A DNA stretch of 64,000 nt from Flavobacterium orientale (GTDB lineage: Bacteria; Bacteroidota; Bacteroidia; Flavobacteriales; Flavobacteriaceae). Shown here one piece after another: positions 1-64,000 of the stretch. A program made the position numbers and the translations under genes. The number at the start of each line of letters is the position of its first letter. The first letter of the stretch is position 1. The DNA lies in contig NZ_BMFG01000009.1 of NCBI RefSeq assembly GCF_014638005.1, forward strand, positions 1 through 64,000. Direction: 5' to 3'. The notes under the pieces were generated by a model. That model saw only the letters and a program-made list of their open reading frames with translations. It was not told where the DNA came from and searched no databases.

Positions 1-202
1 AGCCAACCAAACAGATTTTGAAGAACACCACAGGGTCAATGCTCTCTTGTCCTTCGTCTCCATAATAATCTTGTGTAGCTTTGTATAAAAACCGAAAGTC
101 AATGGCTTTATCCAACAATCGGTAGAAGTTATGCTCCGGAATCAAGTCCTGTAAATGAACTTGATAGAGCATTTTTGGGGTGAGTTCTTTTTTTCCTTGC
201 AT
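1..202 (-). mobile_element. IS1182-type transposase, N-terminal part, cut by window edge
   Basis: Reading the minus strand from an ATG at 202 gives an open frame of 67 residues that runs off the left edge. It begins MQGKKELTPKMLYQVHLQDL and includes the YYGDEGQESIDPVVFFKICL stretch. I recognise this as the N-terminal DUF772-like part of IS1182 family transposases, which carry the DDE catalytic domain further on, outside this window. The frame has no stop. Whether the element is intact cannot be seen. The outer end of the insertion sequence should lie between about 203 and 300; the stretch 255-271, containing TTGTGCAACAA, is a candidate end but was not proven by a second copy. Confidence 0.85.
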
Positions 203-426
203 GACTAAAATTACAAAAAATGAATCTTTTTTGCAAGATTTTTTTGGTATATTTGGGGAGTTGTGCAACAAGCACAGCTGGTAAACGCCATTGCTGTTTT
301 AGTGCAAAAAGGAAACAGTTTTTTCCATAACTTTGTTTTCGGTGGCGGAGAGATTTTTGGTTTTATTTCCGCAACTCGCGTACCAAAAAATCGTTGTTTG
401 ATATTCTCAGGTAAAACAAATAAAAA
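203..426. other. Spacer between transposase and first small gene, with inverted repeat
   Basis: No gene is seen here. It probably contains the end of the IS element. A stem can be drawn between 352-361 (GATTTTTGGT) and 382-392 (ACCAAAAAATC), with one bulged base. The octamer TTGTGCAA at 261-268 recurs in two later spacers of this block, at 885-892 and 3889-3896. Confidence 0.4.
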
Positions 427-876
427 ATGAAATCAACAGAAGAAATAGAAAAAAGCTTGGTTACTTTAAGCCTAATTTTTTACTTAGTTTCACTTTTCTT
501 ACCTGCGATTTATGTATTTGTCCCATCTTTCGGTAAATCTATTTCATACGATGGTTGGTATGCCTTATTTGTAGGATCACTTTCTGCAACGATGAATGTA
601 AAACAAGCTTTAATTTGGCTTGTTAATCCTATTTATTTACTAGCATTATTTTCAATGAAATTTAGGCCGAAAATAGCATTATTTTTTAGTTTGTTTGTGT
701 TAATTACTTCTCTTACATTTTTAGGGTTCGAAAATATTCAATATACCTGGAGCGGACGAGTTATGTTTATTAATTCTTTGGGTTTCGGTTATTGGTTTTG
801 GAGTATTAGTTTTGTATTGCTCTTAGTTGCCGCATTCATGAATTTAACAGGAGACAAAAATCAGTACATCACATAA
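427..876 (+). CDS. Small integral membrane protein, unknown function
   Basis: A 149-residue protein with a short charged N-terminus (MKSTEEIEKS) and about four hydrophobic membrane segments, near residues 11-33, 60-76, 82-98 and 115-137. I do not recognise a family and see no catalytic motif. It stands alone, preceded by an IS fragment and followed by a 152-base spacer with complementary ends, which fits an accessory, probably transferred gene. The start is the only ATG near the 5' end, preceded by an A-rich stretch. It is likely expressed as an inner membrane protein, but its role cannot be inferred. Confidence 0.6.
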   Translation: MKSTEEIEKSLVTLSLIFYLVSLFLPAIYVFVPSFGKSISYDGWYALFVGSLSATMNVKQALIWLVNPIYLLALFSMKFRPKIALFFSLFVLITSLTFLGFENIQYTWSGRVMFINSLGFGYWFWSISFVLLLVAAFMNLTGDKNQYIT

Positions 877-1028
877 CTGTGATTTTGTGCAATTGCTCGT
901 TGGGTTATAAAATTTTGCTTTTATTTTCATAACTTCGTTTTTTCCATCCGATAGATCTGAGTTCTTTTTGCCACAACAGTCACATAGCAACAGAACATTG
1001 TGGATAAGTTGAACCAAAATCAACATTT
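877..1028. repeat. Cassette-like spacer with complementary ends
   Basis: The spacer is bracketed by the complementary octamers TGATTTTG (880-887) and CAAAATCA (1015-1022) and contains TTGTGCAA at 885-892. It could fold back on itself. A 60-codon reading frame on the minus strand here has no protein-like features and was not called. Confidence 0.35.
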
Positions 1029-2045
1029 ATGAATAGCACTTTTTATTTACTTATTCTAGTCGTAGTCCTCTCTACGACTACGTATGGGCAACACGAGAAA
1101 ATTACTGAAAAATGGAAAACTGAAAGCATCTATGACAGTAACCTTGGCGAAATTAAGTACCACGTTTACAAGAACAAAATTAATGAGCGTAAGCCTTTAA
1201 TTGTCTATTTACAGGGCTCTACGAACTTCCCTTTGTATTATCTAAACCCAAATGGGACCTATTCCAGTAGCATCACTTTGAATGTTGACTCAATGAGTAA
1301 TGCTTATCATATTGTTCTTATTAGCAAACCCAACACCCCTCTTGTTGACAGTATCAAAATAGCACCATCCGGCCGAAAGTTCTATCCTATGAAGGAAGGA
1401 TATCGAGAAAAGTACAGTTTAGATTGGCGAGCAAATTCTGCTGACAAGGTCATTAATGACGCCTTAAAGAAACTGAATGTCGATAGTTCTACAATCATTG
1501 TTTGGGGACATTCTGAAGGTTCGCAAGTGGCACCGGCAGTAGCGGTAAAGAATAAAAAAGTTACTCAAATAATTTGTATGATGGGTAACTCACTTAATCA
1601 TTTGTATGACTTCATTCTTATGGAAAGAGTGTCAGCCTTAAAAGGTGAAAAATCAAATGAAAAAGCACAGTCAAACGTCGATTCACTATATACCGAATAC
1701 AAAAAAATATACAGTGATCCTCAATCCACAGAAAAAGAATGGTTTGGAGAAACCTATTACAAATGGAGTAGCTTTACCTTGAATTCCCCAATAGAAAATA
1801 TGTTGCAGCTTGATATCCCTATTCTTTATGTCGCCGGAGGGAATGACCACCATAGTATCTTGAATATGGACTACGCCAAATTGGAGTTCTTAAGAAAAGG
1901 GAAAGCCAATTTGACTTATAAGGTATTTCCAAACTGCGACCATTTTTTTATGGAAACTAAGACCGATACATCCGGTAAAAAGGAATGGATTGACCACTTG
2001 AATGAAGTCAATAACTTTGCTTTAGAATGGGTGACTAAAAATTGA
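1029..2045 (+). CDS. Secreted alpha/beta-hydrolase fold protein
   Basis: 338 residues with an N-terminal signal peptide (hydrophobic residues 5-20, cleavage near YGQ). The nucleophile elbow IVWGHSEGSQ places the catalytic serine at residue 162. A likely acid follows in VAGGNDHHS and a likely general base in CDHFF near residue 305. The order Ser-Asp-His and the spacing fit serine hydrolases of the dienelactone hydrolase/BAAT-like group. It would act in the periplasm on an ester or peptide substrate that the sequence does not reveal. It has no operon partner and sits in a block of single accessory genes with hairpin spacers. Confidence 0.8.
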   Translation: MNSTFYLLILVVVLSTTTYGQHEKITEKWKTESIYDSNLGEIKYHVYKNKINERKPLIVYLQGSTNFPLYYLNPNGTYSSSITLNVDSMSNAYHIVLISKPNTPLVDSIKIAPSGRKFYPMKEGYREKYSLDWRANSADKVINDALKKLNVDSSTIIVWGHSEGSQVAPAVAVKNKKVTQIICMMGNSLNHLYDFILMERVSALKGEKSNEKAQSNVDSLYTEYKKIYSDPQSTEKEWFGETYYKWSSFTLNSPIENMLQLDIPILYVAGGNDHHSILNMDYAKLEFLRKGKANLTYKVFPNCDHFFMETKTDTSGKKEWIDHLNEVNNFALEWVTKN

Positions 2046-2054
2046 TCCATAAAC

Positions 2055-2134
2055 TACACACAAAAATGGCTATGAGTATTTGCTTGTCCTCTCCTACTTC
2101 TGAAAATCCTTGCGGATTTTCAATTTGGTGTGTA
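2055..2134. repeat. Nested stem-loop spacer
   Basis: An outer stem TACACAC/GTGTGTA (2055-2061 with 2128-2134) encloses a perfect 9-bp hairpin, TGAAAATCC-TTGC-GGATTTTCA (2101-2122). A nested foldback of about 80 bases directly after a stop codon resembles recombination sites of gene cassettes, but I do not find the classical integron attC core. It could also act as a terminator for the hydrolase gene, though no T-run follows. Confidence 0.45.
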
Positions 2135-2217
2135 CTTGTAAAAGAAACGCAACTAAACTATAAAGTACGACTTTGCACTATTGTAGCATCTGACAAAATT
2201 ATTCGATTATAACTATT

Positions 2218-2240
2218 TATTTATTGTTTATCAATAAATA
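2218..2240. promoter_or_regulatory. Inverted repeat, candidate operator
   Basis: A perfect 9-bp inverted repeat, TATTTATTG-TTTAT-CAATAAATA, covers the -33 TTG of the promoter for the DUF2975/XRE gene pair. Its position suits autorepression by the XRE protein encoded downstream. This is an inference from position; the binding protein is not known. Confidence 0.45.
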
Positions 2241-2253
2241 TTTATTATGTTTG
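2224..2253 (+). promoter_or_regulatory. Bacteroidota-type promoter of the DUF2975/XRE pair
   Basis: TTG at 2224-2226, a 19-base spacer, then TATGTTTG at 2246-2253. This matches the TTG-N19-TAnnTTTG consensus used by the main sigma factor of Flavobacterium and Bacteroides. It lies 26 bases upstream of the ATG at 2280. Confidence 0.7.
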
Positions 2254-2279
2254 CGATGTAATTTAAAATTTTAATAGTT

Positions 2280-2816
2280 ATGTCAAAAACAAACAACTTC
2301 GTATTTTGGGGCTTATATATTGTGGCTTGGTTCATTTTTGTAGGCTTGTCTATTGAAGCGGGAGGCTTAGTGGTAAATTTCATTTTCAGTCTTTATAACC
2401 CTGAATTTGTAACAAATCTTTATCAAAAGTTAGACTTAACTGAGATGTATGCAGCCAGTAGCTTAGCTTTTTTCGGCATCTATAGCTTTATTCTAATCAT
2501 TTCCATTTTAAAAGCTTGTCTATTTTATACCGTTATCAGACTAATGCACACTATGGATTTATCAAAACCGTTCGACACTTTTGTTGCGAGACATATTTCA
2601 CTCGTAAGTTATTTTGCCCTTTCCATTGGACTGTTAAGTTATATTGGCAGACAGTTAGTTAAAAAATTAATGCATCACGGTTTTGTTCCGGACAACTTAA
2701 ACCAGTTTTGGGCAGACAGTGATGCATTTATTTTAATGGGAGCTGTGATCTATATCATTGCGACTATTTTCAAAAAAGGAGTAGCTATTCAAACCGAAAA
2801 CGATTTAACTGTTTAA
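2280..2816 (+). CDS. DUF2975 family membrane protein
   Basis: 178 residues with four predicted membrane segments (about 9-34, 58-84, 103-123 and 146-168). The pattern (long first helix, LFYTVIRLM after the second, FALSIGLLSYIGRQL in the third) and the partner gene fit DUF2975 proteins, which are commonly encoded just before a short YozG-like XRE regulator. The next gene begins three bases after the stop, so the two form one transcript from the promoter at 2224-2253. The function of DUF2975 is unknown; the pair may form a membrane-signal and regulator unit. Confidence 0.75.
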   Translation: MSKTNNFVFWGLYIVAWFIFVGLSIEAGGLVVNFIFSLYNPEFVTNLYQKLDLTEMYAASSLAFFGIYSFILIISILKACLFYTVIRLMHTMDLSKPFDTFVARHISLVSYFALSIGLLSYIGRQLVKKLMHHGFVPDNLNQFWADSDAFILMGAVIYIIATIFKKGVAIQTENDLTV

Positions 2817-2819
2817 GCT

Positions 2820-3047
2820 ATGTCAATAATTGTAAACTTAGACGTGATGATGGCAAAGCGAAAGATGTCACTGAATGAACTTTCTGAAAAAGTTGATTTG
2901 ACATTATCTAACCTTTCCATCTTAAAGACAGGGAAGGCAAAAGCAATTCGATTCAGTACTTTAGATTCAATTTGTAAAGCATTGCAATGTCAGCCCGGTG
3001 ATATTTTGGAATATGGAAATGACGAAAAGGAGAACAACGAACGCTAA
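2820..3047 (+). CDS. XRE/Cro-type helix-turn-helix regulator (YozG-like)
   Basis: 75 residues, nearly all one HTH domain. Helices around MSLNELSEKVDLTLSNLSIL form the turn, followed by the typical ending STLDSICKALQCQPGDILEY seen in YozG-like regulators. It has no ligand-binding or dimerisation domain. The ATG starts three bases after the DUF2975 stop. It is likely to bind DNA and may control its own operon through the 9-bp inverted repeat at 2218-2240. The C-terminus is charged (NDEKENNER). Confidence 0.85.
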   Translation: MSIIVNLDVMMAKRKMSLNELSEKVDLTLSNLSILKTGKAKAIRFSTLDSICKALQCQPGDILEYGNDEKENNER

Positions 3048-3202
3048 CAGTGCTTGTGGGAGGCTGCCAGGCTTGGTTAACTGTTGAAAAAACTACGTTT
3101 TTTTTCAACAGTTGTCTTGTACTTAGAGAATTAAGTTCTAAATTCGTAACAACCTCTAGGAGTTGCGGGAGGTTGTGCGTCATTTAAGGAAACGACACAA
3201 CA
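3048..3202. repeat. Spacer with two strong hairpins
   Basis: Two inverted repeats are clear. AACTGTTGAAAAAA (3079-3092) pairs with 3100-3113 across a short loop, and ACAACCTC (3149-3156) pairs with GAGGTTGT (3169-3176). The surrounding text is less AT-rich than usual for intergenic DNA here. The first could terminate the XRE transcript, since T-rich sequence lies in its arm. Together they give the spacer a folded, cassette-boundary look. Confidence 0.5.
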
Positions 3203-3844
3203 ATGGACAGCTATAAAGAAACCTTTGAAACTTGGAACAAAATTGCTTCACTATATCAAGACAAGTTTATGGACTTGGACTTGTATAATGAGACGTATGA
3301 TTTTATTTGTAATTCCATTACCAAGGCAAATGCAAAAGTATTAGAAATTGGTTGTGGACCGGGAAACATCACAAAGTATCTTTTATCAAAAAGACCCGAC
3401 TTTGCTGTTCACGGAATTGACATAGCTCCCAATATGATAGCACTTGCAAAAAAGAATAATCCCTCAGCAAGTTTTGCTATTCTGGACATCCGGCAAATTG
3501 ATGAAATAAAAACAAAATATGACGCAATTGTTTGTGGTTTTTGTTTACCATATTTGTCGCAGACCGACATCCAAAAACTTATAACAGACTGTTATAATTT
3601 GCTGTATGAAAATGGATTGATCTATATAAGTTTTGTAGAAGGCGACCCAAGTAATTCTGACTTTCAAGTTAGTAGTAGTGGCGATAGAAGTTACTTTTAT
3701 TTTCATAATTTAGACGCTTTGAAAACGAAACTTATTGAAAGTAAATTTGAAGAACTTACTATATTTAAAGTGGACTATAAAAAAACAGGAAACGAAATTG
3801 AGAGTCATACTATAGTAATTGCGAAGAAAAAAACGACGACATAA
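3203..3844 (+). CDS. Class I SAM-dependent methyltransferase
   Basis: 213 residues. Motif I VLEIGCGPGN at about 45-54 binds S-adenosylmethionine. The acidic end of the next strand is in VHGIDIAPNMI, and post-motif sequences (FAILDIRQID, YDAIVCGFCLPYLS) complete a Methyltransf_11/25-like Rossmann fold. The substrate is not evident; such stand-alone enzymes act on small molecules or cofactors. It has no signal peptide and no operon partner, and it is flanked by hairpin spacers on both sides, as expected for a mobile accessory gene. Confidence 0.85.
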   Translation: MDSYKETFETWNKIASLYQDKFMDLDLYNETYDFICNSITKANAKVLEIGCGPGNITKYLLSKRPDFAVHGIDIAPNMIALAKKNNPSASFAILDIRQIDEIKTKYDAIVCGFCLPYLSQTDIQKLITDCYNLLYENGLIYISFVEGDPSNSDFQVSSSGDRSYFYFHNLDALKTKLIESKFEELTIFKVDYKKTGNEIESHTIVIAKKKTTT

Positions 3845-3978
3845 CCTCGGTTTGGCATTATTACGGATGAAGTGCTTCTATGAAACATTTGTGCAAAGTT
3901 CAACATTAGGAATTCTATTGTACTTTTGTGGTGAAAATTTGCCACTTCGATAAGCAAAGAACCGTTAATAAATATTTT
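3845..3978. repeat. Cassette-like spacer
   Basis: A non-coding spacer containing TTGTGCAA (3889-3896) and the short complementary words GAAGTG (3869-3874) and CACTTC (3943-3948) near its two ends. From memory, very similar spacer text occurs between accessory genes in other Flavobacteriaceae. I could not check this. Confidence 0.35.
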
Positions 3979-4482
3979 ATGAGAAAACTGTTCATTTTTA
4001 CAACCTTCTTTTTTTCCGGTTTGATCTATTCACAGTCAAATTTGGATTCTAAAGGAGTTTTAAAAGGTCTCGAAAAAGAGGAATGGATTATGATTGATAG
4101 AATTCTTTCTTATTCAAACGCCGACAGTATAAGCAAAATAACTCCAATTGATTTGCTTCGATATCTGATAACTGGAACGGCTGATTCAGAATCTGACATC
4201 AAATTAATTAAATATACTATTCCAAAGTCTTGGATTACGAAAGAAAATGTTACTCAACTAATGCCATTTGTTTATGCAAAAAAGAAATCCAGACAAATAC
4301 AAAGTATTATGTCAAGTTTTGCATCGCCAAAAAATAGTACAATAGGACTTGAAGCAATGCACTTAATTAACCTTTATAGAAATCAAAATTATAATTATCC
4401 GGAACTTTGTTTTCTCTGCCATTCAAAGAAAACACAAAATGAAATGGCAGATGATTATAGTTCGTGGTGGAAAGCTCAATAG
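3979..4482 (+). CDS. Secreted protein with C-terminal CxxCH motif, unknown function
   Basis: 167 residues from the ATG at 3979. An upstream in-frame GTG at 3928 would add 17 residues but would bury the signal peptide and lies in the spacer, so I prefer 3979. The signal peptide is MRKLFIFTTFFFSGLIYSQ. The mature part is mostly helical, with no recognised domain. Near the end, ELCFLCHSKK contains CxxCH, the c-type heme attachment motif; a single late motif may be chance, or may bind metal. No neighbouring gene suggests a pathway. Confidence 0.6.
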   Translation: MRKLFIFTTFFFSGLIYSQSNLDSKGVLKGLEKEEWIMIDRILSYSNADSISKITPIDLLRYLITGTADSESDIKLIKYTIPKSWITKENVTQLMPFVYAKKKSRQIQSIMSSFASPKNSTIGLEAMHLINLYRNQNYNYPELCFLCHSKKTQNEMADDYSSWWKAQ

Positions 4483-4546
4483 AACGATTTCCAATTGAGT
4501 ATACTACCCTAATCACCAAAAGAAGAAACTATTTTACCCCTAAACG

Positions 4547-4993
4547 ATGGCAAAAACAAAGACCACTTATACAGGAAAAGACGTAGCCGATTTTGTGAAT
4601 TCCTATGTTGAGAATGAGCAGAAAAAAGCTGACAGTTTTCGATTAATCGAATTGATGCAGGAATGGACTGGGTTTGAAGCCCAAATGTGGGGTCCGAGTA
4701 TTATCGGATTTGGTACTTATCATTATAAATATGCAAGCGGTCACGAGGGTGATGCCCCTATTATTGGTTTTTCGCCGAGGAAAGCAGCGTTTTCGCTTTA
4801 TGTTTATTCTCCAACAGAAAAAAGCAAAGAATTGTTAGCCGAACTTGGCAAGTTTAAAATGAGTAAAGCTTGCATCTATGTAAATAAGCTTTCGGATATT
4901 ACTATTTCTGCTTTAGAAGGGATTTGCCTGGAGTCTTTGCAGTATATTAATGAGCATTACGAGTGTGGGTGTCGAGGGGAGAAAAAAGTTTAA
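4547..4993 (+). CDS. DUF1801 domain protein
   Basis: 148 residues, cytoplasmic. The sequence TYTGKDVADFVNSYVENEQKKADSF, followed by LMQEWTGFEAQMWG and IIGFGTYHYKY, fits DUF1801 (YdhG-like fold), and the C-terminal KACIYVNKLSDI also fits. The biochemical function of the family is not established. The ATG is preceded by an A-rich region, and no partner gene is adjacent. It closes the accessory block before the convergent lipoprotein gene. Confidence 0.8.
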   Translation: MAKTKTTYTGKDVADFVNSYVENEQKKADSFRLIELMQEWTGFEAQMWGPSIIGFGTYHYKYASGHEGDAPIIGFSPRKAAFSLYVYSPTEKSKELLAELGKFKMSKACIYVNKLSDITISALEGICLESLQYINEHYECGCRGEKKV

Positions 4994-5055
4994 TCGGTTA
5001 ATGGATGTATGTCCATTTGGTGAGTAACTCTATAATTTCATTCTCTAAATCAAAC

Positions 5056-5463
5056 CTATTCTGAAACGATAACATACTCCACCCCTACTAAGGTAATGGA
5101 ATTCACATTAGCGAGTTCAAGGGAGTCTTCAGCTTCAAAAGTTGTGATACAGTCTGAATTGGCCGCTATATTGCCACATTGTCCATTAACATTGGTAAAA
5201 GTTGTAGCAATTAGTCCATCAGTATTTAGTGTCACGCGGTAGTATCCATTGACTGCAACATTATTAGGATTAGAGAATTTAATTTGATATCGCAGTAATC
5301 TGGTGTTGTTTCCGGTATCCGGGATAAATTCAAATTGAAGCACCTCATGGGCTACATGCGTTAGTTCTTCTATTTGGATATCGGGTTCGTTGTTGCTATC
5401 GGATGAACAACCTAAGATTAAGCAAAAACATGCGGTCAGTACTGTTAGTTTGATAAGGTTCAT
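5056..5463 (-). CDS. Small lipoprotein
   Basis: 135 residues with a lipoprotein signal peptide; lipobox LILGC places the lipidated cysteine at residue 19, followed by SSDSNNEPD. The acidic residues after the cysteine resemble surface-export signals described for Bacteroidota lipoproteins. The mature domain (about 35-135) is a beta-rich module with one cysteine pair (QCGNIAANSDCITTF) and has the look of an immunoglobulin-like or FxLYD-like fold. No function can be given. A TATATTTG -7-like box lies 35 bases upstream. Confidence 0.7.
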   Translation of the reverse strand: MNLIKLTVLTACFCLILGCSSDSNNEPDIQIEELTHVAHEVLQFEFIPDTGNNTRLLRYQIKFSNPNNVAVNGYYRVTLNTDGLIATTFTNVNGQCGNIAANSDCITTFEAEDSLELANVNSITLVGVEYVIVSE

Positions 5464-5815
5464 AGTGTCTAATTAAAAAGAGGTGTTTTAATTGGAATCA
5501 AATATAAGAACTATTTGTTGGAAAATAGGATATGGAAGTTGGAACTTCTTTCTAAATGGTTACTAAATTATTTGTTTTTTGCTTACTAAAAAAGTAACCC
5601 AATCTTATATCACTTTTGAAAAGCTTTTAAGTTTAAGAATCAGTGTCTTTGACAGGCTATTAAAAAATACCTGATTTTGAGCGAATTAACCACATATTTT
5701 TTTAAATTTGTTATACTATGAAGCACATTTACAGGTTGTATTGCGTTATCATTATTCGCAGTTGGAACGTTGCTGCTACATATTGACATTTTTAACTCAT
5801 TAATTTACTACGATT
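5464..5815. other. Divergent intergenic region without a gene
   Basis: 352 bases with no coding evidence. On the minus strand TATATTTG (5499-5506) is a likely -7 element for the lipoprotein gene, though no TTG lies 19 bases upstream. Short inverted repeats GAAGTT/AACTTC (5535-5548) and GGTTACT/AGTAACC (5558-5564 with 5593-5599) are present, without T-runs. Confidence 0.4.
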
Positions 5816-6508
5816 ATGAAAAACAAAATTACAAAAATGATTTGTCTACTGATTTTCTCATTATTAGTAGGCTGTTCAAGTGATGATTCTAAAGTAGTTT
5901 CAGGCACTTTGGAATTTTCGGAAATAGGTTCCCATACTTTTGAAATTGATGCTGATGCTATCGAGGCAACCATTACTGTTATTGGTGGCGGAGGCGGTGG
6001 CGGAGGCGGCACAAGTTATAACTCAGGAAATTCATCTACTGGTGGCGGTGGCGGTGGCGGTGCCGGAGAGGTAAAAACTTTTACGGATGTTACACTTCAA
6101 AAAAATGTTACCTATACCGTAGTTGTAGGTGCCGGAGGAGTTGGCGGTAGTGCGGGTAGTTTTGGCCTGAACGGACAACCCTCTTCCGTATCTCTTGAAC
6201 TAACCACCCTTCATTCCGCTCTAGTGGGAAATGGCGGAGCCGGTAATGTACCCAATCAAACTAGTGGTGGCAACGGAGGCACTGGTTTTCCGGCAGGTAC
6301 AGCAGGAGGCAGCGGAGTTTTAAAGAATTTAAATGGAAATGCAACGGCCGGAACAGGTGGTGCCGGAGGGAATAATTCGAGTGCATATGGAAATGGAGGA
6401 AATGGAGGAAATGGAGCGGGTCTTTCTAACTCTATTCCGACAAACGCGTTTCCGGGATCTAACGGAGGAAGCGGCTATGTGAGAATTGAATGGACCGGGA
6501 GAGAATGA
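5816..6508 (+). CDS. Glycine-rich lipoprotein
   Basis: 230 residues. The lipobox LLVGC puts the acylated cysteine at residue 20, followed by SSDDS. Residues 60-90 hold two runs, G9 and G7, and the rest to the end is rich in GG, GN and GA pairs. The core has ATITVIGGGGGG at the start, TYTVVVGAGGVGG in the middle and GGSGYVRIEW at the end. That order fits the glycine-rich domain (Gly_rich_2 type) found in phage tail and surface proteins, which is thought to form polyglycine-II helices. It is probably exposed on the outer membrane. Confidence 0.75.
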   Translation: MKNKITKMICLLIFSLLVGCSSDDSKVVSGTLEFSEIGSHTFEIDADAIEATITVIGGGGGGGGGTSYNSGNSSTGGGGGGGAGEVKTFTDVTLQKNVTYTVVVGAGGVGGSAGSFGLNGQPSSVSLELTTLHSALVGNGGAGNVPNQTSGGNGGTGFPAGTAGGSGVLKNLNGNATAGTGGAGGNNSSAYGNGGNGGNGAGLSNSIPTNAFPGSNGGSGYVRIEWTGRE

Positions 6509-6626
6509 TAGGTTTTGGTTAATTGGTTAGTATTTGGTTTTTTGTGGCCGTTTTTTTCTTGCTAAAAATATCGTTAAATCTGTTCCCAGGAAGAAAACCT
6601 TTCTTACTATTAAATGATCATTTAAG

Positions 6627-7367
6627 ATGAAAGATCGAAGTACTTATTTCCGAAATATGTCCAGAATCCTGCTGTTGTTTGTGTTCTTGGGCTTTGCTCC
6701 CAGTTTTTACTTGAAATTTTTGCTGGATGAGCCTACTTTTTATCCGGATGGTTTGCCCCTAACGCATGTTATTCATGGCGTTATCCTAACAGTTTGGTAT
6801 GTTTTCTTGGTAGTACAAACAGGATTGATTGAGTCAAACCGTTTTCGTTTGCATCAGCGGCTCGGTTGGTTTGGTGCCGTTTGGGCGGTCTTGGTTTTGG
6901 TCTCTACTGTTTGGGTTATTTCGGTATTCCCAAATCGGATGCAAAGTCTGGCACAGCAGCTTCAATCTACTGTTGACGAAGTTGAGCCGGGATTGACTTT
7001 TATCTTGTGGCTTGATGTTTTTATGTGTCTTTTGTTTATTGGATTTTTGACTACTGCGATTGTAAAACGAAATGAGGCGGCTATTCACAAACGTTTGATG
7101 CTTTATACCGGACTGGTGTTCATTTTTGCTGCTACTAACCGCATGGCCGGTTCCATTGGTTTTATAACCGGTTTGGACATCAGCATGCCGTTGGGATTGT
7201 TGTTGCTTCTGTCACTTACGGGAAGTTTGCTTATTCATGATCGGAAAACACAAGGTAAAATACTAAGTGTTTCGTGGTGGTGTTTTGGGTTGTATTGGCT
7301 TTGTGTTGTGTTGAGTTTAGTGATTTCAGGCAGTGAATGGGGCGGGGTCTTGTTGGGTGTGGAATGA
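6627..7367 (+). CDS. Multi-pass membrane protein with conserved histidines
   Basis: 246 residues with about seven membrane helices. Histidines occur in THVIHGVILTVWYVFLVVQ (near 47-50) and in RLHQRLGWFG (near 76), a pattern I know from a family of uncharacterised seven-helix proteins in many bacteria; the paired histidines could bind heme or metal. No enzyme assignment is possible. It is a single gene on the plus strand, 154 bases before the catalase gene, with no shared transcript evident. Confidence 0.65.
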   Translation: MKDRSTYFRNMSRILLLFVFLGFAPSFYLKFLLDEPTFYPDGLPLTHVIHGVILTVWYVFLVVQTGLIESNRFRLHQRLGWFGAVWAVLVLVSTVWVISVFPNRMQSLAQQLQSTVDEVEPGLTFILWLDVFMCLLFIGFLTTAIVKRNEAAIHKRLMLYTGLVFIFAATNRMAGSIGFITGLDISMPLGLLLLLSLTGSLLIHDRKTQGKILSVSWWCFGLYWLCVVLSLVISGSEWGGVLLGVE

Positions 7368-7521
7368 AAACTTAAATCGGAAACTATATTCAAAATCATG
7401 CAACGCTACCTATTAATTTTGCAACGCTTTTAGCAACCAACAGGCTTAATTTTGCTTTATCTCATGTAGTAATTAGTTGGACTAAATTTTACATGTATTA
7501 GTAACTCAAAAAAATTAAGCT

Positions 7522-8499
7522 ATGTTTCATCATGTAAAAGAATTACAATTTAATGCGAGGGTTTCTAAACCCGACGTTCGCTTTGCGAAACTATTATTAG
7601 AACAATTTGGCGGTCCGAATGGCGAACTTAAAGCAGCAATGCAATATTTTGTTCAGGCCTTTGGCTGTAGAAAAGCTTATCCGGCGGAATATGATATGCT
7701 AATGGATATTGCTACTGAAGAATTCAGTCACCTTGAAATTGTGGGTGCTACCATTCAGATGTTGCTGACGGGTGTCAACGGCGAATTGAAAAACGCGGCT
7801 GATGAATCTGACCTCAACAAAATGTTGGACGGAAAAGCGGCTAAAGAAAATTATATCCACGATGCGATGATTAATCCTCATTTCTTTCTTGTTAGTGGTG
7901 GCACTCCAACCCTTACTGATAGTGTTGGCAATCCTTGGAATGCCAGTTATATTATGGGAATGGGTGATTTAACAGCAGATTTACGTTTGAATATCGGTGC
8001 TGAAACAAGTGCCAAAATGGTATATGAAAACTTGATGAAATTTACTGACGATGAATATGTAAAAGAATCGTTGCGTTATTTGATGACGCGTGAAGTTGCC
8101 CATTTTCAGATGTTTCAAGCAGCATTAGAAGGCATTCAACCGAACTTTCCACCCGGTATTTTAGAAAGCGATCCACGATATAGCAATAAGTATTTTAATA
8201 TGTCTAAAGGGGATGATTTCAAAGGGCCTTGGAATGAAGGCAGAAGTCCGGAATTGAAAGAAGTTTGGCAAGTTATAGAAGACCCGCTTCAGCATGTTCG
8301 AGCTACTAATGGCTTGCTGGATGAGAAAAGTAAAGGTACTGAAAGAACGGATGCTACTGTTCAACAACACAATAAGAAGTTGAGTGCAGAACGTAAAACA
8401 ACTGTTGAAGCAGCTACTCGTCCGGAAAATGGCGTTATGAGTTGGTCCGTTTATGAAGAAAGTCTTCAGGCAAAATCCAATCAAAACCATAAAGGATAG
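7522..8499 (+). CDS. Manganese catalase
   Basis: 325 residues, non-heme catalase that converts hydrogen peroxide to water and oxygen at a dinuclear manganese site. The ligands known from the Lactobacillus plantarum enzyme can be aligned: E35 (GPNGELKAA), E67 and H70 (ATEEFSHLE), E161 (GAETSAKM) and H194 (REVAHFQM). The ferritin-like four-helix bundle spans about 15-200, and the C-terminal tail is polar. It starts at the ATG preceded by an A-rich stretch. It acts in the cytoplasm in oxidative or desiccation stress. A tiny membrane peptide gene follows at 8584. Confidence 0.93.
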   Translation: MFHHVKELQFNARVSKPDVRFAKLLLEQFGGPNGELKAAMQYFVQAFGCRKAYPAEYDMLMDIATEEFSHLEIVGATIQMLLTGVNGELKNAADESDLNKMLDGKAAKENYIHDAMINPHFFLVSGGTPTLTDSVGNPWNASYIMGMGDLTADLRLNIGAETSAKMVYENLMKFTDDEYVKESLRYLMTREVAHFQMFQAALEGIQPNFPPGILESDPRYSNKYFNMSKGDDFKGPWNEGRSPELKEVWQVIEDPLQHVRATNGLLDEKSKGTERTDATVQQHNKKLSAERKTTVEAATRPENGVMSWSVYEESLQAKSNQNHKG

Positions 8500-8583
8500 C
8501 TATATAGTAGTCAATAGATACTTGCAGTAACAAGTTATTGCATTTTATTATAAACCGCTCTCGAATAACATTACCCAAAGACT

Positions 8584-8700
8584 ATGAATAAAATTTTTAG
8601 AGGATTACTAGCCGGCTACGGTGCCAAAAAATTAGGTGGCGGTTGCTTAGGAACAATTATCGTTTTTATAATTATTTGGATTATTTTGGGCTATTTTTAA
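8584..8700 (+). CDS. 38-residue membrane peptide
   Basis: The reading frame encodes MNKIFRGLLAGYGAKKLGGG followed by a single hydrophobic helix, CLGTIIVFIIIWIILGYF. It has a basic N-terminus, a glycine triplet and one membrane span. It ends 74 bases before a terminator and lies 84 bases after the catalase stop, so it may be on the catalase transcript. Similar short proteins with AGxGAKKLGGG are, from memory, common in Flavobacteriaceae, where their role is unknown. Confidence 0.7.
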   Translation: MNKIFRGLLAGYGAKKLGGGCLGTIIVFIIIWIILGYF

Positions 8701-8774
8701 AATAAAGTTCTGGAATTTTTCTGCACAAAAATATATTAGGTTGTTTTAATTGACTTTAATAATTGCCTACTAAG

Positions 8775-8801
8775 AAACCGCCTCATTTTATGGGGTGGTT
8801 T
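8775..8801 (+). terminator. Intrinsic terminator after catalase and small peptide
   Basis: AAACCGCCTC pairs with GGGGTGGTTT (two G-T pairs) across a 7-base loop, followed by TTCTTTGTT. It closes the plus-strand catalase region. Confidence 0.75.
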
Positions 8802-8918
8802 TTCTTTGTTAAAAAAAATGAACCGATGTATAGGATTAGGGGGTTAATGAATGGTTTAGAATGGAATTCTACAACAAAGTCAATAACGATTTCGAAAATT
8901 ATCACTATTTAAATACCT

Positions 8919-8953
8919 AAAAAAAATCCAAGCTTTTCAACTTGGATTTTTTT
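8919..8953. terminator. Bidirectional terminator, downstream of ctlX
   Basis: A stem of ATCCAAG/CTTGGAT is extended by A7/T7 runs, so both strands show a hairpin followed by T's. It lies 17 bases beyond the ctlX stop and serves that minus-strand gene. Confidence 0.85.
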
Positions 8954-8969
8954 GTTTCTATCTATTAAC

Positions 8970-9905
8970 TTAAGCCGTTGGCAAAAATATTTCTGCCATC
9001 ATGCAACGGGCACTTCCGCCACCACAAGCTTCTATGGTATCTAAACTGGAAGAAATGATTTCGCAGTGTTCTTCTATTTTGTGAATCTGAGCTTTGGTCA
9101 AACTTTGATGAGCTGAATTACTCATGACCAAATAACGTTTGTTGTCTTTTCCTTTCACTTGTAGCATGTTTCCGGCGAAGTTGTTCACTTGATCTTCAGT
9201 GATTAGAATGATGTCTTTTCCGTCGGCACGAAGGTTGTCTAGGACCATTTTGCGTTCTTTTTTATCATCGATGCAATCGGCACAAATCACTGCAAATGTT
9301 TCGGCTAAACACATCATAACGTTGGTATGATAAATGTGTTTTCGCTCACCATTCACCGTTTGATAGGCTTCAAAAATAACAGGAGCCAAATCGAAATCTT
9401 CACAAAATTCAATGAATAATTCTTCATCAGCACGAGGTGAAAGAGCACAATAGGCTTTGGCATTGTCACGGTCTAAGAGTATGCTTCCTGTTCCTTCCAA
9501 GTAATAGCCATCGTCTTCTGCGGAAGTATAGTCCATAATTTCATTGATGACAAAACCTTTATCTTCAATGATATCTAAAATGTCTTCTCTACGTTCTAAA
9601 CGACGGTTTTCGGCAAACATAGGATATAAAGTTACATCACCGTTTTCATGAAATGAAATCCAGTTGTTTGGAAAAATACTGTCGGGCGTGTCGGGATCTA
9701 ATGTATCATCAACAACAATCACGTTCACTCCTACTTTTTGAAGTTTTTCTACAAACGCATCAAACTCTTGTTGAGCTTTTACATTAACGGTAGCTGGAGT
9801 TGTGTTGTCAAGTACTTTTTGATAGTAATTATTTACGGCCGTTTGCTCGTTCATTCTGAAGGCAACGGGACGGATCATTAGAATGGTGTTTGTTGTTTGG
9901 TTCAT
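8970..9905 (-). CDS. ctlX: CtlX-type citrulline/arginine hydrolase
   Basis: 311 residues of the guanidino-group modifying (arginine deiminase/amidinotransferase) superfamily. The pentein fold motifs are visible: FPNNWISFH near 80, the catalytic histidine in IYHTNVMMCL, and the nucleophilic cysteine in GGGSARCMMAEIF near 302. The length and the C-terminal motif fit the citrulline utilisation hydrolase CtlX rather than true arginine deiminase, which is longer. The products would feed nitrogen into amino acid metabolism. It follows a paralogous gene 65 bases upstream on the same strand, so both are probably co-transcribed from the promoter at 10910-10939. Confidence 0.85.
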   Translation of the reverse strand: MNQTTNTILMIRPVAFRMNEQTAVNNYYQKVLDNTTPATVNVKAQQEFDAFVEKLQKVGVNVIVVDDTLDPDTPDSIFPNNWISFHENGDVTLYPMFAENRRLERREDILDIIEDKGFVINEIMDYTSAEDDGYYLEGTGSILLDRDNAKAYCALSPRADEELFIEFCEDFDLAPVIFEAYQTVNGERKHIYHTNVMMCLAETFAVICADCIDDKKERKMVLDNLRADGKDIILITEDQVNNFAGNMLQVKGKDNKRYLVMSNSAHQSLTKAQIHKIEEHCEIISSSLDTIEACGGGSARCMMAEIFLPTA

Positions 9906-9970
9906 CGTTTTTTGTTTAAAGGTTTAATGTTTAAAAGTTTAAAAGTCGTTAACTGCTATTAAACCTGCTG

Positions 9971-10888
9971 CTATTTATCTCTTACTAATGGTAATGTTGA
10001 ACATCGCAACAATCCCTCTTGTTTTGCAATTTCAGCGTATGGAATTTCTTCGACGGTGAAACCATTTTCACGAAGCCAAATGTTTAAGCGGGTGAAGTTT
10101 TTTTCTGAAACCACAACATCCGGTGCGATTGAAAACACGTTGGAATTCATATGATACATTTCGTCACGGGTAATGTGGAACAAATTTTCTTTTCCGAAAA
10201 GATTCACTAAAAAGACATAATCGGCTTCTTCGCGAAATCCACTTTTATAGATGATTCCTTTGTTTGTTCCAACGGGTTGAAAACAACAATCAAGATGCAA
10301 GGCATTATCACGAGCTTCAATTTTTGATTTCACCAAATCGAAATCTTTTACTTTTTTATGTGGAAATAATTGTTTGATATATTCCACTCCTTGCCAATTG
10401 GTTCGTGCTGTGATGTAATCTTTATAATCAGAACCTTTATACGTACCAATGAAAATATAATCATTCCACAGCATTACGTCACCTCCTTCAATATGTACTT
10501 CTTCGGGTGGACGTAGTACTTTTTTGGGGTCAATATGATCAATAACATATTGAATGGCATCCAGTTCTTTTTCTCTATCAGGAAGAATGTTTGCTTTGAT
10601 GAACGTGTCATCAATTACAAATCCGATATCCCGACTGAAAATTTGGTTATAATTTGGAATTATATCCGGTCTGAAAACTTCTACGTCATATTTTTTAAAC
10701 ACTTGATTGAAGGCTTCCATTTCAACAATCATATCGGCTTCTATGGGATAGGTTCCTGCTAAAATGTGTTCGAGTGATTTTGGGTCATAGGCTTCTTCGG
10801 CAGTTGGCGTTGGTCCGTTGCTTACCGCAGTTCCTAAGACCACGGCCCTCAATCGAGAGGTTTCATTTTGAATGTGAATTGGTAACAT
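9971..10888 (-). CDS. Amidinotransferase/arginine deiminase-like hydrolase
   Basis: 305 residues. I start at the ATG at 10888 rather than 17 codons upstream, because a strong promoter (10910-10939) lies within the longer frame. The pentein superfamily is shown by FSRDIGFVID near 80, EEVHIEGGDVMLW near 130, the histidine in NALHLDCCFQPVG and the cysteine in LLRCSTLPL close to the C-terminus. It resembles dimethylarginine dimethylaminohydrolase and glycine amidinotransferase-like proteins. The exact substrate is not determined. It is paired with ctlX downstream, suggesting joint handling of arginine-derived compounds. Confidence 0.8.
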   Translation of the reverse strand: MLPIHIQNETSRLRAVVLGTAVSNGPTPTAEEAYDPKSLEHILAGTYPIEADMIVEMEAFNQVFKKYDVEVFRPDIIPNYNQIFSRDIGFVIDDTFIKANILPDREKELDAIQYVIDHIDPKKVLRPPEEVHIEGGDVMLWNDYIFIGTYKGSDYKDYITARTNWQGVEYIKQLFPHKKVKDFDLVKSKIEARDNALHLDCCFQPVGTNKGIIYKSGFREEADYVFLVNLFGKENLFHITRDEMYHMNSNVFSIAPDVVVSEKNFTRLNIWLRENGFTVEEIPYAEIAKQEGLLRCSTLPLVRDK

Positions 10889-10909
10889 ATAGTGGCTTTT
10901 GGCTTTTGA

Positions 10910-10939
10910 CAAAGATAAAAAAAGGGTTTCCAAAAGCAA
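10910..10939 (-). promoter_or_regulatory. Promoter of the amidinotransferase-ctlX pair
   Basis: On the minus strand TTG (10937-10939), a 19-base spacer and TATCTTTG (10910-10917) match the Bacteroidota consensus exactly. The predicted transcript start is about 15 bases before the ATG at 10888. This settles the choice of start codon. Confidence 0.75.
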
Positions 10940-10997
10940 TGGTTATTGTGGTATTAATAATTATAGTAGTGAATTTTTAAATATTTCATAAAATAAG

Positions 10998-11022
10998 AAA
11001 GCCTTCCGAAAAGGAAGGCTTT
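10998..11022 (-). terminator. Terminator of gltA
   Basis: AAAGCCTTCC and GGAAGGCTTT pair perfectly over a GAAAA loop, 36 bases after the citrate synthase stop. The minus-strand T-rich tail (CTTATTTTAT) is moderate. Confidence 0.75.
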
Positions 11023-11058
11023 AAATTTTTGGCATGAACAAGTCGCAACTTATCCCTA

Positions 11059-12342
11059 CTATCTTTTATCCATTGATTTGAACTCTCTCAACGGATGACC
11101 TACATACACTTGACGAGGTCTTCCTATAGGTTCTTTATTGATTCGCATTTCTTTCCATTGAGCAATCCAACCCGGTAAACGACCAATGGCGAACATTACG
11201 GTAAACATTTCGGTTGGGATTCCTAAGGCTCTATAAATAATTCCAGAATAAAAATCAACATTCGGATATAAGTTTCTTGCTTTGAAGTATTCGTCTTCTA
11301 GAGCTACTTTTTCTAATTGTTTTGCAATATCCAATAACGGATCATCTACACCTAGTGCAGTTAAAACATCATCGGCTGCTTTTTTAATGATTGTTGCACG
11401 AGGGTCAAAGTTTTTGTAAACTCTGTGTCCGAATCCCATTAAACGGAACGGATCGTCTTTATCTTTTGCTTTTAAGACAAACTTGGCCACATCTCCGCCG
11501 TTTTTGTGAATTTCTTCTAGCATTTCTAAAACAGCTTGATTAGCACCACCATGAAGTGGCCCCCAAAGTGCAGAAACACCTGATGCGATAGATGCAAATA
11601 ATCCAGCATGCGAAGAACCTACAATTCGTACTGTTGAAGTAGAACAATTTTGTTCGTGATCAGCATGAAGAATGAATAACTTGTCTAAGGCTTGCACCAC
11701 AATTGGATCAATTTTATAGGGTCCTGTAGGTAAAGCATACATTAAATGCATGAAGTTCTCTACATAGCCTTTTGTATTGTCATAATAATTTAACGGATAG
11801 CCCATTGACTTTCTGAATGTCCAAGTTGCAATAACTAAAAATTTACCCATAGTTTTACAAACTGCTTCATACATCTCCTTCTCGTTGTGGGGATTGACAG
11901 ACTTAGGATTGAAAGCCGTCAGAGCACTGGTTAAAGAAGCTAAAACACCCATTGGATGTGCTGTTTTTGGAAAACCATCGATGATATTTTTCATCTCTTC
12001 GTTTACCAAAGTATATTTACGAATATCGTTTTCAAATTTTTCAATTTGAGTTTTTGTTGGTAATTCTCCAAAGATTAACAAATAAGAAACTTCTAAGAAA
12101 TTGGCTTTTGCGGCTAAATCTTCAATGGAATACCCTCTGTAGCGAAGAATTCCTTCTTCTCCATCTAAAAAAGTAATTTCACTTTTACAAGAACCCGAAT
12201 TTTTGTAACCCGGATCTAAAGTAATTGCACCAGTTAAAGCACGTAATTGTTCGATGTCGATGGCAGCTTCATTTTCACTTCCAACTATGATTGGAAACTC
12301 ATACTCTTTGCCTTCGAATTTTAATATTGCAGTTTTTGACAT
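11059..12342 (-). CDS. gltA: Citrate synthase
   Basis: 427 residues. Condenses oxaloacetate and acetyl-CoA to citrate, the entry step of the TCA cycle. The catalytic residues are visible in WGPLHGGANQAVLEML (His), GFGHRVYKNFDPRA (His and Arg) and YPNVDFYSGI (Asp). The N-terminal region of about 60 residues before LDPGYKNSGSCKS is the small beta domain of the hexameric type II enzyme. It is a single gene with its own terminator. A poor TAATTTCG element lies upstream, so the promoter is not certain. Confidence 0.97.
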   Translation of the reverse strand: MSKTAILKFEGKEYEFPIIVGSENEAAIDIEQLRALTGAITLDPGYKNSGSCKSEITFLDGEEGILRYRGYSIEDLAAKANFLEVSYLLIFGELPTKTQIEKFENDIRKYTLVNEEMKNIIDGFPKTAHPMGVLASLTSALTAFNPKSVNPHNEKEMYEAVCKTMGKFLVIATWTFRKSMGYPLNYYDNTKGYVENFMHLMYALPTGPYKIDPIVVQALDKLFILHADHEQNCSTSTVRIVGSSHAGLFASIASGVSALWGPLHGGANQAVLEMLEEIHKNGGDVAKFVLKAKDKDDPFRLMGFGHRVYKNFDPRATIIKKAADDVLTALGVDDPLLDIAKQLEKVALEDEYFKARNLYPNVDFYSGIIYRALGIPTEMFTVMFAIGRLPGWIAQWKEMRINKEPIGRPRQVYVGHPLREFKSMDKR

Positions 12343-12493
12343 GATTATGTGTGTAATTTGTATGTATAAACAATGTTTGTTGCGAAATTACGGAATTTTA
12401 GAGGAATGTTAAAATTTTATCGTAAACGTTTTCGTTAAATTTAGTATAAATATTGCAAAGTTTATATACATCAAAACCATGTGATAAAAAAAA

Positions 12494-12514
12494 CTCACGA
12501 ATAAAATTCGTGAG
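12494..12514 (-). terminator. Terminator of the LRR protein gene
   Basis: CTCACGAA-TAAAA-TTCGTGAG with A-rich sequence before it, which reads as a T-run on the minus strand. It lies 29 bases past the stop of the large surface protein gene. Confidence 0.8.
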
Positions 12515-12542
12515 CTTTCAACTTCAAAACTAAAATAACTGA

Positions 12543-15500
12543 CTAATTCTTAATCAATTTTTCTATCATACTACCGGAATCTGTAGCGATTTTAATAAAA
12601 TATATACCGCTAGCTCTTTCTAACATGTTCAATGCTGTAGTTAGATTATTTACTAATTGTGTTTGTAACAGTCTTCCGTTGGCATCATATAGTTCAATTG
12701 ATTTAATAGTTTTATCGCTACTGGTAATAGTGACAACATCCTTCACCGAATTAGGATAAACACTAACCGATGTGCTCCATTCCGGATTGTTGGTGCTTAA
12801 TGTTACAAATAAAGTTTCTGCTTCATTTGTTTCAATCGGGAAATTATAATCAAAATAGATGTTGGCATATTTTGCTACAAAATCTCCTTCTTGTAAATCA
12901 CCTTTAGATTTTATTTTCAACAAAATGTTTCCATGACCACCGGAATCCAATTGAATGTTTTGAAAAATAAATTCAATTTTACTTCCATTTCTTCTAATAG
13001 TAGCATTGTGTGAAGCAGCAATCATTTGTAAGGAATTCACATTGAATTGAGAGGCGTTAATCTCTGTTTTTACTACAATATTTTCTGCGGAAGCATTTCC
13101 TGTATTTTCAAATCGAATCATATAATGTAAAAACTCGCCAATTTCACTTGGAGAGACAACTTCTCCTTGAAGACAAGTTATGTCATTTGGATCGTAGGAA
13201 CCCACAACGGATTGATTAAAAACAAACGTATTGTCTGTAACAGCTACATCTCCTGTTTGAGGCAAAATTACCGAGGTAAAAGTCAACACATCATCAATAT
13301 TCACCGGGTTGGTTGTATCTGTTGGTGCGTTTATTAAAAAGGTGACTAAAATACTTCGAGATTCAAACGGCATCAGATTAGCATAATCCCATTGTAAACC
13401 ACCTGTAGCTTGAGCAGAAGGCACTACAGAAGTGGAAACCAAATTCATTAAATTGTGATTGTAAAAGAAATTCAAACCATAATTTTGTGACATCACTTGA
13501 TTTCCTTTGTTCTTGTAAACTATTTTGTAAACGGCTTCAAAACCAGGACGAGCAGGAACCACGGGAGCAATAACAACCTCTAAATCAGGATGCACACCAT
13601 TGGCAGAAATACAGAAATTTTGAATGGTTGTTGAGTTATCGATAGTCATGACAGGAACTTCAGCAGAAAATGGTGTAACAGTAAAGTAGGAGGCATTTTC
13701 TAAATTGGGAACCAAACCATAAACACCCGTGTTTGATGTAAATAAATTATATATTCCTAAACCATTTGAATAGACAGATGAATTAGTTGTCATACCATCT
13801 ATGTTTACTTCTAATCCAAAATAATTTGCATTTGGGTCTGAGGTATCACAACCGTTGTTATTAAAATCATATTGAATGGTTCCTGTGATTGTGTTGTAAT
13901 CTCCGCCGGGATTGAAGGAGCAATAGGAATTAACTACTACATTATTCATATTATTAAGAGCAAAGTAGTTGGCAAATGTAGAAATTCTATACTCATCAAC
14001 ACATACATATTGTAGATTCGGATTATTATTCATTGGATATCCATTTTGAATTGTCAATTCATACTCACGACCAAACTTAAGAAATACAGAAATTAAGTTT
14101 GGATTATTAGTACACTGAAGTGAAATAAAATTTTGATTACCAGATAAATCTAAAGTAGAAATTAAAGTATTTGAACAGTTTAAAAATTGCAGATCTAGGA
14201 TTGAACCCACAAAATCAAGGTTTCCAACTAAATTATTTGAGCAATTTAATGATCTTAAACTAGATAAAGATGTTACAAAGTTAATATCACTAAAATTGTT
14301 ATTATTTATTGACAAAAATTCTATATCTGTTGTGCCTGATAAATTAATAGTCGATAGAATATTATTACTAAATCCCGCATTATATATTTGTGGACAATCA
14401 ATTATCTCTACAAAGGATAACAGATTATTATCCGCATGAATTGAACTTAAATTGCTCAGACCATCAAAGGACAGGGAAGAAATTTGATTATTATTACAAT
14501 ACAAAACTGTCAAATCGAAAAGTGAATCTAAATTTAAGCTTGTAATAACATTATTTGTACAGGTTAACTGATACAAATTAATCAAACCATTTAAATTAAT
14601 ATTACTAATTGAATTATCACTGCATAAAACGACCTTTAAATTTTCCAAATCATGTAAATCTAAAGAAACTAACTGATTACCATTGACATATAAATTTTCT
14701 AAATTTGTCATACCGGACACATTAATACTTGTTAATAGTGAATTATTACATTGCAGTGTTTTAAGATTGACTAATGATGACAAGTTTAATGATGTAATTG
14801 ATGTGTTTGAACAACTTAAATTGGAAAGATTTTGGAAATATTCGATTCCTACTATTTGACTAATATTATTATTACTGTTAACACTTAATGAGGAAACTAA
14901 TAGTGCTTCAGAAAATTGTATTTCATTATCATTATTTATATCAATAGTAATTTGGTTGCCTAAATAATTCAAAGCAATAAAATTACTTGGGTTTGCATTT
15001 AACAATTGCTGCTTAAAATTTGCATCAGGAAAAAATATAATTCCATCCTCAGCTACTATTAAATCAAAGCTTGTTATTGAAAAACAACCTGTATCTGTAT
15101 TTTCAACTCTGGTGTAAATTGTTTGAGGATTGGTAGTATTTGAAAAAGCAGTGGCAGAAACTATCATTGATGAACCTGAAACTGCATCTGTTTCTGTTAC
15201 ATAATAACTAACAAAAGCTGATGAATTACCATTAATTAAAAAAGTAGTTTGAGAAGATAAATCAAAAGTTGCCGTTCCAATAAAGGGCGATTGATAGATA
15301 ACTAAATTTGATGGTTGTACAATAGATGGTAACGGATTTACAATCAAATCAAAACTTGTAATCGCAAAATTTGTTGGGTTTGCATTTTCTAAAACTCGGA
15401 CAAATATTGTGTGAGGATTTGAACTATTAATGTATGCCATAGGATTTGCGATTGGAGCCATCTCATTTTGAGCATCCGCAAGAGAAGTATAAAAAGTTAT

Positions 15501-15677
15501 TGTATAAAGTGATGGATTTAAACCGTTTAAAATTTCAGGAATAGTCACTGTTAGATCAAAGGCTTCAAATCCATCACTGTTTTGATCACAAATCGCCAAA
15601 TTATTTGGCTGCCCAATTGGGGGTTGTGCATAAAGTGATCCTGTTAGTAAAATAAATAAAAGTAAAATCTTCTTCAT
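12543..15677 (-). CDS. T9SS-exported leucine-rich repeat protein
   Basis: 1044 residues. The signal peptide MKKILLLFILLTGSLYAQ is followed by two similar beta modules (about 20-210) with the repeated phrases FDLTVTIPEIL and TSFDLIVNP. About 220-560 is a long leucine-rich solenoid with a period near 21 residues (LTSLNLDSLFDLTVLYCNN type), like internalins. From about 590 a carboxypeptidase-like and DUF11-type region follows (VVIAPVVPARPGFEAVYKIVYKN; SYDPNDITCLQG). The last 75 residues form a type A C-terminal sorting domain (SVYPNSVKDVVTITS; GIYFIKIATDSG; IEKLIKN). It should be secreted by the type IX system and anchored to the surface, perhaps for adhesion. Confidence 0.92.
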   Translation of the reverse strand: MKKILLLFILLTGSLYAQPPIGQPNNLAICDQNSDGFEAFDLTVTIPEILNGLNPSLYTITFYTSLADAQNEMAPIANPMAYINSSNPHTIFVRVLENANPTNFAITSFDLIVNPLPSIVQPSNLVIYQSPFIGTATFDLSSQTTFLINGNSSAFVSYYVTETDAVSGSSMIVSATAFSNTTNPQTIYTRVENTDTGCFSITSFDLIVAEDGIIFFPDANFKQQLLNANPSNFIALNYLGNQITIDINNDNEIQFSEALLVSSLSVNSNNNISQIVGIEYFQNLSNLSCSNTSITSLNLSSLVNLKTLQCNNSLLTSINVSGMTNLENLYVNGNQLVSLDLHDLENLKVVLCSDNSISNINLNGLINLYQLTCTNNVITSLNLDSLFDLTVLYCNNNQISSLSFDGLSNLSSIHADNNLLSFVEIIDCPQIYNAGFSNNILSTINLSGTTDIEFLSINNNNFSDINFVTSLSSLRSLNCSNNLVGNLDFVGSILDLQFLNCSNTLISTLDLSGNQNFISLQCTNNPNLISVFLKFGREYELTIQNGYPMNNNPNLQYVCVDEYRISTFANYFALNNMNNVVVNSYCSFNPGGDYNTITGTIQYDFNNNGCDTSDPNANYFGLEVNIDGMTTNSSVYSNGLGIYNLFTSNTGVYGLVPNLENASYFTVTPFSAEVPVMTIDNSTTIQNFCISANGVHPDLEVVIAPVVPARPGFEAVYKIVYKNKGNQVMSQNYGLNFFYNHNLMNLVSTSVVPSAQATGGLQWDYANLMPFESRSILVTFLINAPTDTTNPVNIDDVLTFTSVILPQTGDVAVTDNTFVFNQSVVGSYDPNDITCLQGEVVSPSEIGEFLHYMIRFENTGNASAENIVVKTEINASQFNVNSLQMIAASHNATIRRNGSKIEFIFQNIQLDSGGHGNILLKIKSKGDLQEGDFVAKYANIYFDYNFPIETNEAETLFVTLSTNNPEWSTSVSVYPNSVKDVVTITSSDKTIKSIELYDANGRLLQTQLVNNLTTALNMLERASGIYFIKIATDSGSMIEKLIKN

Positions 15678-15758
15678 AGCAATTTATTTTTTTAAAGATA
15701 ATTCAGTTGGTTAAATTTATAGATGGTTAATGAGTAAATAGTGGTTTTGAATTAGAAT

Positions 15759-16520
15759 TTATAACGATTTCAACAATTCTTGTAAACGTTCTTTTTTTCG
15801 TTGTGAAATCGGCAAATTACTGTTATCCGCCATTACTACATATCCCCCGTCTTTTTTTATATATGATTTCAAATAGGCCAAATTGATTAAATGCGATTGA
15901 TGAATGCGTTCAAAGCCATGTTCGGTTAACAATTCTTCATATTCTTTCAATGTTTTTGAAATCAAAATGGGTTTATTATTCTTGATGTAAAATTTAGTAT
16001 AATTATCTTCGCTTTCACAACGAATAATATCACTAATTTCAAACAAGTGAATACCATCTGCTGTTGACAAAGCTATCCTTTTAAAGTTGTCTACTTTTTT
16101 TCGAATGTTTTCAAGCAACAAATCAATATGAGCATAATTTTCGCTTTTTGACAAAACATCATTTATTTTACTAATCACTTTTTGCAATTCTTCAGGGTCA
16201 ACCGGTTTTAATAAAAAATCTAAGGCACTAAATCGAAATGCTTTAATAGCATATTGCTCATGAGCGGTAATGAACACTACTTGCGATGTAATTTTACCGT
16301 TCTTTGATGCGAGTTGTTCCAATAAATCAAAACCGGTTCCATCAGTGAGTTGAATATCTAAAAATAGTACCTCAGGATTTAATTGATTGATTGCTTCTAC
16401 TCCGGTTTGAACGCTATCGGCTTCACCAATAACCTTTATGTTTGGTGCATAACGCAAAAGTAACTGCCTCATTCCGGCTCTTAAATTCGCATCGTCATCT
16501 ATTAGTAGTGCAGTTGTCAT
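15759..16520 (-). CDS. LytTR-family response regulator
   Basis: 253 residues. The receiver domain (about 2-120) has the acidic pocket IDDD and the phosphoacceptor D55 in LFLDIQL, with FSALDFLLKPVDPEEL as the conserved lysine loop. The LytTR DNA-binding domain (about 150-250) contains IIRCESEDNYTKFYI and FERIHQSHLINL. It is the output partner of the TPR histidine kinase whose gene ends 56 bases upstream on the same strand. Regulators of this group bind paired direct repeats; the target genes are unknown. Confidence 0.93.
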   Translation of the reverse strand: MTTALLIDDDANLRAGMRQLLLRYAPNIKVIGEADSVQTGVEAINQLNPEVLFLDIQLTDGTGFDLLEQLASKNGKITSQVVFITAHEQYAIKAFRFSALDFLLKPVDPEELQKVISKINDVLSKSENYAHIDLLLENIRKKVDNFKRIALSTADGIHLFEISDIIRCESEDNYTKFYIKNNKPILISKTLKEYEELLTEHGFERIHQSHLINLAYLKSYIKKDGGYVVMADNSNLPISQRKKERLQELLKSL

Positions 16521-16576
16521 GTTTTTGTTGCGGGTTGCGGATTTCGAGTGCGGTTTACCTCACAATCCGTAAATTA

Positions 16577-18544
16577 CTATTTTATATATTGTATCGGTAA
16601 ATTCAGGACTACTTTTGTTCCTTGAATTTCTCCTTCATTGTCTTTGATTTCTTTGATTTCTACTTTAGCTTTTTGAGCTGTAGAAGCTTCCATCATTTCC
16701 AATCGCTTTTTTGTAATATCTAAAGCCATTGATTTGTGAATAGCTACCAAATTTTCTTTTATTTCCTTCGATTTTTCAAATCCAATTCCGTCATCTAAAA
16801 TAGTACAAATCAAATTTTCTTTATCCAGTGAGAAGTCTATGGAAATAGTTCCGTTTTCTTTTTTGGGAATCAAACCGTGAATAATGGCATTTTCAACAAA
16901 CGGTTGTAATAATAATGGTGGGATAGCCATATCGTCTTCAATATCAGAACTCTTTGTTATTTTAAAATCAAAAACATTATTAAATCGCAATTGTTCTAAT
17001 TCCAGATAATTTTGTAAACTCTCCATTTCTTTATCAATTGGAATCAATGATTCTTTGGAATACTCTAAAGTCAAACGCATTAACTTGGAAAATTTAGACA
17101 AATATTTGATAGCTGAATCGGTTCCATTCTGAACTATAAAACTGGAAATAGAACCCAAACAATTAAACACAAAATGCGGATTCATTTGAAGATGTAGGGC
17201 TTTTTGTTCATATTCAGCCAACTCTTTCTGTAATGTCAATGTTTTCTTTAACTGAAATCTATTATAAAATAAAAATGCAATTCCAATGATAAGCAAAGTC
17301 AACAAAGCAATAAATAAGGTTATTAATGTTTGTCGTTTTGATTTTTCTGAAAGGACTAATTCCTTTTTTTCAAGTTCCTTTTTTTGTAAAGCTTCTTTTT
17401 TCTCAAACTCATAATTCATTTCAGCTTGGACACTTTTTCTAATATTTTCATGATTCATCAAGCTATCTTGAGCCGCTTTAAATAATTTAAAATGACTAAA
17501 TGCTTCATTGGGTTTATGCTGCTTTTCGTAGATGGAACTCAACAAACTTTCGGCTAAAGCTGTTCCTTCAAACACTCTTAACTCATAGGACAACTCTGCT
17601 GCTTTCTTGGCATGTACTAATGCATCATCATACTTTTTTTGGTCAAAAAGCAATTGTCCCATCAAAAGATACGTATCCGATTTACCAAACTTATCATCAA
17701 TAGTTTCAAATGTTTGTAGAGCTAAATTCCAGTTTTCAAATGCTTTTGAAGGATTAGAAGTTTCCTTATAAAACACTCCCAAATTATTATACAATTCTCC
17801 CAGACCTCTCGGATTCGGACTCTTATCAAAAAAAAGCTTAGCTATCGCATAATTTGCTTCTGCTTTATCGAAATTTTTTTGCTTAAGGTAAAGATTACCT
17901 ATGTTAGTACAGGTAATCCCAACGGTTTTATCGCCTGTTTTTTCTTGTAACTTTTGTGCTTTAGTAAAATATTCCAAAGCTTTAAAATCCTCATTTTGTG
18001 CTCTGTAAACTACTCCAATATTATTAAAAACTCTAGCTAATTTTTCTTCGTCCTGCAATTCCTCATAAATTGTAACAGCTTTTAGGTGAAATTGAAGGGC
18101 TTTTGCATAATTACTTTGTTCCGAAAACACAACTCCCATACTACCAAACGTTCGAGCTAAACCACTTTTGTTTTTGAAATCTTCTGTGGAGCCAATTGAC
18201 AATTCGTTTTCGAAAATCAATTTTGCTTTAGAAAAATAGTCAAGTGCTTTTGAGTAATCACCTGTAATAATATTTGAGATTCCAAGATTCAAAAAAGCAT
18301 TTCCTTCTTCAGACTTAAAACGTATTTTCTGAGAAAGTTGCAATGCTTTTTGAGCATACTCTTTCATTCTTTTCGGGTCACTACTTTTATAATAATCCGA
18401 AATGGCATTCAGAATTTGAGTTTTTTCAATTTCATTTTTAGAGTTTTCCAATGCAGTCAACAAACTATCTGTGACAGCATTTTGACTTAAAAGATTCGAA
18501 AAACCGGATAAAAATATAAGTAGCAGTACTAATAACTTCCTCAT
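16577..18544 (-). CDS. TPR-containing LytS-type sensor histidine kinase
   Basis: 655 residues. A signal peptide (1-20) precedes a periplasmic region of about 370 residues made of tetratricopeptide repeats, such as ARVFNNIGVVYRAQNEDFKALEYF and GELYNNLGVFYKETSNPSKAF. One membrane helix lies near 405-425 (LITLFIALLTLLIIGIAFLF). The His_kinase domain follows, with LHLQMNPHFVFNCLGS holding the phosphorylated histidine near 455, the N box LLQPFVENAIIHGL and the G box DDGIGFEKS. It phosphorylates the LytTR regulator encoded next. This TPR plus LytS layout is common in Bacteroidota; the signal it senses is unknown. Confidence 0.93.
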   Translation of the reverse strand: MRKLLVLLLIFLSGFSNLLSQNAVTDSLLTALENSKNEIEKTQILNAISDYYKSSDPKRMKEYAQKALQLSQKIRFKSEEGNAFLNLGISNIITGDYSKALDYFSKAKLIFENELSIGSTEDFKNKSGLARTFGSMGVVFSEQSNYAKALQFHLKAVTIYEELQDEEKLARVFNNIGVVYRAQNEDFKALEYFTKAQKLQEKTGDKTVGITCTNIGNLYLKQKNFDKAEANYAIAKLFFDKSPNPRGLGELYNNLGVFYKETSNPSKAFENWNLALQTFETIDDKFGKSDTYLLMGQLLFDQKKYDDALVHAKKAAELSYELRVFEGTALAESLLSSIYEKQHKPNEAFSHFKLFKAAQDSLMNHENIRKSVQAEMNYEFEKKEALQKKELEKKELVLSEKSKRQTLITLFIALLTLLIIGIAFLFYNRFQLKKTLTLQKELAEYEQKALHLQMNPHFVFNCLGSISSFIVQNGTDSAIKYLSKFSKLMRLTLEYSKESLIPIDKEMESLQNYLELEQLRFNNVFDFKITKSSDIEDDMAIPPLLLQPFVENAIIHGLIPKKENGTISIDFSLDKENLICTILDDGIGFEKSKEIKENLVAIHKSMALDITKKRLEMMEASTAQKAKVEIKEIKDNEGEIQGTKVVLNLPIQYIK

Positions 18545-18561
18545 AACAATGAATTGATAAA

Positions 18562-18569
18562 CAAATATA
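18562..18569 (-). promoter_or_regulatory. -7 element of the histidine kinase operon
   Basis: TATATTTG on the minus strand, 17 bases before the kinase ATG, fits TAnnTTTG. No TTG is found 19 bases further upstream, so the call is tentative. Confidence 0.4.
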
Positions 18570-18640
18570 GTTTTTCGATTGATATCTAAAGTTTACAAAT
18601 GAGTATAATGTGGTTTTGATTTAGAATATGAAAAAGAAAA

Positions 18641-18665
18641 ACCCTTTCAAATTCATTGAAAGGGT
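18641..18665 (-). terminator. Terminator of eno
   Basis: ACCCTTTCAA-ATTCA-TTGAAAGGGT is a perfect 10-bp stem. The adjoining plus-strand A-run gives TTTTCTTTTTC on the minus strand, 24 bases after the enolase stop. Confidence 0.9.
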
Positions 18666-18689
18666 ATCTTTATAAAGTCTTAAAAAAAA

Positions 18690-19985
<1,296 letters not shown>

Positions 19986-20027
19986 TTATTTATTTACTAT
20001 TTTTTAGTTACTTATTTTGATGATACA

Positions 20028-20035
20028 CAAATTTA
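20028..20035 (-). promoter_or_regulatory. Possible -7 element of eno
   Basis: TAAATTTG on the minus strand, 45 bases before the enolase ATG, fits TAnnTTTG. A TTG at the expected distance is missing. Confidence 0.35.
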
Positions 20036-20102
20036 CGGATTCTAAATTTTGATTTTTATATAATTTAATCAAAGTTATAAACGCAAACGTTTTAGTAAAA
20101 AG

Positions 20103-20133
20103 AGACCTGACAATTACACAAACTGTCAGGTCT
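20103..20133 (-). terminator. Terminator of carA
   Basis: AGACCTGACA pairs perfectly with TGTCAGGTCT over an 11-base loop, 6 bases after the carA stop, followed on the minus strand by CTTTTTACT. Confidence 0.85.
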
Positions 20134-20139
20134 TTCTAT

Positions 20140-21258
20140 TCAAACTTCTTGTAAAGTTGCTTTTTTAATGTTGGAAATGAAATCATCAAACAAATAAGAT
20201 GAATCGTGTGGACCCGGACTTGCTTCGGGATGGTATTGCACCGAGAAACAATTCTTAGATTTCATTCGCATTCCGGCTACGGTTCCATCATTAAGGTGTT
20301 CGTGGGTGATTTCTAAATCGGGATGTTTTTCAAGTTCTTCGCGAACAACAGCAAATCCGTGGTTTTGAGAAGTAATTTCACCTTTTCCGGTGATGAGATT
20401 TTTTACGGGATGATTGATTCCGCGATGTCCGTTGAACATTTTATAAGTAGAAATGCCGTTGGCCAAACCAATGATTTGATGACCAAGACAAATTCCGAAT
20501 AATGGTTTATTGTCGGCAATGATTTGTCTTGCTACTTCGATTACGCCGACCAATGGTTCCGGATCTCCGGGACCGTTGGACAAAAAGTAACCATCAGGAT
20601 TGAAACTTTGTAAATCGGCATACGAAGCGTTGTATGGAAATACTTTGATATAACAATCTCTCTTGGCTAAATTGCGAAGGATATTGGTTTTAATACCTAA
20701 ATCTAACGCAGAAATTTTATACGTTGCGTTTTCATCTCCCAAGAAATAAGGTTCTTTGGTTGAAACGGTGGAAGCTAACTCCAATCCCTTCATGTCTGGA
20801 ACGTTGGCCAATTGATGTTTCAGTTCGTCAATATGCGTTCCGTCAGTACAGATAACAGCGTTTTGTGCTCCATTATCGCGAATATAGCTTACTAATGCTC
20901 GTGTATCAACGTCAGAAATAGCGATTAGGTTTTGTTTTTCGAAATAGTCGTATAAACTTCCGGCTGCATCGGGTCTGGAATAGTTAAAGCTGAAATTCTT
21001 GCACACTAATCCGGAAATTTTGATAGAATCGGATTCTACTTCTTGGTCGTTTACACCATAATTTCCAATGTGTGCATTGGTGGCTACCATAATTTGACCG
21101 AAATAGGACGGATCGGTAAAGATTTCCTGATAGCCTGTCATTCCGGTGTTGAAGCAGACTTCACCGAAGGTTTTTCCGCTGATTCCGATTGATTTTCCGT
21201 GAAAAATAGTGCCATCTGCGAGTAAAAGAATGGCGGGTTGTCGTGTGGTGTAGTTCAT
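20140..21258 (-). CDS. carA: Carbamoyl-phosphate synthase small subunit
   Basis: 372 residues. Glutaminase subunit that delivers ammonia to the large subunit (CarB) for carbamoyl phosphate, used for pyrimidines and arginine. The N-terminal CPSase_sm domain (about 8-140) begins LLLADGTIFHGKSIG, with TGYQEIFTDPSYFGQI. The class I glutamine amidotransferase domain has C257 in FGICLGHQIIG and the His-Glu pair in QYHPEASPGPHD. No carB is present in the window, so the two subunit genes are separated here. Its position after rplQ follows the usual flavobacterial order, but a terminator and a repeat lie between. Confidence 0.96.
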   Translation of the reverse strand: MNYTTRQPAILLLADGTIFHGKSIGISGKTFGEVCFNTGMTGYQEIFTDPSYFGQIMVATNAHIGNYGVNDQEVESDSIKISGLVCKNFSFNYSRPDAAGSLYDYFEKQNLIAISDVDTRALVSYIRDNGAQNAVICTDGTHIDELKHQLANVPDMKGLELASTVSTKEPYFLGDENATYKISALDLGIKTNILRNLAKRDCYIKVFPYNASYADLQSFNPDGYFLSNGPGDPEPLVGVIEVARQIIADNKPLFGICLGHQIIGLANGISTYKMFNGHRGINHPVKNLITGKGEITSQNHGFAVVREELEKHPDLEITHEHLNDGTVAGMRMKSKNCFSVQYHPEASPGPHDSSYLFDDFISNIKKATLQEV

Positions 21259-21275
21259 TGTTGTGTGTTGTTTTG

Positions 21276-21283
21276 CAAATTTA
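21276..21283 (-). promoter_or_regulatory. Possible -7 element of carA
   Basis: TAAATTTG on the minus strand, 17 bases before the carA ATG, after the operon terminator. No good TTG box is seen. Confidence 0.4.
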
Positions 21284-21395
21284 GTTTAAATTCTGAATTT
21301 GGGAAAGTTTTTTTTTCTTAGGTTCTGAGGTTCTGAGGCACTAAGGTTTTGATGATGGCTTCTTATGGAATTCAATCTTTTTATGGTTTACTTTC

Positions 21396-21540
21396 TAGCC
21401 CCGACCTGCCTGCCGGCAGGCAGGTTGCAGCGATATCCTTTTGTGTAGTTTACGGAACAAAAGATATAGCGGAAAGCGGGAAAATGGTTTCCTGAAAAAG
21501 CCCGAGCCATTGCTCTGCCAATTCGCTATCGCTCGGGTCG
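21396..21540. repeat. Structured intergenic repeat with 22-bp palindrome
   Basis: It starts TAGCCCCG, then a perfect 22-base palindrome of two 11-base arms (21404-21414 with 21415-21425, arm ACCTGCCTGCC). An imperfect stem follows, ATATCCTTTTGT (21433-21444) with ACAAAAGATAT (21457-21467), then GCGGAAAGCGGG. After that CCCGAGC and GCTCGGG flank a short loop near 21500-21538. It is much richer in GC than its surroundings. From memory, TAGCCCCG...AACAAAAGATA...GCGGAAAGCGGG units occur many times in Flavobacterium genomes; only one copy is in this window. Confidence 0.6.
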
Positions 21541-21560
21541 CTTCTGAAAAAATCAAAAAA

Positions 21561-21588
21561 AAAGGACAAACTCGAAAGTTTATCCTTT
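21561..21588 (-). terminator. Terminator of the ribosomal protein supercluster
   Basis: On the minus strand AAAGGATAAACT and AGTTTGTCCTTT pair with one mismatch across a TTCG tetraloop, followed by a run of T's. It lies 25 bases after the rplQ stop. Confidence 0.9.
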
Positions 21589-21612
21589 ATTTTTATTGAA
21601 TAAATGGTTTCA

Positions 21613-22119
21613 TTATTCAGCAGCTTCGGTTGTTGGAGTTGAATCAGCAGCTGGAGCTTCCGGTGCTTTTGCTTCTGGAGCAGCGGCTTCGGTTTTCTTA
21701 GCTTTTCCACCACGACGGCTTTTTGCTTTTTTCTCTTCTTTTTTACCTCCGTTGTATAGTTCGTTGAAGTCAACTAGTTCGATCATCGCCATATCAGCGT
21801 TATCTCCCAAACGATTTCCTAACTTGATGATACGTGTGTAACCACCTGGACGGTCGCCCACTTTTGCTGCTACTTCTCTAAATAGTTCAGTAACACCATA
21901 TTTATTTCTCAAGTAAGCAAATACGATACGTCTGTTGTGCGTAGTATCTTCTTTTGATTTTGTGATCAATGGTTCAACGAATTGTTTCAAAGCTTTTGCT
22001 TTGGCAACTGTTGTATTGATTCTTTTGTGCTCAATTAATGAACAAGCCATATTAGCCAACATTGATTTTCTATGACCTTGTTGTCTGCTTAAATGGTTTA
22101 CTTTTTTTCCGTGTCTCAT
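21613..22119 (-). CDS. rplQ: Ribosomal protein bL17
   Basis: 168 residues, longer than the E. coli protein (127). The globular part (1-120) contains [20 protein letters not shown] and [18 protein letters not shown]-like text, and sits at the exit-tunnel side of the large subunit. The extra 45 residues form a low-complexity tail, first Lys-rich then Ala/Glu/Pro-rich ([18 protein letters not shown]). Such tails are usual in Bacteroidota L17. It is the last gene of the alpha operon, 63 bases after rpoA, and is followed by the operon terminator. Confidence 0.96.
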
Positions 22120-22182
22120 GACGTGTTTTTTAAACCTTCATCTTGCATCTATCCGCTTTGGAGAGCAAAATATGAAGTAAAT

Positions 22183-23175
22183 TTATTCTTTATCTAATTT
22201 ATATTTTGACAAATCCATTCCGAAATGTAAGTTTTTGATTGCCACAAGCTCATCAAGCTCGGTCAGTGATTTCTTACCGAAGTTACGGAATTTCATCAAG
22301 TCGTTTTTATTGAATGATACTAAATCACCAAGCGTTTCAACTTCTGCAGCTTTTAAACAATTTAATGCTCTTACAGACAAATCCATATCAACAAGCTTAG
22401 TTTTAAGCAATTGTCTCATGTGCAATGATTCTTCATCATACGATTCTGTTTGAGCAATTTCGTCAGCTTCAAGCGTTATTCTCTCGTCTGAGAACAACAT
22501 AAAGTGATGAATTAAAACTTTTGCAGCTTCTGTTAAAGCATCTTTAGGATTTATTGAACCATCAGTTTTAATTTCAAAAACTAATTTTTCATAATCTGTT
22601 TTTTGCTCAACACGGAAGTTTTCGATAGCATATTTTACATTCTTTACAGGTGTAAAAATTGAATCGATAAAAATAGTTCCAATTGCTGCATTTTGCTTCT
22701 TATTTTCTTCGGCAGGAACATATCCTCTTCCTTTTTCAATTGTTAATTCAATATTTAAATTAACTTTTGAATCAAGATTACAGATAACTAACTCAGGGTT
22801 TAATACTTGAAATCCTGAAATGAATTTCTGAAAATCGCCTGCAGTTATTTGATCTTTACCGGAAAGTGAAATTGTTACAGTTTCATTATCAACTTCTTCA
22901 ATTTGACGTTTAAGTCTAACTTGTTTCAAGCTTAAAATGATTTCAGTAACATCTTCAACTACACCAGAAATCGTAGAAAATTCGTGATCAACACCTTCAA
23001 TACGAACAGAAGTTATTGCATAACCTTCAAGAGCTGAAAGTAAAACTCTTCTAAGTGCATTTCCAACTGTCAATCCGTAACCGGGTTCTAAAGGTCTGAA
23101 TTCAAACTTACCTTCAAAATCGGTTGAATCGATCATGATAACTTTATCGGGTTTTTGAAAATTAAATATTGCCAT
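22183..23175 (-). CDS. rpoA: RNA polymerase alpha subunit
   Basis: 330 residues. The N-terminal dimerisation domain (1-230) has [34 protein letters not shown]-type text, which starts assembly of core polymerase. A linker near 235-250 joins the C-terminal domain, with helix-hairpin-helix text ([38 protein letters not shown]) that touches UP elements and activators. The length is standard (E. coli 329). It lies 21 bases after rpsD. Confidence 0.98.
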
Positions 23176-23196
23176 AATTTAGACTTCTGTCAATTT

Positions 23197-23802
23197 TTAT
23201 TTGTTGTATAACTCAACGATTAGTTGTTCTTTGATATTTTCTGGTATTTGTAAACGTTGTGGAACAGTAACGAAAGTACCTTCTTTTGTATCATTGTTCC
23301 AAGTAATCCATTCGTAAACAGTGTTTGAATTTGCCAAAGAACTGTTGATTGCTTCAACTGATTTTGATTTTTCACGAACTGCTACTTTATCGCCTGGTTT
23401 TAGGTGGTAAGAAGGAATGTTAACGATTTCACCGTTTACTGTAATATGTCTGTGTCCTACAATTTGACGAGCAGCTCTTCTTGATGGAGCTACACCCATT
23501 CTGTAAACCACGTTATCTAATCTTGCTTCGCATAATTGTAAAAGGATTTCACCTGTTACACCTTTTGATGCTGATGCTTTTTCAAATAAGTTTCTGAATT
23601 GTTTTTCAAGAATTCCGTAAGTGTACTTCGCTTTTTGCTTTTCCATTAACTGAACTGCATATTCAGATTTTTTACCTCTTCTCTTAGCCAAACCATGTTG
23701 TCCAGGTGGGTAATTTCTTTTTTCGAAGGCTTTGTCTTCTCCGAATATAGCTTCGCCAAATTTACGAGCTATCTTAGTTTTTGGACCAGTATATCTTGCC
23801 AT
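23197..23802 (-). CDS. rpsD: Ribosomal protein uS4
   Basis: 201 residues. Primary 16S binder and, in other bacteria, a translational repressor of the alpha operon. It starts [17 protein letters not shown]. The S4 RNA-binding domain (about 90-150) reads [31 protein letters not shown]. No zinc cysteines are present at the N-terminus, so this is the zinc-free type. A 116-base gap with a folded stem lies before the gene, a possible site of feedback control. Confidence 0.97.
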
Positions 23803-23817
23803 TTTAAATTGTTTTAA

Positions 23818-23913
23818 AGTAGTGATTATGAATTCAGGTCAAATCCTTCGATAATCAAACTCTACTTTTTGTTATACTTAATTAAACTTATAAATTGCTG
23901 AATTAATTTCAGC
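23818..23913 (-). promoter_or_regulatory. Structured leader before rpsD
   Basis: The 116-base gap between rpsK and rpsD folds into a stem of AGTAG plus TGATTA (23818-23828) with TAATCA and CTACT (23852-23866, three-base bulge), and a small hairpin GCTGAA/TTCAGC (23897-23902 with 23908-23913). Most gaps in this operon are 2-24 bases, so a long structured one before the S4 gene suggests an autoregulatory RNA. This is inference. Confidence 0.4.
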
Positions 23914-23918
23914 TAAAA

Positions 23919-24302
23919 TTATACTCTTCTTCTTTTTGGAGGTCTACATCCGTTGTGTGGCATTGGTGTTACGTCAATGATTTCTGTAACTTCAATTCCA
24001 CCGTTATGTATTGAACGGATAGCAGACTCACGTCCGTTTCCTGGCCCTTTTACATACACCTTAACTTTTTTCAAACCTGCCTCAAGTGCAACTTTAGAAC
24101 AATCTTCTGCTGCCATTTGAGCGGCATAAGGGGTGTTCTTTTTTGATCCTCTGAAACCCATTTTACCGGCAGATGACCAAGAAATTACTTCTCCTTTTTT
24201 ATTGGTAAGAGAGATAATAATGTTATTGAAAGTTGCATTAATATGAGCTTCACCCGTTGATTCAACGATAACTTTACGTTTTTTTGCTGTTGCTTTAGCC
24301 AT
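23919..24302 (-). CDS. rpsK: Ribosomal protein uS11
   Basis: 127 residues. Platform protein of the small subunit near the mRNA exit. Signature text: [49 protein letters not shown] and the basic end [15 protein letters not shown], which contains the asparagine-glycine pair prone to isoaspartate formation. It begins 8 bases after rpsM. Confidence 0.97.
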
Positions 24303-24310
24303 ATTACTTA

Positions 24311-24685
24311 TTATTTAGTTGCTTTTTTCTTGTTAGCAACAGTTTTTCTTTTACCTTTTCTTGTTCTAGAATTGTTCTTAGTTCTTTGTCCTCTTAATGG
24401 AAGACCAGATCTGTGACGAATTCCTCTGTAACACCCAATGTCCATAAGACGTTTGATGTGTAAAGATACTTCTGAACGCAATTCACCTTCAATCTTGTAA
24501 TAGGATACCGCGTCACGGATTCCTCCGATTTCGTCATCATTCCAATCTTGAACTTTCTTGTCTTGACTAACTTGAGCTTTTTCTAAAATCTCAATAGCTC
24601 TGCTTTTTCCGATACCAAAGATATAGGTTAATGCAATAACTCCTCTTTTGTTTTTGGGTATATCAACCCCTGCTATTCTTGCCAT
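24311..24685 (-). CDS. rpsM: Ribosomal protein uS13
   Basis: 124 residues. Head protein of the small subunit that contacts the P-site tRNA and the L5 bridge. It starts [20 protein letters not shown]. The HhH-like region has [14 protein letters not shown], and the tail [24 protein letters not shown] ends lysine-rich. It lies 2 bases after rpmJ and 8 before rpsK. Confidence 0.97.
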
Positions 24686-24687
24686 AA

Positions 24688-24804
24688 TTATCCTTGTCTT
24701 TGTTTAAATCTAGGATTCTTTTTGTTAATAACGTACAATCTACCTTTTCTACGTACAATTACGCATTCGGCACTTCTCTTTTTAACTGATGCTCTTACTT
24801 TCAT
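24688..24804 (-). CDS. rpmJ: Ribosomal protein bL36 (zinc-free form)
   Basis: A 38-residue protein: [20 protein letters not shown], then [18 protein letters not shown]. It is the smallest large-subunit protein and its place between infA and rpsM is typical. Zinc-binding L36 has three Cys and one His; here only one cysteine remains (C14), the third position is Asn in VINKK, and the usual His of PRHKQRQG is Phe. This is therefore the C-minus form. It begins 12 bases after infA. Confidence 0.95.
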
Positions 24805-24816
24805 TTTGAATAAGCT

Positions 24817-25032
24817 TTAATATCTGTAAGTAATTCTTGCTTTGGACAGGTCATATGGACTCATTTCCAGTTTCACTTTATCACCAGGTAATAATTTGAT
24901 GTAATGCATACGCATTTTTCCTGAAATATGAGCAATAACAACGTGACCGTTTTCTAACTCTACACGAAACATTGCATTTGATAATGCTTCAATAATGCTC
25001 CCGTCTTGTTCTATTGCTGATTGTTTTGCCAT
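24817..25032 (-). CDS. infA: Translation initiation factor IF-1
   Basis: 71 residues, a single S1/OB fold that sits in the A site of the 30S subunit during initiation. Text [40 protein letters not shown], and [25 protein letters not shown] is fully typical. It is tightly coupled to secY, with two bases between. Confidence 0.98.
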
Positions 25033-25034
25033 AA

Positions 25035-26381
25035 TTAAGCTACTGCTTTTCTATTTTTGCCACTTTTCATTAAACCATCATAATGTCTGTTCAACAAGTA
25101 TGAATTGATTTGTTGAATGGTATCAATTGCAACTCCAACCATAATTAACAATGATGTACCTCCAAAAAACATACCCCAGTTAGGTTGCACATTCATCAAA
25201 TTAACCACAATAGCTGGGAACACAGCAATAAGAGCTAAAAATAACGAACCTGGGAAAGTAATTAAAGACATCACTTTATCTAAGAAATCTGACGTCTCAA
25301 CTCCTGGTCTAATACCCGGAATAAATCCACCACTTCTCTTTAAATCATCTGCCATTTTGTTTGTTGGTACTGTAATTGCCGTATAAAAATAGGTGAAAAC
25401 AACTATTAATAGTGCAAATACAATATTATAAGCTAATCCAAACATATTGCTGAATTGACCGGTAATACTTTGAGCTGTTTCAGAATCTGAAAGACCTGCA
25501 ACGGCAGCCGGTATAAACATAATTGCTTGAGCAAAAATGATAGGCATAACTCCTGAAGCATTAAGCTTAAGTGGAATAAACTGTCTGTTTCCTCCCATCA
25601 TATCTTGTTCAAAATCACCTGAAGTTGTTCTTCGGGCATATTGAACAGGAATCTTTCTCACAGCCATTACAAGTAAGATACAAGCAATAATAACCAATAA
25701 CCAAAGTATAATTTCAAATACTAAAAGTACAGGTCCACCATTTCCTTGTGTCAATGTAGAAGTAATCTCTTGGATAAATGACTGTGGTAATCTGGCAATA
25801 ATACCTACCATAATCAAAAGTGAAATTCCATTTCCAATACCTTTATCTGTAATTTTTTCACCTAACCACATTGCAAATATAGTACCGGTTACTAAAATAA
25901 TTACAGAAGAAAATAAGAACGAAAACGAATTGAATCCAAGCAAAAATGCATCTGACGGTAATGTTCTGTATAAGTTATAGATATAACCCGGACCTTGAAC
26001 AAGAGTAATTGCAATAGTTAACCAACGTGTAATTTGATTAATCTTTTTTCTTCCACTCTCACCATCTTTTTGCAATTTTTGTAAATATGGAACTGCAATG
26101 CCCATTAACTGAACCACAATCGATGCAGAAATATAAGGCATGATTCCTAAAGCAAACACGGACGCTTGTGAAAAAGCACCACCAGTGAACATATCTAGTA
26201 ATCCTCCAATTCCTTGAGAAGTTTGATCTGCCAAACCTGCCAATTTAGTGGCGTCAATACCAGGTAGTGTTACTTGTGCACCAAATCGATAAACTAATAG
26301 TAAACCAAGGGTAACTAAAATTCTGTTTTTTAGTTCTTCAATTTTCCAAACGTTAGCGAGTGTATCAAAAAATTTCTTCAT
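25035..26381 (-). CDS. secY: Preprotein translocase subunit SecY
   Basis: 448 residues, ten membrane helices. Forms the protein-conducting channel of the inner membrane with SecE and SecG. Visible: [20 protein letters not shown] before helix 1, the plug region after [25 protein letters not shown] in helix 2, and the cytosolic loop with [18 protein letters not shown] choose the ATG at 26381; a TTG two codons upstream would extend it only slightly. It begins 11 bases after rplO, inside the spc part of the operon. Confidence 0.98.
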
Positions 26382-26392
26382 ATACAAGAAAA

Positions 26393-26845
26393 TTATAAAG
26401 TTACGGCTTCACCACCAGCAGCTTCAATAGCAGCTTTTGCGGTTGCAGTAAATTTATGAGCGGTTATTTTCAATTTTGCTTTAAGTTCTCCTCTACCTAA
26501 AACTTTTACTAATTCATTTTTAGTAGCTAATCTATTTTCAACTAATACAGAAAAATCAACTGTATCTGTTACTGTACCATTATCTACTAAAGCTTGTAAT
26601 GTATCAAGATTAACACCTTGATAATCTACTCTATTGATATTTTTAAAACCAAACTTAGGCACACGTCTTTGAAGTGGCATTTGTCCACCTTCAAATCCAA
26701 TCTTTTTAGAATAACCAGAACGAGATTTTGCTCCTTTGTGACCACGTGAAGCGGTTCCACCTTTTCCAGATCCTTCTCCTCTACCTAATCTTTTATTTTG
26801 ATTGTGTGTTGAACCTTCTGCAGGTTGTAAGTTACTTAAATTCAT
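26393..26845 (-). CDS. rplO: Ribosomal protein uL15
   Basis: 150 residues. A late-assembly large-subunit protein with a long basic extension at the N-terminus, NKRLGRGEGSGKGGTASRGH, and GFEGGQMPLQRRVPKFGFKN. The C-terminal globular part contains LGRGELKAKLKITAHKFT. The spacing of 11 bases to both rpmD and secY is typical. Confidence 0.97.
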   Translation of the reverse strand: MNLSNLQPAEGSTHNQNKRLGRGEGSGKGGTASRGHKGAKSRSGYSKKIGFEGGQMPLQRRVPKFGFKNINRVDYQGVNLDTLQALVDNGTVTDTVDFSVLVENRLATKNELVKVLGRGELKAKLKITAHKFTATAKAAIEAAGGEAVTL

Positions 26846-26856
26846 AATGAATTGTA

Positions 26857-27039
26857 TTATTTAGTTTCTTCAACAGAAACTAAGTGTTGAACTTTATTTA
26901 CCATTCCAAGGATAGCAGGAGTTGCATCATGTTCTACAACTTGACCTAACTTACGTAATCCTAAAGCTTCCAATGTTCTCTTTTGTGTTTGAGGACAGTT
27001 GATTTTGCTTGTTACTTGTTTTACTTTAATTTTTGCCAT
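26857..27039 (-). CDS. rpmD: Ribosomal protein uL30
   Basis: 60 residues, near the usual 59. Text IKVKQVTSKINCPQTQKRTL, LGLRKLGQVVEHDATPAILGM and VNKVQHLVSVEE shows the short bacterial L30 with its ferredoxin-like fold. It lies between rpsE and rplO, as in other bacteria. Confidence 0.96.
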   Translation of the reverse strand: MAKIKVKQVTSKINCPQTQKRTLEALGLRKLGQVVEHDATPAILGMVNKVQHLVSVEETK

Positions 27040-27051
27040 AATTTCCTTGAA

Positions 27052-27576
27052 TTAACCTTTAAATACTTTCTCTAAAGATACTCCTCTTTGTTTTGCAACA
27101 GTGTAAGCACTTCTCATTTGCAATAATGCATCAAAAGTAGCTTTTACCACATTGTGTGGATTTGAAGATCCTTGAGATTTTGATAATACATCATGAATTC
27201 CTACTGATTCAAGAACTGAACGAACAGCTCCACCGGCAATAACTCCTGTACCATGAGATGCAGGCATTAAGAAAACACGTGCACCACCAAATTTACCTTT
27301 TTGTTCGTGAGGAACAGATTGACCACTTAGAGGAATTTTTACTAAATTTTTCTTAGCATCTTCAACAGCCTTAGCGATTGCTTCTGATACATCTTTAGAT
27401 TTTCCTAAACCATGACCTACTACTCCATTTTCATCACCTACAACAACAATTGCAGAAAAGCCAAAAGCTCTACCTCCTTTTGTTACTTTGGTAACACGAT
27501 TTACACTAACCAAACGATCCTTTAATTCAAGACCACTAGGCTTAACTAGTTCTACGTTTTTATAATTCTGATACAT
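27052..27576 (-). CDS. rpsE: Ribosomal protein uS5
   Basis: 174 residues. Contributes to decoding accuracy and mRNA unwinding at the entry channel. The dsRNA-binding-like N-terminal domain has [20 protein letters not shown] and [19 protein letters not shown]. The loop VTKGGRAF, where spectinomycin resistance changes fall in other bacteria, looks unaltered. The C-terminal domain has [19 protein letters not shown]. Twelve bases before rpmD. Confidence 0.97.
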
Positions 27577-27582
27577 ATTTTC

Positions 27583-27936
27583 TTAGAATTTAAGTCCGGC
27601 AGCTCTTGCACCTTCGGCTAATGATTTTACTCTTCCGTGATATAAATAACCTCCTCTATCGAAAGTTACATTTTCTATACCAGCTTTTAATGCTCTTTCG
27701 GCTACTAGTTTTCCAACTGCAGTAGCTTTTTCAACATTTGTACCTTTAGAATCTACTTCTTTATCTCTTGAAGAAGCGGCTAACAAAGTGGTACCATTTG
27801 CATCATCAATAAGTTGAGCATAGATTTCTTTATTGCTTCTGAACACAGAAAGTCTTGGTTTTTCGGTAGTACCGATAACAATTTTTCTAATTCTGTATTT
27901 GATTCTTTGTCTTCTATCAGATTTTGTTAATGACAT
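27583..27936 (-). CDS. rplR: Ribosomal protein uL18
   Basis: 117 residues, the same length as in E. coli. Binds 5S rRNA with L5. Text [38 protein letters not shown] and the end [20 protein letters not shown] are diagnostic. It starts 13 bases after rplF and ends 6 bases before rpsE. Confidence 0.97.
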
Positions 27937-27949
27937 AATCTTATTTTTT

Positions 27950-28492
27950 TTAAGCTGATTTACCTGCTTTTCTTCTTAATACTTCTCCAACGAACTTAAC
28001 TCCTTTTCCTTTGTAAGGTTCAGGTTTTCTGAAGCCTCTAATTTTAGCAGCTACTTGACCTAAAAGTTGTTTGTCAAATGACGTTAATTTTACGATTGGG
28101 TTTTTACCTTTCTCTGAAACTGTTTCCAAAACTACTTCTGGAGCAACTTCTAAAATGATATTGTGTGAAAACCCTAAAGCAAGATCTAATTTTTGACCTT
28201 GGTTAGAAGCTCTGTAACCCACACCAACTAACTCTAATTCTTTCGTAAAACCTGTAGATACGCCAATAATCATGTTGTTGATTAATGAACGGTATAAACC
28301 GTGTTTCGATCTTTGGTCTTTATGATCTGATGATCGCTCAACTAATACTTGACCTTCTTCAACTTTCACTTCAACATCTGAGTATTCTTGTGTAAGTTGA
28401 CCTAACTTCCCTTTAACTGTAATCACGTTATTTGCTACTTCAACAGTAACGCCTGCCGGGATTGCAACTGGATTTTTACCTATTCTTGACAT
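27950..28492 (-). CDS. rplF: Ribosomal protein uL6
   Basis: 180 residues. Two similar domains bind 23S rRNA near the factor-binding centre. It begins [19 protein letters not shown]. The second domain contains [20 protein letters not shown] and the signature [18 protein letters not shown]. Fifteen bases after rpsH. Confidence 0.97.
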
Positions 28493-28507
28493 CGTTTAGT
28501 CTTTTTT

Positions 28508-28906
28508 TTAGTATACGTAACAAATTACTTCTCCACCAACATTTAACTGTTTAGCTTGTTTTCCTGTCATAACTCCTTTTGAGGTAGAAACGATAGCAAT
28601 TCCTAAACCGTTTAAGATTCTTGGTAAATTAGACGAACCTGCATATTTACGCAAACCTGGTTTACTAATTCTTTGGATATCTCTGATTACCGGCTCTTTA
28701 GTATCTTTATCATACTTTAAAGCGATTTTAATGATGCCTTGAACACCACTATCATCAAACTTGTAACTTAAAATATATCCTTGATCGAATAAAATTTTTG
28801 TGATTTCTTTTTTAAGATTAGAAGCAGGAATTTCAACCACTTTGTGATTTGCCATTACTGCGTTTCTAACTCGAGTTAGATAATCTGCAATAGGATCTGT
28901 ATACAT
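28508..28906 (-). CDS. rpsH: Ribosomal protein uS8
   Basis: 132 residues. Binds the central domain of 16S rRNA and represses the spc operon in E. coli. Text [20 protein letters not shown] at the start and [20 protein letters not shown] at the C-terminal RNA-binding site are typical. It is preceded by 140 bases that hold two strong hairpins, an unusually long gap in this operon. Confidence 0.97.
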
Positions 28907-28920
28907 ATTTATAAAATTTT

Positions 28921-29031
28921 GGCGACGGTTTTCAGAGGAACTATTCCGCTGAACCTGAAGCCATTAAACACATTTTTTTGAGTAGATAATTGTACGTTAC
29001 CTGCTAAAAGCTGGCAAATGTACAATTATCT
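28921..29031 (-). promoter_or_regulatory. Structured leader before rpsH
   Basis: Two foldbacks occupy the rpsN-rpsH gap. Far from the gene, AGATAATTGTAC (28984-28995) pairs perfectly with 29020-29031, and within the loop CCAGC and GCAGG can pair with one mismatch. Near the gene, GGC, GGTTCAG and GGAA pair with TTCC, CTGAAAACC and GCC (28921-28962). Since S8 is a known RNA-binding autoregulator in E. coli, a feedback element is plausible, but no S8 site was proven. Confidence 0.5.
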
Positions 29032-29046
29032 GCTGGAATAAACTAA

Positions 29047-29316
29047 CTACCAGCTAGCTTTCTTTACACCTGGAATTAATCCTTGGTTAGCCATTTCACG
29101 AAATGTTACACGTGAAAGACCGAATTGACGCATATATCCTCTAGGTCTTCCTGTTAATTTACAACGATTGTGTAAACGTACTGGAGAGGCATTTTTTGGT
29201 AATTTTTGTAAACCTTCATAATCACCAGCTTCTAATAAAGCTTTGCGTTTTTCAGCATACTTTTCTACCGTTTTTTGTCTCTTCACCTCACGGGCTTTCA
29301 TTGATTCTTTAGCCAT
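29047..29316 (-). CDS. rpsN: Ribosomal protein uS14 (zinc-free form)
   Basis: 89 residues. Head protein of the small subunit. Text [20 protein letters not shown], and the signature [20 protein letters not shown]. Only one cysteine is present, so the zinc ribbon of the short S14 form is absent and this is the C-minus type. It lies 3 bases after rplE and 140 bases before rpsH. Confidence 0.97.
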
Positions 29317-29319
29317 ATC

Positions 29320-29871
29320 TTAATTCTTTTTAAAAGGTAAACCTAGTTCTGTCAATAATGATTTTGCTTCTTTATCTGTTTTAGCAGAAGTTACAAAGGT
29401 AATGTCCATTCCTGAAATTTTGTTTACTTTATCAATATCAATTTCAGGGAAAATGATTTGTTCAAGTACTCCAAGATTGTAATTTCCTCTTCCGTCAAAA
29501 CCAGTTGCTTTGATACCACCGAAATCTCTAACACGAGGTAATGAAGATGTAATCAATCTATCTAAGAATTCATACATTCTTTCACCACGTAAAGTTACTT
29601 TGGCACCAATTGGCATTCCTTTTCTTAATTTAAAAGACGCAACGTCTTTTTTAGAAATTGTAGATACTGCTTTTTGTCCTGTAATTTTAGTCAATTCATC
29701 AACTGCATAATCAACTAATTTTTTATCGGATACAGCAGCTCCAACTCCACGGCTTACAACAATTTTTTCCAATTTAGGAACTTGCATTACATTCTTGTAA
29801 CCGTACTCTTCTTTCAAAGCAGCAATAACTCTGCTTTTATATTCTTCTTTTAGTCTAGGTATATAAGCCAT
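29320..29871 (-). CDS. rplE: Ribosomal protein uL5
   Basis: 183 residues from the ATG at 29871 (a GTG directly before it overlaps the rplX stop). Binds 5S rRNA and forms an inter-subunit bridge with S13. Text [60 protein letters not shown], and [11 protein letters not shown]-like [16 protein letters not shown]. The end of rplX and the start of this gene nearly touch, suggesting translational coupling. Confidence 0.97.
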
Positions 29872-29873
29872 CA

Positions 29874-30191
29874 CTATAATACTTGATTAGATTTTTTTGC
29901 AAATCTTACTTTCTTATCTCCTTCTACTTTGATTCCAACTTTAGTTACTTTTTTTGACTTTGGGTCAATCAAAGATAAATTTGAAATTTGAATAGGAGCT
30001 TCTTTCTTTACGATTCCACCTTGAGGGTTTTTTGCACTTGGTTTAGTGTGAACAGAAACCATGTTTGTACCTTCAACAATCGCTTTATTTGCATCACGGA
30101 AAACACGTAAAACTTTACCTTCAGTTCCTTTATGGTCACCTGCAATAACTCTTACTACGTCTCCAGTTTTAATTTTTAATTTTGTCATCAT
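29874..30191 (-). CDS. rplX: Ribosomal protein uL24
   Basis: 105 residues if read from the first of two adjacent ATGs (104 from the second). An early assembly initiator protein of the large subunit with a KOW motif: [20 protein letters not shown]. The central [20 protein letters not shown] is typical. Eight bases after rplN. Confidence 0.97.
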
Positions 30192-30199
30192 TAATCGAA

Positions 30200-30568
30200 T
30201 TAAAGCACTTCAGGTGCTAATGATACAATTTTCATGAATTGTTTTTCACGAAGTTCTCTGGCAACCGGACCAAAAACACGAGTTCCTCTCATTTCTCCTG
30301 CAGCGTTTAACAATACACAAGCGTTATCGTCAAAACGAATGTAAGATCCATCAGCTCTTCTCACTTCTTTTTTGGTTCGTACAACAACTGCAGTGGATAC
30401 CGCACCTTTTTTAACGTTTCCGTTAGGTGTTGCATCTTTAATAGACACTACAATTTTATCTCCAACAGAGGCATAACGACGTTTCGTTCCTCCTAAAACA
30501 CGGATAGTCAAAACTTCTTTTGCTCCTGTGTTGTCTGCTACTTTTAATCTTGATTCTTGTTGTACCAT
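30200..30568 (-). CDS. rplN: Ribosomal protein uL14
   Basis: 122 residues. Sits at the subunit interface and binds the silencing factor RsfS in other bacteria. Text [40 protein letters not shown] and [20 protein letters not shown]. It starts 2 bases after rpsQ. Confidence 0.98.
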
Positions 30569-30570
30569 AA

Positions 30571-30828
30571 TTATTTCGCTCTTTCAATGATTTCAACTAA
30601 TCTCCAACATTTTGATTTTGATAAAGGTCGTGTTTCCATGATCTTTACAGTATCTCCAATGTTACAGTCGTTTGTTTCGTCGTGTGCAACATATTTCTTA
30701 GTTTTCAACACGAACTTACCGTATAACGGGTGTTTTACTTTTCTTGTTTCAGAAACAACAATGGATTTTTCCATTTTGTTGCTAGTAACAACACCAACTC
30801 TTTCTTTTCTTAAATTTCTTTTTTCCAT
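30571..30828 (-). CDS. rpsQ: Ribosomal protein uS17
   Basis: 85 residues, OB fold, a primary 16S rRNA binder. Text [39 protein letters not shown] and the signature [20 protein letters not shown]. It lies 17 bases after rpmC. Confidence 0.97.
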
Positions 30829-30845
30829 CTTTCAGCAGTATACAA

Positions 30846-31037
30846 TTATTGTAACTCTCTTTTACTAATTTCAGTTGCTAATCTTGCTACTGATCTTCTC
30901 ACTGCTCTAATCTGTAAAGGATTTTGAATAGGAGAAATAGCGTGAGCCATTTTTAGGTCGGTGTATGTTTTACGTAACTGACTTAATTGTTCTTGTAACT
31001 CAGCTGTAGACAGACTAATAATTTCTGATTGTTTCAT
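30846..31037 (-). CDS. rpmC: Ribosomal protein uL29
   Basis: 63 residues, two long helices near the polypeptide exit site, where trigger factor and SRP dock. Text MKQSEIISLSTAELQEQLSQ and MAHAISPIQNPLQIRAVRRS, with the typical ARLATEI end. Fourteen bases after rplP. Confidence 0.96.
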   Translation of the reverse strand: MKQSEIISLSTAELQEQLSQLRKTYTDLKMAHAISPIQNPLQIRAVRRSVARLATEISKRELQ

Positions 31038-31051
31038 AATTTTAAATAATA

Positions 31052-31471
31052 TTATGCTTCGAAATCTCTAGCAACAATGAATTTTGTTTTAACAGGTAGT
31101 TTTTGAGCAGCTAAGCGTAATGCTTCTTTTGCTACTGACAAAGGAACTCCTCCTACTTCAAACATTATTCTTCCGGGTTTAACAACGGCAGCCCAATATT
31201 CTACGGCTCCCTTTCCTTTACCCATACGTACTTCTAGTGGTTTCTTAGTGATTGGTTTATCTGGAAATATTTTAATCCACAACTGACCTTCTCTTTTCAT
31301 AAAACGAGTTGCGGCGATACGAGCTGCCTCGATTTGACGAGAAGTCAAGAAAGCAGAATCTAAAGATTTAATCCCAAACATTCCGTTAGAAAGTTCGTGC
31401 CCTCTTTGAGAAACGCCTTTCATTCTACCCTTTTGTACCTTACGGTATTTTGTTCTTTTAGGCTGTAACAT
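31052..31471 (-). CDS. rplP: Ribosomal protein uL16
   Basis: 139 residues. Organises the A-site finger and peptidyl-transferase region. It begins [20 protein letters not shown]. The loop [20 protein letters not shown] contains the arginine that is hydroxylated in E. coli. Twenty bases after rpsC. Confidence 0.98.
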
Positions 31472-31491
31472 TTTTTCTTTAGTTTAAAAAA

Positions 31492-32232
31492 TTACTTTCT
31501 TTTGCGTTGGTTTGGTTTACCGCTTGGTTTCCCATTAGAGTTGTTACCTTTTCCACTTCCTGCAGCTTGTTTTTTATCCATACCTACAAGTGGAGAAAGA
31601 TCTCTCTTTCCGTAAACTTCACCTTTCATGATCCATACTTTGATTCCCATTCTACCATAAGTAGTATGAGCTTCAGCTAAAGCATAATCAATGTCTGCTC
31701 TGAAAGTTGATAGAGGAATTCTTCCTTCTTTGAAACCTTCTGAACGTGCCATTTCAGCACCATTCAAACGACCTGAAATCAAAACTTTAATACCTTCTGC
31801 ATTCATACGCATTGCTGCTGCGATAGCCATTTTAATAGCTCTTCTGTATGAAATACGGCTTTCAATTTGACGAGCGATACTTGTTGCAACTAAATAAGCA
31901 TCTAACTCAGGTCTTTTAATTTCAAAGATGTTAATTTGAACCTCTTTGTCAGTAATTTTCTTAAGTTCTTCTTTCAACTTGTCTACCTCTTGACCGCCTT
32001 TTCCGATAATGATACCAGGTCTTGCAGTAGTGATAGTAACGGTTACAAGTTTTAAAGTTCTCTCGATGATTACTTTTGATACACTAGCTTTTGATAAACG
32101 AGCATGAATATACTTTCTGATTTTATAATCTTCGGCAATTTTATCACCGTAATCATTTCCACCATACCAGTTAGAGTCCCATCCTCTGATGATACCAAGT
32201 CTATTCCCTATTGGATTTGTCTTTTGTCCCAT
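31492..32232 (-). CDS. rpsC: Ribosomal protein uS3
   Basis: 246 residues. Part of the mRNA entry channel. The KH domain has [20 protein letters not shown], and the C-terminal domain has [20 protein letters not shown] and [20 protein letters not shown]. The last 25 residues are a lysine, asparagine and glycine-rich tail ([20 protein letters not shown]), a little longer than in E. coli (233). Confidence 0.98.
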
Positions 32233-32240
32233 CTTAATTA

Positions 32241-32651
32241 TTAATTGCTTTGTGTGTTATTATTAGCTCCAAGCACGATTGTTACGTGATTTGAACGTTT
32301 TCTTATTCTGTGTGCACGACCTTGAGGTGCAGGACGAAGTCTTTTTAACATCGCACCACCATCTACTCTGATCTCTTTTACAAATAAAGCTGCTTCTTCT
32401 AAGTTACCTTCTTCATTTTTTTGTTGCCAGTTATTAATAGCTGATAACAATAATTTCTCTAACTTTCTTGAAGCTTCTTTTTGACTAAATCTTAAAATAT
32501 TTAGTGCTCTTTCCACTTTCTGACCTCTTACCAAGTCTGCTACTAGACGCATTTTTCTAGGTGAAGTAGGGCAGTTATTCAATTTAGCGAAAGCAATAGA
32601 CTTATTAGCCTCTTTCCTCGCATCTGCTGTTTCTCTTTTACGAACTCCCAT
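32241..32651 (-). CDS. rplV: Ribosomal protein uL22
   Basis: 136 residues, longer than E. coli (110) by an N-terminal extension ([20 protein letters not shown]). The core has [20 protein letters not shown], and the extended hairpin that lines the exit tunnel is [20 protein letters not shown]. Alterations in that hairpin give macrolide resistance elsewhere; none is apparent here. Six bases after rpsS. Confidence 0.97.
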
Positions 32652-32657
32652 AACTTC

Positions 32658-32936
32658 TTATTTTTTACCTTTATTTTTAGCTCCAGCGTGACCTCTAAAA
32701 GATCTTGTTGGTGAAAACTCTCCTAATTTATGTCCTACCATGTTTTCTGTTACATATACAGGAACAAACTGACGACCATTGTGAACTGCGATAGTCTGTC
32801 CTACGAAATCTGGAGTAATCATAGAGGCTCTTGACCATGTTTTGATTACACCTTTGTTTGATTTCTCAACATTCTCCAGAACTTTCTTCTCTAATTTATA
32901 ATGAACAAAAGGTCCTTTTTTTAATGAACGTGCCAT
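32658..32936 (-). CDS. rpsS: Ribosomal protein uS19
   Basis: 92 residues, the standard length. Head protein that pairs with S13. Text [60 protein letters not shown] and [13 protein letters not shown]. Ten bases after rplB. Confidence 0.98.
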
Positions 32937-32946
32937 ATCTATCTAA

Positions 32947-33771
32947 TTATTTCTTTCTGCGTTCAACAATATACTTATTACTCGGATTGGCTTTGGCACG
33001 AGTTCTATAACCTTTAGCTGGAATACCTTTTCTAGAACGTGGGTGACCTCCTGATGAACGTCCTTCTCCACCACCCATTGGGTGATCAACAGGGTTCATC
33101 GCAACTGGTCTTGTTCTTGGTCTTCTACCTAACCATCTTGATCTACCGGCTTTACCGGAAACGATTAATTGGTGGTCTGAATTCGATACCGCACCGATAG
33201 TTGCTGTACAAGTAAGCAAGATCAATCTTGTTTCACCTGAAGGCATTTTTATCGTTGCATATTTACCATCTCTTGCCATTAATTGAGCGAATGTACCGGC
33301 TGAACGAGCAATTGTTGCTCCTTGACCCGGACGTAACTCAATACATGAAATAACAGTACCTAAAGGAATTTTGCTCAATGGAAGTGTGTTACCAATTTCC
33401 GGAGATGCATTCTCACCTGACATTACTGTTTGTCCTACCTGCAAACCATTTTGAGCGATGATATAAGTCTTTTGACCATCAACATAACTCAATAATGCAA
33501 TAAATGCAGTTCTGTTTGGATCGTACTCAATAGATTTAACTGTAGCTGGAATTCCATCTTTAGTTCTTTTAAAATCTATGACACGATATTTTTGTTTGTG
33601 ACCACCGCCTGTATAACGCATGGTCATTTTTCCTTGACTATTTCTACCTCCAGAGTTTTTTTTCGGTGCGAGTAATGAACGCTCCGGCTTATCAGTTGTA
33701 ATGGCGTCAAAACCATTAACAACTCTAAAACGCTGACCCGGGGTAATAGGTTTTAATTTTCTAACTGACAT
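32947..33771 (-). CDS. rplB: Ribosomal protein uL2
   Basis: 274 residues. A core large-subunit protein needed for subunit joining and peptidyl transfer. Text [20 protein letters not shown] near the start, [20 protein letters not shown] in the middle and the signature [20 protein letters not shown], which includes the conserved histidine near the peptidyl-transferase centre. Seven bases after rplW. Confidence 0.98.
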
Positions 33772-33778
33772 TGTTTAA

Positions 33779-34069
33779 TTAGATATTGTTATAAAAATCA
33801 ATAGTTTCTCCTTCGCTTACTTGAACAATTGCTTTTTTATAAGCATTTGTTTTAGCACTGATTAAACCACTTTTAGTGTATTTAACCGAGCGATCTGGTC
33901 TTACATTCATAGTGTTTACAGCAACAATATTTACACCATAAGCGGCTTCAATAGCATTTTTTATTTGCACTTTGTTAGCTTTCTTTTCCACTACAAAACC
34001 ATAACGGTTAGCTAACTCAGTTTGTTTAGTAACTTTTTCTGTTATGATTGGTTTAATAATGATACTCAT
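33779..34069 (-). CDS. rplW: Ribosomal protein uL23
   Basis: 96 residues. Lies at the tunnel exit and is the main docking site for trigger factor and SRP. Text MSIIIKPIITEKVTKQTELA, RYGFVVEKKANKVQIKNAIE and AAYGVNIVAVNTMNVRPDRS. Seven bases after rplD. Confidence 0.97.
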   Translation of the reverse strand: MSIIIKPIITEKVTKQTELANRYGFVVEKKANKVQIKNAIEAAYGVNIVAVNTMNVRPDRSVKYTKSGLISAKTNAYKKAIVQVSEGETIDFYNNI

Positions 34070-34076
34070 GGCTCTA

Positions 34077-34706
34077 TTATTTACTTAAATTTTCTTCAAT
34101 TCCTTCTAAAGAACTCTCTAGAAGCACCAATTTATTTGCGTTTAAAATCGCATAAGTGCTTAATTCTGAGTTTGTTACAACTTTAGAGGCCTTTAAATTG
34201 CGTGACGACAAATATACATTTTTATTTGAATCACCCAACACAAATAAAGATTTTTTATTTTCCAACCCTAAGGCTTTCAATATTGTAATAAAATTCTTTG
34301 TGTTTGGAGTTTCGAAATTAAAATCTTCTAGTACTACCAATTCTGAATCTTTTACTTTTTGAGAGAAAGCTGATTTACGAGCTAATCTTTTTAAAGTTTT
34401 GTTCAATTTGAAAGAATAACTTCTTGGTCTTGGACCAAAAACTGTACCTCCTCCTTTGAACAATGGATTCTTGATACTTCCTGCACGAGCAGTACCTGTA
34501 CCTTTTTGTTTCTTAATTTTACGAGTACTTCCTGTAACCTCAGCTCTTTCTTTTGCTTTGTGAGTACCTTGTCTTTGATTAGCAAGATATTGTTTCACAT
34601 CAAGATAGATAGCATGATTGTTAGGCTCGATAGCGAAAACAGCATCAGAAAGTTGAACTTTTCTGCCTGTTTCTTTTCCGTTGATATCTAAAACTTTTAC
34701 TTCCAT
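34077..34706 (-). CDS. rplD: Ribosomal protein uL4
   Basis: 209 residues. Lines the exit tunnel with L22 and regulates the S10 operon in E. coli. Text [20 protein letters not shown], then the long loop KAKERAEVTGSTRKIKKQKG and TGTARAGSIKNPLFKGGGTV, and ARKSAFSQKVKDSELVVLED. Its ATG overlaps the rplC stop as TAATG, a translational coupling site. Confidence 0.97.
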   Translation of the reverse strand: MEVKVLDINGKETGRKVQLSDAVFAIEPNNHAIYLDVKQYLANQRQGTHKAKERAEVTGSTRKIKKQKGTGTARAGSIKNPLFKGGGTVFGPRPRSYSFKLNKTLKRLARKSAFSQKVKDSELVVLEDFNFETPNTKNFITILKALGLENKKSLFVLGDSNKNVYLSSRNLKASKVVTNSELSTYAILNANKLVLLESSLEGIEENLSK

Positions 34707-35323
34707 TACTTCTGAATGATTACATAAGAGTTTTTATGACCTGGAACGCATCCTTTAACAACCAAAAGGTTTTTGTCTGCTACCACTTTTAAAACTCTAA
34801 GGTTTTGAATTGTTACATTTTCTCCTCCAGTTCTTCCTGCCATACGCATCCCTTTGAATACTCTTGATGGATAAGAAGAAGCTCCTACAGAACCAGGTGC
34901 TCTTAAACGGTTGTGTTGACCGTGAGTTGCTTGTCCAACACCACCAAATCCGTGACGTTTAACAACCCCTTGAAAACCTTTACCTTTTGATACACCTTGT
35001 ACATCAACAAATTCTCCTTCGTTGAATTGATCTACAGTGACTAAATCACCTAATTTAAACTCTGTTTCAAAATCTTGAAATTCAACGACTTTTTTCTTAG
35101 CAGAAGTACCCGCTTTTTGAAAGTGGCCAATAGCCGCTTTTGTAGCGTGTTTTTCTGTTTTGTCATCGAAACCAAGTTGAAACGCTTCATACCCGTCAAC
35201 CTCTTTGGTTCTGACTTGGGTAACGACACATGGACCTGCTTCAATTACTGTACAAGGAATGTTTTTCCCGTTTTCGTCGAAGATGCTAGTCATGCCGATT
35301 TTTTTTCCAATTAACCCAGACAT
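34706..35323 (-). CDS. rplC: Ribosomal protein uL3
   Basis: 205 residues. Early binder of 23S rRNA close to the peptidyl-transferase centre. Text [20 protein letters not shown], then [20 protein letters not shown] and [20 protein letters not shown], which holds the conserved glutamine methylated in E. coli. It follows a 111-base gap with a 16-bp perfect inverted repeat. Confidence 0.97.
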
Positions 35324-35378
35324 ATAAAACTAATTAATAATTAATAAAATTCTTTTTTTTGTTTCGTAGTAAAACAAG

Positions 35379-35416
35379 AGTATTAAGTAATAAGAAAAGT
35401 CTTATTACTTAATACT
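35379..35416 (-). promoter_or_regulatory. 16-bp perfect inverted repeat between rpsJ and rplC
   Basis: AGTATTAAGTAATAAG (35379-35394), a 6-base loop, then its exact complement (35401-35416). On the minus strand it is followed by a small hairpin TTGTTT/AAACAA and an A-run, not a T-run, so it is not an ordinary terminator for the operon. It may stabilise the processed mRNA, be a processing site or be an attenuator. Confidence 0.55.
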
Positions 35417-35434
35417 TTCGTCTCTGTACATTTA

Positions 35435-35740
35435 TCACACTTTGATTTCAACTTCAACACCACTTGGCAACTCTAATTTCATTAGAGCATCAATTGTTTT
35501 TGAAGAAGAAGAATAGATATCTAATAATCTTTTGTATGAACTCACTTCAAACTGCTCTCTAGCTTTTTTGTTAACGTGTGGAGAACGTAATACAGTGAAA
35601 ATCTTTTTGTGTGTAGGTAATGGAATTGGACCTGTTACTACAGCACCGGTACTTTTTACCGTTTTTACAATCTTCTCAGCTGATTTATCAACCAACATGT
35701 GATCGTAAGATTTTAATTTTATTCTGATTTTTTGACTCAT
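35435..35740 (-). CDS. rpsJ: Ribosomal protein uS10
   Basis: 101 residues. Head protein; in E. coli it also works with NusB in antitermination. Text [40 protein letters not shown] and [20 protein letters not shown] are diagnostic. Eleven bases after fusA and 111 bases before rplC. Confidence 0.98.
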
Positions 35741-35751
35741 TTTCTTAAGAA

Positions 35752-37908
35752 TTAAGCGTTTCCTTTTGCTTTTTTGATAACCTCTTCAGAAATATTTGAA
35801 GGAGTTTGTTCATAATGTGAAAATTCCATTGTAGATGTTGCTCTACCAGAAGATAATGTTCTTAAAGTAGTAACATAACCAAACATTTCTGAAAGTGGAA
35901 CATTTGCTTTGATAGTCTTAGCACCTGCTCTGTCTCCCATATCGTTTACTTGACCTCTACGACGGTTTAAATCTCCAACGATATCTCCCATGTTTTCTTC
36001 AGGAGTAATTACTTCAATTTTCATAATTGGCTCAAGAATTACAGCTCCGGCAGCTTTTGCAACCTCTTTGTAACCCATTTTAGCAGCTAATTCGAAAGAA
36101 AGAGCATCCGAATCCACAGGGTGGAATGATCCGTCTAATAAAGTAACTTTTAAACTATCTACAGCATATCCTGCTAAAGGACCTGTTTTCATAGCTTCTT
36201 TGAAACCTTTTTCAACAGAAGGAATATATTCTTTTGGAACGTTACCTCCTTTTACTTCGTTAACAAACTGAAGACCTACGAATGGTTTTCCATCCACATC
36301 GTCAGCTGGTCCTAAACGGAAAACGATATCACCAAATTTACCACGTCCACCAGATTGCTTTTTATAAGTTTCTCTGTGTTGTGCAACTTTAGTAAATGCT
36401 TCTTTGTATTCAACTTGAGGCTCACCTTGGTTTACTTCAACTTTGAATTCACGTTTCATACGATCTACAAGAATGTCTAAGTGTAACTCACCCATACCTG
36501 AAATAATCGTTTGACCTGAAGCTTCATCAGTTCTCACTGTAAAAGTTGGATCTTCTTCAGCTAATTTAGCTAAAGCCATACCCATTTTATCAACGTCTGC
36601 CTTAGTTTTTGGCTCGATAGCGATACCAATTACAGGATCAGGGAATTTCATACTTTCTAATACAATAGGATGTTTTTCATCACACATTGTATCTCCGGTT
36701 TTGATATCCTTAAATCCAACAGCAGCTCCAATATCTCCAGCCTCAATATAATCGATTGGATTTTGTTTGTTTGCGTGCATTTGGTAGATACGAGAGATAC
36801 GCTCTTTGTTTCCTGAACGAGTGTTCAAAATATAAGAACCTGCATCTAAACGACCTGAATAGGCACGAAAGAAAGCTAAACGTCCAACATAAGGATCCGT
36901 TGCAATTTTAAAAGCTAAAGCTGCAAATGGTTCTTTTGGATCAGGACGACGCAATATTTTCTTTTGATCTTCTTCTAACAAATCAGCATCATCAGGATGA
37001 ATTCCTTCGATACCTTCTTTATCCATTGGAGATGGTAAGTATTTACAAACTGCATCTAACATGAACTGAACACCTTTGTTTTTGAAAGATGAACCGGCAA
37101 TCATTGGAATAATAGCCATGTCAATTGTTGCAGCACGTAAAGCTGTATTAATTTCTTCTTCAGTAATAGAATTTTCATCTTCCATATACTTATCTAAAAG
37201 ATTCTCATCATATGTAGCAATCTCTTCAATAAGTTTTGAACGATATTCTTTTACTTCATCAACCATATCAGCTGGAATTGGAACGATGTCAAAAGTTGCC
37301 CCCTGCGTTTCATCATGCCAAATAATAGCTTGGTTTTTTACTAAATCTACTACTCCTCTAAAATCATTCTCTTCTCCAATTGGCAATGTAATTGCAACTG
37401 CGTTTGATTTCAACATGTCTTTAACTTGTTGACAAACGTTTAAGAAGTTAGAACCTTGACGGTCCATTTTGTTTACGAATCCCATTCTTGGAACTCTGTA
37501 TTGATCAGCAAGTCTCCAGTTAGTTTCAGACTGAGGTTCAACACCGTCAACCGCACTAAATAAGAAAACTAAACCATCTAATACACGTAACGAACGGTTT
37601 ACCTCTACTGTAAAGTCAACGTGACCGGGAGTATCGATAATATTAAAGTGGTATGGTTTTGATTCCGGCAATGGTTTCCCTTGCTCAGTTGGAAAACTCC
37701 ACTCACAAGTGGTAGCAGCAGAAGTAATTGTAATACCTCTTTCTTGCTCTTGTGCCATCCAGTCCATTGTTGCAGCACCATCGTGCACTTCACCAATTTT
37801 GTGTGATTTTCCTGTATAAAATAGAATACGCTCTGTTGTTGTAGTTTTACCTGCATCAATGTGAGCTGCAATTCCAATATTTCTTGTGTATTTTAAATCT
37901 CTAGCCAT
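35752..37908 (-). CDS. fusA: Elongation factor G
   Basis: 718 residues. GTPase that drives translocation on the ribosome. The G domain shows [20 protein letters not shown] (P loop), [25 protein letters not shown] and [12 protein letters not shown]. Domains II-V follow, including [20 protein letters not shown] and the tip domain IV text [20 protein letters not shown]. The length is typical (E. coli 704). It sits between rpsG and rpsJ; no tuf gene follows, unlike E. coli. Confidence 0.98.
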
Positions 37909-37918
37909 TTTTTATGAA

Positions 37919-38395
37919 TTAAAATCTAAAGTGAGAGAACGCTTTGTTAGCTTCTGCCATTTTGTGAGTATCCATTCTTTTCTTAACTGCTGCACCTTCT
38001 TCTTTAGCTGCTGCTAAAATTTCAGAGGCAAGTTTAGCTGCCATTGATTTTTCGTTTCTTCTTCGTGCGTATAAAATCATCCATTTGATAGCATAAGATA
38101 TCTTTCTATCCGGACGAATTTGCATTGGAATCTGAAATGTTGCTCCACCTACTCTACGACTACGTACTTCTACGTGAGGCATAACATTGGTCAAGGCATC
38201 TTTCCAAATTTCTAATGACGATTTTTCTGCATCTTGTTTCTTAGTTTCTACGATTTCCATTGCATCATAGAACACTTTGAAAGCAGTTGATTTTTTACCA
38301 TCCCACATTAAGTTGTTCACAAAACGTGTTACCAATTGATCATTGAATTTTGGATCCGGTAAAAGAGGTCTTTTTTTGGCCTGTCTTTTTCTCAT
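37919..38395 (-). CDS. rpsG: Ribosomal protein uS7
   Basis: 158 residues. Nucleates assembly of the 30S head. Text [60 protein letters not shown] and the C-terminal [17 protein letters not shown]. Twenty-four bases after rpsL and ten before fusA. Confidence 0.98.
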
Positions 38396-38419
38396 GTCTT
38401 TTCTTTAAAAGTTTTTAAC

Positions 38420-38824
38420 TTACTTTTTCTTTGCGGGTGCTGCTACTTGTCCTGGTTTTGGTCGTTTTGCACCATATTTCGAACGACGTTGAGTACGACC
38501 GGCTACACCAGCTGTATCTAAAGCCCCACGAACAATATGGTATCTAACTCCTGGCAAATCTTTTACCCTTCCGCCTCTAACTAATACTATCGAGTGCTCT
38601 TGTAGATTGTGTCCTTCTCCCGGGATGTAGGCATTAATCTCGTTTCCGTTTGTTAAACGAACCCTTGCTACCTTTCTCATTGCTGAGTTTGGTTTCTTTG
38701 GAGTTGTTGTGTAAACACGAGTACATACACCTCTTCTTTGAGGACAAGAATCTAAAGCAGCCGATTTACTCTTCTTAGTTATTTGGGCTCTCCCTGTTCT
38801 TACTAATTGTTGAATTGTTGGCAT
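38420..38824 (-). CDS. rpsL: Ribosomal protein uS12
   Basis: 134 residues, first gene of the supercluster. Decoding-centre protein. Text [40 protein letters not shown] and [20 protein letters not shown]. The lysines in TPKKPNSA and GRVKDLPG, where streptomycin resistance changes occur, are both wild-type. The C-terminal tail is lengthened ([12 protein letters not shown]). A strong promoter lies 55 bases upstream of the ATG. Confidence 0.98.
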
Positions 38825-38878
38825 AATTAATACTAAAAATTTTTCTTGTTTTTAAAATTACCCTATTTTTAGGGGTTG

Positions 38879-38908
38879 CAAATGTAAGAAATATTTTTTG
38901 CAAAACAA
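38879..38908 (-). promoter_or_regulatory. Promoter of the str-S10-spc-alpha supercluster
   Basis: On the minus strand TTG (38906-38908), a 19-base spacer and TACATTTG (38879-38886) match the Bacteroidota consensus. A short hairpin CCCTA-TTTT-TAGGG (38861-38874) lies at the expected transcript start. This may drive the whole run of over 30 genes; I saw no other consensus promoter in the gaps inspected. Confidence 0.75.
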
Positions 38909-39065
38909 ATCATAATTTATTTATTTTCTAATGGTTAGCATTTTTATTGATTTGAATATAAATTTTTCATCTAAAATAAGCCTGATTTTGAGACTTTCTT
39001 GAATGGATTACTTTTAATAAAATACCATTCTTTCTATTTTTACGTTACTTTTATCAAAATTTATT

Positions 39066-40739
39066 TTGGATTTGAAACCCCTATTATATCTTATATTTTG
39101 TTTACTTCTGATTGAAAATTGTTTTTCTCAATCTCTCTATTTGAAAATTGAAGGCAACTCAAATTCAGAAACTCAAATAATAGATTCTATTGGTTATCCC
39201 AAAAAATTTAAAACGGCCAATGAAATAATTACCGCTTCAAAAAACCTATCCAATCAACTCTTTCAAATTGGGTATTTTGAACATCAAATTGCGGAACCGC
39301 TAAAAGTAAACGATTCTACTTTTTTCTTCAAATACAATCTCAAAAATAATAGCAATACAATTTTGCTACATATTAAAGATGCTGATTTAGAATTTGTACC
39401 CTTAGGATTTAAAAGCTCCTCAAATCAATTTACAATTGAAACAAAACAATTGCAAAGCTTCATGGAAGAACTATTGAAAAAACTGGAAGTAAATGGTTAT
39501 TCCTTAGCAAAAGCTCAATTGATAAATATTCAAACTCAAAACAATAAAATTAGTGCAGACCTATATATAAACAAACAAGCTAAAAGAAACATTAACGATA
39601 TAGTAGTTTTAGGTTATGACAAATTTCCAAAAGGACATCTAAAAAACATTCAACGAATAAATAGGAACAGAACTTTTACTAAGCTTAATCTTGAAAATAT
39701 ATATAATGACTTCAACAAACTTCCTTTTGTAAAACAAACCAAATATCCGGAAATATTATTCACTCCTGATTCTACAAAAATTTATGTTTATTTGGAAAAA
39801 GCAAAATCCAATCAATTTGATGGCTTCATTGGGTTTTCTAATGACGAAGACAGTAAGATTATTTTTAACGGTTATGTAGATCTTCTTTTACAAAACGCAA
39901 TAAACTCCGGTGAAAAAATATTTTTATATTGGAAAAATGATGGGAACCAACAAGCTACCTTTAATATAGGTCTGGAAATTCCTTATTTATTTAAAACACC
40001 CATAACTTTAAAATCCGAATTGAATATTTTCAAACAAGATAGTACGTTTCAAAACACAAAAACAGCTATAGATTTAGGTTACCTTTTTAATTATAATACA
40101 AGAGCTTATGTTGGCTATCAATCAACTCAATCAGGCACCATTCAAAACACATCTTCACCTTTGATAAATGATTTCAATAATGCATTTTTTACAACTCAAT
40201 TTGAGTTTAAAGATTTTAAATTTGATGATTTTCTTTTTCCCGAAAAAACAAATTTGAATCTTAAATTTGGTACTGGCGAAAGAACCACTCTAATAGACAC
40301 TCAAAAACAGTACTTCATTTCAATGAATGCTACTCATATTTTTAATTTAAATGAAAACAACAGCATCCAACTCAATAGTGAGAATTTTTATTTGAAAAGC
40401 GACACCTATATTATTAATGAATTGTTTCGATTTGGAGGAATTCGATCAATAAGAGGATTTAATGAAAATAGCTTACAAGGAAGTTTATTCACCTCACTGT
40501 TAACGGAATATCGCTACACGTTTTCCTCAGGTTTTTATGCTCATACAGTCATAGACTACGGCTATTTTGAAGATAAATCAACAAACAATAGTGCTTCTCT
40601 ACTTGGTCTCGGAATTGGATTTGGTTTGTTTACAAAAAACGGACTATTCAACATTGTTTATGCCAACGGTAACGAAAAAAATCAAGAGTTTAAATTATCC
40701 AATTCAATTGTTCACATAAGTTTTAAATCTAGATTTTAA
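39066..40739 (+). CDS. Outer-membrane beta-barrel protein, BamA/TamA-like
   Basis: 557 residues. Only TTG codons fit the start; TTG at 39066 or 39072 gives a signal peptide, KPLLYLIFCLLLIENCFSQ. The N-terminal half (about 20-250) has POTRA-like repeats (NINDIVVLGYDKFPKGHLKN). The second half is a barrel with the Omp85 style strands LFRFGGIRSIRGFNENSLQG and HTVIDYGYFEDKSTNNSASL, and ends in Phe (SFKSRF), a barrel signal. It resembles Omp85 surface antigens; shorter than BamA, it may be a TamA-like or TPS-like relative. It is divergent from the rpsL operon. Confidence 0.75.
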   Translation: MDLKPLLYLIFCLLLIENCFSQSLYLKIEGNSNSETQIIDSIGYPKKFKTANEIITASKNLSNQLFQIGYFEHQIAEPLKVNDSTFFFKYNLKNNSNTILLHIKDADLEFVPLGFKSSSNQFTIETKQLQSFMEELLKKLEVNGYSLAKAQLINIQTQNNKISADLYINKQAKRNINDIVVLGYDKFPKGHLKNIQRINRNRTFTKLNLENIYNDFNKLPFVKQTKYPEILFTPDSTKIYVYLEKAKSNQFDGFIGFSNDEDSKIIFNGYVDLLLQNAINSGEKIFLYWKNDGNQQATFNIGLEIPYLFKTPITLKSELNIFKQDSTFQNTKTAIDLGYLFNYNTRAYVGYQSTQSGTIQNTSSPLINDFNNAFFTTQFEFKDFKFDDFLFPEKTNLNLKFGTGERTTLIDTQKQYFISMNATHIFNLNENNSIQLNSENFYLKSDTYIINELFRFGGIRSIRGFNENSLQGSLFTSLLTEYRYTFSSGFYAHTVIDYGYFEDKSTNNSASLLGLGIGFGLFTKNGLFNIVYANGNEKNQEFKLSNSIVHISFKSRF

Positions 40740-40756
40740 GTTTCTAAACTTAATTG

Positions 40757-40764
40757 TACCTTTG
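40757..40764 (+). promoter_or_regulatory. -7 element close to rlmB start
   Basis: TACCTTTG lies 5 bases before the rlmB ATG, so the transcript would be nearly leaderless. No TTG is present at the usual distance; tentative. Confidence 0.35.
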
Positions 40765-40769
40765 ACCCC

Positions 40770-41504
40770 ATGGAAAAAGAAAATCAAATTTTTGGCATAC
40801 GAGCAATTATAGAAGCCATTCAAGCTGGCAAAGAATTGGACAAAGTGTTTTTGCAAAAAGATTCGCAAGGCGATTTAATGCGGGAACTATTGAAAACAAT
40901 GAAAAGTCATAAAGTTAATTTTACTTATGTTCCAGTAGAAAAATTAAATCGTTTGACTTCAAAAAATCATCAAGGTGCTGTGGCTACAGTTGCTCCGGTT
41001 GCATTTCATGATTTAGAAACTTTAATTTCTACCGTTGTTGAAAGTGGTAAAACACCTTTATTTTTAGTATTAGACCAAATATCTGATGCTCGAAATTTTG
41101 GAGCTATTATCCGAACCGCAGAATGCACAGGAGTTGACGGCATTATCATAGGCAAACAAGGAGCCGCACCGGTAAATGGTGATACCGTAAAAACCAGTGC
41201 AGGTGCCGTTTTTAATGTTCCGATCTGTAAAGTGGAACATATTAAAGATGCTATTTTTTATCTACAAGGTTCGGGAATAAAAACAATTGCCGCGACCGAA
41301 AAAACAGATGATTCAATTTATGATTTATCATTAAATGAACCTTTGGCCATTATTATGGGAAGTGAGGATCGAGGTGTAAATCCTTCTGTTTTAAAAATTG
41401 TTGATGAAAAAGCCAAACTTCCAATGTATGGAACCATAGCTTCTTTGAATGTATCTGTTGCTTGTGGTGCTTTTTTGTATGAAATAGTAAGACAGCGACA
41501 ATAA
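40770..41504 (+). CDS. rlmB: 23S rRNA 2'-O-methyltransferase RlmB-like
   Basis: 244 residues. SPOUT-type enzyme that methylates the ribose of a guanosine in 23S rRNA (G2251 in E. coli) using SAM. The N-terminal substrate-binding domain begins QIFGIRAIIEAIQAGKELDK. The catalytic trefoil-knot domain has LDQISDARNFGAIIRTAECT (motif 1), IIMGSEDRGVNPSVL (motif 2) and MYGTIASLNVSVACGAFLYE (motif 3). It ends one base before the convergent rhomboid gene. Confidence 0.92.
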   Translation: MEKENQIFGIRAIIEAIQAGKELDKVFLQKDSQGDLMRELLKTMKSHKVNFTYVPVEKLNRLTSKNHQGAVATVAPVAFHDLETLISTVVESGKTPLFLVLDQISDARNFGAIIRTAECTGVDGIIIGKQGAAPVNGDTVKTSAGAVFNVPICKVEHIKDAIFYLQGSGIKTIAATEKTDDSIYDLSLNEPLAIIMGSEDRGVNPSVLKIVDEKAKLPMYGTIASLNVSVACGAFLYEIVRQRQ

Positions 41505-41505
41505 A

Positions 41506-42264
41506 TTAATCTTCTTTTTTTGGAATAAATTCATAAAAAACATTTTGAGACGACTCGAAAGGTTTTGACGATTCCATCTCCGAAATTTCTTCCGGTTTTG
41601 GTGGATTAACAAAGTTTCCATTGGCATCAAAACGTTTCATGAATGGATCATTTTCGGGATTAAAATCCGGTTTTTCCCATTCATAACGAATTGGTTTTTT
41701 ATATTTTTCGGCTTTGTATAAAAGTGAAAATAAAAACCCTGTAATAAATCCGGCCAAATGTCCTTCCCAAGAAATTCCTTTCTCCACATCCGGAAAAATA
41801 TACCAAATCATTCCGCCATACAACATTACAATCATTAAGGACAAAGCAACCAAACGATAATAACGAGTTTGAATTCCCTTAAAAAAAATAAAACTCACCA
41901 AAACATAAATCAATCCACTAGCACCAATATGATAGCTTTCACGACCAATTAACCAAGTGCCGAGTCCGGAAATTAGAATTCCAAAAACTAAAACTTGTAA
42001 AGAAACTTCTCTGTAAAAATAGCGTAATAAGGCAATTAAAAATAATAATGGAATAGAATTATTATATAAATGATTCAAATCACCATGCAAAAAAGGACTA
42101 AAAATCACACCTTTTAATCCACTCCAAGTTCTTGGAAAAACACCGAATTCACTTAGGTCAATTTTAAATCGAACTTCTATCCAAAAAACAATCCACAAAG
42201 CCAATACAAAAAATAATGGCCATGCAATTACAGATGTTGAAAAAATAAATGGTTTTTGTTTCAT
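41506..42264 (-). CDS. Rhomboid family intramembrane serine protease
   Basis: 252 residues. Six or more membrane helices. The catalytic dyad is visible: GASGLIYVLVSFIFFKG contains the Ser (GxSG) and WEGHLAGFITGF the His. HGDLNHLYNNSIPLLFLIAL is the HxxxN motif in the second helix. The C-terminal 60 residues are soluble and polar. It cleaves substrates within the membrane; the target is unknown. Convergent with rlmB and divergent from rarA. Confidence 0.92.
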   Translation of the reverse strand: MKQKPFIFSTSVIAWPLFFVLALWIVFWIEVRFKIDLSEFGVFPRTWSGLKGVIFSPFLHGDLNHLYNNSIPLLFLIALLRYFYREVSLQVLVFGILISGLGTWLIGRESYHIGASGLIYVLVSFIFFKGIQTRYYRLVALSLMIVMLYGGMIWYIFPDVEKGISWEGHLAGFITGFLFSLLYKAEKYKKPIRYEWEKPDFNPENDPFMKRFDANGNFVNPPKPEEISEMESSKPFESSQNVFYEFIPKKED

Positions 42265-42337
42265 ATGAGGATTTGAATCAAAAATTCAACCAAAACGAAT
42301 ATAGTGCTTTTTTGTCAGAAATCAGTATTTTTACATC

Positions 42338-43615
42338 ATGGAAGCACCACTTGCCGAACGCATCAGGCCACAACATTTATCAGAATACATTAGTCAATTA
42401 CATTTGGTTGGCGAACAAGGTTCGTTGACGCATCAAATTGCAAAAGGAATTATTCCTAGTTTAATTTTATGGGGTCCACCGGGAACCGGAAAAACGACGT
42501 TGGCTCAAATTATGGCTCAAGAAAGCAAACGTCCTTTTTTTACGCTGAGTGCCATTAATTCTGGGGTAAAAGACATTCGGGAAGTGATTGAAAAAGCCAA
42601 AATGAGTGGCGGATTATTCACCGCTAAAAACCCGATTTTGTTTATTGATGAGATTCATCGTTTTAGTAAATCACAACAAGATTCATTATTAGCAGCAGTT
42701 GAAAAAGGATGGATTACATTGATTGGAGCTACTACTGAAAATCCGAGTTTTGAAGTGATTCCTGCTTTATTGTCAAGATGTCAGGTTTATGTATTAAATG
42801 CATTTTCTAAAGATGATTTAGAACAATTGTTACACCGTGCAATTGAACAAGACGAAATTTTAAAAACCAAACAAATTACCTTAACAGAAACCGAAGCTCT
42901 ATTGCGACTTTCCGGTGGCGATGGAAGAAAATTGCTGAATATCTTCGAATTGATTGTTAATGCAACAGAAGAAAATTCGATTGAAATCACAAATGAAAAA
43001 GTGATGCAGTTGGTTCAAAAGAACACCGTTTTATATGACAAAACGGGCGAACAACATTATGATATTGTATCGGTTTTCATCAAATCTATTCGCGGAAGTG
43101 ACCCAAATGGAGCGGTCTATTGGTTAGCTCGAATGATTGAAGGTGGCGAAGACGTGAAATTTATAGCCCGACGAATGCTCATTTTAGCCAGTGAAGATAT
43201 TGGCAATGCCAATCCAACTGCTTTAATCATGGCAAACAACACATTTCAAGCGGTAACAACTATTGGTTATCCTGAAAGCAGAATTTTATTGAGTCAATGT
43301 GCGATTTATTTGGCTACATCCGCAAAAAGCAATGCGAGTTATTTAGCTATCGGAAAAGCACAACAAATCGTGAAACAAACCGGCGATTTGCCTGTTCCTT
43401 TACATCTTCGAAATGCACCAACCAAATTGATGAAAGAATTAGGCTATGGTGACGAATACAAATATTCGCACGATTATGAAAATAATTTTGCTGAGCAGGA
43501 ATTTTTGCCTGATGAAATCCAAAACACTTCTTTTTATGAACCCGGAAATAATGCGAGAGAAAAAGAACTTAGGCAATTTTTAAAAAACCGCTGGAAAGAT
43601 AAATATGGATATTAG
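42338..43615 (+). CDS. rarA: Replication-associated recombination protein RarA (MgsA)
   Basis: 425 residues, AAA+ ATPase at stalled replication forks. Walker [16 protein letters not shown], Walker [18 protein letters not shown] and sensor [21 protein letters not shown] are present. The clamp-loader-related C-terminal tetramerisation region contains [20 protein letters not shown] and [20 protein letters not shown]. It overlaps the convergent gene by four bases at its 3' end. Confidence 0.96.
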
Positions 43616-44361
43616 AATTTTATTGTCAATTTTTCTGAAACTACGTTATCGTTTTCTTGATATTCAAAAAACCAACTGCCATCTTTTAAAGTGACAACAC
43701 CATTCAGAGATCCTTTTTGAGCTAAAAAAACTGAAGGATTATCTGTTTTTGACAACTTAAAAACCACTTTTGGAGTTGAATCTACTAGCTGAAAACCATT
43801 TGAAATGGGTTGAGCAAAAAGAATTTCATCAGATTTTGAAAGTAAAATTGCTTGAGCTTCAGTGGGCTGAATTTCAACAACCTCTGTTGCTTTTTTATCG
43901 CTAATAACAGTCACTTTAGAATTTGTTTTTTTATTCGCTGAATAGTTATAATTAAAATTATTCAATGAGGTAAAGGCATTTTTCAAAGCTTCTTCATAAG
44001 CTGTTTTATTATCTTTTTCCTTACTACTTCCAATTTCGCTGCTGTAAATAATAGTGCCATTACAATCTTTAAAAACAATTTTTAATTTTGTCCAAATAAA
44101 TCTGCCTACTCTTTCAACATCAACTTTTAAAGCTTCACACTCCTCAAAAGAAATATGTGATGGAATTTCTTGATTATCATAAAAACATATAAATCCAATT
44201 TTTTCCAAATTATGTTTTGTGATGGTATTTAATCGATATTCATTTTCAGAATTCATAAATTCAAATTTTGCTGGAACTATAACATATTTATAGTTATTCA
44301 AAGTTTGAGACCAACTTGAAAATGAAAATATGAGCAACAAAAGAAGGATATATTTTTTCAT
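43612..44361 (-). CDS. Secreted protein of unknown function
   Basis: 249 residues with a signal peptide (MKKYILLLLLIFSFSSWSQ). The N-terminal part (about 20-130, YKYVIVPAKFEFMNSENEYR, KIVFKDCNGTIIYSSEIGSS) is followed by a Ser/Asn/Lys-rich linker and a C-terminal beta-rich domain (NGFQLVDSTPKVVFKLSKTD). I do not recognise a family. It is the last gene of a minus-strand run and overlaps the 3' end of rarA. Confidence 0.6.
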   Translation of the reverse strand: MKKYILLLLLIFSFSSWSQTLNNYKYVIVPAKFEFMNSENEYRLNTITKHNLEKIGFICFYDNQEIPSHISFEECEALKVDVERVGRFIWTKLKIVFKDCNGTIIYSSEIGSSKEKDNKTAYEEALKNAFTSLNNFNYNYSANKKTNSKVTVISDKKATEVVEIQPTEAQAILLSKSDEILFAQPISNGFQLVDSTPKVVFKLSKTDNPSVFLAQKGSLNGVVTLKDGSWFFEYQENDNVVSEKLTIKF

Positions 44362-44376
44362 AGTATAATTGATTGT

Positions 44377-45069
44377 TTATAAATAATTTTTTAATAAAAG
44401 TAAATGATTTATTTGAGTTATAGAAGGTGTTACTTCAATATTAAACTCATTAAAAAAGATAGCATCCAAACCCGAATTTATTGCCCCTTCAACATCGGCT
44501 TCCAAACTGTCACCAATCATAATGCTTGTTGCCCTTTGAGCTTTAGCAGATTTTAATGCGTAATCAAAAATGAGCGGATTAGGTTTTTTTACCCCTGCCA
44601 ATTCTGAATTGGTTACGGTTGTAAAGTACTGTTTAATATTTGAGTTTTTTAACTTTCCTTCTTGTACAGAATGAAAACCATTGGTTATGATGTGTAATTT
44701 ATATTTTGGATGTAAATACTCTAAAATCTCCAAAGCTCCTTGGTATAAATTATTGAATTGAGGCAAATAAACAATGTATTCCTTGGCAATTAAATGAATT
44801 ATATCGTCATGAACTTCTTCCTTCATCAAATCAAAAACTTCCTTTAAACGAAAATAGCGTAAATCTTCTTGAGAAATTTTTTCATCACGATATAATTTCC
44901 AATATTTTAGATTAGTAGGAACATAAAAATTTAAAAAAAGGGATAAATCTAAATCTAATTTATGCTTATCAAAAATCACTTCAAAAGCTAATGCTGAATT
45001 TTTTTCAAAATCCCAAAGTGTATGATCTAAATCAAAAAAAATATCCGATTTGTTTTGAAAAGGTTTCAT
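44377..45069 (-). CDS. yjjG: YjjG-type HAD nucleotidase
   Basis: 230 residues. HAD superfamily phosphatase that clears noncanonical pyrimidine nucleotides. Motif I FFDLDHTLWDFEKNS has the nucleophile D13 and D15; motif II is in LHIITNGFHSVQEGKLKNSN; motifs III-IV are KKPNPLIFDYAL and SIMIGDSLEADVEGAINSGL. The helical cap is about residues 20-90. Fifteen bases before the next gene of the run. Confidence 0.88.
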   Translation of the reverse strand: MKPFQNKSDIFFDLDHTLWDFEKNSALAFEVIFDKHKLDLDLSLFLNFYVPTNLKYWKLYRDEKISQEDLRYFRLKEVFDLMKEEVHDDIIHLIAKEYIVYLPQFNNLYQGALEILEYLHPKYKLHIITNGFHSVQEGKLKNSNIKQYFTTVTNSELAGVKKPNPLIFDYALKSAKAQRATSIMIGDSLEADVEGAINSGLDAIFFNEFNIEVTPSITQINHLLLLKNYL

Positions 45070-45111
45070 TAAAAATGATAAATAGTAATGGAAAAGATTA
45101 AACGGCTTTGA

Positions 45112-45663
45112 TTATTTAGCTCCTTTTACAATAACGGCTTCATCTACATGATAAATCCAATCGTTAACATCGTTATCATTATATCTAAAAACACCTTCAA
45201 GGGTAACATATTGATCGGTTTTTAGTTTTGGAGTTGCTCCTTTAAATTTAATTCCCATAATGGTTTCAGGTCCGGCTTGACCACAAAAAAAACAAGAAGC
45301 AAATACATTTTTACTTAATGCATAGGAAACATTATCAATTGGAATTATGAAACCACTCATCACAATTTTTTTCTTTCCTTTTTGTTTTAAACTTGAATTA
45401 ATAATAGGAAACATTACCCCGTCAGGATAGTCTTTGCTTGGTTTTTTTACATATTTAATTTCGCCCAATAATTTCCATGTTAATGTATCGGGCTTTGTAT
45501 GCTGAAATGGATTTTCTAAATTTAAAAACGAAGCCGATTGCAAATTGCTGTTTTGATCTACTTTATTAGATGTAGTTGCTTTCACTTGTTTTGGAACAAA
45601 AGTTGTGTCCAAATAAGCTAAAACTATGAAAACCAATATGAAACCAATATAAATTTTACGCAT
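45112..45663 (-). CDS. Exported DUF3299-like protein
   Basis: 183 residues. Anchor or signal sequence at the start (MRKIYIGFILVFIVLAYLDT). The mature part has KIVMSGFIIPIDNVSYALSK and the cysteine motif SCFFCGQAGPET, followed by an OB-like beta region (LKTDQYVTLEGVFRYNDND). I assign it tentatively to the DUF3299 group, whose members occur beside zinc-related ABC genes. The paired cysteines could bind metal. Its ATG overlaps the 3' end of the permease gene by 8 bases, so the two are translationally linked. Confidence 0.6.
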   Translation of the reverse strand: MRKIYIGFILVFIVLAYLDTTFVPKQVKATTSNKVDQNSNLQSASFLNLENPFQHTKPDTLTWKLLGEIKYVKKPSKDYPDGVMFPIINSSLKQKGKKKIVMSGFIIPIDNVSYALSKNVFASCFFCGQAGPETIMGIKFKGATPKLKTDQYVTLEGVFRYNDNDVNDWIYHVDEAVIVKGAK

Positions 45664-46948
45664 TTGATAATGTTTTTGAAATATTTAATGTATATGCTTT
45701 AATTGCCGGTAGTAGTGCAGCTAAAATCCCAACAAATATAGTAACCAAAAATAAAATTCCTTCTTTTTCCCATAGTATTATAAACGGATCAAAAGCCATT
45801 TTAAATTGTTCATCTGTTGTTGATGAAATTATCCACAAGGCAAGTCTTCCAACAATTGTACCAAAAAGAAAACCTACAATACATAATAGCAAACTTTCAA
45901 AAAGCACTAAAACTAAAAGTTGAATTCTTGATGCTCCTGATACCCGCATCAATGCAAATTCATATTTTCTTTCTTTGAGTCGATTGTAAAGTGCAATAAA
46001 AATGCTAATTCCGGAAATCAACATAATTCCATAAGCCAGATATTCTAATGCTTGAAGTCCAAATCCAAAAAGTGAAAATAATCTGTTGATTTCAATTGCC
46101 GGAAGTGCCGCTTGCATTTTCGTGTTTTGAGCAATCATTCTTGGCCAAGAAATGATACCCATCTTACTTTTGAATTTAATTAAAACGGCTGTAATTTCAT
46201 TTTCTTCTTCGTGATCGTGTTCATCGCCTTCTTCATGAACATGTCCTTCTTCACCATGTGCCGGATTTTCATCAACTTCGTCATGGTCGTGATTGCAATT
46301 TTCATCATGTACATGACCTTCATGATCGTGACCATGATCACCATGAACAGCCCAAACACTTTCAACTGTTGAAAGTATCAAATTGTCAACAACTTTTCCG
46401 GTTGGTGAAGCAATTCCTGTTACTACATAAGGAAAATCTTCGTGAACATCACCTTCCTGAGAATCGCCATGAGTTCCAAAAAAAGTATCGCCAACTTTTA
46501 AATTTAATTTTTTTGCAATCTCACTGCCAACAACTACTTCAAAATCTTTTTCGAAAATTTTTCCTGTTTCAACTTTAGCTGTATATTTTTCTAAATAATC
46601 AGGAGTTGTTCCAACAATCCGAAAGCCTCGATAATTATCTCCAAAAGCTAACGGTATTGCAGTTTCTACAAAAGGATGATTCATCCATACCTGAGCTTCT
46701 TTGTAACTAATATTTCCGGTTGGAGCATCTACTTGATACACTGCCGAAAGAATTAATTGCAATGGACTTCCTTGTGCTCCAATAACCAAATCAACTCCAT
46801 CAATATTACTTGAAAATTGTTTTTCAAACTGCTCTTGTAATAAAATCAAAAGCGAAATAATAGCAACAGAAGCCGTGAGTAACACTAGACTTAAAACGGT
46901 ATTTAATGGTTTGAACCAAAGGTTTTTCCAAGCTAATTTTCCAATCAT
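45656..46948 (-). CDS. FtsX/MacB-type ABC permease with His-rich loop
   Basis: 430 residues. Topology: one helix near 17-38, a long periplasmic domain (about 40-285), then three helices (about 290-315, 345-365 and 395-420), as in MacB and LolC/E. Within the periplasmic part, about residues 200-252 hold 13 histidines, many Asp and Glu, and one cysteine (HGDHGHDHEGHVHDENCN, then HDHDEVDENPAHGEEGHVHE). A loop of this kind probably binds zinc or another divalent metal. It pairs with the ATPase one base upstream and with the DUF3299-like gene downstream. Confidence 0.85.
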   Translation of the reverse strand: MIGKLAWKNLWFKPLNTVLSLVLLTASVAIISLLILLQEQFEKQFSSNIDGVDLVIGAQGSPLQLILSAVYQVDAPTGNISYKEAQVWMNHPFVETAIPLAFGDNYRGFRIVGTTPDYLEKYTAKVETGKIFEKDFEVVVGSEIAKKLNLKVGDTFFGTHGDSQEGDVHEDFPYVVTGIASPTGKVVDNLILSTVESVWAVHGDHGHDHEGHVHDENCNHDHDEVDENPAHGEEGHVHEEGDEHDHEEENEITAVLIKFKSKMGIISWPRMIAQNTKMQAALPAIEINRLFSLFGFGLQALEYLAYGIMLISGISIFIALYNRLKERKYEFALMRVSGASRIQLLVLVLFESLLLCIVGFLFGTIVGRLALWIISSTTDEQFKMAFDPFIILWEKEGILFLVTIFVGILAALLPAIKAYTLNISKTLSNA

Positions 46949-46949
46949 C

Positions 46950-47579
46950 TTAATTTAAATTTATATGGTTAGAAAATGTGTCTTTTAATCGTTGGTCATG
47001 CGTCACAATTATCAATGAAGCCTTGTGTTCCTTTGACAACTTTTGCAATAAATCAGCAACTTTTGCTGCGTTTTCATCATCTAAACTTGAAGTAGGTTCA
47101 TCTGCCAAAAGCAATTTTGGTTCATTAATCAAAGCTCTCGCAATTGAAACCCGCTGTTGTTGGCCAATACTTAATTTAGAAGGAAGCTTATATATTTGAT
47201 CTTCTAAATCAAGTGCAACCAATAATGATTTTGCTTTTTCTGTTGCTTTTTCTCCGTTTGACAACCAAGAAGCCAAAACAACATTTTCAAGCACATTTAA
47301 TGAGGCAACAAAATGCGATTGTTGTAAAACCAACCCAATATTTTTACCTCTAAATTGATCAAGTTCTTTTTCAGATAATGATGAAATTGTAGTATCTTGA
47401 ATTGAAATGGAACCTGAATCAGGCCGAAGTAATCCACCCAAAAGATGCAACAAAGTTGTTTTTCCTTTGCCCGAGTTTCCGGTAATCAACAAAGTTTGTG
47501 AAGCTTCATTATGCAAATCGGGAAATGAAAAAGTGGTTTTTTCATTAAATGAAAATTTCAAATCTTTGGTTTGAATCAT
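46950..47579 (-). CDS. ABC transporter ATPase (LolD/MacB type)
   Basis: 209 residues from the ATG at 47579; a start 19 codons upstream gives an unrelated extension (MINNSFFKISVSFQNKINA), so I reject it. Walker A GNSGKGKTTLLHLLGGLLRP, Q loop LVLQQSHFVASLNV, signature SIGQQQRVSIARALI, Walker B KLLLADEPTSSLDDE and the H loop SLIIVTHDQRL are all present. It supplies energy to the His-rich permease. Confidence 0.9.
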   Translation of the reverse strand: MIQTKDLKFSFNEKTTFSFPDLHNEASQTLLITGNSGKGKTTLLHLLGGLLRPDSGSISIQDTTISSLSEKELDQFRGKNIGLVLQQSHFVASLNVLENVVLASWLSNGEKATEKAKSLLVALDLEDQIYKLPSKLSIGQQQRVSIARALINEPKLLLADEPTSSLDDENAAKVADLLQKLSKEHKASLIIVTHDQRLKDTFSNHINLN

Positions 47580-47650
47580 TGCGTTAATTTTATTTTGGAA
47601 AGATACTGATATTTTGAAAAATGAGTTGTTAATCAATTCTAAAAATTAGC

Positions 47651-48211
47651 CTAAGATTTTCGCATTTTTTTGGGTCCATACCACAACCAAAATCCTGTAA
47701 TTGTAAACACCAGCAAAGCAAAACTCATGATTGAAGTATAAATCAATTTAAAAGTTCCTGATTGAAATCCTAAATAATAATCAACAATTGACCCATCATG
47801 AATTTTCTCAACCACATCAGATCGTCTTGTGTCAATTTGAAGTAATTCTCCAGTTGCACCATCTAGTTGCACTTCATAAAAATGAGACTTGAACGTAAAC
47901 TTTACCATTCCTTTTTCAGGTCGAACATCAATTCTATCAATTTCTGATTTTTTTTTATCGTTCAAATAAACTGACAAAAAATTAACTGCATTATTTTGTA
48001 AACTATCCAAAGGAATAAAACTACTCAATTCTGTAGATGTTCCTTTTTTTGTTTCGGGTAAAATCATACTACCGCTGTGTTTTTTTATTCCTAATAAAAA
48101 CCCGGTAATCGCAATTATAAAAAAGAAAACAAACAAAAACGCACCAGTTGTTCTGTGAATTTTTCTAAAAATACGTAGAATTTTTGCTTGACTTTTTCTT
48201 GTTTCTGACAC
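47651..48211 (-). CDS. PepSY-domain membrane protein
   Basis: 186 residues with two membrane helices: IHRTTGAFLFVFFFIIAITG near 20-40 and LIYTSIMSFALLVFTITGFW near 155-175. The periplasmic middle has the PepSY-like motif RPEKGMVKFTFKSHFYEVQL and DGATGELLQID. Small PepSY-TM proteins are often found with iron, heme or metal transport genes. It lies 11 bases after radC and 71 bases before the ATPase, so it is probably in the same transcript. Confidence 0.75.
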   Translation of the reverse strand: MSETRKSQAKILRIFRKIHRTTGAFLFVFFFIIAITGFLLGIKKHSGSMILPETKKGTSTELSSFIPLDSLQNNAVNFLSVYLNDKKKSEIDRIDVRPEKGMVKFTFKSHFYEVQLDGATGELLQIDTRRSDVVEKIHDGSIVDYYLGFQSGTFKLIYTSIMSFALLVFTITGFWLWYGPKKMRKS

Positions 48212-48222
48212 TTTATTGTTTT

Positions 48223-48918
48223 TTACATTACACCTTCATCGGCAAAGCTATAATAACCATTTTCTGTTACAATAATATGGTCAATAACTGACAATTCCAA
48301 TTGTCTTGCTGCTGATTTTAATTTTTGTGTAATTTCTATATCAGGTTCACTTGGTTCCAATCTGCCGGAAGGATGATTGTGTGACAGAATTAATGATGTG
48401 GCATTATTTTCTAAAGCTAACTTTAAAATCAATCGAACATCTACCACAGTTCCTGTAATTCCTCCTTTGCTAAGTTGTTCCTTTTTGATTACTTTATTGG
48501 AATTATTGAGATATAATACCCAAAATTCCTCATGAGGTAGTTCACCTATTAAGGGTTGCATGATTTCAAATATGATTTTACTGGAAGTAATTTTAACTAA
48601 CTGTGTTGCTTCTTCTGATTTTCTTCTTCTGGCTAATTCAACTGCGGCAATAATTGAAATTGCTTTTGCTTCACCAATTCCTTTAAATGTCATCAATTGA
48701 TTGATTGACATTTTTCCTAAAGCATTTAGATTGTTTTGAACTGAAGCTAAGATTCTTTTGCTCAATTCAACTGCACTTTCATTTCTACTTCCCGAGCCTA
48801 TTAATATGGCTAGCAATTCTGCATCGCTTAAAGCAGCTCTTCCTTTTAGTACTAACTTTTCTCTTGGCTTATCGTCTTCTGCCCAATATTTAATTGAGAA
48901 ATTTGTTTTTTCTTCCAT
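48223..48918 (-). CDS. radC: RadC family JAB-domain protein
   Basis: 231 residues. An N-terminal helix-hairpin-helix region (LGKMSINQLMTFKGIGEAKA) is followed by the JAMM metalloprotease-like domain with the metal motif LSHNHPSGRLEPSEPD. Historically linked to DNA repair, though direct activity is uncertain. It is the first gene in the minus-strand run that includes the ABC cluster. The full length (about 225) is typical. Confidence 0.9.
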   Translation of the reverse strand: MEEKTNFSIKYWAEDDKPREKLVLKGRAALSDAELLAILIGSGSRNESAVELSKRILASVQNNLNALGKMSINQLMTFKGIGEAKAISIIAAVELARRRKSEEATQLVKITSSKIIFEIMQPLIGELPHEEFWVLYLNNSNKVIKKEQLSKGGITGTVVDVRLILKLALENNATSLILSHNHPSGRLEPSEPDIEITQKLKSAARQLELSVIDHIIVTENGYYSFADEGVM

Positions 48919-49029
48919 GTTGTTTGGCGTATAAATGTTATTAAAATTTAAAATTAATAATTTTTAGTTTTAGTTTGTAACATTTTTATTATTTTTATTA
49001 CTAATTCAATCAAAATAAAACTTTTTATT

Positions 49030-49767
49030 ATGAAAAAAAATAGTGTAACACTAGTTTGTGTATTTTCATTTTTGCTTGCTTCTGTAGCTTCTCTTGCCCA
49101 AAATGCAGACGAAATTATCAGTAATTACTTCAAAACAATTGGAGGTGCTGAGAAGTTTGAAAAACTAACCGGAACAAAAATGGAAATGAGTGTGAATTAT
49201 CAGGGTATGGAAATTCCTGTAGAAATGGTTCAGCTTAAAGGCGGTAAAATGTATTTGAAAATTAATTTCCAAGGTCAGGAAATTACTCAAATGGCATTTG
49301 ATGGAACAACAGCTTGGTCAACAAATTTTATGACCATGAAAGCTGAAAAAATGGAATCGGAAATGGTTGAAAACATTAAACAAGAAGCTAACGATTATCC
49401 TGATGTTTTGTTAAATTATAAAGCAAAAGGATATACTGCAGACTATCTAGGAAAAGAAACCAAGGAGGGAACGGAATGTTACAAAGTTAAAATCACAAAA
49501 AAACCGCAAACTGTTGATGGTGAAAAAGTGGATAATGTAGTCTTCTATTATTTTGACACAGAAAATAATGTTCCGATTTTAACAGAAACTGAAATTAAAC
49601 AAGGCCCGATGAAAGGACAAATGTCAACAACAACAATGAGTGACTACCAAGAAGTTGACGGGTTGTATTTTCCTTTTACAATGAATCAAATGGGACAAGC
49701 TATGGTGGTGAAGAAAGTTACTTTAAACCCAACAGTTGATCCAAGTGCTTTTAGCTTTAAAGAATAA
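49030..49767 (+). CDS. LolA-like outer membrane lipoprotein-sorting protein
   Basis: 245 residues with a signal peptide (MKKNSVTLVCVFSFLLASVASLAQ). The mature part resembles the LolA/LolB-like fold used in Bacteroidota (ADEIISNYFKTIGGAEKFEK; KMEMSVNYQGMEIPVEMVQL; TECYKVKITKKPQTVDGEKV; VDGLYFPFTMNQMGQAMVVK). It lacks a catalytic motif. Many copies of this family occur beside peptidases. A terminator follows after 14 bases. Confidence 0.75.
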   Translation: MKKNSVTLVCVFSFLLASVASLAQNADEIISNYFKTIGGAEKFEKLTGTKMEMSVNYQGMEIPVEMVQLKGGKMYLKINFQGQEITQMAFDGTTAWSTNFMTMKAEKMESEMVENIKQEANDYPDVLLNYKAKGYTADYLGKETKEGTECYKVKITKKPQTVDGEKVDNVVFYYFDTENNVPILTETEIKQGPMKGQMSTTTMSDYQEVDGLYFPFTMNQMGQAMVVKKVTLNPTVDPSAFSFKE

Positions 49768-49781
49768 AACTAATAACTTTT

Positions 49782-49815
49782 AAAAATCCCCATTATATAA
49801 ATTTTGGGGATTTTT
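49782..49815 (+). terminator. Terminator of the LolA-like gene
   Basis: AAAAATCCCC pairs with GGGGATTTTT across a 14-base loop, then T's. A TTG at 49804 sits inside this hairpin, so it cannot be the start of the next gene. Confidence 0.88.
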
Positions 49816-49833
49816 TTTAAACCAAACTCAACA

Positions 49834-52800
49834 ATGAAAAACTATAACAAATTACTTGTTGCTTTAAGTTTCATTTTTGCTTTTCAAGTTCAAGCACAAG
49901 AGGAAATAATTTTAAAAGGCAAAGAATTATTTGGTGATATCAAAGCCCGTCAGATTGGTCCGGCTATTATGAGCGGGAGAATTTCAGACATAGCAAATCA
50001 CCCCACAAACAACAAAATAATCTACATTGGTGCTGCCGGTGGTGGCGTTTGGAAAAGTTCAGATGGTGGTGCTTCCTTCTCTCCTATTTTTGACAAACAC
50101 ATTCAATCGATTGGTTGTGTTACTATTGACCCTAATAATCCTGACAACACAATTTGGGTTGGAACAGGTGAACCATGGACCCGTAATAGTGTATCTATTG
50201 GAGATGGAATTTATAAATCAACCGATGGTGGTTTGAATTGGACTAACATGGGTTTACCAAAATCAGACCGAATTACATCCATAATTGTTGACCCAAGAAA
50301 TAGTGATGTAGTTTGGGCTGGAGTTCTTGGTGCACTTTGGGGTGATAGTGAAGATCGAGGCATCTATAAAACAACAGATGGCGGAAAAACATGGAATAAA
50401 TCATTTTATGTAGATCAAAAAACAGGTTGTGCAGACTTGGTAATTGACCCCGTTAATCCGGATATTATGTATGCCAGTTTTTGGGAATTCAGAAGAACCG
50501 CATGGTCGTTTAATTCCGGAGGATATAATTCTGCCTTGTACAAAACTATTGATGGCGGTAAAACTTGGAACAAAATTCACAATGGTTTTCCAAAAGGGCA
50601 ATTGGGCAGAATTGCTATTGGAGTAGCTCCATCAAAACCTGAAGTTTTATATGCTGTCTTGGAAACCGAACAAGATAAAGACAAAGGCTTATATCGTTCT
50701 GAAGATTCAGGTGCCAGTTGGAAACATTTAAATAGTGATTTTGAATTGGTTGTTCGTCCGTTTTATTTTTCAAGAATTACAATTGATCCTCGAAATCCGG
50801 ATATTCTATACAAAGGTGGTTTAAGAGGTTCCATTAGTAGAGATGGTGGAAAAACATTTAAACCGCTAGGAAACATGCATGCTGATATTCATGATGTTAC
50901 TGTTGATTTACATGACAGCAATCGAATTTATGTGGCAACCGATGGAGGTTTATACAGAAGTTGGGATTCTGGAAACACACTTGACATTGTAAAAAATCTA
51001 CCCCTTTCACAGTACTATCATTTAAGTTTAGATGATGAAGAACCTTATAACATTTATGGAGGTTTGCAAGACAATGGCTCATGGTATGGCCCAAGTAAAA
51101 GTGACGGCGGCATTGAAGCTCGCGACTGGCATGTTGTGGGTTATGGCGATGGATTTCGTGTTTTAAAACATCCTACCAAAAAAATCATTTACAGTGAAAT
51201 GCAAGGTGCCGAAAACATTTGGCGATATAATTTAGAAACTAAAGAATTAAAAACCATTCAACCGCTTGCCGTAAAAGGCGACCCAAAATTACGTTTCAAC
51301 TGGAATACACCTATTGTTACCGGAATTCACAACCCTGACAGAATTTATGCCGGAAGTCAATTTGTTCATGTTTCTGATTACATGGGACAAACTTGGCGAA
51401 AAATATCAGGCGACTTAACCACTAACGATCCTACAAAAACAAATACAGAAAAATCAGGTGGTCTTTCTGTTGACAATTCCGGAGCCGAAAATCACTGTAC
51501 CATTTTTACCATCGCAGAATCACCCTTAAACAAAGACGTAATTTGGGCCGGAACTGATGATGGCAATGTTCAAATTACAAGAGATAGTGGCAAAACATGG
51601 TCTAATGTAACGGCGAATATTAAAGGATTACCAAAAAACACCTGGTGTTATCACATTGAAGCAAGCGTTTTCAATGAAGGAACTGCATATGCCGTTTTTG
51701 ATGGTCATTCAAAAAATGATTATACTGCTTATGTTTATAAAACTTCTGATTTTGGAAAAACATGGACATCAATTACCACTCCTGAAATAGGAAGTTTTGC
51801 ACGAAATATTCAAGAGGATTATAAAAATCCTAACTTATTATTCTTAGGTACAGAAATAGGATTATACATCACTGTTGATGGCGGTAAAAATTGGTCTAAA
51901 TTTGAAAATAATATGCCTGCTGTGGCGGTGCATTATTTGGATTTACATCCAAAAACAAATGATTTGGTAATGGCTACACATGGTAGAGGAATTATCATAA
52001 TTGATGACATAAGTACACTCAGACAAATCACTCCCGAAATCCTGAAAAAAGAAGTTCATTTTTTTGATAGAAAACCATTTGTGATTGAAGAAGAATCCAG
52101 TTTTGGTGGCACCGCTTCTGAATTGGAGTTTGTTGGACCAAATCCAAATACCTCAGGTCAAATCATCTATTATTTGAAAAAACGAAATACGTTTGGAAAA
52201 ATGGATTTGGAAATTCAGGATACGAATGGAAATAAAATAGTGACACTTCCTGCAGGAAATCAAAAAGGGATTAATATTGTTTCATGGAATTACAACACCA
52301 GAAATCCAAAAATTGCAACTGCAAAAACATTAAGTTTTGGAGGCTTCACTTCTCCAAGAGTTCCGGAAGGTACTTATAAAGCAGTTTTGACAAAAGGAAA
52401 AGAGGTTTACACACATGAATTCAAAGTTGTTAACGACCCAAAAAGTGTAATAACGCCAAGCGAAAGAAAACTTCAAGCTGAAGCTGCAAAAATGCTTTTT
52501 GATAAAAATGAAGAGTTAGCCTATTTCGTTTATGAACTAGACGAGTTAATAGCTCTTAACAAAAAAATAATTGAAAAAGACCCAAAAACAGCAAAAGCAA
52601 ATAACAAGATTGATGCGGAGTTTAATGCTCTAAAAAACACAATGGTTGTGACAACAGGAGATATGTATGTTGGTGCCGCTGAACCACAATTAAGAGAAAA
52701 ATTGAGTACAATTTATGCCTCTGTTGCTCAACAATTTGACGCACCATCGCCTTCTCAAAAAGACAACATTGAAAATGTGATGGATTTATATTCTAAAGCA

Positions 52801-52914
52801 ACAACAAGTTTAAATGCTCTAAAAGGAAAATATAAAACCAAATTAATTGATCAGGGAACTAAACTTGGCATTCCATTTCAATTAAAATCATTTGATGAGT
52901 TTTTGAAAGATTAA
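49834..52914 (+). CDS. Sortilin/BNR-repeat secreted protein (VPS10-like propellers)
   Basis: 1026 residues from the ATG at 49834. The signal peptide is MKNYNKLLVALSFIFAFQVQAQ. The N-terminal 700 residues hold ten Asp-box motifs of the (S/T)xDxGxxW type, such as KSSDGGASF, KSTDGGLNW, KTTDGGKTW, KTIDGGKTW, RSEDSGASW, SRDGGKTF, TRDSGKTW, KTSDFGKTW and TVDGGKNW, arranged as one or two beta propellers. The remainder is a FnIII-like module and helical end. No T9SS tail is seen. Members of this family are annotated as glycosyl hydrolases, but the catalytic evidence is weak. Confidence 0.85.
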   Translation: MKNYNKLLVALSFIFAFQVQAQEEIILKGKELFGDIKARQIGPAIMSGRISDIANHPTNNKIIYIGAAGGGVWKSSDGGASFSPIFDKHIQSIGCVTIDPNNPDNTIWVGTGEPWTRNSVSIGDGIYKSTDGGLNWTNMGLPKSDRITSIIVDPRNSDVVWAGVLGALWGDSEDRGIYKTTDGGKTWNKSFYVDQKTGCADLVIDPVNPDIMYASFWEFRRTAWSFNSGGYNSALYKTIDGGKTWNKIHNGFPKGQLGRIAIGVAPSKPEVLYAVLETEQDKDKGLYRSEDSGASWKHLNSDFELVVRPFYFSRITIDPRNPDILYKGGLRGSISRDGGKTFKPLGNMHADIHDVTVDLHDSNRIYVATDGGLYRSWDSGNTLDIVKNLPLSQYYHLSLDDEEPYNIYGGLQDNGSWYGPSKSDGGIEARDWHVVGYGDGFRVLKHPTKKIIYSEMQGAENIWRYNLETKELKTIQPLAVKGDPKLRFNWNTPIVTGIHNPDRIYAGSQFVHVSDYMGQTWRKISGDLTTNDPTKTNTEKSGGLSVDNSGAENHCTIFTIAESPLNKDVIWAGTDDGNVQITRDSGKTWSNVTANIKGLPKNTWCYHIEASVFNEGTAYAVFDGHSKNDYTAYVYKTSDFGKTWTSITTPEIGSFARNIQEDYKNPNLLFLGTEIGLYITVDGGKNWSKFENNMPAVAVHYLDLHPKTNDLVMATHGRGIIIIDDISTLRQITPEILKKEVHFFDRKPFVIEEESSFGGTASELEFVGPNPNTSGQIIYYLKKRNTFGKMDLEIQDTNGNKIVTLPAGNQKGINIVSWNYNTRNPKIATAKTLSFGGFTSPRVPEGTYKAVLTKGKEVYTHEFKVVNDPKSVITPSERKLQAEAAKMLFDKNEELAYFVYELDELIALNKKIIEKDPKTAKANNKIDAEFNALKNTMVVTTGDMYVGAAEPQLREKLSTIYASVAQQFDAPSPSQKDNIENVMDLYSKATTSLNALKGKYKTKLIDQGTKLGIPFQLKSFDEFLKD

Positions 52915-52931
52915 ATTTTTTACAACGTAAC

Positions 52932-52966
52932 AAAAAATGCTTCTTTAACAAAAGAGGCATTTTTTT
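52932..52966 (+). terminator. Terminator of the BNR protein gene
   Basis: AAAAAATGCTTCT pairs with AGAGGCATTTTTT (one G-T pair) across an 8-base loop and runs into T's, 18 bases after the stop. Confidence 0.88.
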
Positions 52967-53010
52967 TGTACTAAAAATTTTGATTTTGAGTTTATTTTAA
53001 AAACATTTTC

Positions 53011-53583
53011 ATGAAGACACTGCTCTCTTTCTTATTAATTGGAATACTATCTTTCAATTCAACTACTTTTTCTAAAAAATTATCTGACGCCGCTTTGGAA
53101 TTAACAAAAGACAAAGTGACTTATGATCCGTCATATGTGAGCATAAAATATCCAAATGGTGATGTGCCAAAAGACAAAGGTGTTTGCACCGATGTGATTA
53201 TTCGTGCCTACCGGAAATTGGGTGTTGATTTGCAAAAAGAAGTACACGAAGACATGAAAAAAAACTTTTCGCTCTATCCTAAAAAATGGGGATTAAAAAA
53301 AACTGACACTAATATTGACCATCGAAGGGTTCCCAATTTAGAAGTGTTTTTTGAACGAAAAGGAGAAAAACTGACAGTTACTAAAAATGCTTCCGATTAT
53401 AAAACCGGCGATATTGTAACTTGGATGATTGGCGACAAGCTTCCGCATATTGGTATTGTTACACACAAAAAATCAACAGATGGTAAACGCAATTTAATTG
53501 TGCACAATGTGGGTGGCGGACAGGTTTTGGAGGACTGCTTGTTTAGTTATACGATTGTGGGGCATTTTCGGTATGAGAAGTAA
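53011..53583 (+). CDS. DUF1287 protein, NlpC/P60-like
   Basis: 190 residues, secreted (signal MKTLLSFLLIGILSFNSTTF). The cysteine in KDKGVCTDVIIRAYRKLGVD, the His in KLPHIGIVTHKK and the His-Asn in LIVHNVGGGQVLED fit a papain-like catalytic triad. DUF1287 members are thought to process cell-wall peptides or ester bonds; activity is not shown. It lies 44 bases after the terminator above and is convergent with mpl. Confidence 0.85.
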   Translation: MKTLLSFLLIGILSFNSTTFSKKLSDAALELTKDKVTYDPSYVSIKYPNGDVPKDKGVCTDVIIRAYRKLGVDLQKEVHEDMKKNFSLYPKKWGLKKTDTNIDHRRVPNLEVFFERKGEKLTVTKNASDYKTGDIVTWMIGDKLPHIGIVTHKKSTDGKRNLIVHNVGGGQVLEDCLFSYTIVGHFRYEK

Positions 53584-53651
53584 TTAGTCAATGTGGCAAT
53601 TTGCCAATTAAAACTACTGCTAATTCCCTCAATGACTCATTGACATATTCC

Positions 53652-55007
53652 CTAATTGACTAATTGCTTAACCTCCTCAAAATCCAAACCACCATAATTC
53701 CCTGAACTCATCAACAACAAAGCAGAATTATCCAAATTAGTTGAAAATAAAAAATCTTTAAATTCAGTTGGATTCGTATAAATTATCAAATCATTTCGTT
53801 TAAAAGATTGTGCGATTTGGTCATACGTTACTTCTTCCAGTTGTTTGATTTTAACAGCGTCTGGCGAATAAAACACAACGGCAACATCGGCAGCATCTAA
53901 AGCTCCTTCGTATTCTTTCAAGAATTCGGCATTCAAACTGCTATAGGTGTGCAATTCTAAACACGCCACTAATTTTCTATCGGGATATTGATTTTTAACG
54001 GCTTTGGTAGTTGCAGCAACTTTACTGGGTGAATGAGCAAAATCTTTGTAAGCTACTTTTCCTTTTCCTTCGGCAATTTTTTCTAACCTTTTAGAAGCTC
54101 CTTTAAAATTGGCTATTGCCTCATAAAAATCGGCTTCATCCACACCCATATTTTGACATATCCATTTGGCTCCGGCAAGATTATTCAAATTGTGAGCACC
54201 GAACACTTCAATTGGCATTGGTCCTTCGGGAGTATCAAGATAAGTAGTTCCTTTTTCAACGGAATAATTGGGCGTTTGATAAGGTAATCTTCGGATGGTG
54301 TTGGTCGTTTCTTCAGCTACTTTTCTAACGGTTTCATCTTCTTCATTATAGACCAAAATGCCACCTTTTGTAATTTGATTTACAAAAATTTCAAACTGTT
54401 CTACATAATTTTCAAAGGTTGGAAACACATTAATATGATCCCATGCAATGCCGGAAAGTAATGCAATATTGGGTTGGTACAAATGAAATTTCGGTCTTCT
54501 GTCAATTGGAGATGATAAATATTCATCTCCTTCCAAAACGATAAAATCATTTTTTTCGGTGAGATGAACCATCGTATCAAAACCTTCCAGCTGTGCTCCT
54601 ACCATATAATCAACTTCAATGTTATGATAATGCATCACATGTAAAATCATTGAAGTTATTGTCGTTTTCCCATGTGAACCGCCAATCACAACACGGGTTT
54701 TATTTTTTGATTGTTCGTATAAAAATTCAGGATAAGAATAAATTTTCAAGCCCAATTCTTTTGCTTTTAATAATTCCGGATTATCGGCTTTGGCGTGCAT
54801 TCCGAGAATAATTGCCTCTATTTCTGTAGTTATTTTTTCAGGAAACCAACCCATTTCATTAGGCAAAAGTCTAAACTTTTCTAAACGTGATTTGGAAGGT
54901 TCAAAAATAGCATCATCACTTCCGGTAACGTGATAACCTTTGTGGTGTAAGGCAAGTGCTAAATTGTGCATGGCGGCTCCGCCAATGGCGATAAAGTGGG
55001 TTCTCAT
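53652..55007 (-). CDS. mpl: Mpl-type Mur ligase (peptidoglycan recycling)
   Basis: 451 residues. Ligates the tripeptide L-Ala-gamma-D-Glu-meso-DAP to UDP-N-acetylmuramic acid. The N-terminal Rossmann-like domain reads MRTHFIAIGGAAMHNLALAL and HVTGSDDAIFEPSKSRLEKF. The ATP site is VVIGGSHGKTTITSMILHVM, with GDEYLSSPIDRRPKFHLYQP and HNLNNLAGAKWICQNMG. It lacks the long insert of MurC. It begins just after the repetitive spacer at 55008. Confidence 0.88.
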   Translation of the reverse strand: MRTHFIAIGGAAMHNLALALHHKGYHVTGSDDAIFEPSKSRLEKFRLLPNEMGWFPEKITTEIEAIILGMHAKADNPELLKAKELGLKIYSYPEFLYEQSKNKTRVVIGGSHGKTTITSMILHVMHYHNIEVDYMVGAQLEGFDTMVHLTEKNDFIVLEGDEYLSSPIDRRPKFHLYQPNIALLSGIAWDHINVFPTFENYVEQFEIFVNQITKGGILVYNEEDETVRKVAEETTNTIRRLPYQTPNYSVEKGTTYLDTPEGPMPIEVFGAHNLNNLAGAKWICQNMGVDEADFYEAIANFKGASKRLEKIAEGKGKVAYKDFAHSPSKVAATTKAVKNQYPDRKLVACLELHTYSSLNAEFLKEYEGALDAADVAVVFYSPDAVKIKQLEEVTYDQIAQSFKRNDLIIYTNPTEFKDFLFSTNLDNSALLLMSSGNYGGLDFEEVKQLVN

Positions 55008-55010
55008 TTT

Positions 55011-55072
55011 CTGTTGTCGGTTGTCGGTTATCTGTTGTCGGTTAACTGATAACGGACAACAGACAACGGATT
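55011..55072. repeat. Tandem and inverted GTTGTC-type repeat
   Basis: Three copies of a TGTTGTCGGTT-like unit (55011-55045) are followed by a complementary tract with AACTGATAACGGACAACAGACAAC (55044-55068). It can form an imperfect hairpin of about 24 bp with few mismatches. Low-complexity spacers of this text are, from memory, frequent in Bacteroidota genomes. Confidence 0.6.
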
Positions 55073-55073
55073 A

Positions 55074-55760
55074 CTATTTTTCAAATTTATTTTTTAATGC
55101 TTCGGCTTTTTGTGGTTGTTTTAATTTGTTTTTATACAAATCATAGAGCTTTTGAAAGGTATTTTTTGAATTTCCAATTTCGTGAGCAATCATGTAATTT
55201 GCTTCAGCTTTTGTAAAACGTTTGAAATATTCATCAATAAAACCTCTGGCTAAATAACCATCAACTTTTGATAAATTCATTAATTCATCTGCATATTTTT
55301 GAGCTTTGGTTTCGCTTCCGCCAACAATACCCGGCAATTCGATATAAAGCATCACTAAAGCCCAGCGAGAGTCAATGTGTTTTTCATCTAATTTTGCGGC
55401 AGTTAAAAAAGATTTTTCAATTTCATCAATCATTCCTAAAGCTTTGAATTTGTTCGACTCTTTAGCTTTCATTCCCATAGCTCCACCAAACTTATAGTGA
55501 TAATCAGCATTTTTAGGATATTGGATTTTTATTTTTTTATAGTATACAATAGCTTCATCCCAATTTTTTTCCTTCCCGGCTATATCTCCTAGATACTCTA
55601 AAGTTTTTGTGTGATTCGGATTTGATTTAAGTTGGTTTTCAAACAGAATTTTCGCTTCAGGAAACTTCCCTTTATGAAACAATTGCTCTGCTTTTTCAAA
55701 ATCTGAATTAGCCATCGAAGGAATAGAAATTAAAAAAATTATAAAAGAGATCATTTTCAT
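55074..55760 (-). CDS. TPR-repeat secreted protein
   Basis: 228 residues. Signal peptide MKMISFIIFLISIPSMANS, then four or five tetratricopeptide-like units (FEKAEQLFHKGKFPEAKILF; NHTKTLEYLGDIAGKEKNWD; AIVYYKKIKIQYPKNADYHY). TPR proteins make scaffolds for protein contacts. Partners are unknown. It is 66 bases downstream of no obvious promoter and precedes mpl on the same strand. Confidence 0.8.
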   Translation of the reverse strand: MKMISFIIFLISIPSMANSDFEKAEQLFHKGKFPEAKILFENQLKSNPNHTKTLEYLGDIAGKEKNWDEAIVYYKKIKIQYPKNADYHYKFGGAMGMKAKESNKFKALGMIDEIEKSFLTAAKLDEKHIDSRWALVMLYIELPGIVGGSETKAQKYADELMNLSKVDGYLARGFIDEYFKRFTKAEANYMIAHEIGNSKNTFQKLYDLYKNKLKQPQKAEALKNKFEK

Positions 55761-55902
55761 AGTTGGAATTTATTTTCAAAAGTAAGGAAATGTTTTTGTG
55801 TTTCATTTTAGTTGTAAAAATTTTAAGTATTTTAGTAAACAAATTTTTTCCTCAAAATCCAACCTTCTTGACCATTTTATACTCTATTAATAAAAAACCC
55901 GT

Positions 55903-58900
55903 ATGCGTAAATTAATAACTCTTTGTTTCCTTTTTGTTTTCACTTTTACATTTAGTCAAAATTTTGATCAACAATGGAAGGAAGTTTACAAATATGAGTT
56001 AGACGGAAAAATACAATCTGCACAAAAAGAAGTAGAAGAGATTTATAAAAAAGCTAAAAAGAAAAAAGATGAAGTGCAAATCGTCAAGTGTTTTTTCTAT
56101 TTGTCAAAATTTGAAGAGGTTTTTGATGAAAAAGCTCAATTAACCATTATTTCAAATTTAAAAAAAGAAATTAAGGAAGCTGAGCCGATTTCAAAAGCAC
56201 TATTAAATTATATTTACGCAACTATTTTACAGAATTACTATAATCGATATTCTTATAACATTGATAAAAGAACAGAGCTAGAGTCTCAAAAAAATTTAGA
56301 TTTTTTAACTTGGACTTCACTTGACTTTGATACTGAAATTGAAAAGGCAATGAAGAATTCGTTACAGAATGAAAAATTGCTTAGAACCATTTCTATAAAA
56401 TCTCTCAAAGAAATATTTGAAATCTCTCCAAATGTAGATGCTAAAAATTATAGTTTATATGATTTTTTAGTTGAAAAAAGTATTGTTCATTACAAACCAA
56501 AAGTAAACCGTCGGGAAGTTAAAAATAACAAATATGAATTTGACTTATTTGAAAATTTATACGCAGAATCCAATACTTTCATCAATTATAAGTGGTCTTC
56601 TTTGACTGATGAAAATTTAAAAAAACTAGTTGCAATTCTACAAGAAAACGAACTATTTTACTTATCAAACAACAAAGAAAAAAATGATTTTGCTTATTAT
56701 GAACGCTTAAAATTTGCTAACTCAATATATAGCGATAATTCTACTTTTGTTAATAAAATAACCCAACTTGAAAACAAAACGACTAGCTCTTTTTTAAAAC
56801 AATCTTTAAGAGTTGAACGTATAAAATATTATATCAGTCAAACTTCAAAACAAAACAATGTCAACAATTATAATGAAGCACTCCAATTAATTGACACTGT
56901 TTTAAAAACAAAAATAAATTTCAATGCTTTGGCGGAAGCAGAAGCATATCAAAATCAAATTCTTGGTAAATCATTATCTATAAATCTTCAGAAAACTATT
57001 TATCCTAATCAAAATAACCGTGCCTTTGCAAACTTTAAAAATGTTGATTCGGTTAAAATTAGTTATTACCGCTTTCCTGTAAAAAATAATTATTTATTAG
57101 ATAATTCTCTTTTTTATGATCGTAAAAAAAATGATCTGGCAAAAAGAGATTCTTTGGTTTTAAATTTTAAATTTCAAAACAAACCAATAAAAAGCCATAC
57201 GGTAAAATTACCTTCTAAAGGTGATTATTCTAATTATTCCACTGAAATTCTTTTAGAAAAAATGGATGTTGGAAATTATTTGGTTTTTATGGAAACACTA
57301 AATGATACAATTGAAAAGAAAATCGCTTTTGCTTATGAAAACTTACAAGTAACTAACTTTTCTATTATAGAAGACAATAATGAAAAACTCGATTTCATTA
57401 CTGTTTTAGATCGAAAAACTGGTAAACCAATAGAAAATGTGAGTATTAAAAACGAAGATCATACAGTGAATACAAATAAAGAAGGGAAGGCACAATTTAA
57501 AAAGAAAAAATATATTTCACATAATTTTTACGACAGCGATATTCTAATAATTAAGAATAATGATACTTTACTCAAAAAACACAACCAAACCTTTATTTAT
57601 GATGATGATGATGATGATGATGATGACTATGAAAATTTTTACGCTAAAGTCATGGTTTATTTTGACCGTGCCATTTATCGTCCAGGGCAAAAAGTCTTCT
57701 ATAAAGGGGTTTTGATTCAAAACAAAGACAATATAAAAAGTGTCGTACCCTATGTGAGTGTTAACGTTAAAATTAGTGATGTAAATGATACAGTTTTAAA
57801 AGAATTTGATACTCAAACCAATGAATTTGGTTCATTTTCAGGAGAATTTGATATTCCAAGAAACACATTAACTGGTCGGTTTTACATTACTATAGATGAA
57901 CCTAATCAGGCGGAAGTTGATACAAAATATTATGACAAAAAAGAAGAAGAACACAAATTTTGGGATAACGTAGATTATAATGAAGAAGATTTTTATTTTA
58001 CAGTAGAAGAGTATAAGCGACCCACATTTGAAGTAAAATTTGATGAAATCAAAGAGAATTACACTATTGGTGATGTCATTAAAATTAGAGGAAACGCAAA
58101 AGCTTTAGCTGGAAACAATTTAACAAATGCAAAAGTTACTTATACAGTTTCTAAAAATACAACCTCTCATGAAAACTTTTATTCAAATGATGATGATTAT
58201 ATAATTGCAGAAACAATTACAGATAATAATGGAAATTTCAATATTCATTTTCCTGCTATTGAAGAGGGTATTTCTAATGATAGCATACAATTAATCAGAT
58301 ACACAATAAAAGCTGATATTACGGACATTCAGGGCGAAACCAGAACAGCAACTAAATATCTAAAAGTTGGTAAAGAAATGCTTGAATTAAAAATGCTACT
58401 AGATCGTAATTTGTTTAAAGAAGACAAAAATGAAGTATTCATAAAAACCACAACTTTAAACAATAATCCTATTGATGTAAAAGGAGAAATTAAAATTTAT
58501 GAATTTCAAAAAAAGAGTTATTTAAAGAATCGTCTTTTCGGGTTTCCGGAAATTCAAACACTTAGTCGAAATGAGTTTGAGCAACTTTTTCCACACGAAC
58601 CTTTTGAACAATCAGATAATGAAGTAACAGAAGTTTTTGTAAAATCATTTTTATTTGACACAAAAAACAATAAAGAAATTTCATTAGATTTTTTAAAAAC
58701 TTTTAAAAACGGAAATTATAAAATAACAGGAGAAGCTTATGATCAAAAAAACAATCTCATTAAAACTGAAAATTATTTCCAATTAGATTCTAAAGTGAAC
58801 CCTTACTCAAAAGACGAACTTTTTGTACTAAAAGATATCTCAAAAAAAAATGAACCTTTTTTTGAGATAGAGATTCATTCCGTTATACCGGATTTATGGA

Positions 58901-61900
58901 TAACTTCTAGATTTTATGACGAAAACAAAGTGTTGGAAAATGAACAAGTGATTCAATTAAAAAATGGAAAAGCAACTTTTAAGTTCAACAAAAAAGCAAA
59001 ATACGATGCGGACATACATTTTCATTTTTCAACGGTATGGGAAAACACCACAGATGTAAAAACACATTCAGTAAAAAAAGAAATAATTGAAACCAAATTA
59101 AATTTTGAAATTCTGAGTCTGAGGAATAAAATTGAACCCGGTAGTCTTGAAAATTGGTCTTTTAAAATTATTGATCAAAAATTAGAGTCTGAAGTTTTGG
59201 CAAGTATGTATGATAGTTCTTTGGATCAATTTGCAACACAAAACTGGTCAAACATTAGTTTTTATAAATATTTTGACCAACCAACTTATCCAAATTTGAA
59301 TTTTGAAAATATTATTTACAAAACTTTTGAAAATTTTAAGAGAGACAATAAATTTCATTATTATTACATTCAGAGCCCTCAAATTAATTGGTTTGGTTTT
59401 AACTTCAATGACCCAAAAAACACTCATGTTCTTAAAAAGTACATGGATAAAATCAGACCTTTATCAGAAATTCCTAAAAATGCAACATATGTAGATGGGG
59501 TTGTTATAGATGATAAAGGACTACCGCTTCCAGGTGCATCTATTGTTATAAAAGGGACAAAACGTGGGACTTCCTCCGATTTTGATGGCAAATTTAGCAT
59601 TGAGGCGGTTAAAGGCGAAGTTTTAGCAGTTTATTATGTAGGAATGAAGTCTGAAGTTGTTAAAGTCGAAAAGAACAATGGTTATGAAATTATTTTAGAA
59701 GAAGAAGATAATACTTTAGAAGAAGTGGTAGTGGCTGGATATCGAACAATGTCCAAAGCGACTCTTACATCTTCAATTTCTACTATCACTGCTGAATCAA
59801 TTGAGAGTTTACCAAATTATCATGTTCTTTCAACTTTGCAAGGTCAAATAGCAGGAGTAAACATAGCAACTTTTTCAGGTCAACCAGGTTCAAACAACCT
59901 AATAGTAACAATTCGTGGTGTAGGTTCGATAGACAATTCATCTGCTCCGCTCTACGTTATTGATGGCGTGCCTTTAAACCAAGAATCCTTTAGAAATATA
60001 AATGCTAATGATATCGAATCAGTTTCTGTTTTAAAAGATGCCGCTGCCACTGCAATTTATGGCAATCGCGGAACAAATGGAGTTATTATTATTAACACTA
60101 AAAGTGCTTTAAAAGAACTTGTTCAAGTAAAAACCCGCACAAATTTTAATGAAACAGCCTTCTTTTATCCGCATCTAAAAACAGATAGCGATGGAAAATT
60201 TAGTTTCAATTTTACGAATCCTGAATCATTAACAAGTTGGAAATTGCGTTTGTATGGTCATAATAAAAAAGCAGAAGCAGGCTATTTTGAATCCACTATT
60301 ATTTCGCAAAAAGATGTGATGGTTCAAACTAATATGCCACGATTTGTAAGAGAAAAAGATACAATTTCTATTTCGGCTAAAGTAGTGAATATGACTAATG
60401 AAACTAAATCCGGAATTGCTATGCTAATGCTATTCGATGCATCAAATATGAAAGCAGTAGATAGCATCACATTAAACACCTCTAACCTACGAAATTTCGA
60501 TTGCAAACCAAAAGAAAGTGTTCCGGTTACTTGGAAAATTACAATTCCGGAAGGCTTGCAAGGTTTACAATATAAAATTGTAGCAAAATCAGGTAATTTT
60601 TCAGATGGTGAAGAAAATATTCTTCCTGTTTTAAGTAACAAAATTCTAATAACTGAAAGCATTCCAATTTGGGTAAAAGGAAATTCTAAAAAAGAATATG
60701 TTTTTGAAAACTTGAAAAACAATTCTTCTGAAACTCTAAAAAACCATCAATTTACGTTGGAATATACTTCTAATCCAACTTGGTTGGCGTTACAGTCGCT
60801 TCCCTATTTGATGGAATTTCAACATGAATGTGCTGAGCAGACTTTTTCAAGATATTATGGAAATTTTATAGCTACAGAAATCATCAACAGCAACCCAAAA
60901 ATTGCTACTTTATTTGAATCTTGGAAAAACAATCCAACATCGGTTTCTAAAATAAATCAAAATGAAGAACTAAAATCCATTGTATTAAATGAAACTCCTT
61001 GGCTTTTGGATGCTGTAAGTGAGGAACTGAAAAACAAACGATTGGCTTTGCTTATGGATTTGAATACAATGAAAGAATTACAAGAAAGCACATTTAAAAA
61101 GTTGGAAGAAAAACAATTGTCTTCCGGAGCATTTTCTTGGTTTGATGGTGGTGAAGAAAATACTTTTATAACTCAACATATTGTTGCCGGGTTAGGACAT
61201 TTAGGAAAGTTATTCCCTGAAAGTAATTCAAAATTTGAAAAGATAACTTCAAAAGCGATTCCACATCTTGATGCTAATTTCATTAAAAACAGCAGTTTAA
61301 AAAATGACCGCTTAAATTATTATACCTATTCTAATTTACATTATTTATATACTCGAAGTTTTTATCTTGAAAAAATGCCTGTTTCTAAGAAAATTGACTC
61401 CATTATTACTATCCAAAAAATTGAATTTAAAGCGAATTGGTTGCAGTATTCGCTATACAAAAAAGCTCTTTTGGCTTTAACGATGAATCGTTTTGGAGAC
61501 AAAAAATTTGCTGAAAAAATCATCACTAACTTAAAAGAAACGGTCGCAAGAAATGATGATTTTGGAATGTATTGGGTTGAAAATAAAAACGGATATTATT
61601 GGTACCAATCTGCAATAGAAACACAAGCATTACTAATTGAAGCTTTTGCAGAAATTGAAAAAGACAAAAAATATGTTGATGAAATGAAAGTTTGGTTGCT
61701 CAAACAGAAACAATTGCAAAATTGGCCAACTACAAAAGCTACAACAGAAGCTGTTTATGCTTTATTGTTACAAGGAAGCGATTGGGCAAATAGCATAGAC
61801 AACACAAAATTCAAAATTGGTGACGAAAAAATATTGACCAAAAAATTATCCGAAAAAGATAAAGAAGCTGAAACCGGTTACATCAAAATGAATTGGAATT

Positions 61901-62442
61901 CAGATGAGATTACAAAAGAAATGGGATCTGTTTCCGTTGAAAATAATTCGTCTGTAGCGGGTTTTGGAGGTTTATATTGGCAATATTTTGAGAGTTTGGA
62001 AAACATCAAATCAGACAGTACCGCAGTTTTATCCATTACTAAAAATTTATATAAAAAAATAAAATCTTCTGATGGAGATAAATTAGTTGAATTAAACAAA
62101 GAAACATTGAAACCAGGTGATTTAATTACGATTAGATTAATTTTAAAAACTGAAAACGATCTGGAATTTGTTCACTTAAAAGATTTGAGAGCGTCGAGTT
62201 TTGAACCTGTTGATGTTATTTCAAAATATGAAAGAAAAGATGGTTTACGTTTTTACAGAAGTACAAAAGATGTTGCAACACATTTTTTCTTTGACACAAT
62301 TAAGAAAGGAACTTATGTTTTAGAATATGATGTTCGCATCAATCATTCCGGTAGTTTTGTTGATGGAATTTCAACGTTGCAAAGTATGTATGCTCCCGAA
62401 TTTTCAGCTCATTCCATCAGTACAAAAGTAAAAATAGAATAA
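55903..62442 (+). CDS. Giant alpha-2-macroglobulin with inserted TonB/SusC plug
   Basis: 2179 residues. Signal peptide MRKLITLCFLFVFTFTFSQ, no lipobox. MG domains cover about 350-1190, with an MG2 domain near 585-690 (VYFDRAIYRPGQKVFYKGVL). Nine Asp residues at 567-575 come from a GAT repeat. Residues 1197-1275 form a carboxypeptidase-regulatory fold (YVDGVVIDDKGLPLPGASIV), followed by a SusC-type TonB plug (about 1276-1402; TLQGQIAGVNIATFSGQPGS, APLYVIDGVPLNQ). The A2M domain starts near 1410 (RTNFNETAFFYPHLK). The thioester motif CAEQ is C1643-Q1646, then a complement-like helical domain. No barrel follows the plug. It likely traps proteases in the periplasm or on the surface. Confidence 0.9.
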   Translation: MRKLITLCFLFVFTFTFSQNFDQQWKEVYKYELDGKIQSAQKEVEEIYKKAKKKKDEVQIVKCFFYLSKFEEVFDEKAQLTIISNLKKEIKEAEPISKALLNYIYATILQNYYNRYSYNIDKRTELESQKNLDFLTWTSLDFDTEIEKAMKNSLQNEKLLRTISIKSLKEIFEISPNVDAKNYSLYDFLVEKSIVHYKPKVNRREVKNNKYEFDLFENLYAESNTFINYKWSSLTDENLKKLVAILQENELFYLSNNKEKNDFAYYERLKFANSIYSDNSTFVNKITQLENKTTSSFLKQSLRVERIKYYISQTSKQNNVNNYNEALQLIDTVLKTKINFNALAEAEAYQNQILGKSLSINLQKTIYPNQNNRAFANFKNVDSVKISYYRFPVKNNYLLDNSLFYDRKKNDLAKRDSLVLNFKFQNKPIKSHTVKLPSKGDYSNYSTEILLEKMDVGNYLVFMETLNDTIEKKIAFAYENLQVTNFSIIEDNNEKLDFITVLDRKTGKPIENVSIKNEDHTVNTNKEGKAQFKKKKYISHNFYDSDILIIKNNDTLLKKHNQTFIYDDDDDDDDDYENFYAKVMVYFDRAIYRPGQKVFYKGVLIQNKDNIKSVVPYVSVNVKISDVNDTVLKEFDTQTNEFGSFSGEFDIPRNTLTGRFYITIDEPNQAEVDTKYYDKKEEEHKFWDNVDYNEEDFYFTVEEYKRPTFEVKFDEIKENYTIGDVIKIRGNAKALAGNNLTNAKVTYTVSKNTTSHENFYSNDDDYIIAETITDNNGNFNIHFPAIEEGISNDSIQLIRYTIKADITDIQGETRTATKYLKVGKEMLELKMLLDRNLFKEDKNEVFIKTTTLNNNPIDVKGEIKIYEFQKKSYLKNRLFGFPEIQTLSRNEFEQLFPHEPFEQSDNEVTEVFVKSFLFDTKNNKEISLDFLKTFKNGNYKITGEAYDQKNNLIKTENYFQLDSKVNPYSKDELFVLKDISKKNEPFFEIEIHSVIPDLWITSRFYDENKVLENEQVIQLKNGKATFKFNKKAKYDADIHFHFSTVWENTTDVKTHSVKKEIIETKLNFEILSLRNKIEPGSLENWSFKIIDQKLESEVLASMYDSSLDQFATQNWSNISFYKYFDQPTYPNLNFENIIYKTFENFKRDNKFHYYYIQSPQINWFGFNFNDPKNTHVLKKYMDKIRPLSEIPKNATYVDGVVIDDKGLPLPGASIVIKGTKRGTSSDFDGKFSIEAVKGEVLAVYYVGMKSEVVKVEKNNGYEIILEEEDNTLEEVVVAGYRTMSKATLTSSISTITAESIESLPNYHVLSTLQGQIAGVNIATFSGQPGSNNLIVTIRGVGSIDNSSAPLYVIDGVPLNQESFRNINANDIESVSVLKDAAATAIYGNRGTNGVIIINTKSALKELVQVKTRTNFNETAFFYPHLKTDSDGKFSFNFTNPESLTSWKLRLYGHNKKAEAGYFESTIISQKDVMVQTNMPRFVREKDTISISAKVVNMTNETKSGIAMLMLFDASNMKAVDSITLNTSNLRNFDCKPKESVPVTWKITIPEGLQGLQYKIVAKSGNFSDGEENILPVLSNKILITESIPIWVKGNSKKEYVFENLKNNSSETLKNHQFTLEYTSNPTWLALQSLPYLMEFQHECAEQTFSRYYGNFIATEIINSNPKIATLFESWKNNPTSVSKINQNEELKSIVLNETPWLLDAVSEELKNKRLALLMDLNTMKELQESTFKKLEEKQLSSGAFSWFDGGEENTFITQHIVAGLGHLGKLFPESNSKFEKITSKAIPHLDANFIKNSSLKNDRLNYYTYSNLHYLYTRSFYLEKMPVSKKIDSIITIQKIEFKANWLQYSLYKKALLALTMNRFGDKKFAEKIITNLKETVARNDDFGMYWVENKNGYYWYQSAIETQALLIEAFAEIEKDKKYVDEMKVWLLKQKQLQNWPTTKATTEAVYALLLQGSDWANSIDNTKFKIGDEKILTKKLSEKDKEAETGYIKMNWNSDEITKEMGSVSVENNSSVAGFGGLYWQYFESLENIKSDSTAVLSITKNLYKKIKSSDGDKLVELNKETLKPGDLITIRLILKTENDLEFVHLKDLRASSFEPVDVISKYERKDGLRFYRSTKDVATHFFFDTIKKGTYVLEYDVRINHSGSFVDGISTLQSMYAPEFSAHSISTKVKIE
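57598..57630 (+). repeat. GAT trinucleotide repeat coding poly-Asp
   Basis: Eight GAT codons and one GAC encode nine aspartates within the alpha-2-macroglobulin gene. The in-frame trinucleotide tract may vary in length between strains. Confidence 0.9.
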
Positions 62443-62462
62443 TCTTAAAATTCAATATTAAA

Positions 62463-62496
62463 AAAAAATCTGCTCCATCGCTGAAGCAGATTTTTT
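62463..62496. terminator. Bidirectional terminator between convergent genes
   Basis: AAAAAATCTGCT pairs with AGCAGATTTTTT across a 10-base loop with A and T runs outside, serving both the macroglobulin gene and the S46 peptidase gene. Confidence 0.9.
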
Positions 62497-62516
62497 AATT
62501 GAATTAATAATAAACC

Positions 62517-64000
62517 TTATTTAACGATAGTTAACTCGTCAATAATATGTTTGGCTCCCGCATATTTATCGATGATAAATAATACGAAACGAATATCTAC
62601 ATTGATTGTTCTTTGTAACTTGTCATCAAAAATAACGTCTCCGGCCATCGCTTCGATGTTTCCGTCAAACGCTAATCCAATCAATTCTCCTTTTCCATTC
62701 AACACTGGAGAACCTGAATTTCCACCGGTAATATCATTATCTGTCAAAAAGTTAACCGGCATATAACCCGCTTTATCTGCATATTGACCAAAATCTTTTT
62801 TGTTATACAAATCAATTAAAGGTTGTGACAAATCAAATTCAGGATCACCTGCTTTATGCTTTTTCACCATTCCGGCTAAAGTTGTATAATTATTGATTTT
62901 CGCATCGTTTCTTTTATCTGCAGGTAATGCACGAACTTTTCCATAGGTTAAACGCAACGTTGAATTGGCATCCGGATATAAAATCGGACTTAATTTTGAC
63001 TCTTGTAAACCTGCTACTAATTTTCTGAAACCTGATTGATATTTATCTTCTGCAGCTTTTAACTCGTCTGATTTTTTATTAAAATGATCAATCAAATCTG
63101 AAGACAATTTGTATAATGGATCATTTGAAACTAACTCTGCATTAGGTAACTCTAAAAATGCCAAAAGTCTTTCTTTTGAAGTAAACAAACTCAAATCAAT
63201 TACGTTTGATGCATAACTGTTAAAATCAGTTTTGCTATCCACCATAGCCTGAATACTTGGTGCTAAAGCATAACCTTTAGCTTTTTCTGCATACAAAGCT
63301 AATTGACCCGCTAATACATCTTTTTCAAGTGGTAAATAGATAGTTTCAAAAGTTCCTTCAATCATTTCAATAAAACGAGGTTTCATTTGAGCTTTTTGAT
63401 TGGCATCTGCTTTAGAATAATTTACCAATTGATTTCCTAAACGAGCCGGCAACGTTCCAAATGAAGTTCCTCTTAATAAAGTATTCAAATAGTTATCATG
63501 TTTTGCCTTTTCATTTGTTAAAGCATAATAAGCGTTGATATCTTTAATAACTGTTCCGTATTGAGCTTTATTATTTTTGTTGTTTGCCCATTTGTCAAAT
63601 TTCTTTTCAACTTTTCTTTTAGAATCTGCTGTTTTAAATTGAGAAAGAGCATCAATCATCCCCTGTCTGTTTTTCCAATAATTGGCAATAGAAGCATATT
63701 TTGAAGCATAATTCAAACGAACTGCATCATCTTTATCCATGTGCACTTTCATTTTGTCCATTGACATTTTTGAACCTTCAACCCAAGCAGGATAAGCAAA
63801 CTTTACGTTTTGCTCTATTCCTTCAGCCGGCATCCAACGGTTTGTACGACCCGGATATCCTAAAATCATAGCAAAATCATTTTCTTGAACACCTTTCAAG
63901 CTAATTGGCAAATGGTGTTTTGGTTTTAACGGAACATTGTTTTCTGAATACTCAGCCGGATTTCCGTTAGCATCAGCATAAACTCTGAACAAAGCGAAAT
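62517..64000 (-). CDS. S46 family dipeptidyl-peptidase, C-terminal part
   Basis: At least 494 residues; the frame continues past the window edge, so the start and the catalytic His and Asp are outside. The text PAEGIEQNVKFAYPAWVEGS and the end TGGNSGSPVLNGKGELIGLA (catalytic serine in GNSGSP) fit the chymotrypsin-like S46 peptidases DPP7 and DPP11. These release dipeptides from peptides in the periplasm of Bacteroidota that live on protein. Which of the two it is cannot be judged. Convergent with the macroglobulin gene. Confidence 0.92.
   Translation of the reverse strand, partial: FALFRVYADANGNPAEYSENNVPLKPKHHLPISLKGVQENDFAMILGYPGRTNRWMPAEGIEQNVKFAYPAWVEGSKMSMDKMKVHMDKDDAVRLNYASKYASIANYWKNRQGMIDALSQFKTADSKRKVEKKFDKWANNKNNKAQYGTVIKDINAYYALTNEKAKHDNYLNTLLRGTSFGTLPARLGNQLVNYSKADANQKAQMKPRFIEMIEGTFETIYLPLEKDVLAGQLALYAEKAKGYALAPSIQAMVDSKTDFNSYASNVIDLSLFTSKERLLAFLELPNAELVSNDPLYKLSSDLIDHFNKKSDELKAAEDKYQSGFRKLVAGLQESKLSPILYPDANSTLRLTYGKVRALPADKRNDAKINNYTTLAGMVKKHKAGDPEFDLSQPLIDLYNKKDFGQYADKAGYMPVNFLTDNDITGGNSGSPVLNGKGELIGLAFDGNIEAMAGDVIFDDKLQRTINVDIRFVLFIIDKYAGAKHIIDELTIVK

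Follow-up and report, generated by a model that had tools for sequence, protein, structure and literature searches.

A SusC-like extension, TonB box and plug without a barrel in the bait slot of a Flavobacterium orientale alpha-2-macroglobulin, and exchange of this slot with SusC-type plugs among its relatives

The window that we analysed (the whole stretch of 64,000 nucleotides of Flavobacterium orientale) encodes an alpha-2-macroglobulin (A2M) in which the place of the bait region is taken by the front part of a SusC transporter, that is its N-terminal extension, a TonB-box-like motif and its plug domain, arranged as one cassette and followed by the A2M domain. The features of this gene, with their positions in the window, are as follows.

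55903..62442, + strand: whole gene, 2179 amino acids, A2M-family protein with SusC cassette (open reading frame, Pfam)
55903..55959, + strand: signal-peptide-like start, residues 1-19, without lipobox (by eye)
57649..57906, + strand: MG2 domain, residues 583-668 (Pfam, above cut-off)
59206..59232, + strand: MYDSSLDQF, conserved end of the pre-bait MG domain, residues 1102-1110 (sequence comparison)
59233..59490, + strand: variable bait linker, residues 1111-1196, with a conserved WFGF at 1163 and mostly low pLDDT at 1119-1169
59491..59712, + strand: SusC N-terminal extension (CarbopepD_reg_2), residues about 1197-1270 (Pfam; fold match 9hfj, Z 15.3)
59716..59742, + strand: TonB-box-like LEEVVVAGY, residues 1272-1280, within the low-confidence linker 1271-1292 (motif and model)
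59755..60084, + strand: barrel-less TonB-dependent receptor plug, residues 1285-1394 (Pfam, NCBIfam, phmmer)
60154..60408, + strand: A2M domain, residues 1418-1502 (Pfam; aligned to complement C3)
60829..60840, + strand: thioester motif CAEQ, residues 1643-1646 (sequence)
62029..62400, + strand: bMG10 domain, residues 2043-2166 (Pfam)

The reading frame is open over 2179 codons from an ATG (ORF check), and the opposite strand of 55903-62442, read in the same register, carries stops throughout; promoter-like sites were not enriched (44 found vs 37.1, sd 7.6, in shuffles). The original prediction had read macroglobulin domains, a carboxypeptidase-regulatory fold and a SusC-like plug from the letters alone, and the Pfam search indeed returned MG2, CarbopepD_reg_2 (limits 1198-1277), Plug, A2M and bMG10, all above cut-off. 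The A2M-family features of the protein are the MG2, A2M and bMG10 domains, the CxEQ motif of type I and the position of the bait, and the Foldseek matches include ECAM and human relatives. Concerning the cassette, positions 3-220 of the 981 of the NCBIfam model TIGR04056 (SusC/RagA) align to residues 1197-1416 (E 3.5e-84, 283.8 bits), a score below the whole-protein cut-off of 368 as expected from the absence of the barrel, and TIGR04057 (SusC signature) is above its cut-off at residues 1370-1400. A phmmer search of PDB sequences gave 11 matches, all of them SusC, RagA or TonB-linked chains and all inside residues 1193-1427. Neither Pfam nor TIGR04056 found an outer-membrane barrel downstream of the plug, where the A2M domain comes next. 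Among the 50 matches listed by a VIA-align structure alignment are chains of the extension and of complement, but none of a SusC plug.

That this barrel-less plug lies where the bait is expected, as had been proposed, is supported by the conserved MYDSSLDQF, by the A2M_BRD domain in relatives and by two structure models; the models uphold the position, and confidence in the fold of the plug itself is just moderate (pLDDT about 47-76). The window's protein has no Pfam match to A2M_BRD (PF07703), although 28 of the 36 relatives with short baits do match it. In L033, the one of these examined in full, this domain stops immediately ahead of a bait that is predicted to be disordered (residues 232-378 of its model at pLDDT <50). 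The structure model of the window's protein rejoins complement C3 at about C3 residue 730, just past the anaphylatoxin. The survey of homologues found the same order of extension, TonB box and plug, at the same place, in 37 of 60 genus-level A2Ms, which rules out a single misassembly or fusion with a neighbour, and at the sequence level nothing indicated a segment other than a plug or a bait lying elsewhere. A TonB-box-like motif, for which a search ahead of the plug had been suggested, is there as LEEVVVAGY and is also found in relatives.

Across all relatives, SusC-like sequence was detected by profile search in the bait slot of 141 of 204 relatives vs 3 of 1020 shuffles and none of 204 control segments, counts which are non-independent because these A2Ms are mutually related and unevenly sampled. 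The 26 sequences behind the bait profile are all non-A2M and count among them three vWA proteins as well as other plugs of TonB-dependent type; eleven baits without a start motif were cut at no more than 330 residues upstream of the A2M domain. The bait states, for which matches of at least 3 bits were used, range from the complete cassette down to the TonB box alone (the two class-level baits assigned to the TonB-box state score just 3.0 and 4.3 bits). A SusC-like stretch is missing in 53 of the 204 baits, 24 of which belong to the 26 class-level ones, and the TonB box is therefore not general to the family. The N-termini of 20 order- and class-level genes, inspected by eye, gave no clear sign either way of a membrane anchor in place of an absent TonB box. 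At the family level, 22 of 105 baits have no SusC-like piece, many different states occur among the others, and the plug is complete or near-complete in just 21 of the 105. Bait length and content are highly variable, and three baits hold SusC pieces in altered order. The CxEQ motif is missing in 23 of the 204 relatives, and the TonB-box pattern is nevertheless present in 7 of these.

Of all SusC pieces, the TonB box is retained most often. Among the short baits with a SusC match, 31 of 49 span it vs 5 that span the C-terminal signature. The core reads E (37), V (32), V (34), V (28) in 41 short-bait rows, followed by G (26), Y (23) and G (17), counted after the rows had been realigned to the core, a step that biases the counts towards it. 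An EVVVxGY-type pattern occurs 23 times in short baits and nowhere else in those proteins, and the core is placed a median of 46 residues ahead of the bait end (quartiles 41-49). TonB candidates exist in the window's genome, with six TonB_C matches, one of them under cut-off. For the SusC protein Bt1763, PMC7782687 gives the box DEVVVTG as required for growth on levan. This preferential retention suggests that binding of TonB by a plug-bearing A2M, an idea already present in the original prediction, is a sensible one as far as sequences can tell.

As read from the plug tree, the bait slot repeatedly acquires SusC sequence through recombination. The A2M plugs do not form one clade: there are 12 label changes, at least six exchanges with SusC-type plugs are forced by supported branches, and a single origin of the A2M plugs appears in no bootstrap tree (the 61 rows labelled susC comprise, like the bait profile, also the three vWA proteins and TonB-dependent plugs of other kinds). 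One ancient insertion that merely decays is insufficient, since A2M plugs and other plugs are intermixed among the branches. Descent within A2M does fit a SusC-rich clade, in which the A2M plug tested (one query) has its nearest relatives among the other A2M plugs, every SusC being more distant.

In part of the genus, and not in this SusC-rich clade, the bait resembles one SusC of its own genome. The own-genome SusC is the best match of the bait in 16 of 30 A2Ms and is not in the remaining 14, with a mean of 1.1 in permutations that ignore relatedness. The SusC concerned, labelled MRSKFKW, came to notice as the top match in the ten genomes looked at first (SusC inventories partial, 2 to 16 sequences each), so that the clean test consists of the other 19 A2Ms examined after the locus was noticed, where it is the best match in 7. 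Bait and own SusC co-vary (partial Mantel r 0.38, corrected for body similarity alone, 0 of 5000 permutations as high), most strongly between the TonB box and the middle of the plug, and a match reaching into the plug exceeds what TonB binding alone requires. Fourfold sites of bait and own SusC agree at 0.37, near the background of 0.33, at a protein identity of up to 74%, which implies that the cassette, once copied, has stayed conserved. Recent gene conversion is unsupported on the same ground, the longest exact nucleotide run shared with an own SusC being 28. When the body of the window's A2M was compared with that of relatives, two fourfold values came out equally low (0.35 and 0.34); the copying must therefore date back roughly as far as the species themselves, or further. 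The variability of the slot, its repeated exchange with SusC-type plugs and this part-genus likeness had all escaped the original prediction.

The MRSKFKW SusC locus was found, by its exact leader pattern, in 9 of 23 A2M-negative genomes; neither gene thus depends on the other, and the idea that this locus requires the A2M is unsupported. A SusD gene comes after the matching SusC. A subtilase-like gene, whose product bears a secretion tail, is included in the matching operon in 4 of 9 loci (identified by Pfam for one and by motif for three) and is absent from the other five, so it is not a feature of all such operons. An S46 peptidase was also considered as a fixed partner of the A2M and discarded, being present in 32 of 50 genus loci and in none of 10 long family loci.

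We tentatively propose, as a reading with a real chance of being right and still some way from secure, that the window's gene encodes a soluble periplasmic protease trap of A2M type whose bait shows a TonB box inside a complete SusC cassette. This box would be bound, as it is in SusC, by a TonB protein through its C-terminal domain. A trap that has no other anchor would thereby stay at the junction of TonB and SusC and be met there by a protease entering the periplasm. The protease would then cut a flexible bait linker (about 1111-1196 or 1271-1292); the cut would free and collapse the macroglobulin ring and expose the CAEQ thioester, which would capture the protease. By resembling the resident SusC, the bait would continue to fit the TonB that works with this transporter. 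We infer TonB binding, localisation, cleavage and trapping here from domain content and motifs.

The reach of the own-SusC likeness past the TonB box would also fit a slot that mimics the exposed TonB-box/plug segment of the own SusC and diverts an attacking protease into the trap, TonB binding then being unnecessary. The placement of the cassette in a bait slot that is predicted to be disordered in L033, the low model confidence of the linker flanking the TonB box and the subtilase-like gene of some matching operons speak for such a decoy, which we nevertheless consider unlikely: short baits retain the TonB-box core better than the remainder, the subtilase has a secretion tail and is missing from five loci, and we know of no protease that prefers this segment of SusC. 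It is rather improbable, in our opinion, that the baits merely hold functionless leftovers of the recombination of numerous SusC genes into a slot tolerating nearly any sequence. Their variation in length and content, the pieces out of order, the many states in the family (including none at all) and the repeated exchange with SusC-type plugs are what such drift would produce, but it accounts poorly for a cassette conserved since copying and for a TonB-box core that is retained better than the SusC C-terminal signature and at a steady distance from the bait end. Finally, the plug could dock in a SusC barrel or replace its plug, or bind SusD, thereby linking protease capture with the uptake of peptides, or resealing a barrel that has lost its plug. 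This would account for the likeness of the plug to the own-genome SusC and for the SusD gene that follows the latter, and separately supplied plugs can function in FhuA; however, so few family-level A2Ms have a near-complete plug, the SusC barrel already has its own, and the present data give no sign of contact, so that we regard this link to uptake as very improbable.

The TonB-addressed trap leads to a broader and doubtful generalisation, namely that several SusC mimics without a barrel may exist in the flavobacterial periplasm, the A2M bait and a vWA membrane protein of YfbK-like type being at least two of them, and that their TonB box and plug stay adapted to a main SusC of the genome. In the macroglobulin, the coupler that energises nutrient import would then also position or arm an immune-type trap. 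Bait regions are generally regarded as disordered and generic; here, one lineage fills the bait with sequence of a single other protein family, swaps it repeatedly and retains, more often than any other piece, the TonB-binding part of SusC. The old question of the location of bacterial macroglobulins, and of what they protect, thereby becomes directly testable, and there is a hint that nutrient import and defence against proteases are linked. We found no description of an A2M with a SusC plug in the open-licence literature, subscription journals being outside the scope of the search.

With the type I bacterial A2Ms (ECAM/YfhM and SaA2M), the window's protein has in common the MG domains, a bait slot ahead of the A2M domain and CxEQ. 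ECAM is, according to PMC4498604, anchored in the inner membrane, often encoded in an operon with pbp1C and provided with a largely disordered bait; the present A2Ms differ by their neighbours, by the SusC cassette used as bait and by the lack of a lipobox pattern (0 of 114 N-termini of relatives). MagD, a type II A2M without CxEQ, still traps a protease according to PMC5764988, and some plug-bearing relatives resemble it in lacking CxEQ (4 of 54 with the full cassette), unlike the window's protein with its CAEQ. Complement C3 and C5 have a folded domain at the matching place, the anaphylatoxin, which is unrelated to the plug. The SusC/RagA transporters share the extension, the TonB box, the plug and the SusC signature, and here this piece has no barrel and is inserted in a macroglobulin. 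At the ragAB locus of P. gingivalis, as PMC11817032 describes it, a single locus has differing SusC/D-type alleles behind a conserved N-terminus, and the locus of the MRSKFKW SusC, the partner of the macroglobulin, seems ragAB-like in this respect.

The window's A2M (alpha-2-macroglobulin family) ORF (55903-62442, plus strand) encodes a protein of 2179 residues that begins like a signal peptide and carries the domains MG2, A2M and bMG10 as well as the thioester motif CAEQ. Its bait, the segment between the end of the preceding MG domain and the A2M domain, is framed as follows:

Residues 1102-1110: conserved MYDSSLDQF, before the bait
From residue 1418: A2M domain, after the bait

The bait opens with a variable linker, which leads into the N-terminal extension of a SusC; a TonB-box-like segment comes next and a plug last (these latter three hereafter called the cassette). 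Since a barrel after the plug was looked for by domain and family search and none was found, the protein is a macroglobulin by family and not a SusC. In the predicted structure of residues 861-1620 (mean pLDDT 71.1, pTM 0.41), pLDDT is mostly 70-89 in the MG domains and the extension and about 47-76 in the plug, with disordered stretches at 1119-1169 and 1271-1292; the modelled extension superposes on that of the SusC BT3090 (9hfj; Z 15.3, 1.2 A over 80 residues). Downstream of the plug, the model can be aligned with C3, starting near C3 residue 730, so that the cassette occupies the place of the C3 anaphylatoxin, just before the aligned part. A 3-base repeat (window 57599-57626, 9.3 copies), which could permit in-frame length change, encodes nine aspartates immediately before MG2. 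The genome also carries a second, distant macroglobulin (about 1834 aa, contig C11 near 91389). The gene converging on the A2M gene is:

Window 62517-63998, minus strand: S46 peptidase, interrupted by the window's end

Such a peptidase stands beside the A2M gene in 32/50 genus loci versus 0/10 long family loci.

Relatives were searched with the C-terminal 763 residues of the window's A2M, matching 61/150 genomes of the genus set, 147/249 of the family, 47/196 of the order and 158/295 of the class (overlapping sets, the weak matches including some other macroglobulins). From 218 loci, 204 distinct A2M ORFs were taken. A profile built from 26 non-A2M plugs (threshold at least 5 bits) matched 141 of the 204 baits, versus 3/1020 shuffled baits and 0/204 length-matched control segments taken from these A2Ms; by level, matching baits numbered 57/60 (genus), 78/105 (family), 6/13 (order) and 0/26 (class), the printed class-level baits resembling low-complexity sequence. 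The full cassette is present in 37 of the 60 genus-level A2Ms, and the commonest states among the 105 family-level baits are TonB box only (25), none (22) and full cassette (17). SusC pieces are out of order in three baits. Judged from sequence, the bait slot is hypervariable and composed of SusC pieces. Genes for A2Ms are clustered, two or three close together, at L100, L150, L153 and L158 (genomes G139, G343, G327 and G182).

The bait slot also probably displays a TonB box. Among 111 baits shorter than 200 residues, 49 match the SusC profile, and their coverage is highest at the TonB box (31), falling to 5 at the C-terminal signature and 0 at the first 32 positions. The core [DE]EVVV is better kept than the following residues in 41 rows (re-anchored on the core, which favours it) and lies a median of 46 residues upstream of the bait end (quartiles 41-49). 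The bait is predicted to be disordered in the single short-bait relative modelled. The TonB-box pattern occurs in 7/23 A2Ms without CxEQ, the thioester motif of type I; PMC5764988 describes type II A2Ms as able to trap without a thioester. The thioester cysteine is lost in the A2Ms of loci L061-L072, L047, L050, L112 and L123, some of which retain the full cassette or the TonB box.

A tree was built from 55 A2M plugs and 61 other plugs (200 bootstrap trees, not fully converged). On it the label A2M/other changes 12 times, at least 6 of them on supported branches, and a single origin of A2M plugs was seen in 0/200 bootstrap trees. The window's plug groups with a SusC encoded in the same genome (95/87; 62% identity), as does that of genome G078 with its own SusC (100/99), and three relatives are 74-84% identical to the window's A2M in their C-terminal parts and only about 46% in their plugs. 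A2M plugs have thus, on the evidence of this tree, been exchanged repeatedly with other plugs.

Among sequences fetched per genome, the SusC-type sequence matching the bait most closely is the SusC with the leader MRSKFKW, or a close variant, in 9/10 genomes, G119 being the sole exception. Its locus is:

L331:6103-13900 (window's genome, contig C1; also L332, L319, L333-L338): SusC/SusD locus with conserved leader and barrels very different between species

A SusD gene follows this SusC. Because leader and extension are kept (38-79% identity across ten genomes) while the barrel varies (22-84%), the locus looks like an allele-swapping one; near-copies of the leader, separated by about 5 kb, occur in G007, G020, G058 and G076. 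A subtilase with a secretion tail is found downstream in the window's genome, and subtilase-like genes in 4/9 loci. Other proteins carry plugs without a barrel:

L003:958-3651 (window's genome, contig C8): YfbK-like vWA protein, anchored in the membrane, in which Pfam finds an extension and a plug

Similar vWA proteins occur at L220 and L223 in two other genomes; in all three genomes the plug of the vWA protein fits the own MRSKFKW SusC best, though narrowly in two. Loci L284, L285 and L287 of other Flavobacterium genomes encode further proteins that contain the final portion of a SusC-type plug, with no barrel in the stretch read.

When 30 A2Ms were compared with 34 MRSKFKW-type plugs, the own SusC was best for 16 (one a tie), versus a mean of 1.1 and a maximum of 6 in 5000 label permutations; in the subset looked at only once the locus had been noticed (19 A2Ms), it came first in 7, each of which belongs to the 14 carrying a full cassette. 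A partial Mantel test controlling for similarity of the A2M body (24 genomes) gave r 0.38, with 0/5000 permutations as high, and the bait is closer to the own SusC than to the nearest relative's in 17/24 genomes and less close in 7/24. The excess likeness peaks from the TonB box to mid plug and is small over most of the extension (21 A2Ms). It is absent in a SusC-rich clade, tested with one G079 bait, which shows 54-68% identity to five other A2M plugs versus at most 50% to any SusC of eight genomes. The bait might be a decoy imitating the own SusC segment, so that an attacking protease cuts the macroglobulin, a reading that we consider rather doubtful. That the SusC pieces are functionless leftovers of recombination seems to us unlikely: fourfold-site agreement of the bait is 0.37 with the own SusC and 0.33 with those of other genomes, similarly low as in body comparisons with two relatives (0.35 and 0.34), yet protein identity reaches 74%. 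The copying is thus old, with the sequence held ever since, and this constraint argues against pure drift.

We found no description of an A2M with a SusC cassette as bait in the open-licence literature. Our most likely reading, tentative as a whole with trapping included, is that TonB engages the TonB box of the bait, which would place the unanchored macroglobulin trap at the SusC-TonB junction. Bait cleavage and thioester capture of the protease would then follow as in ECAM (PMC4498604).
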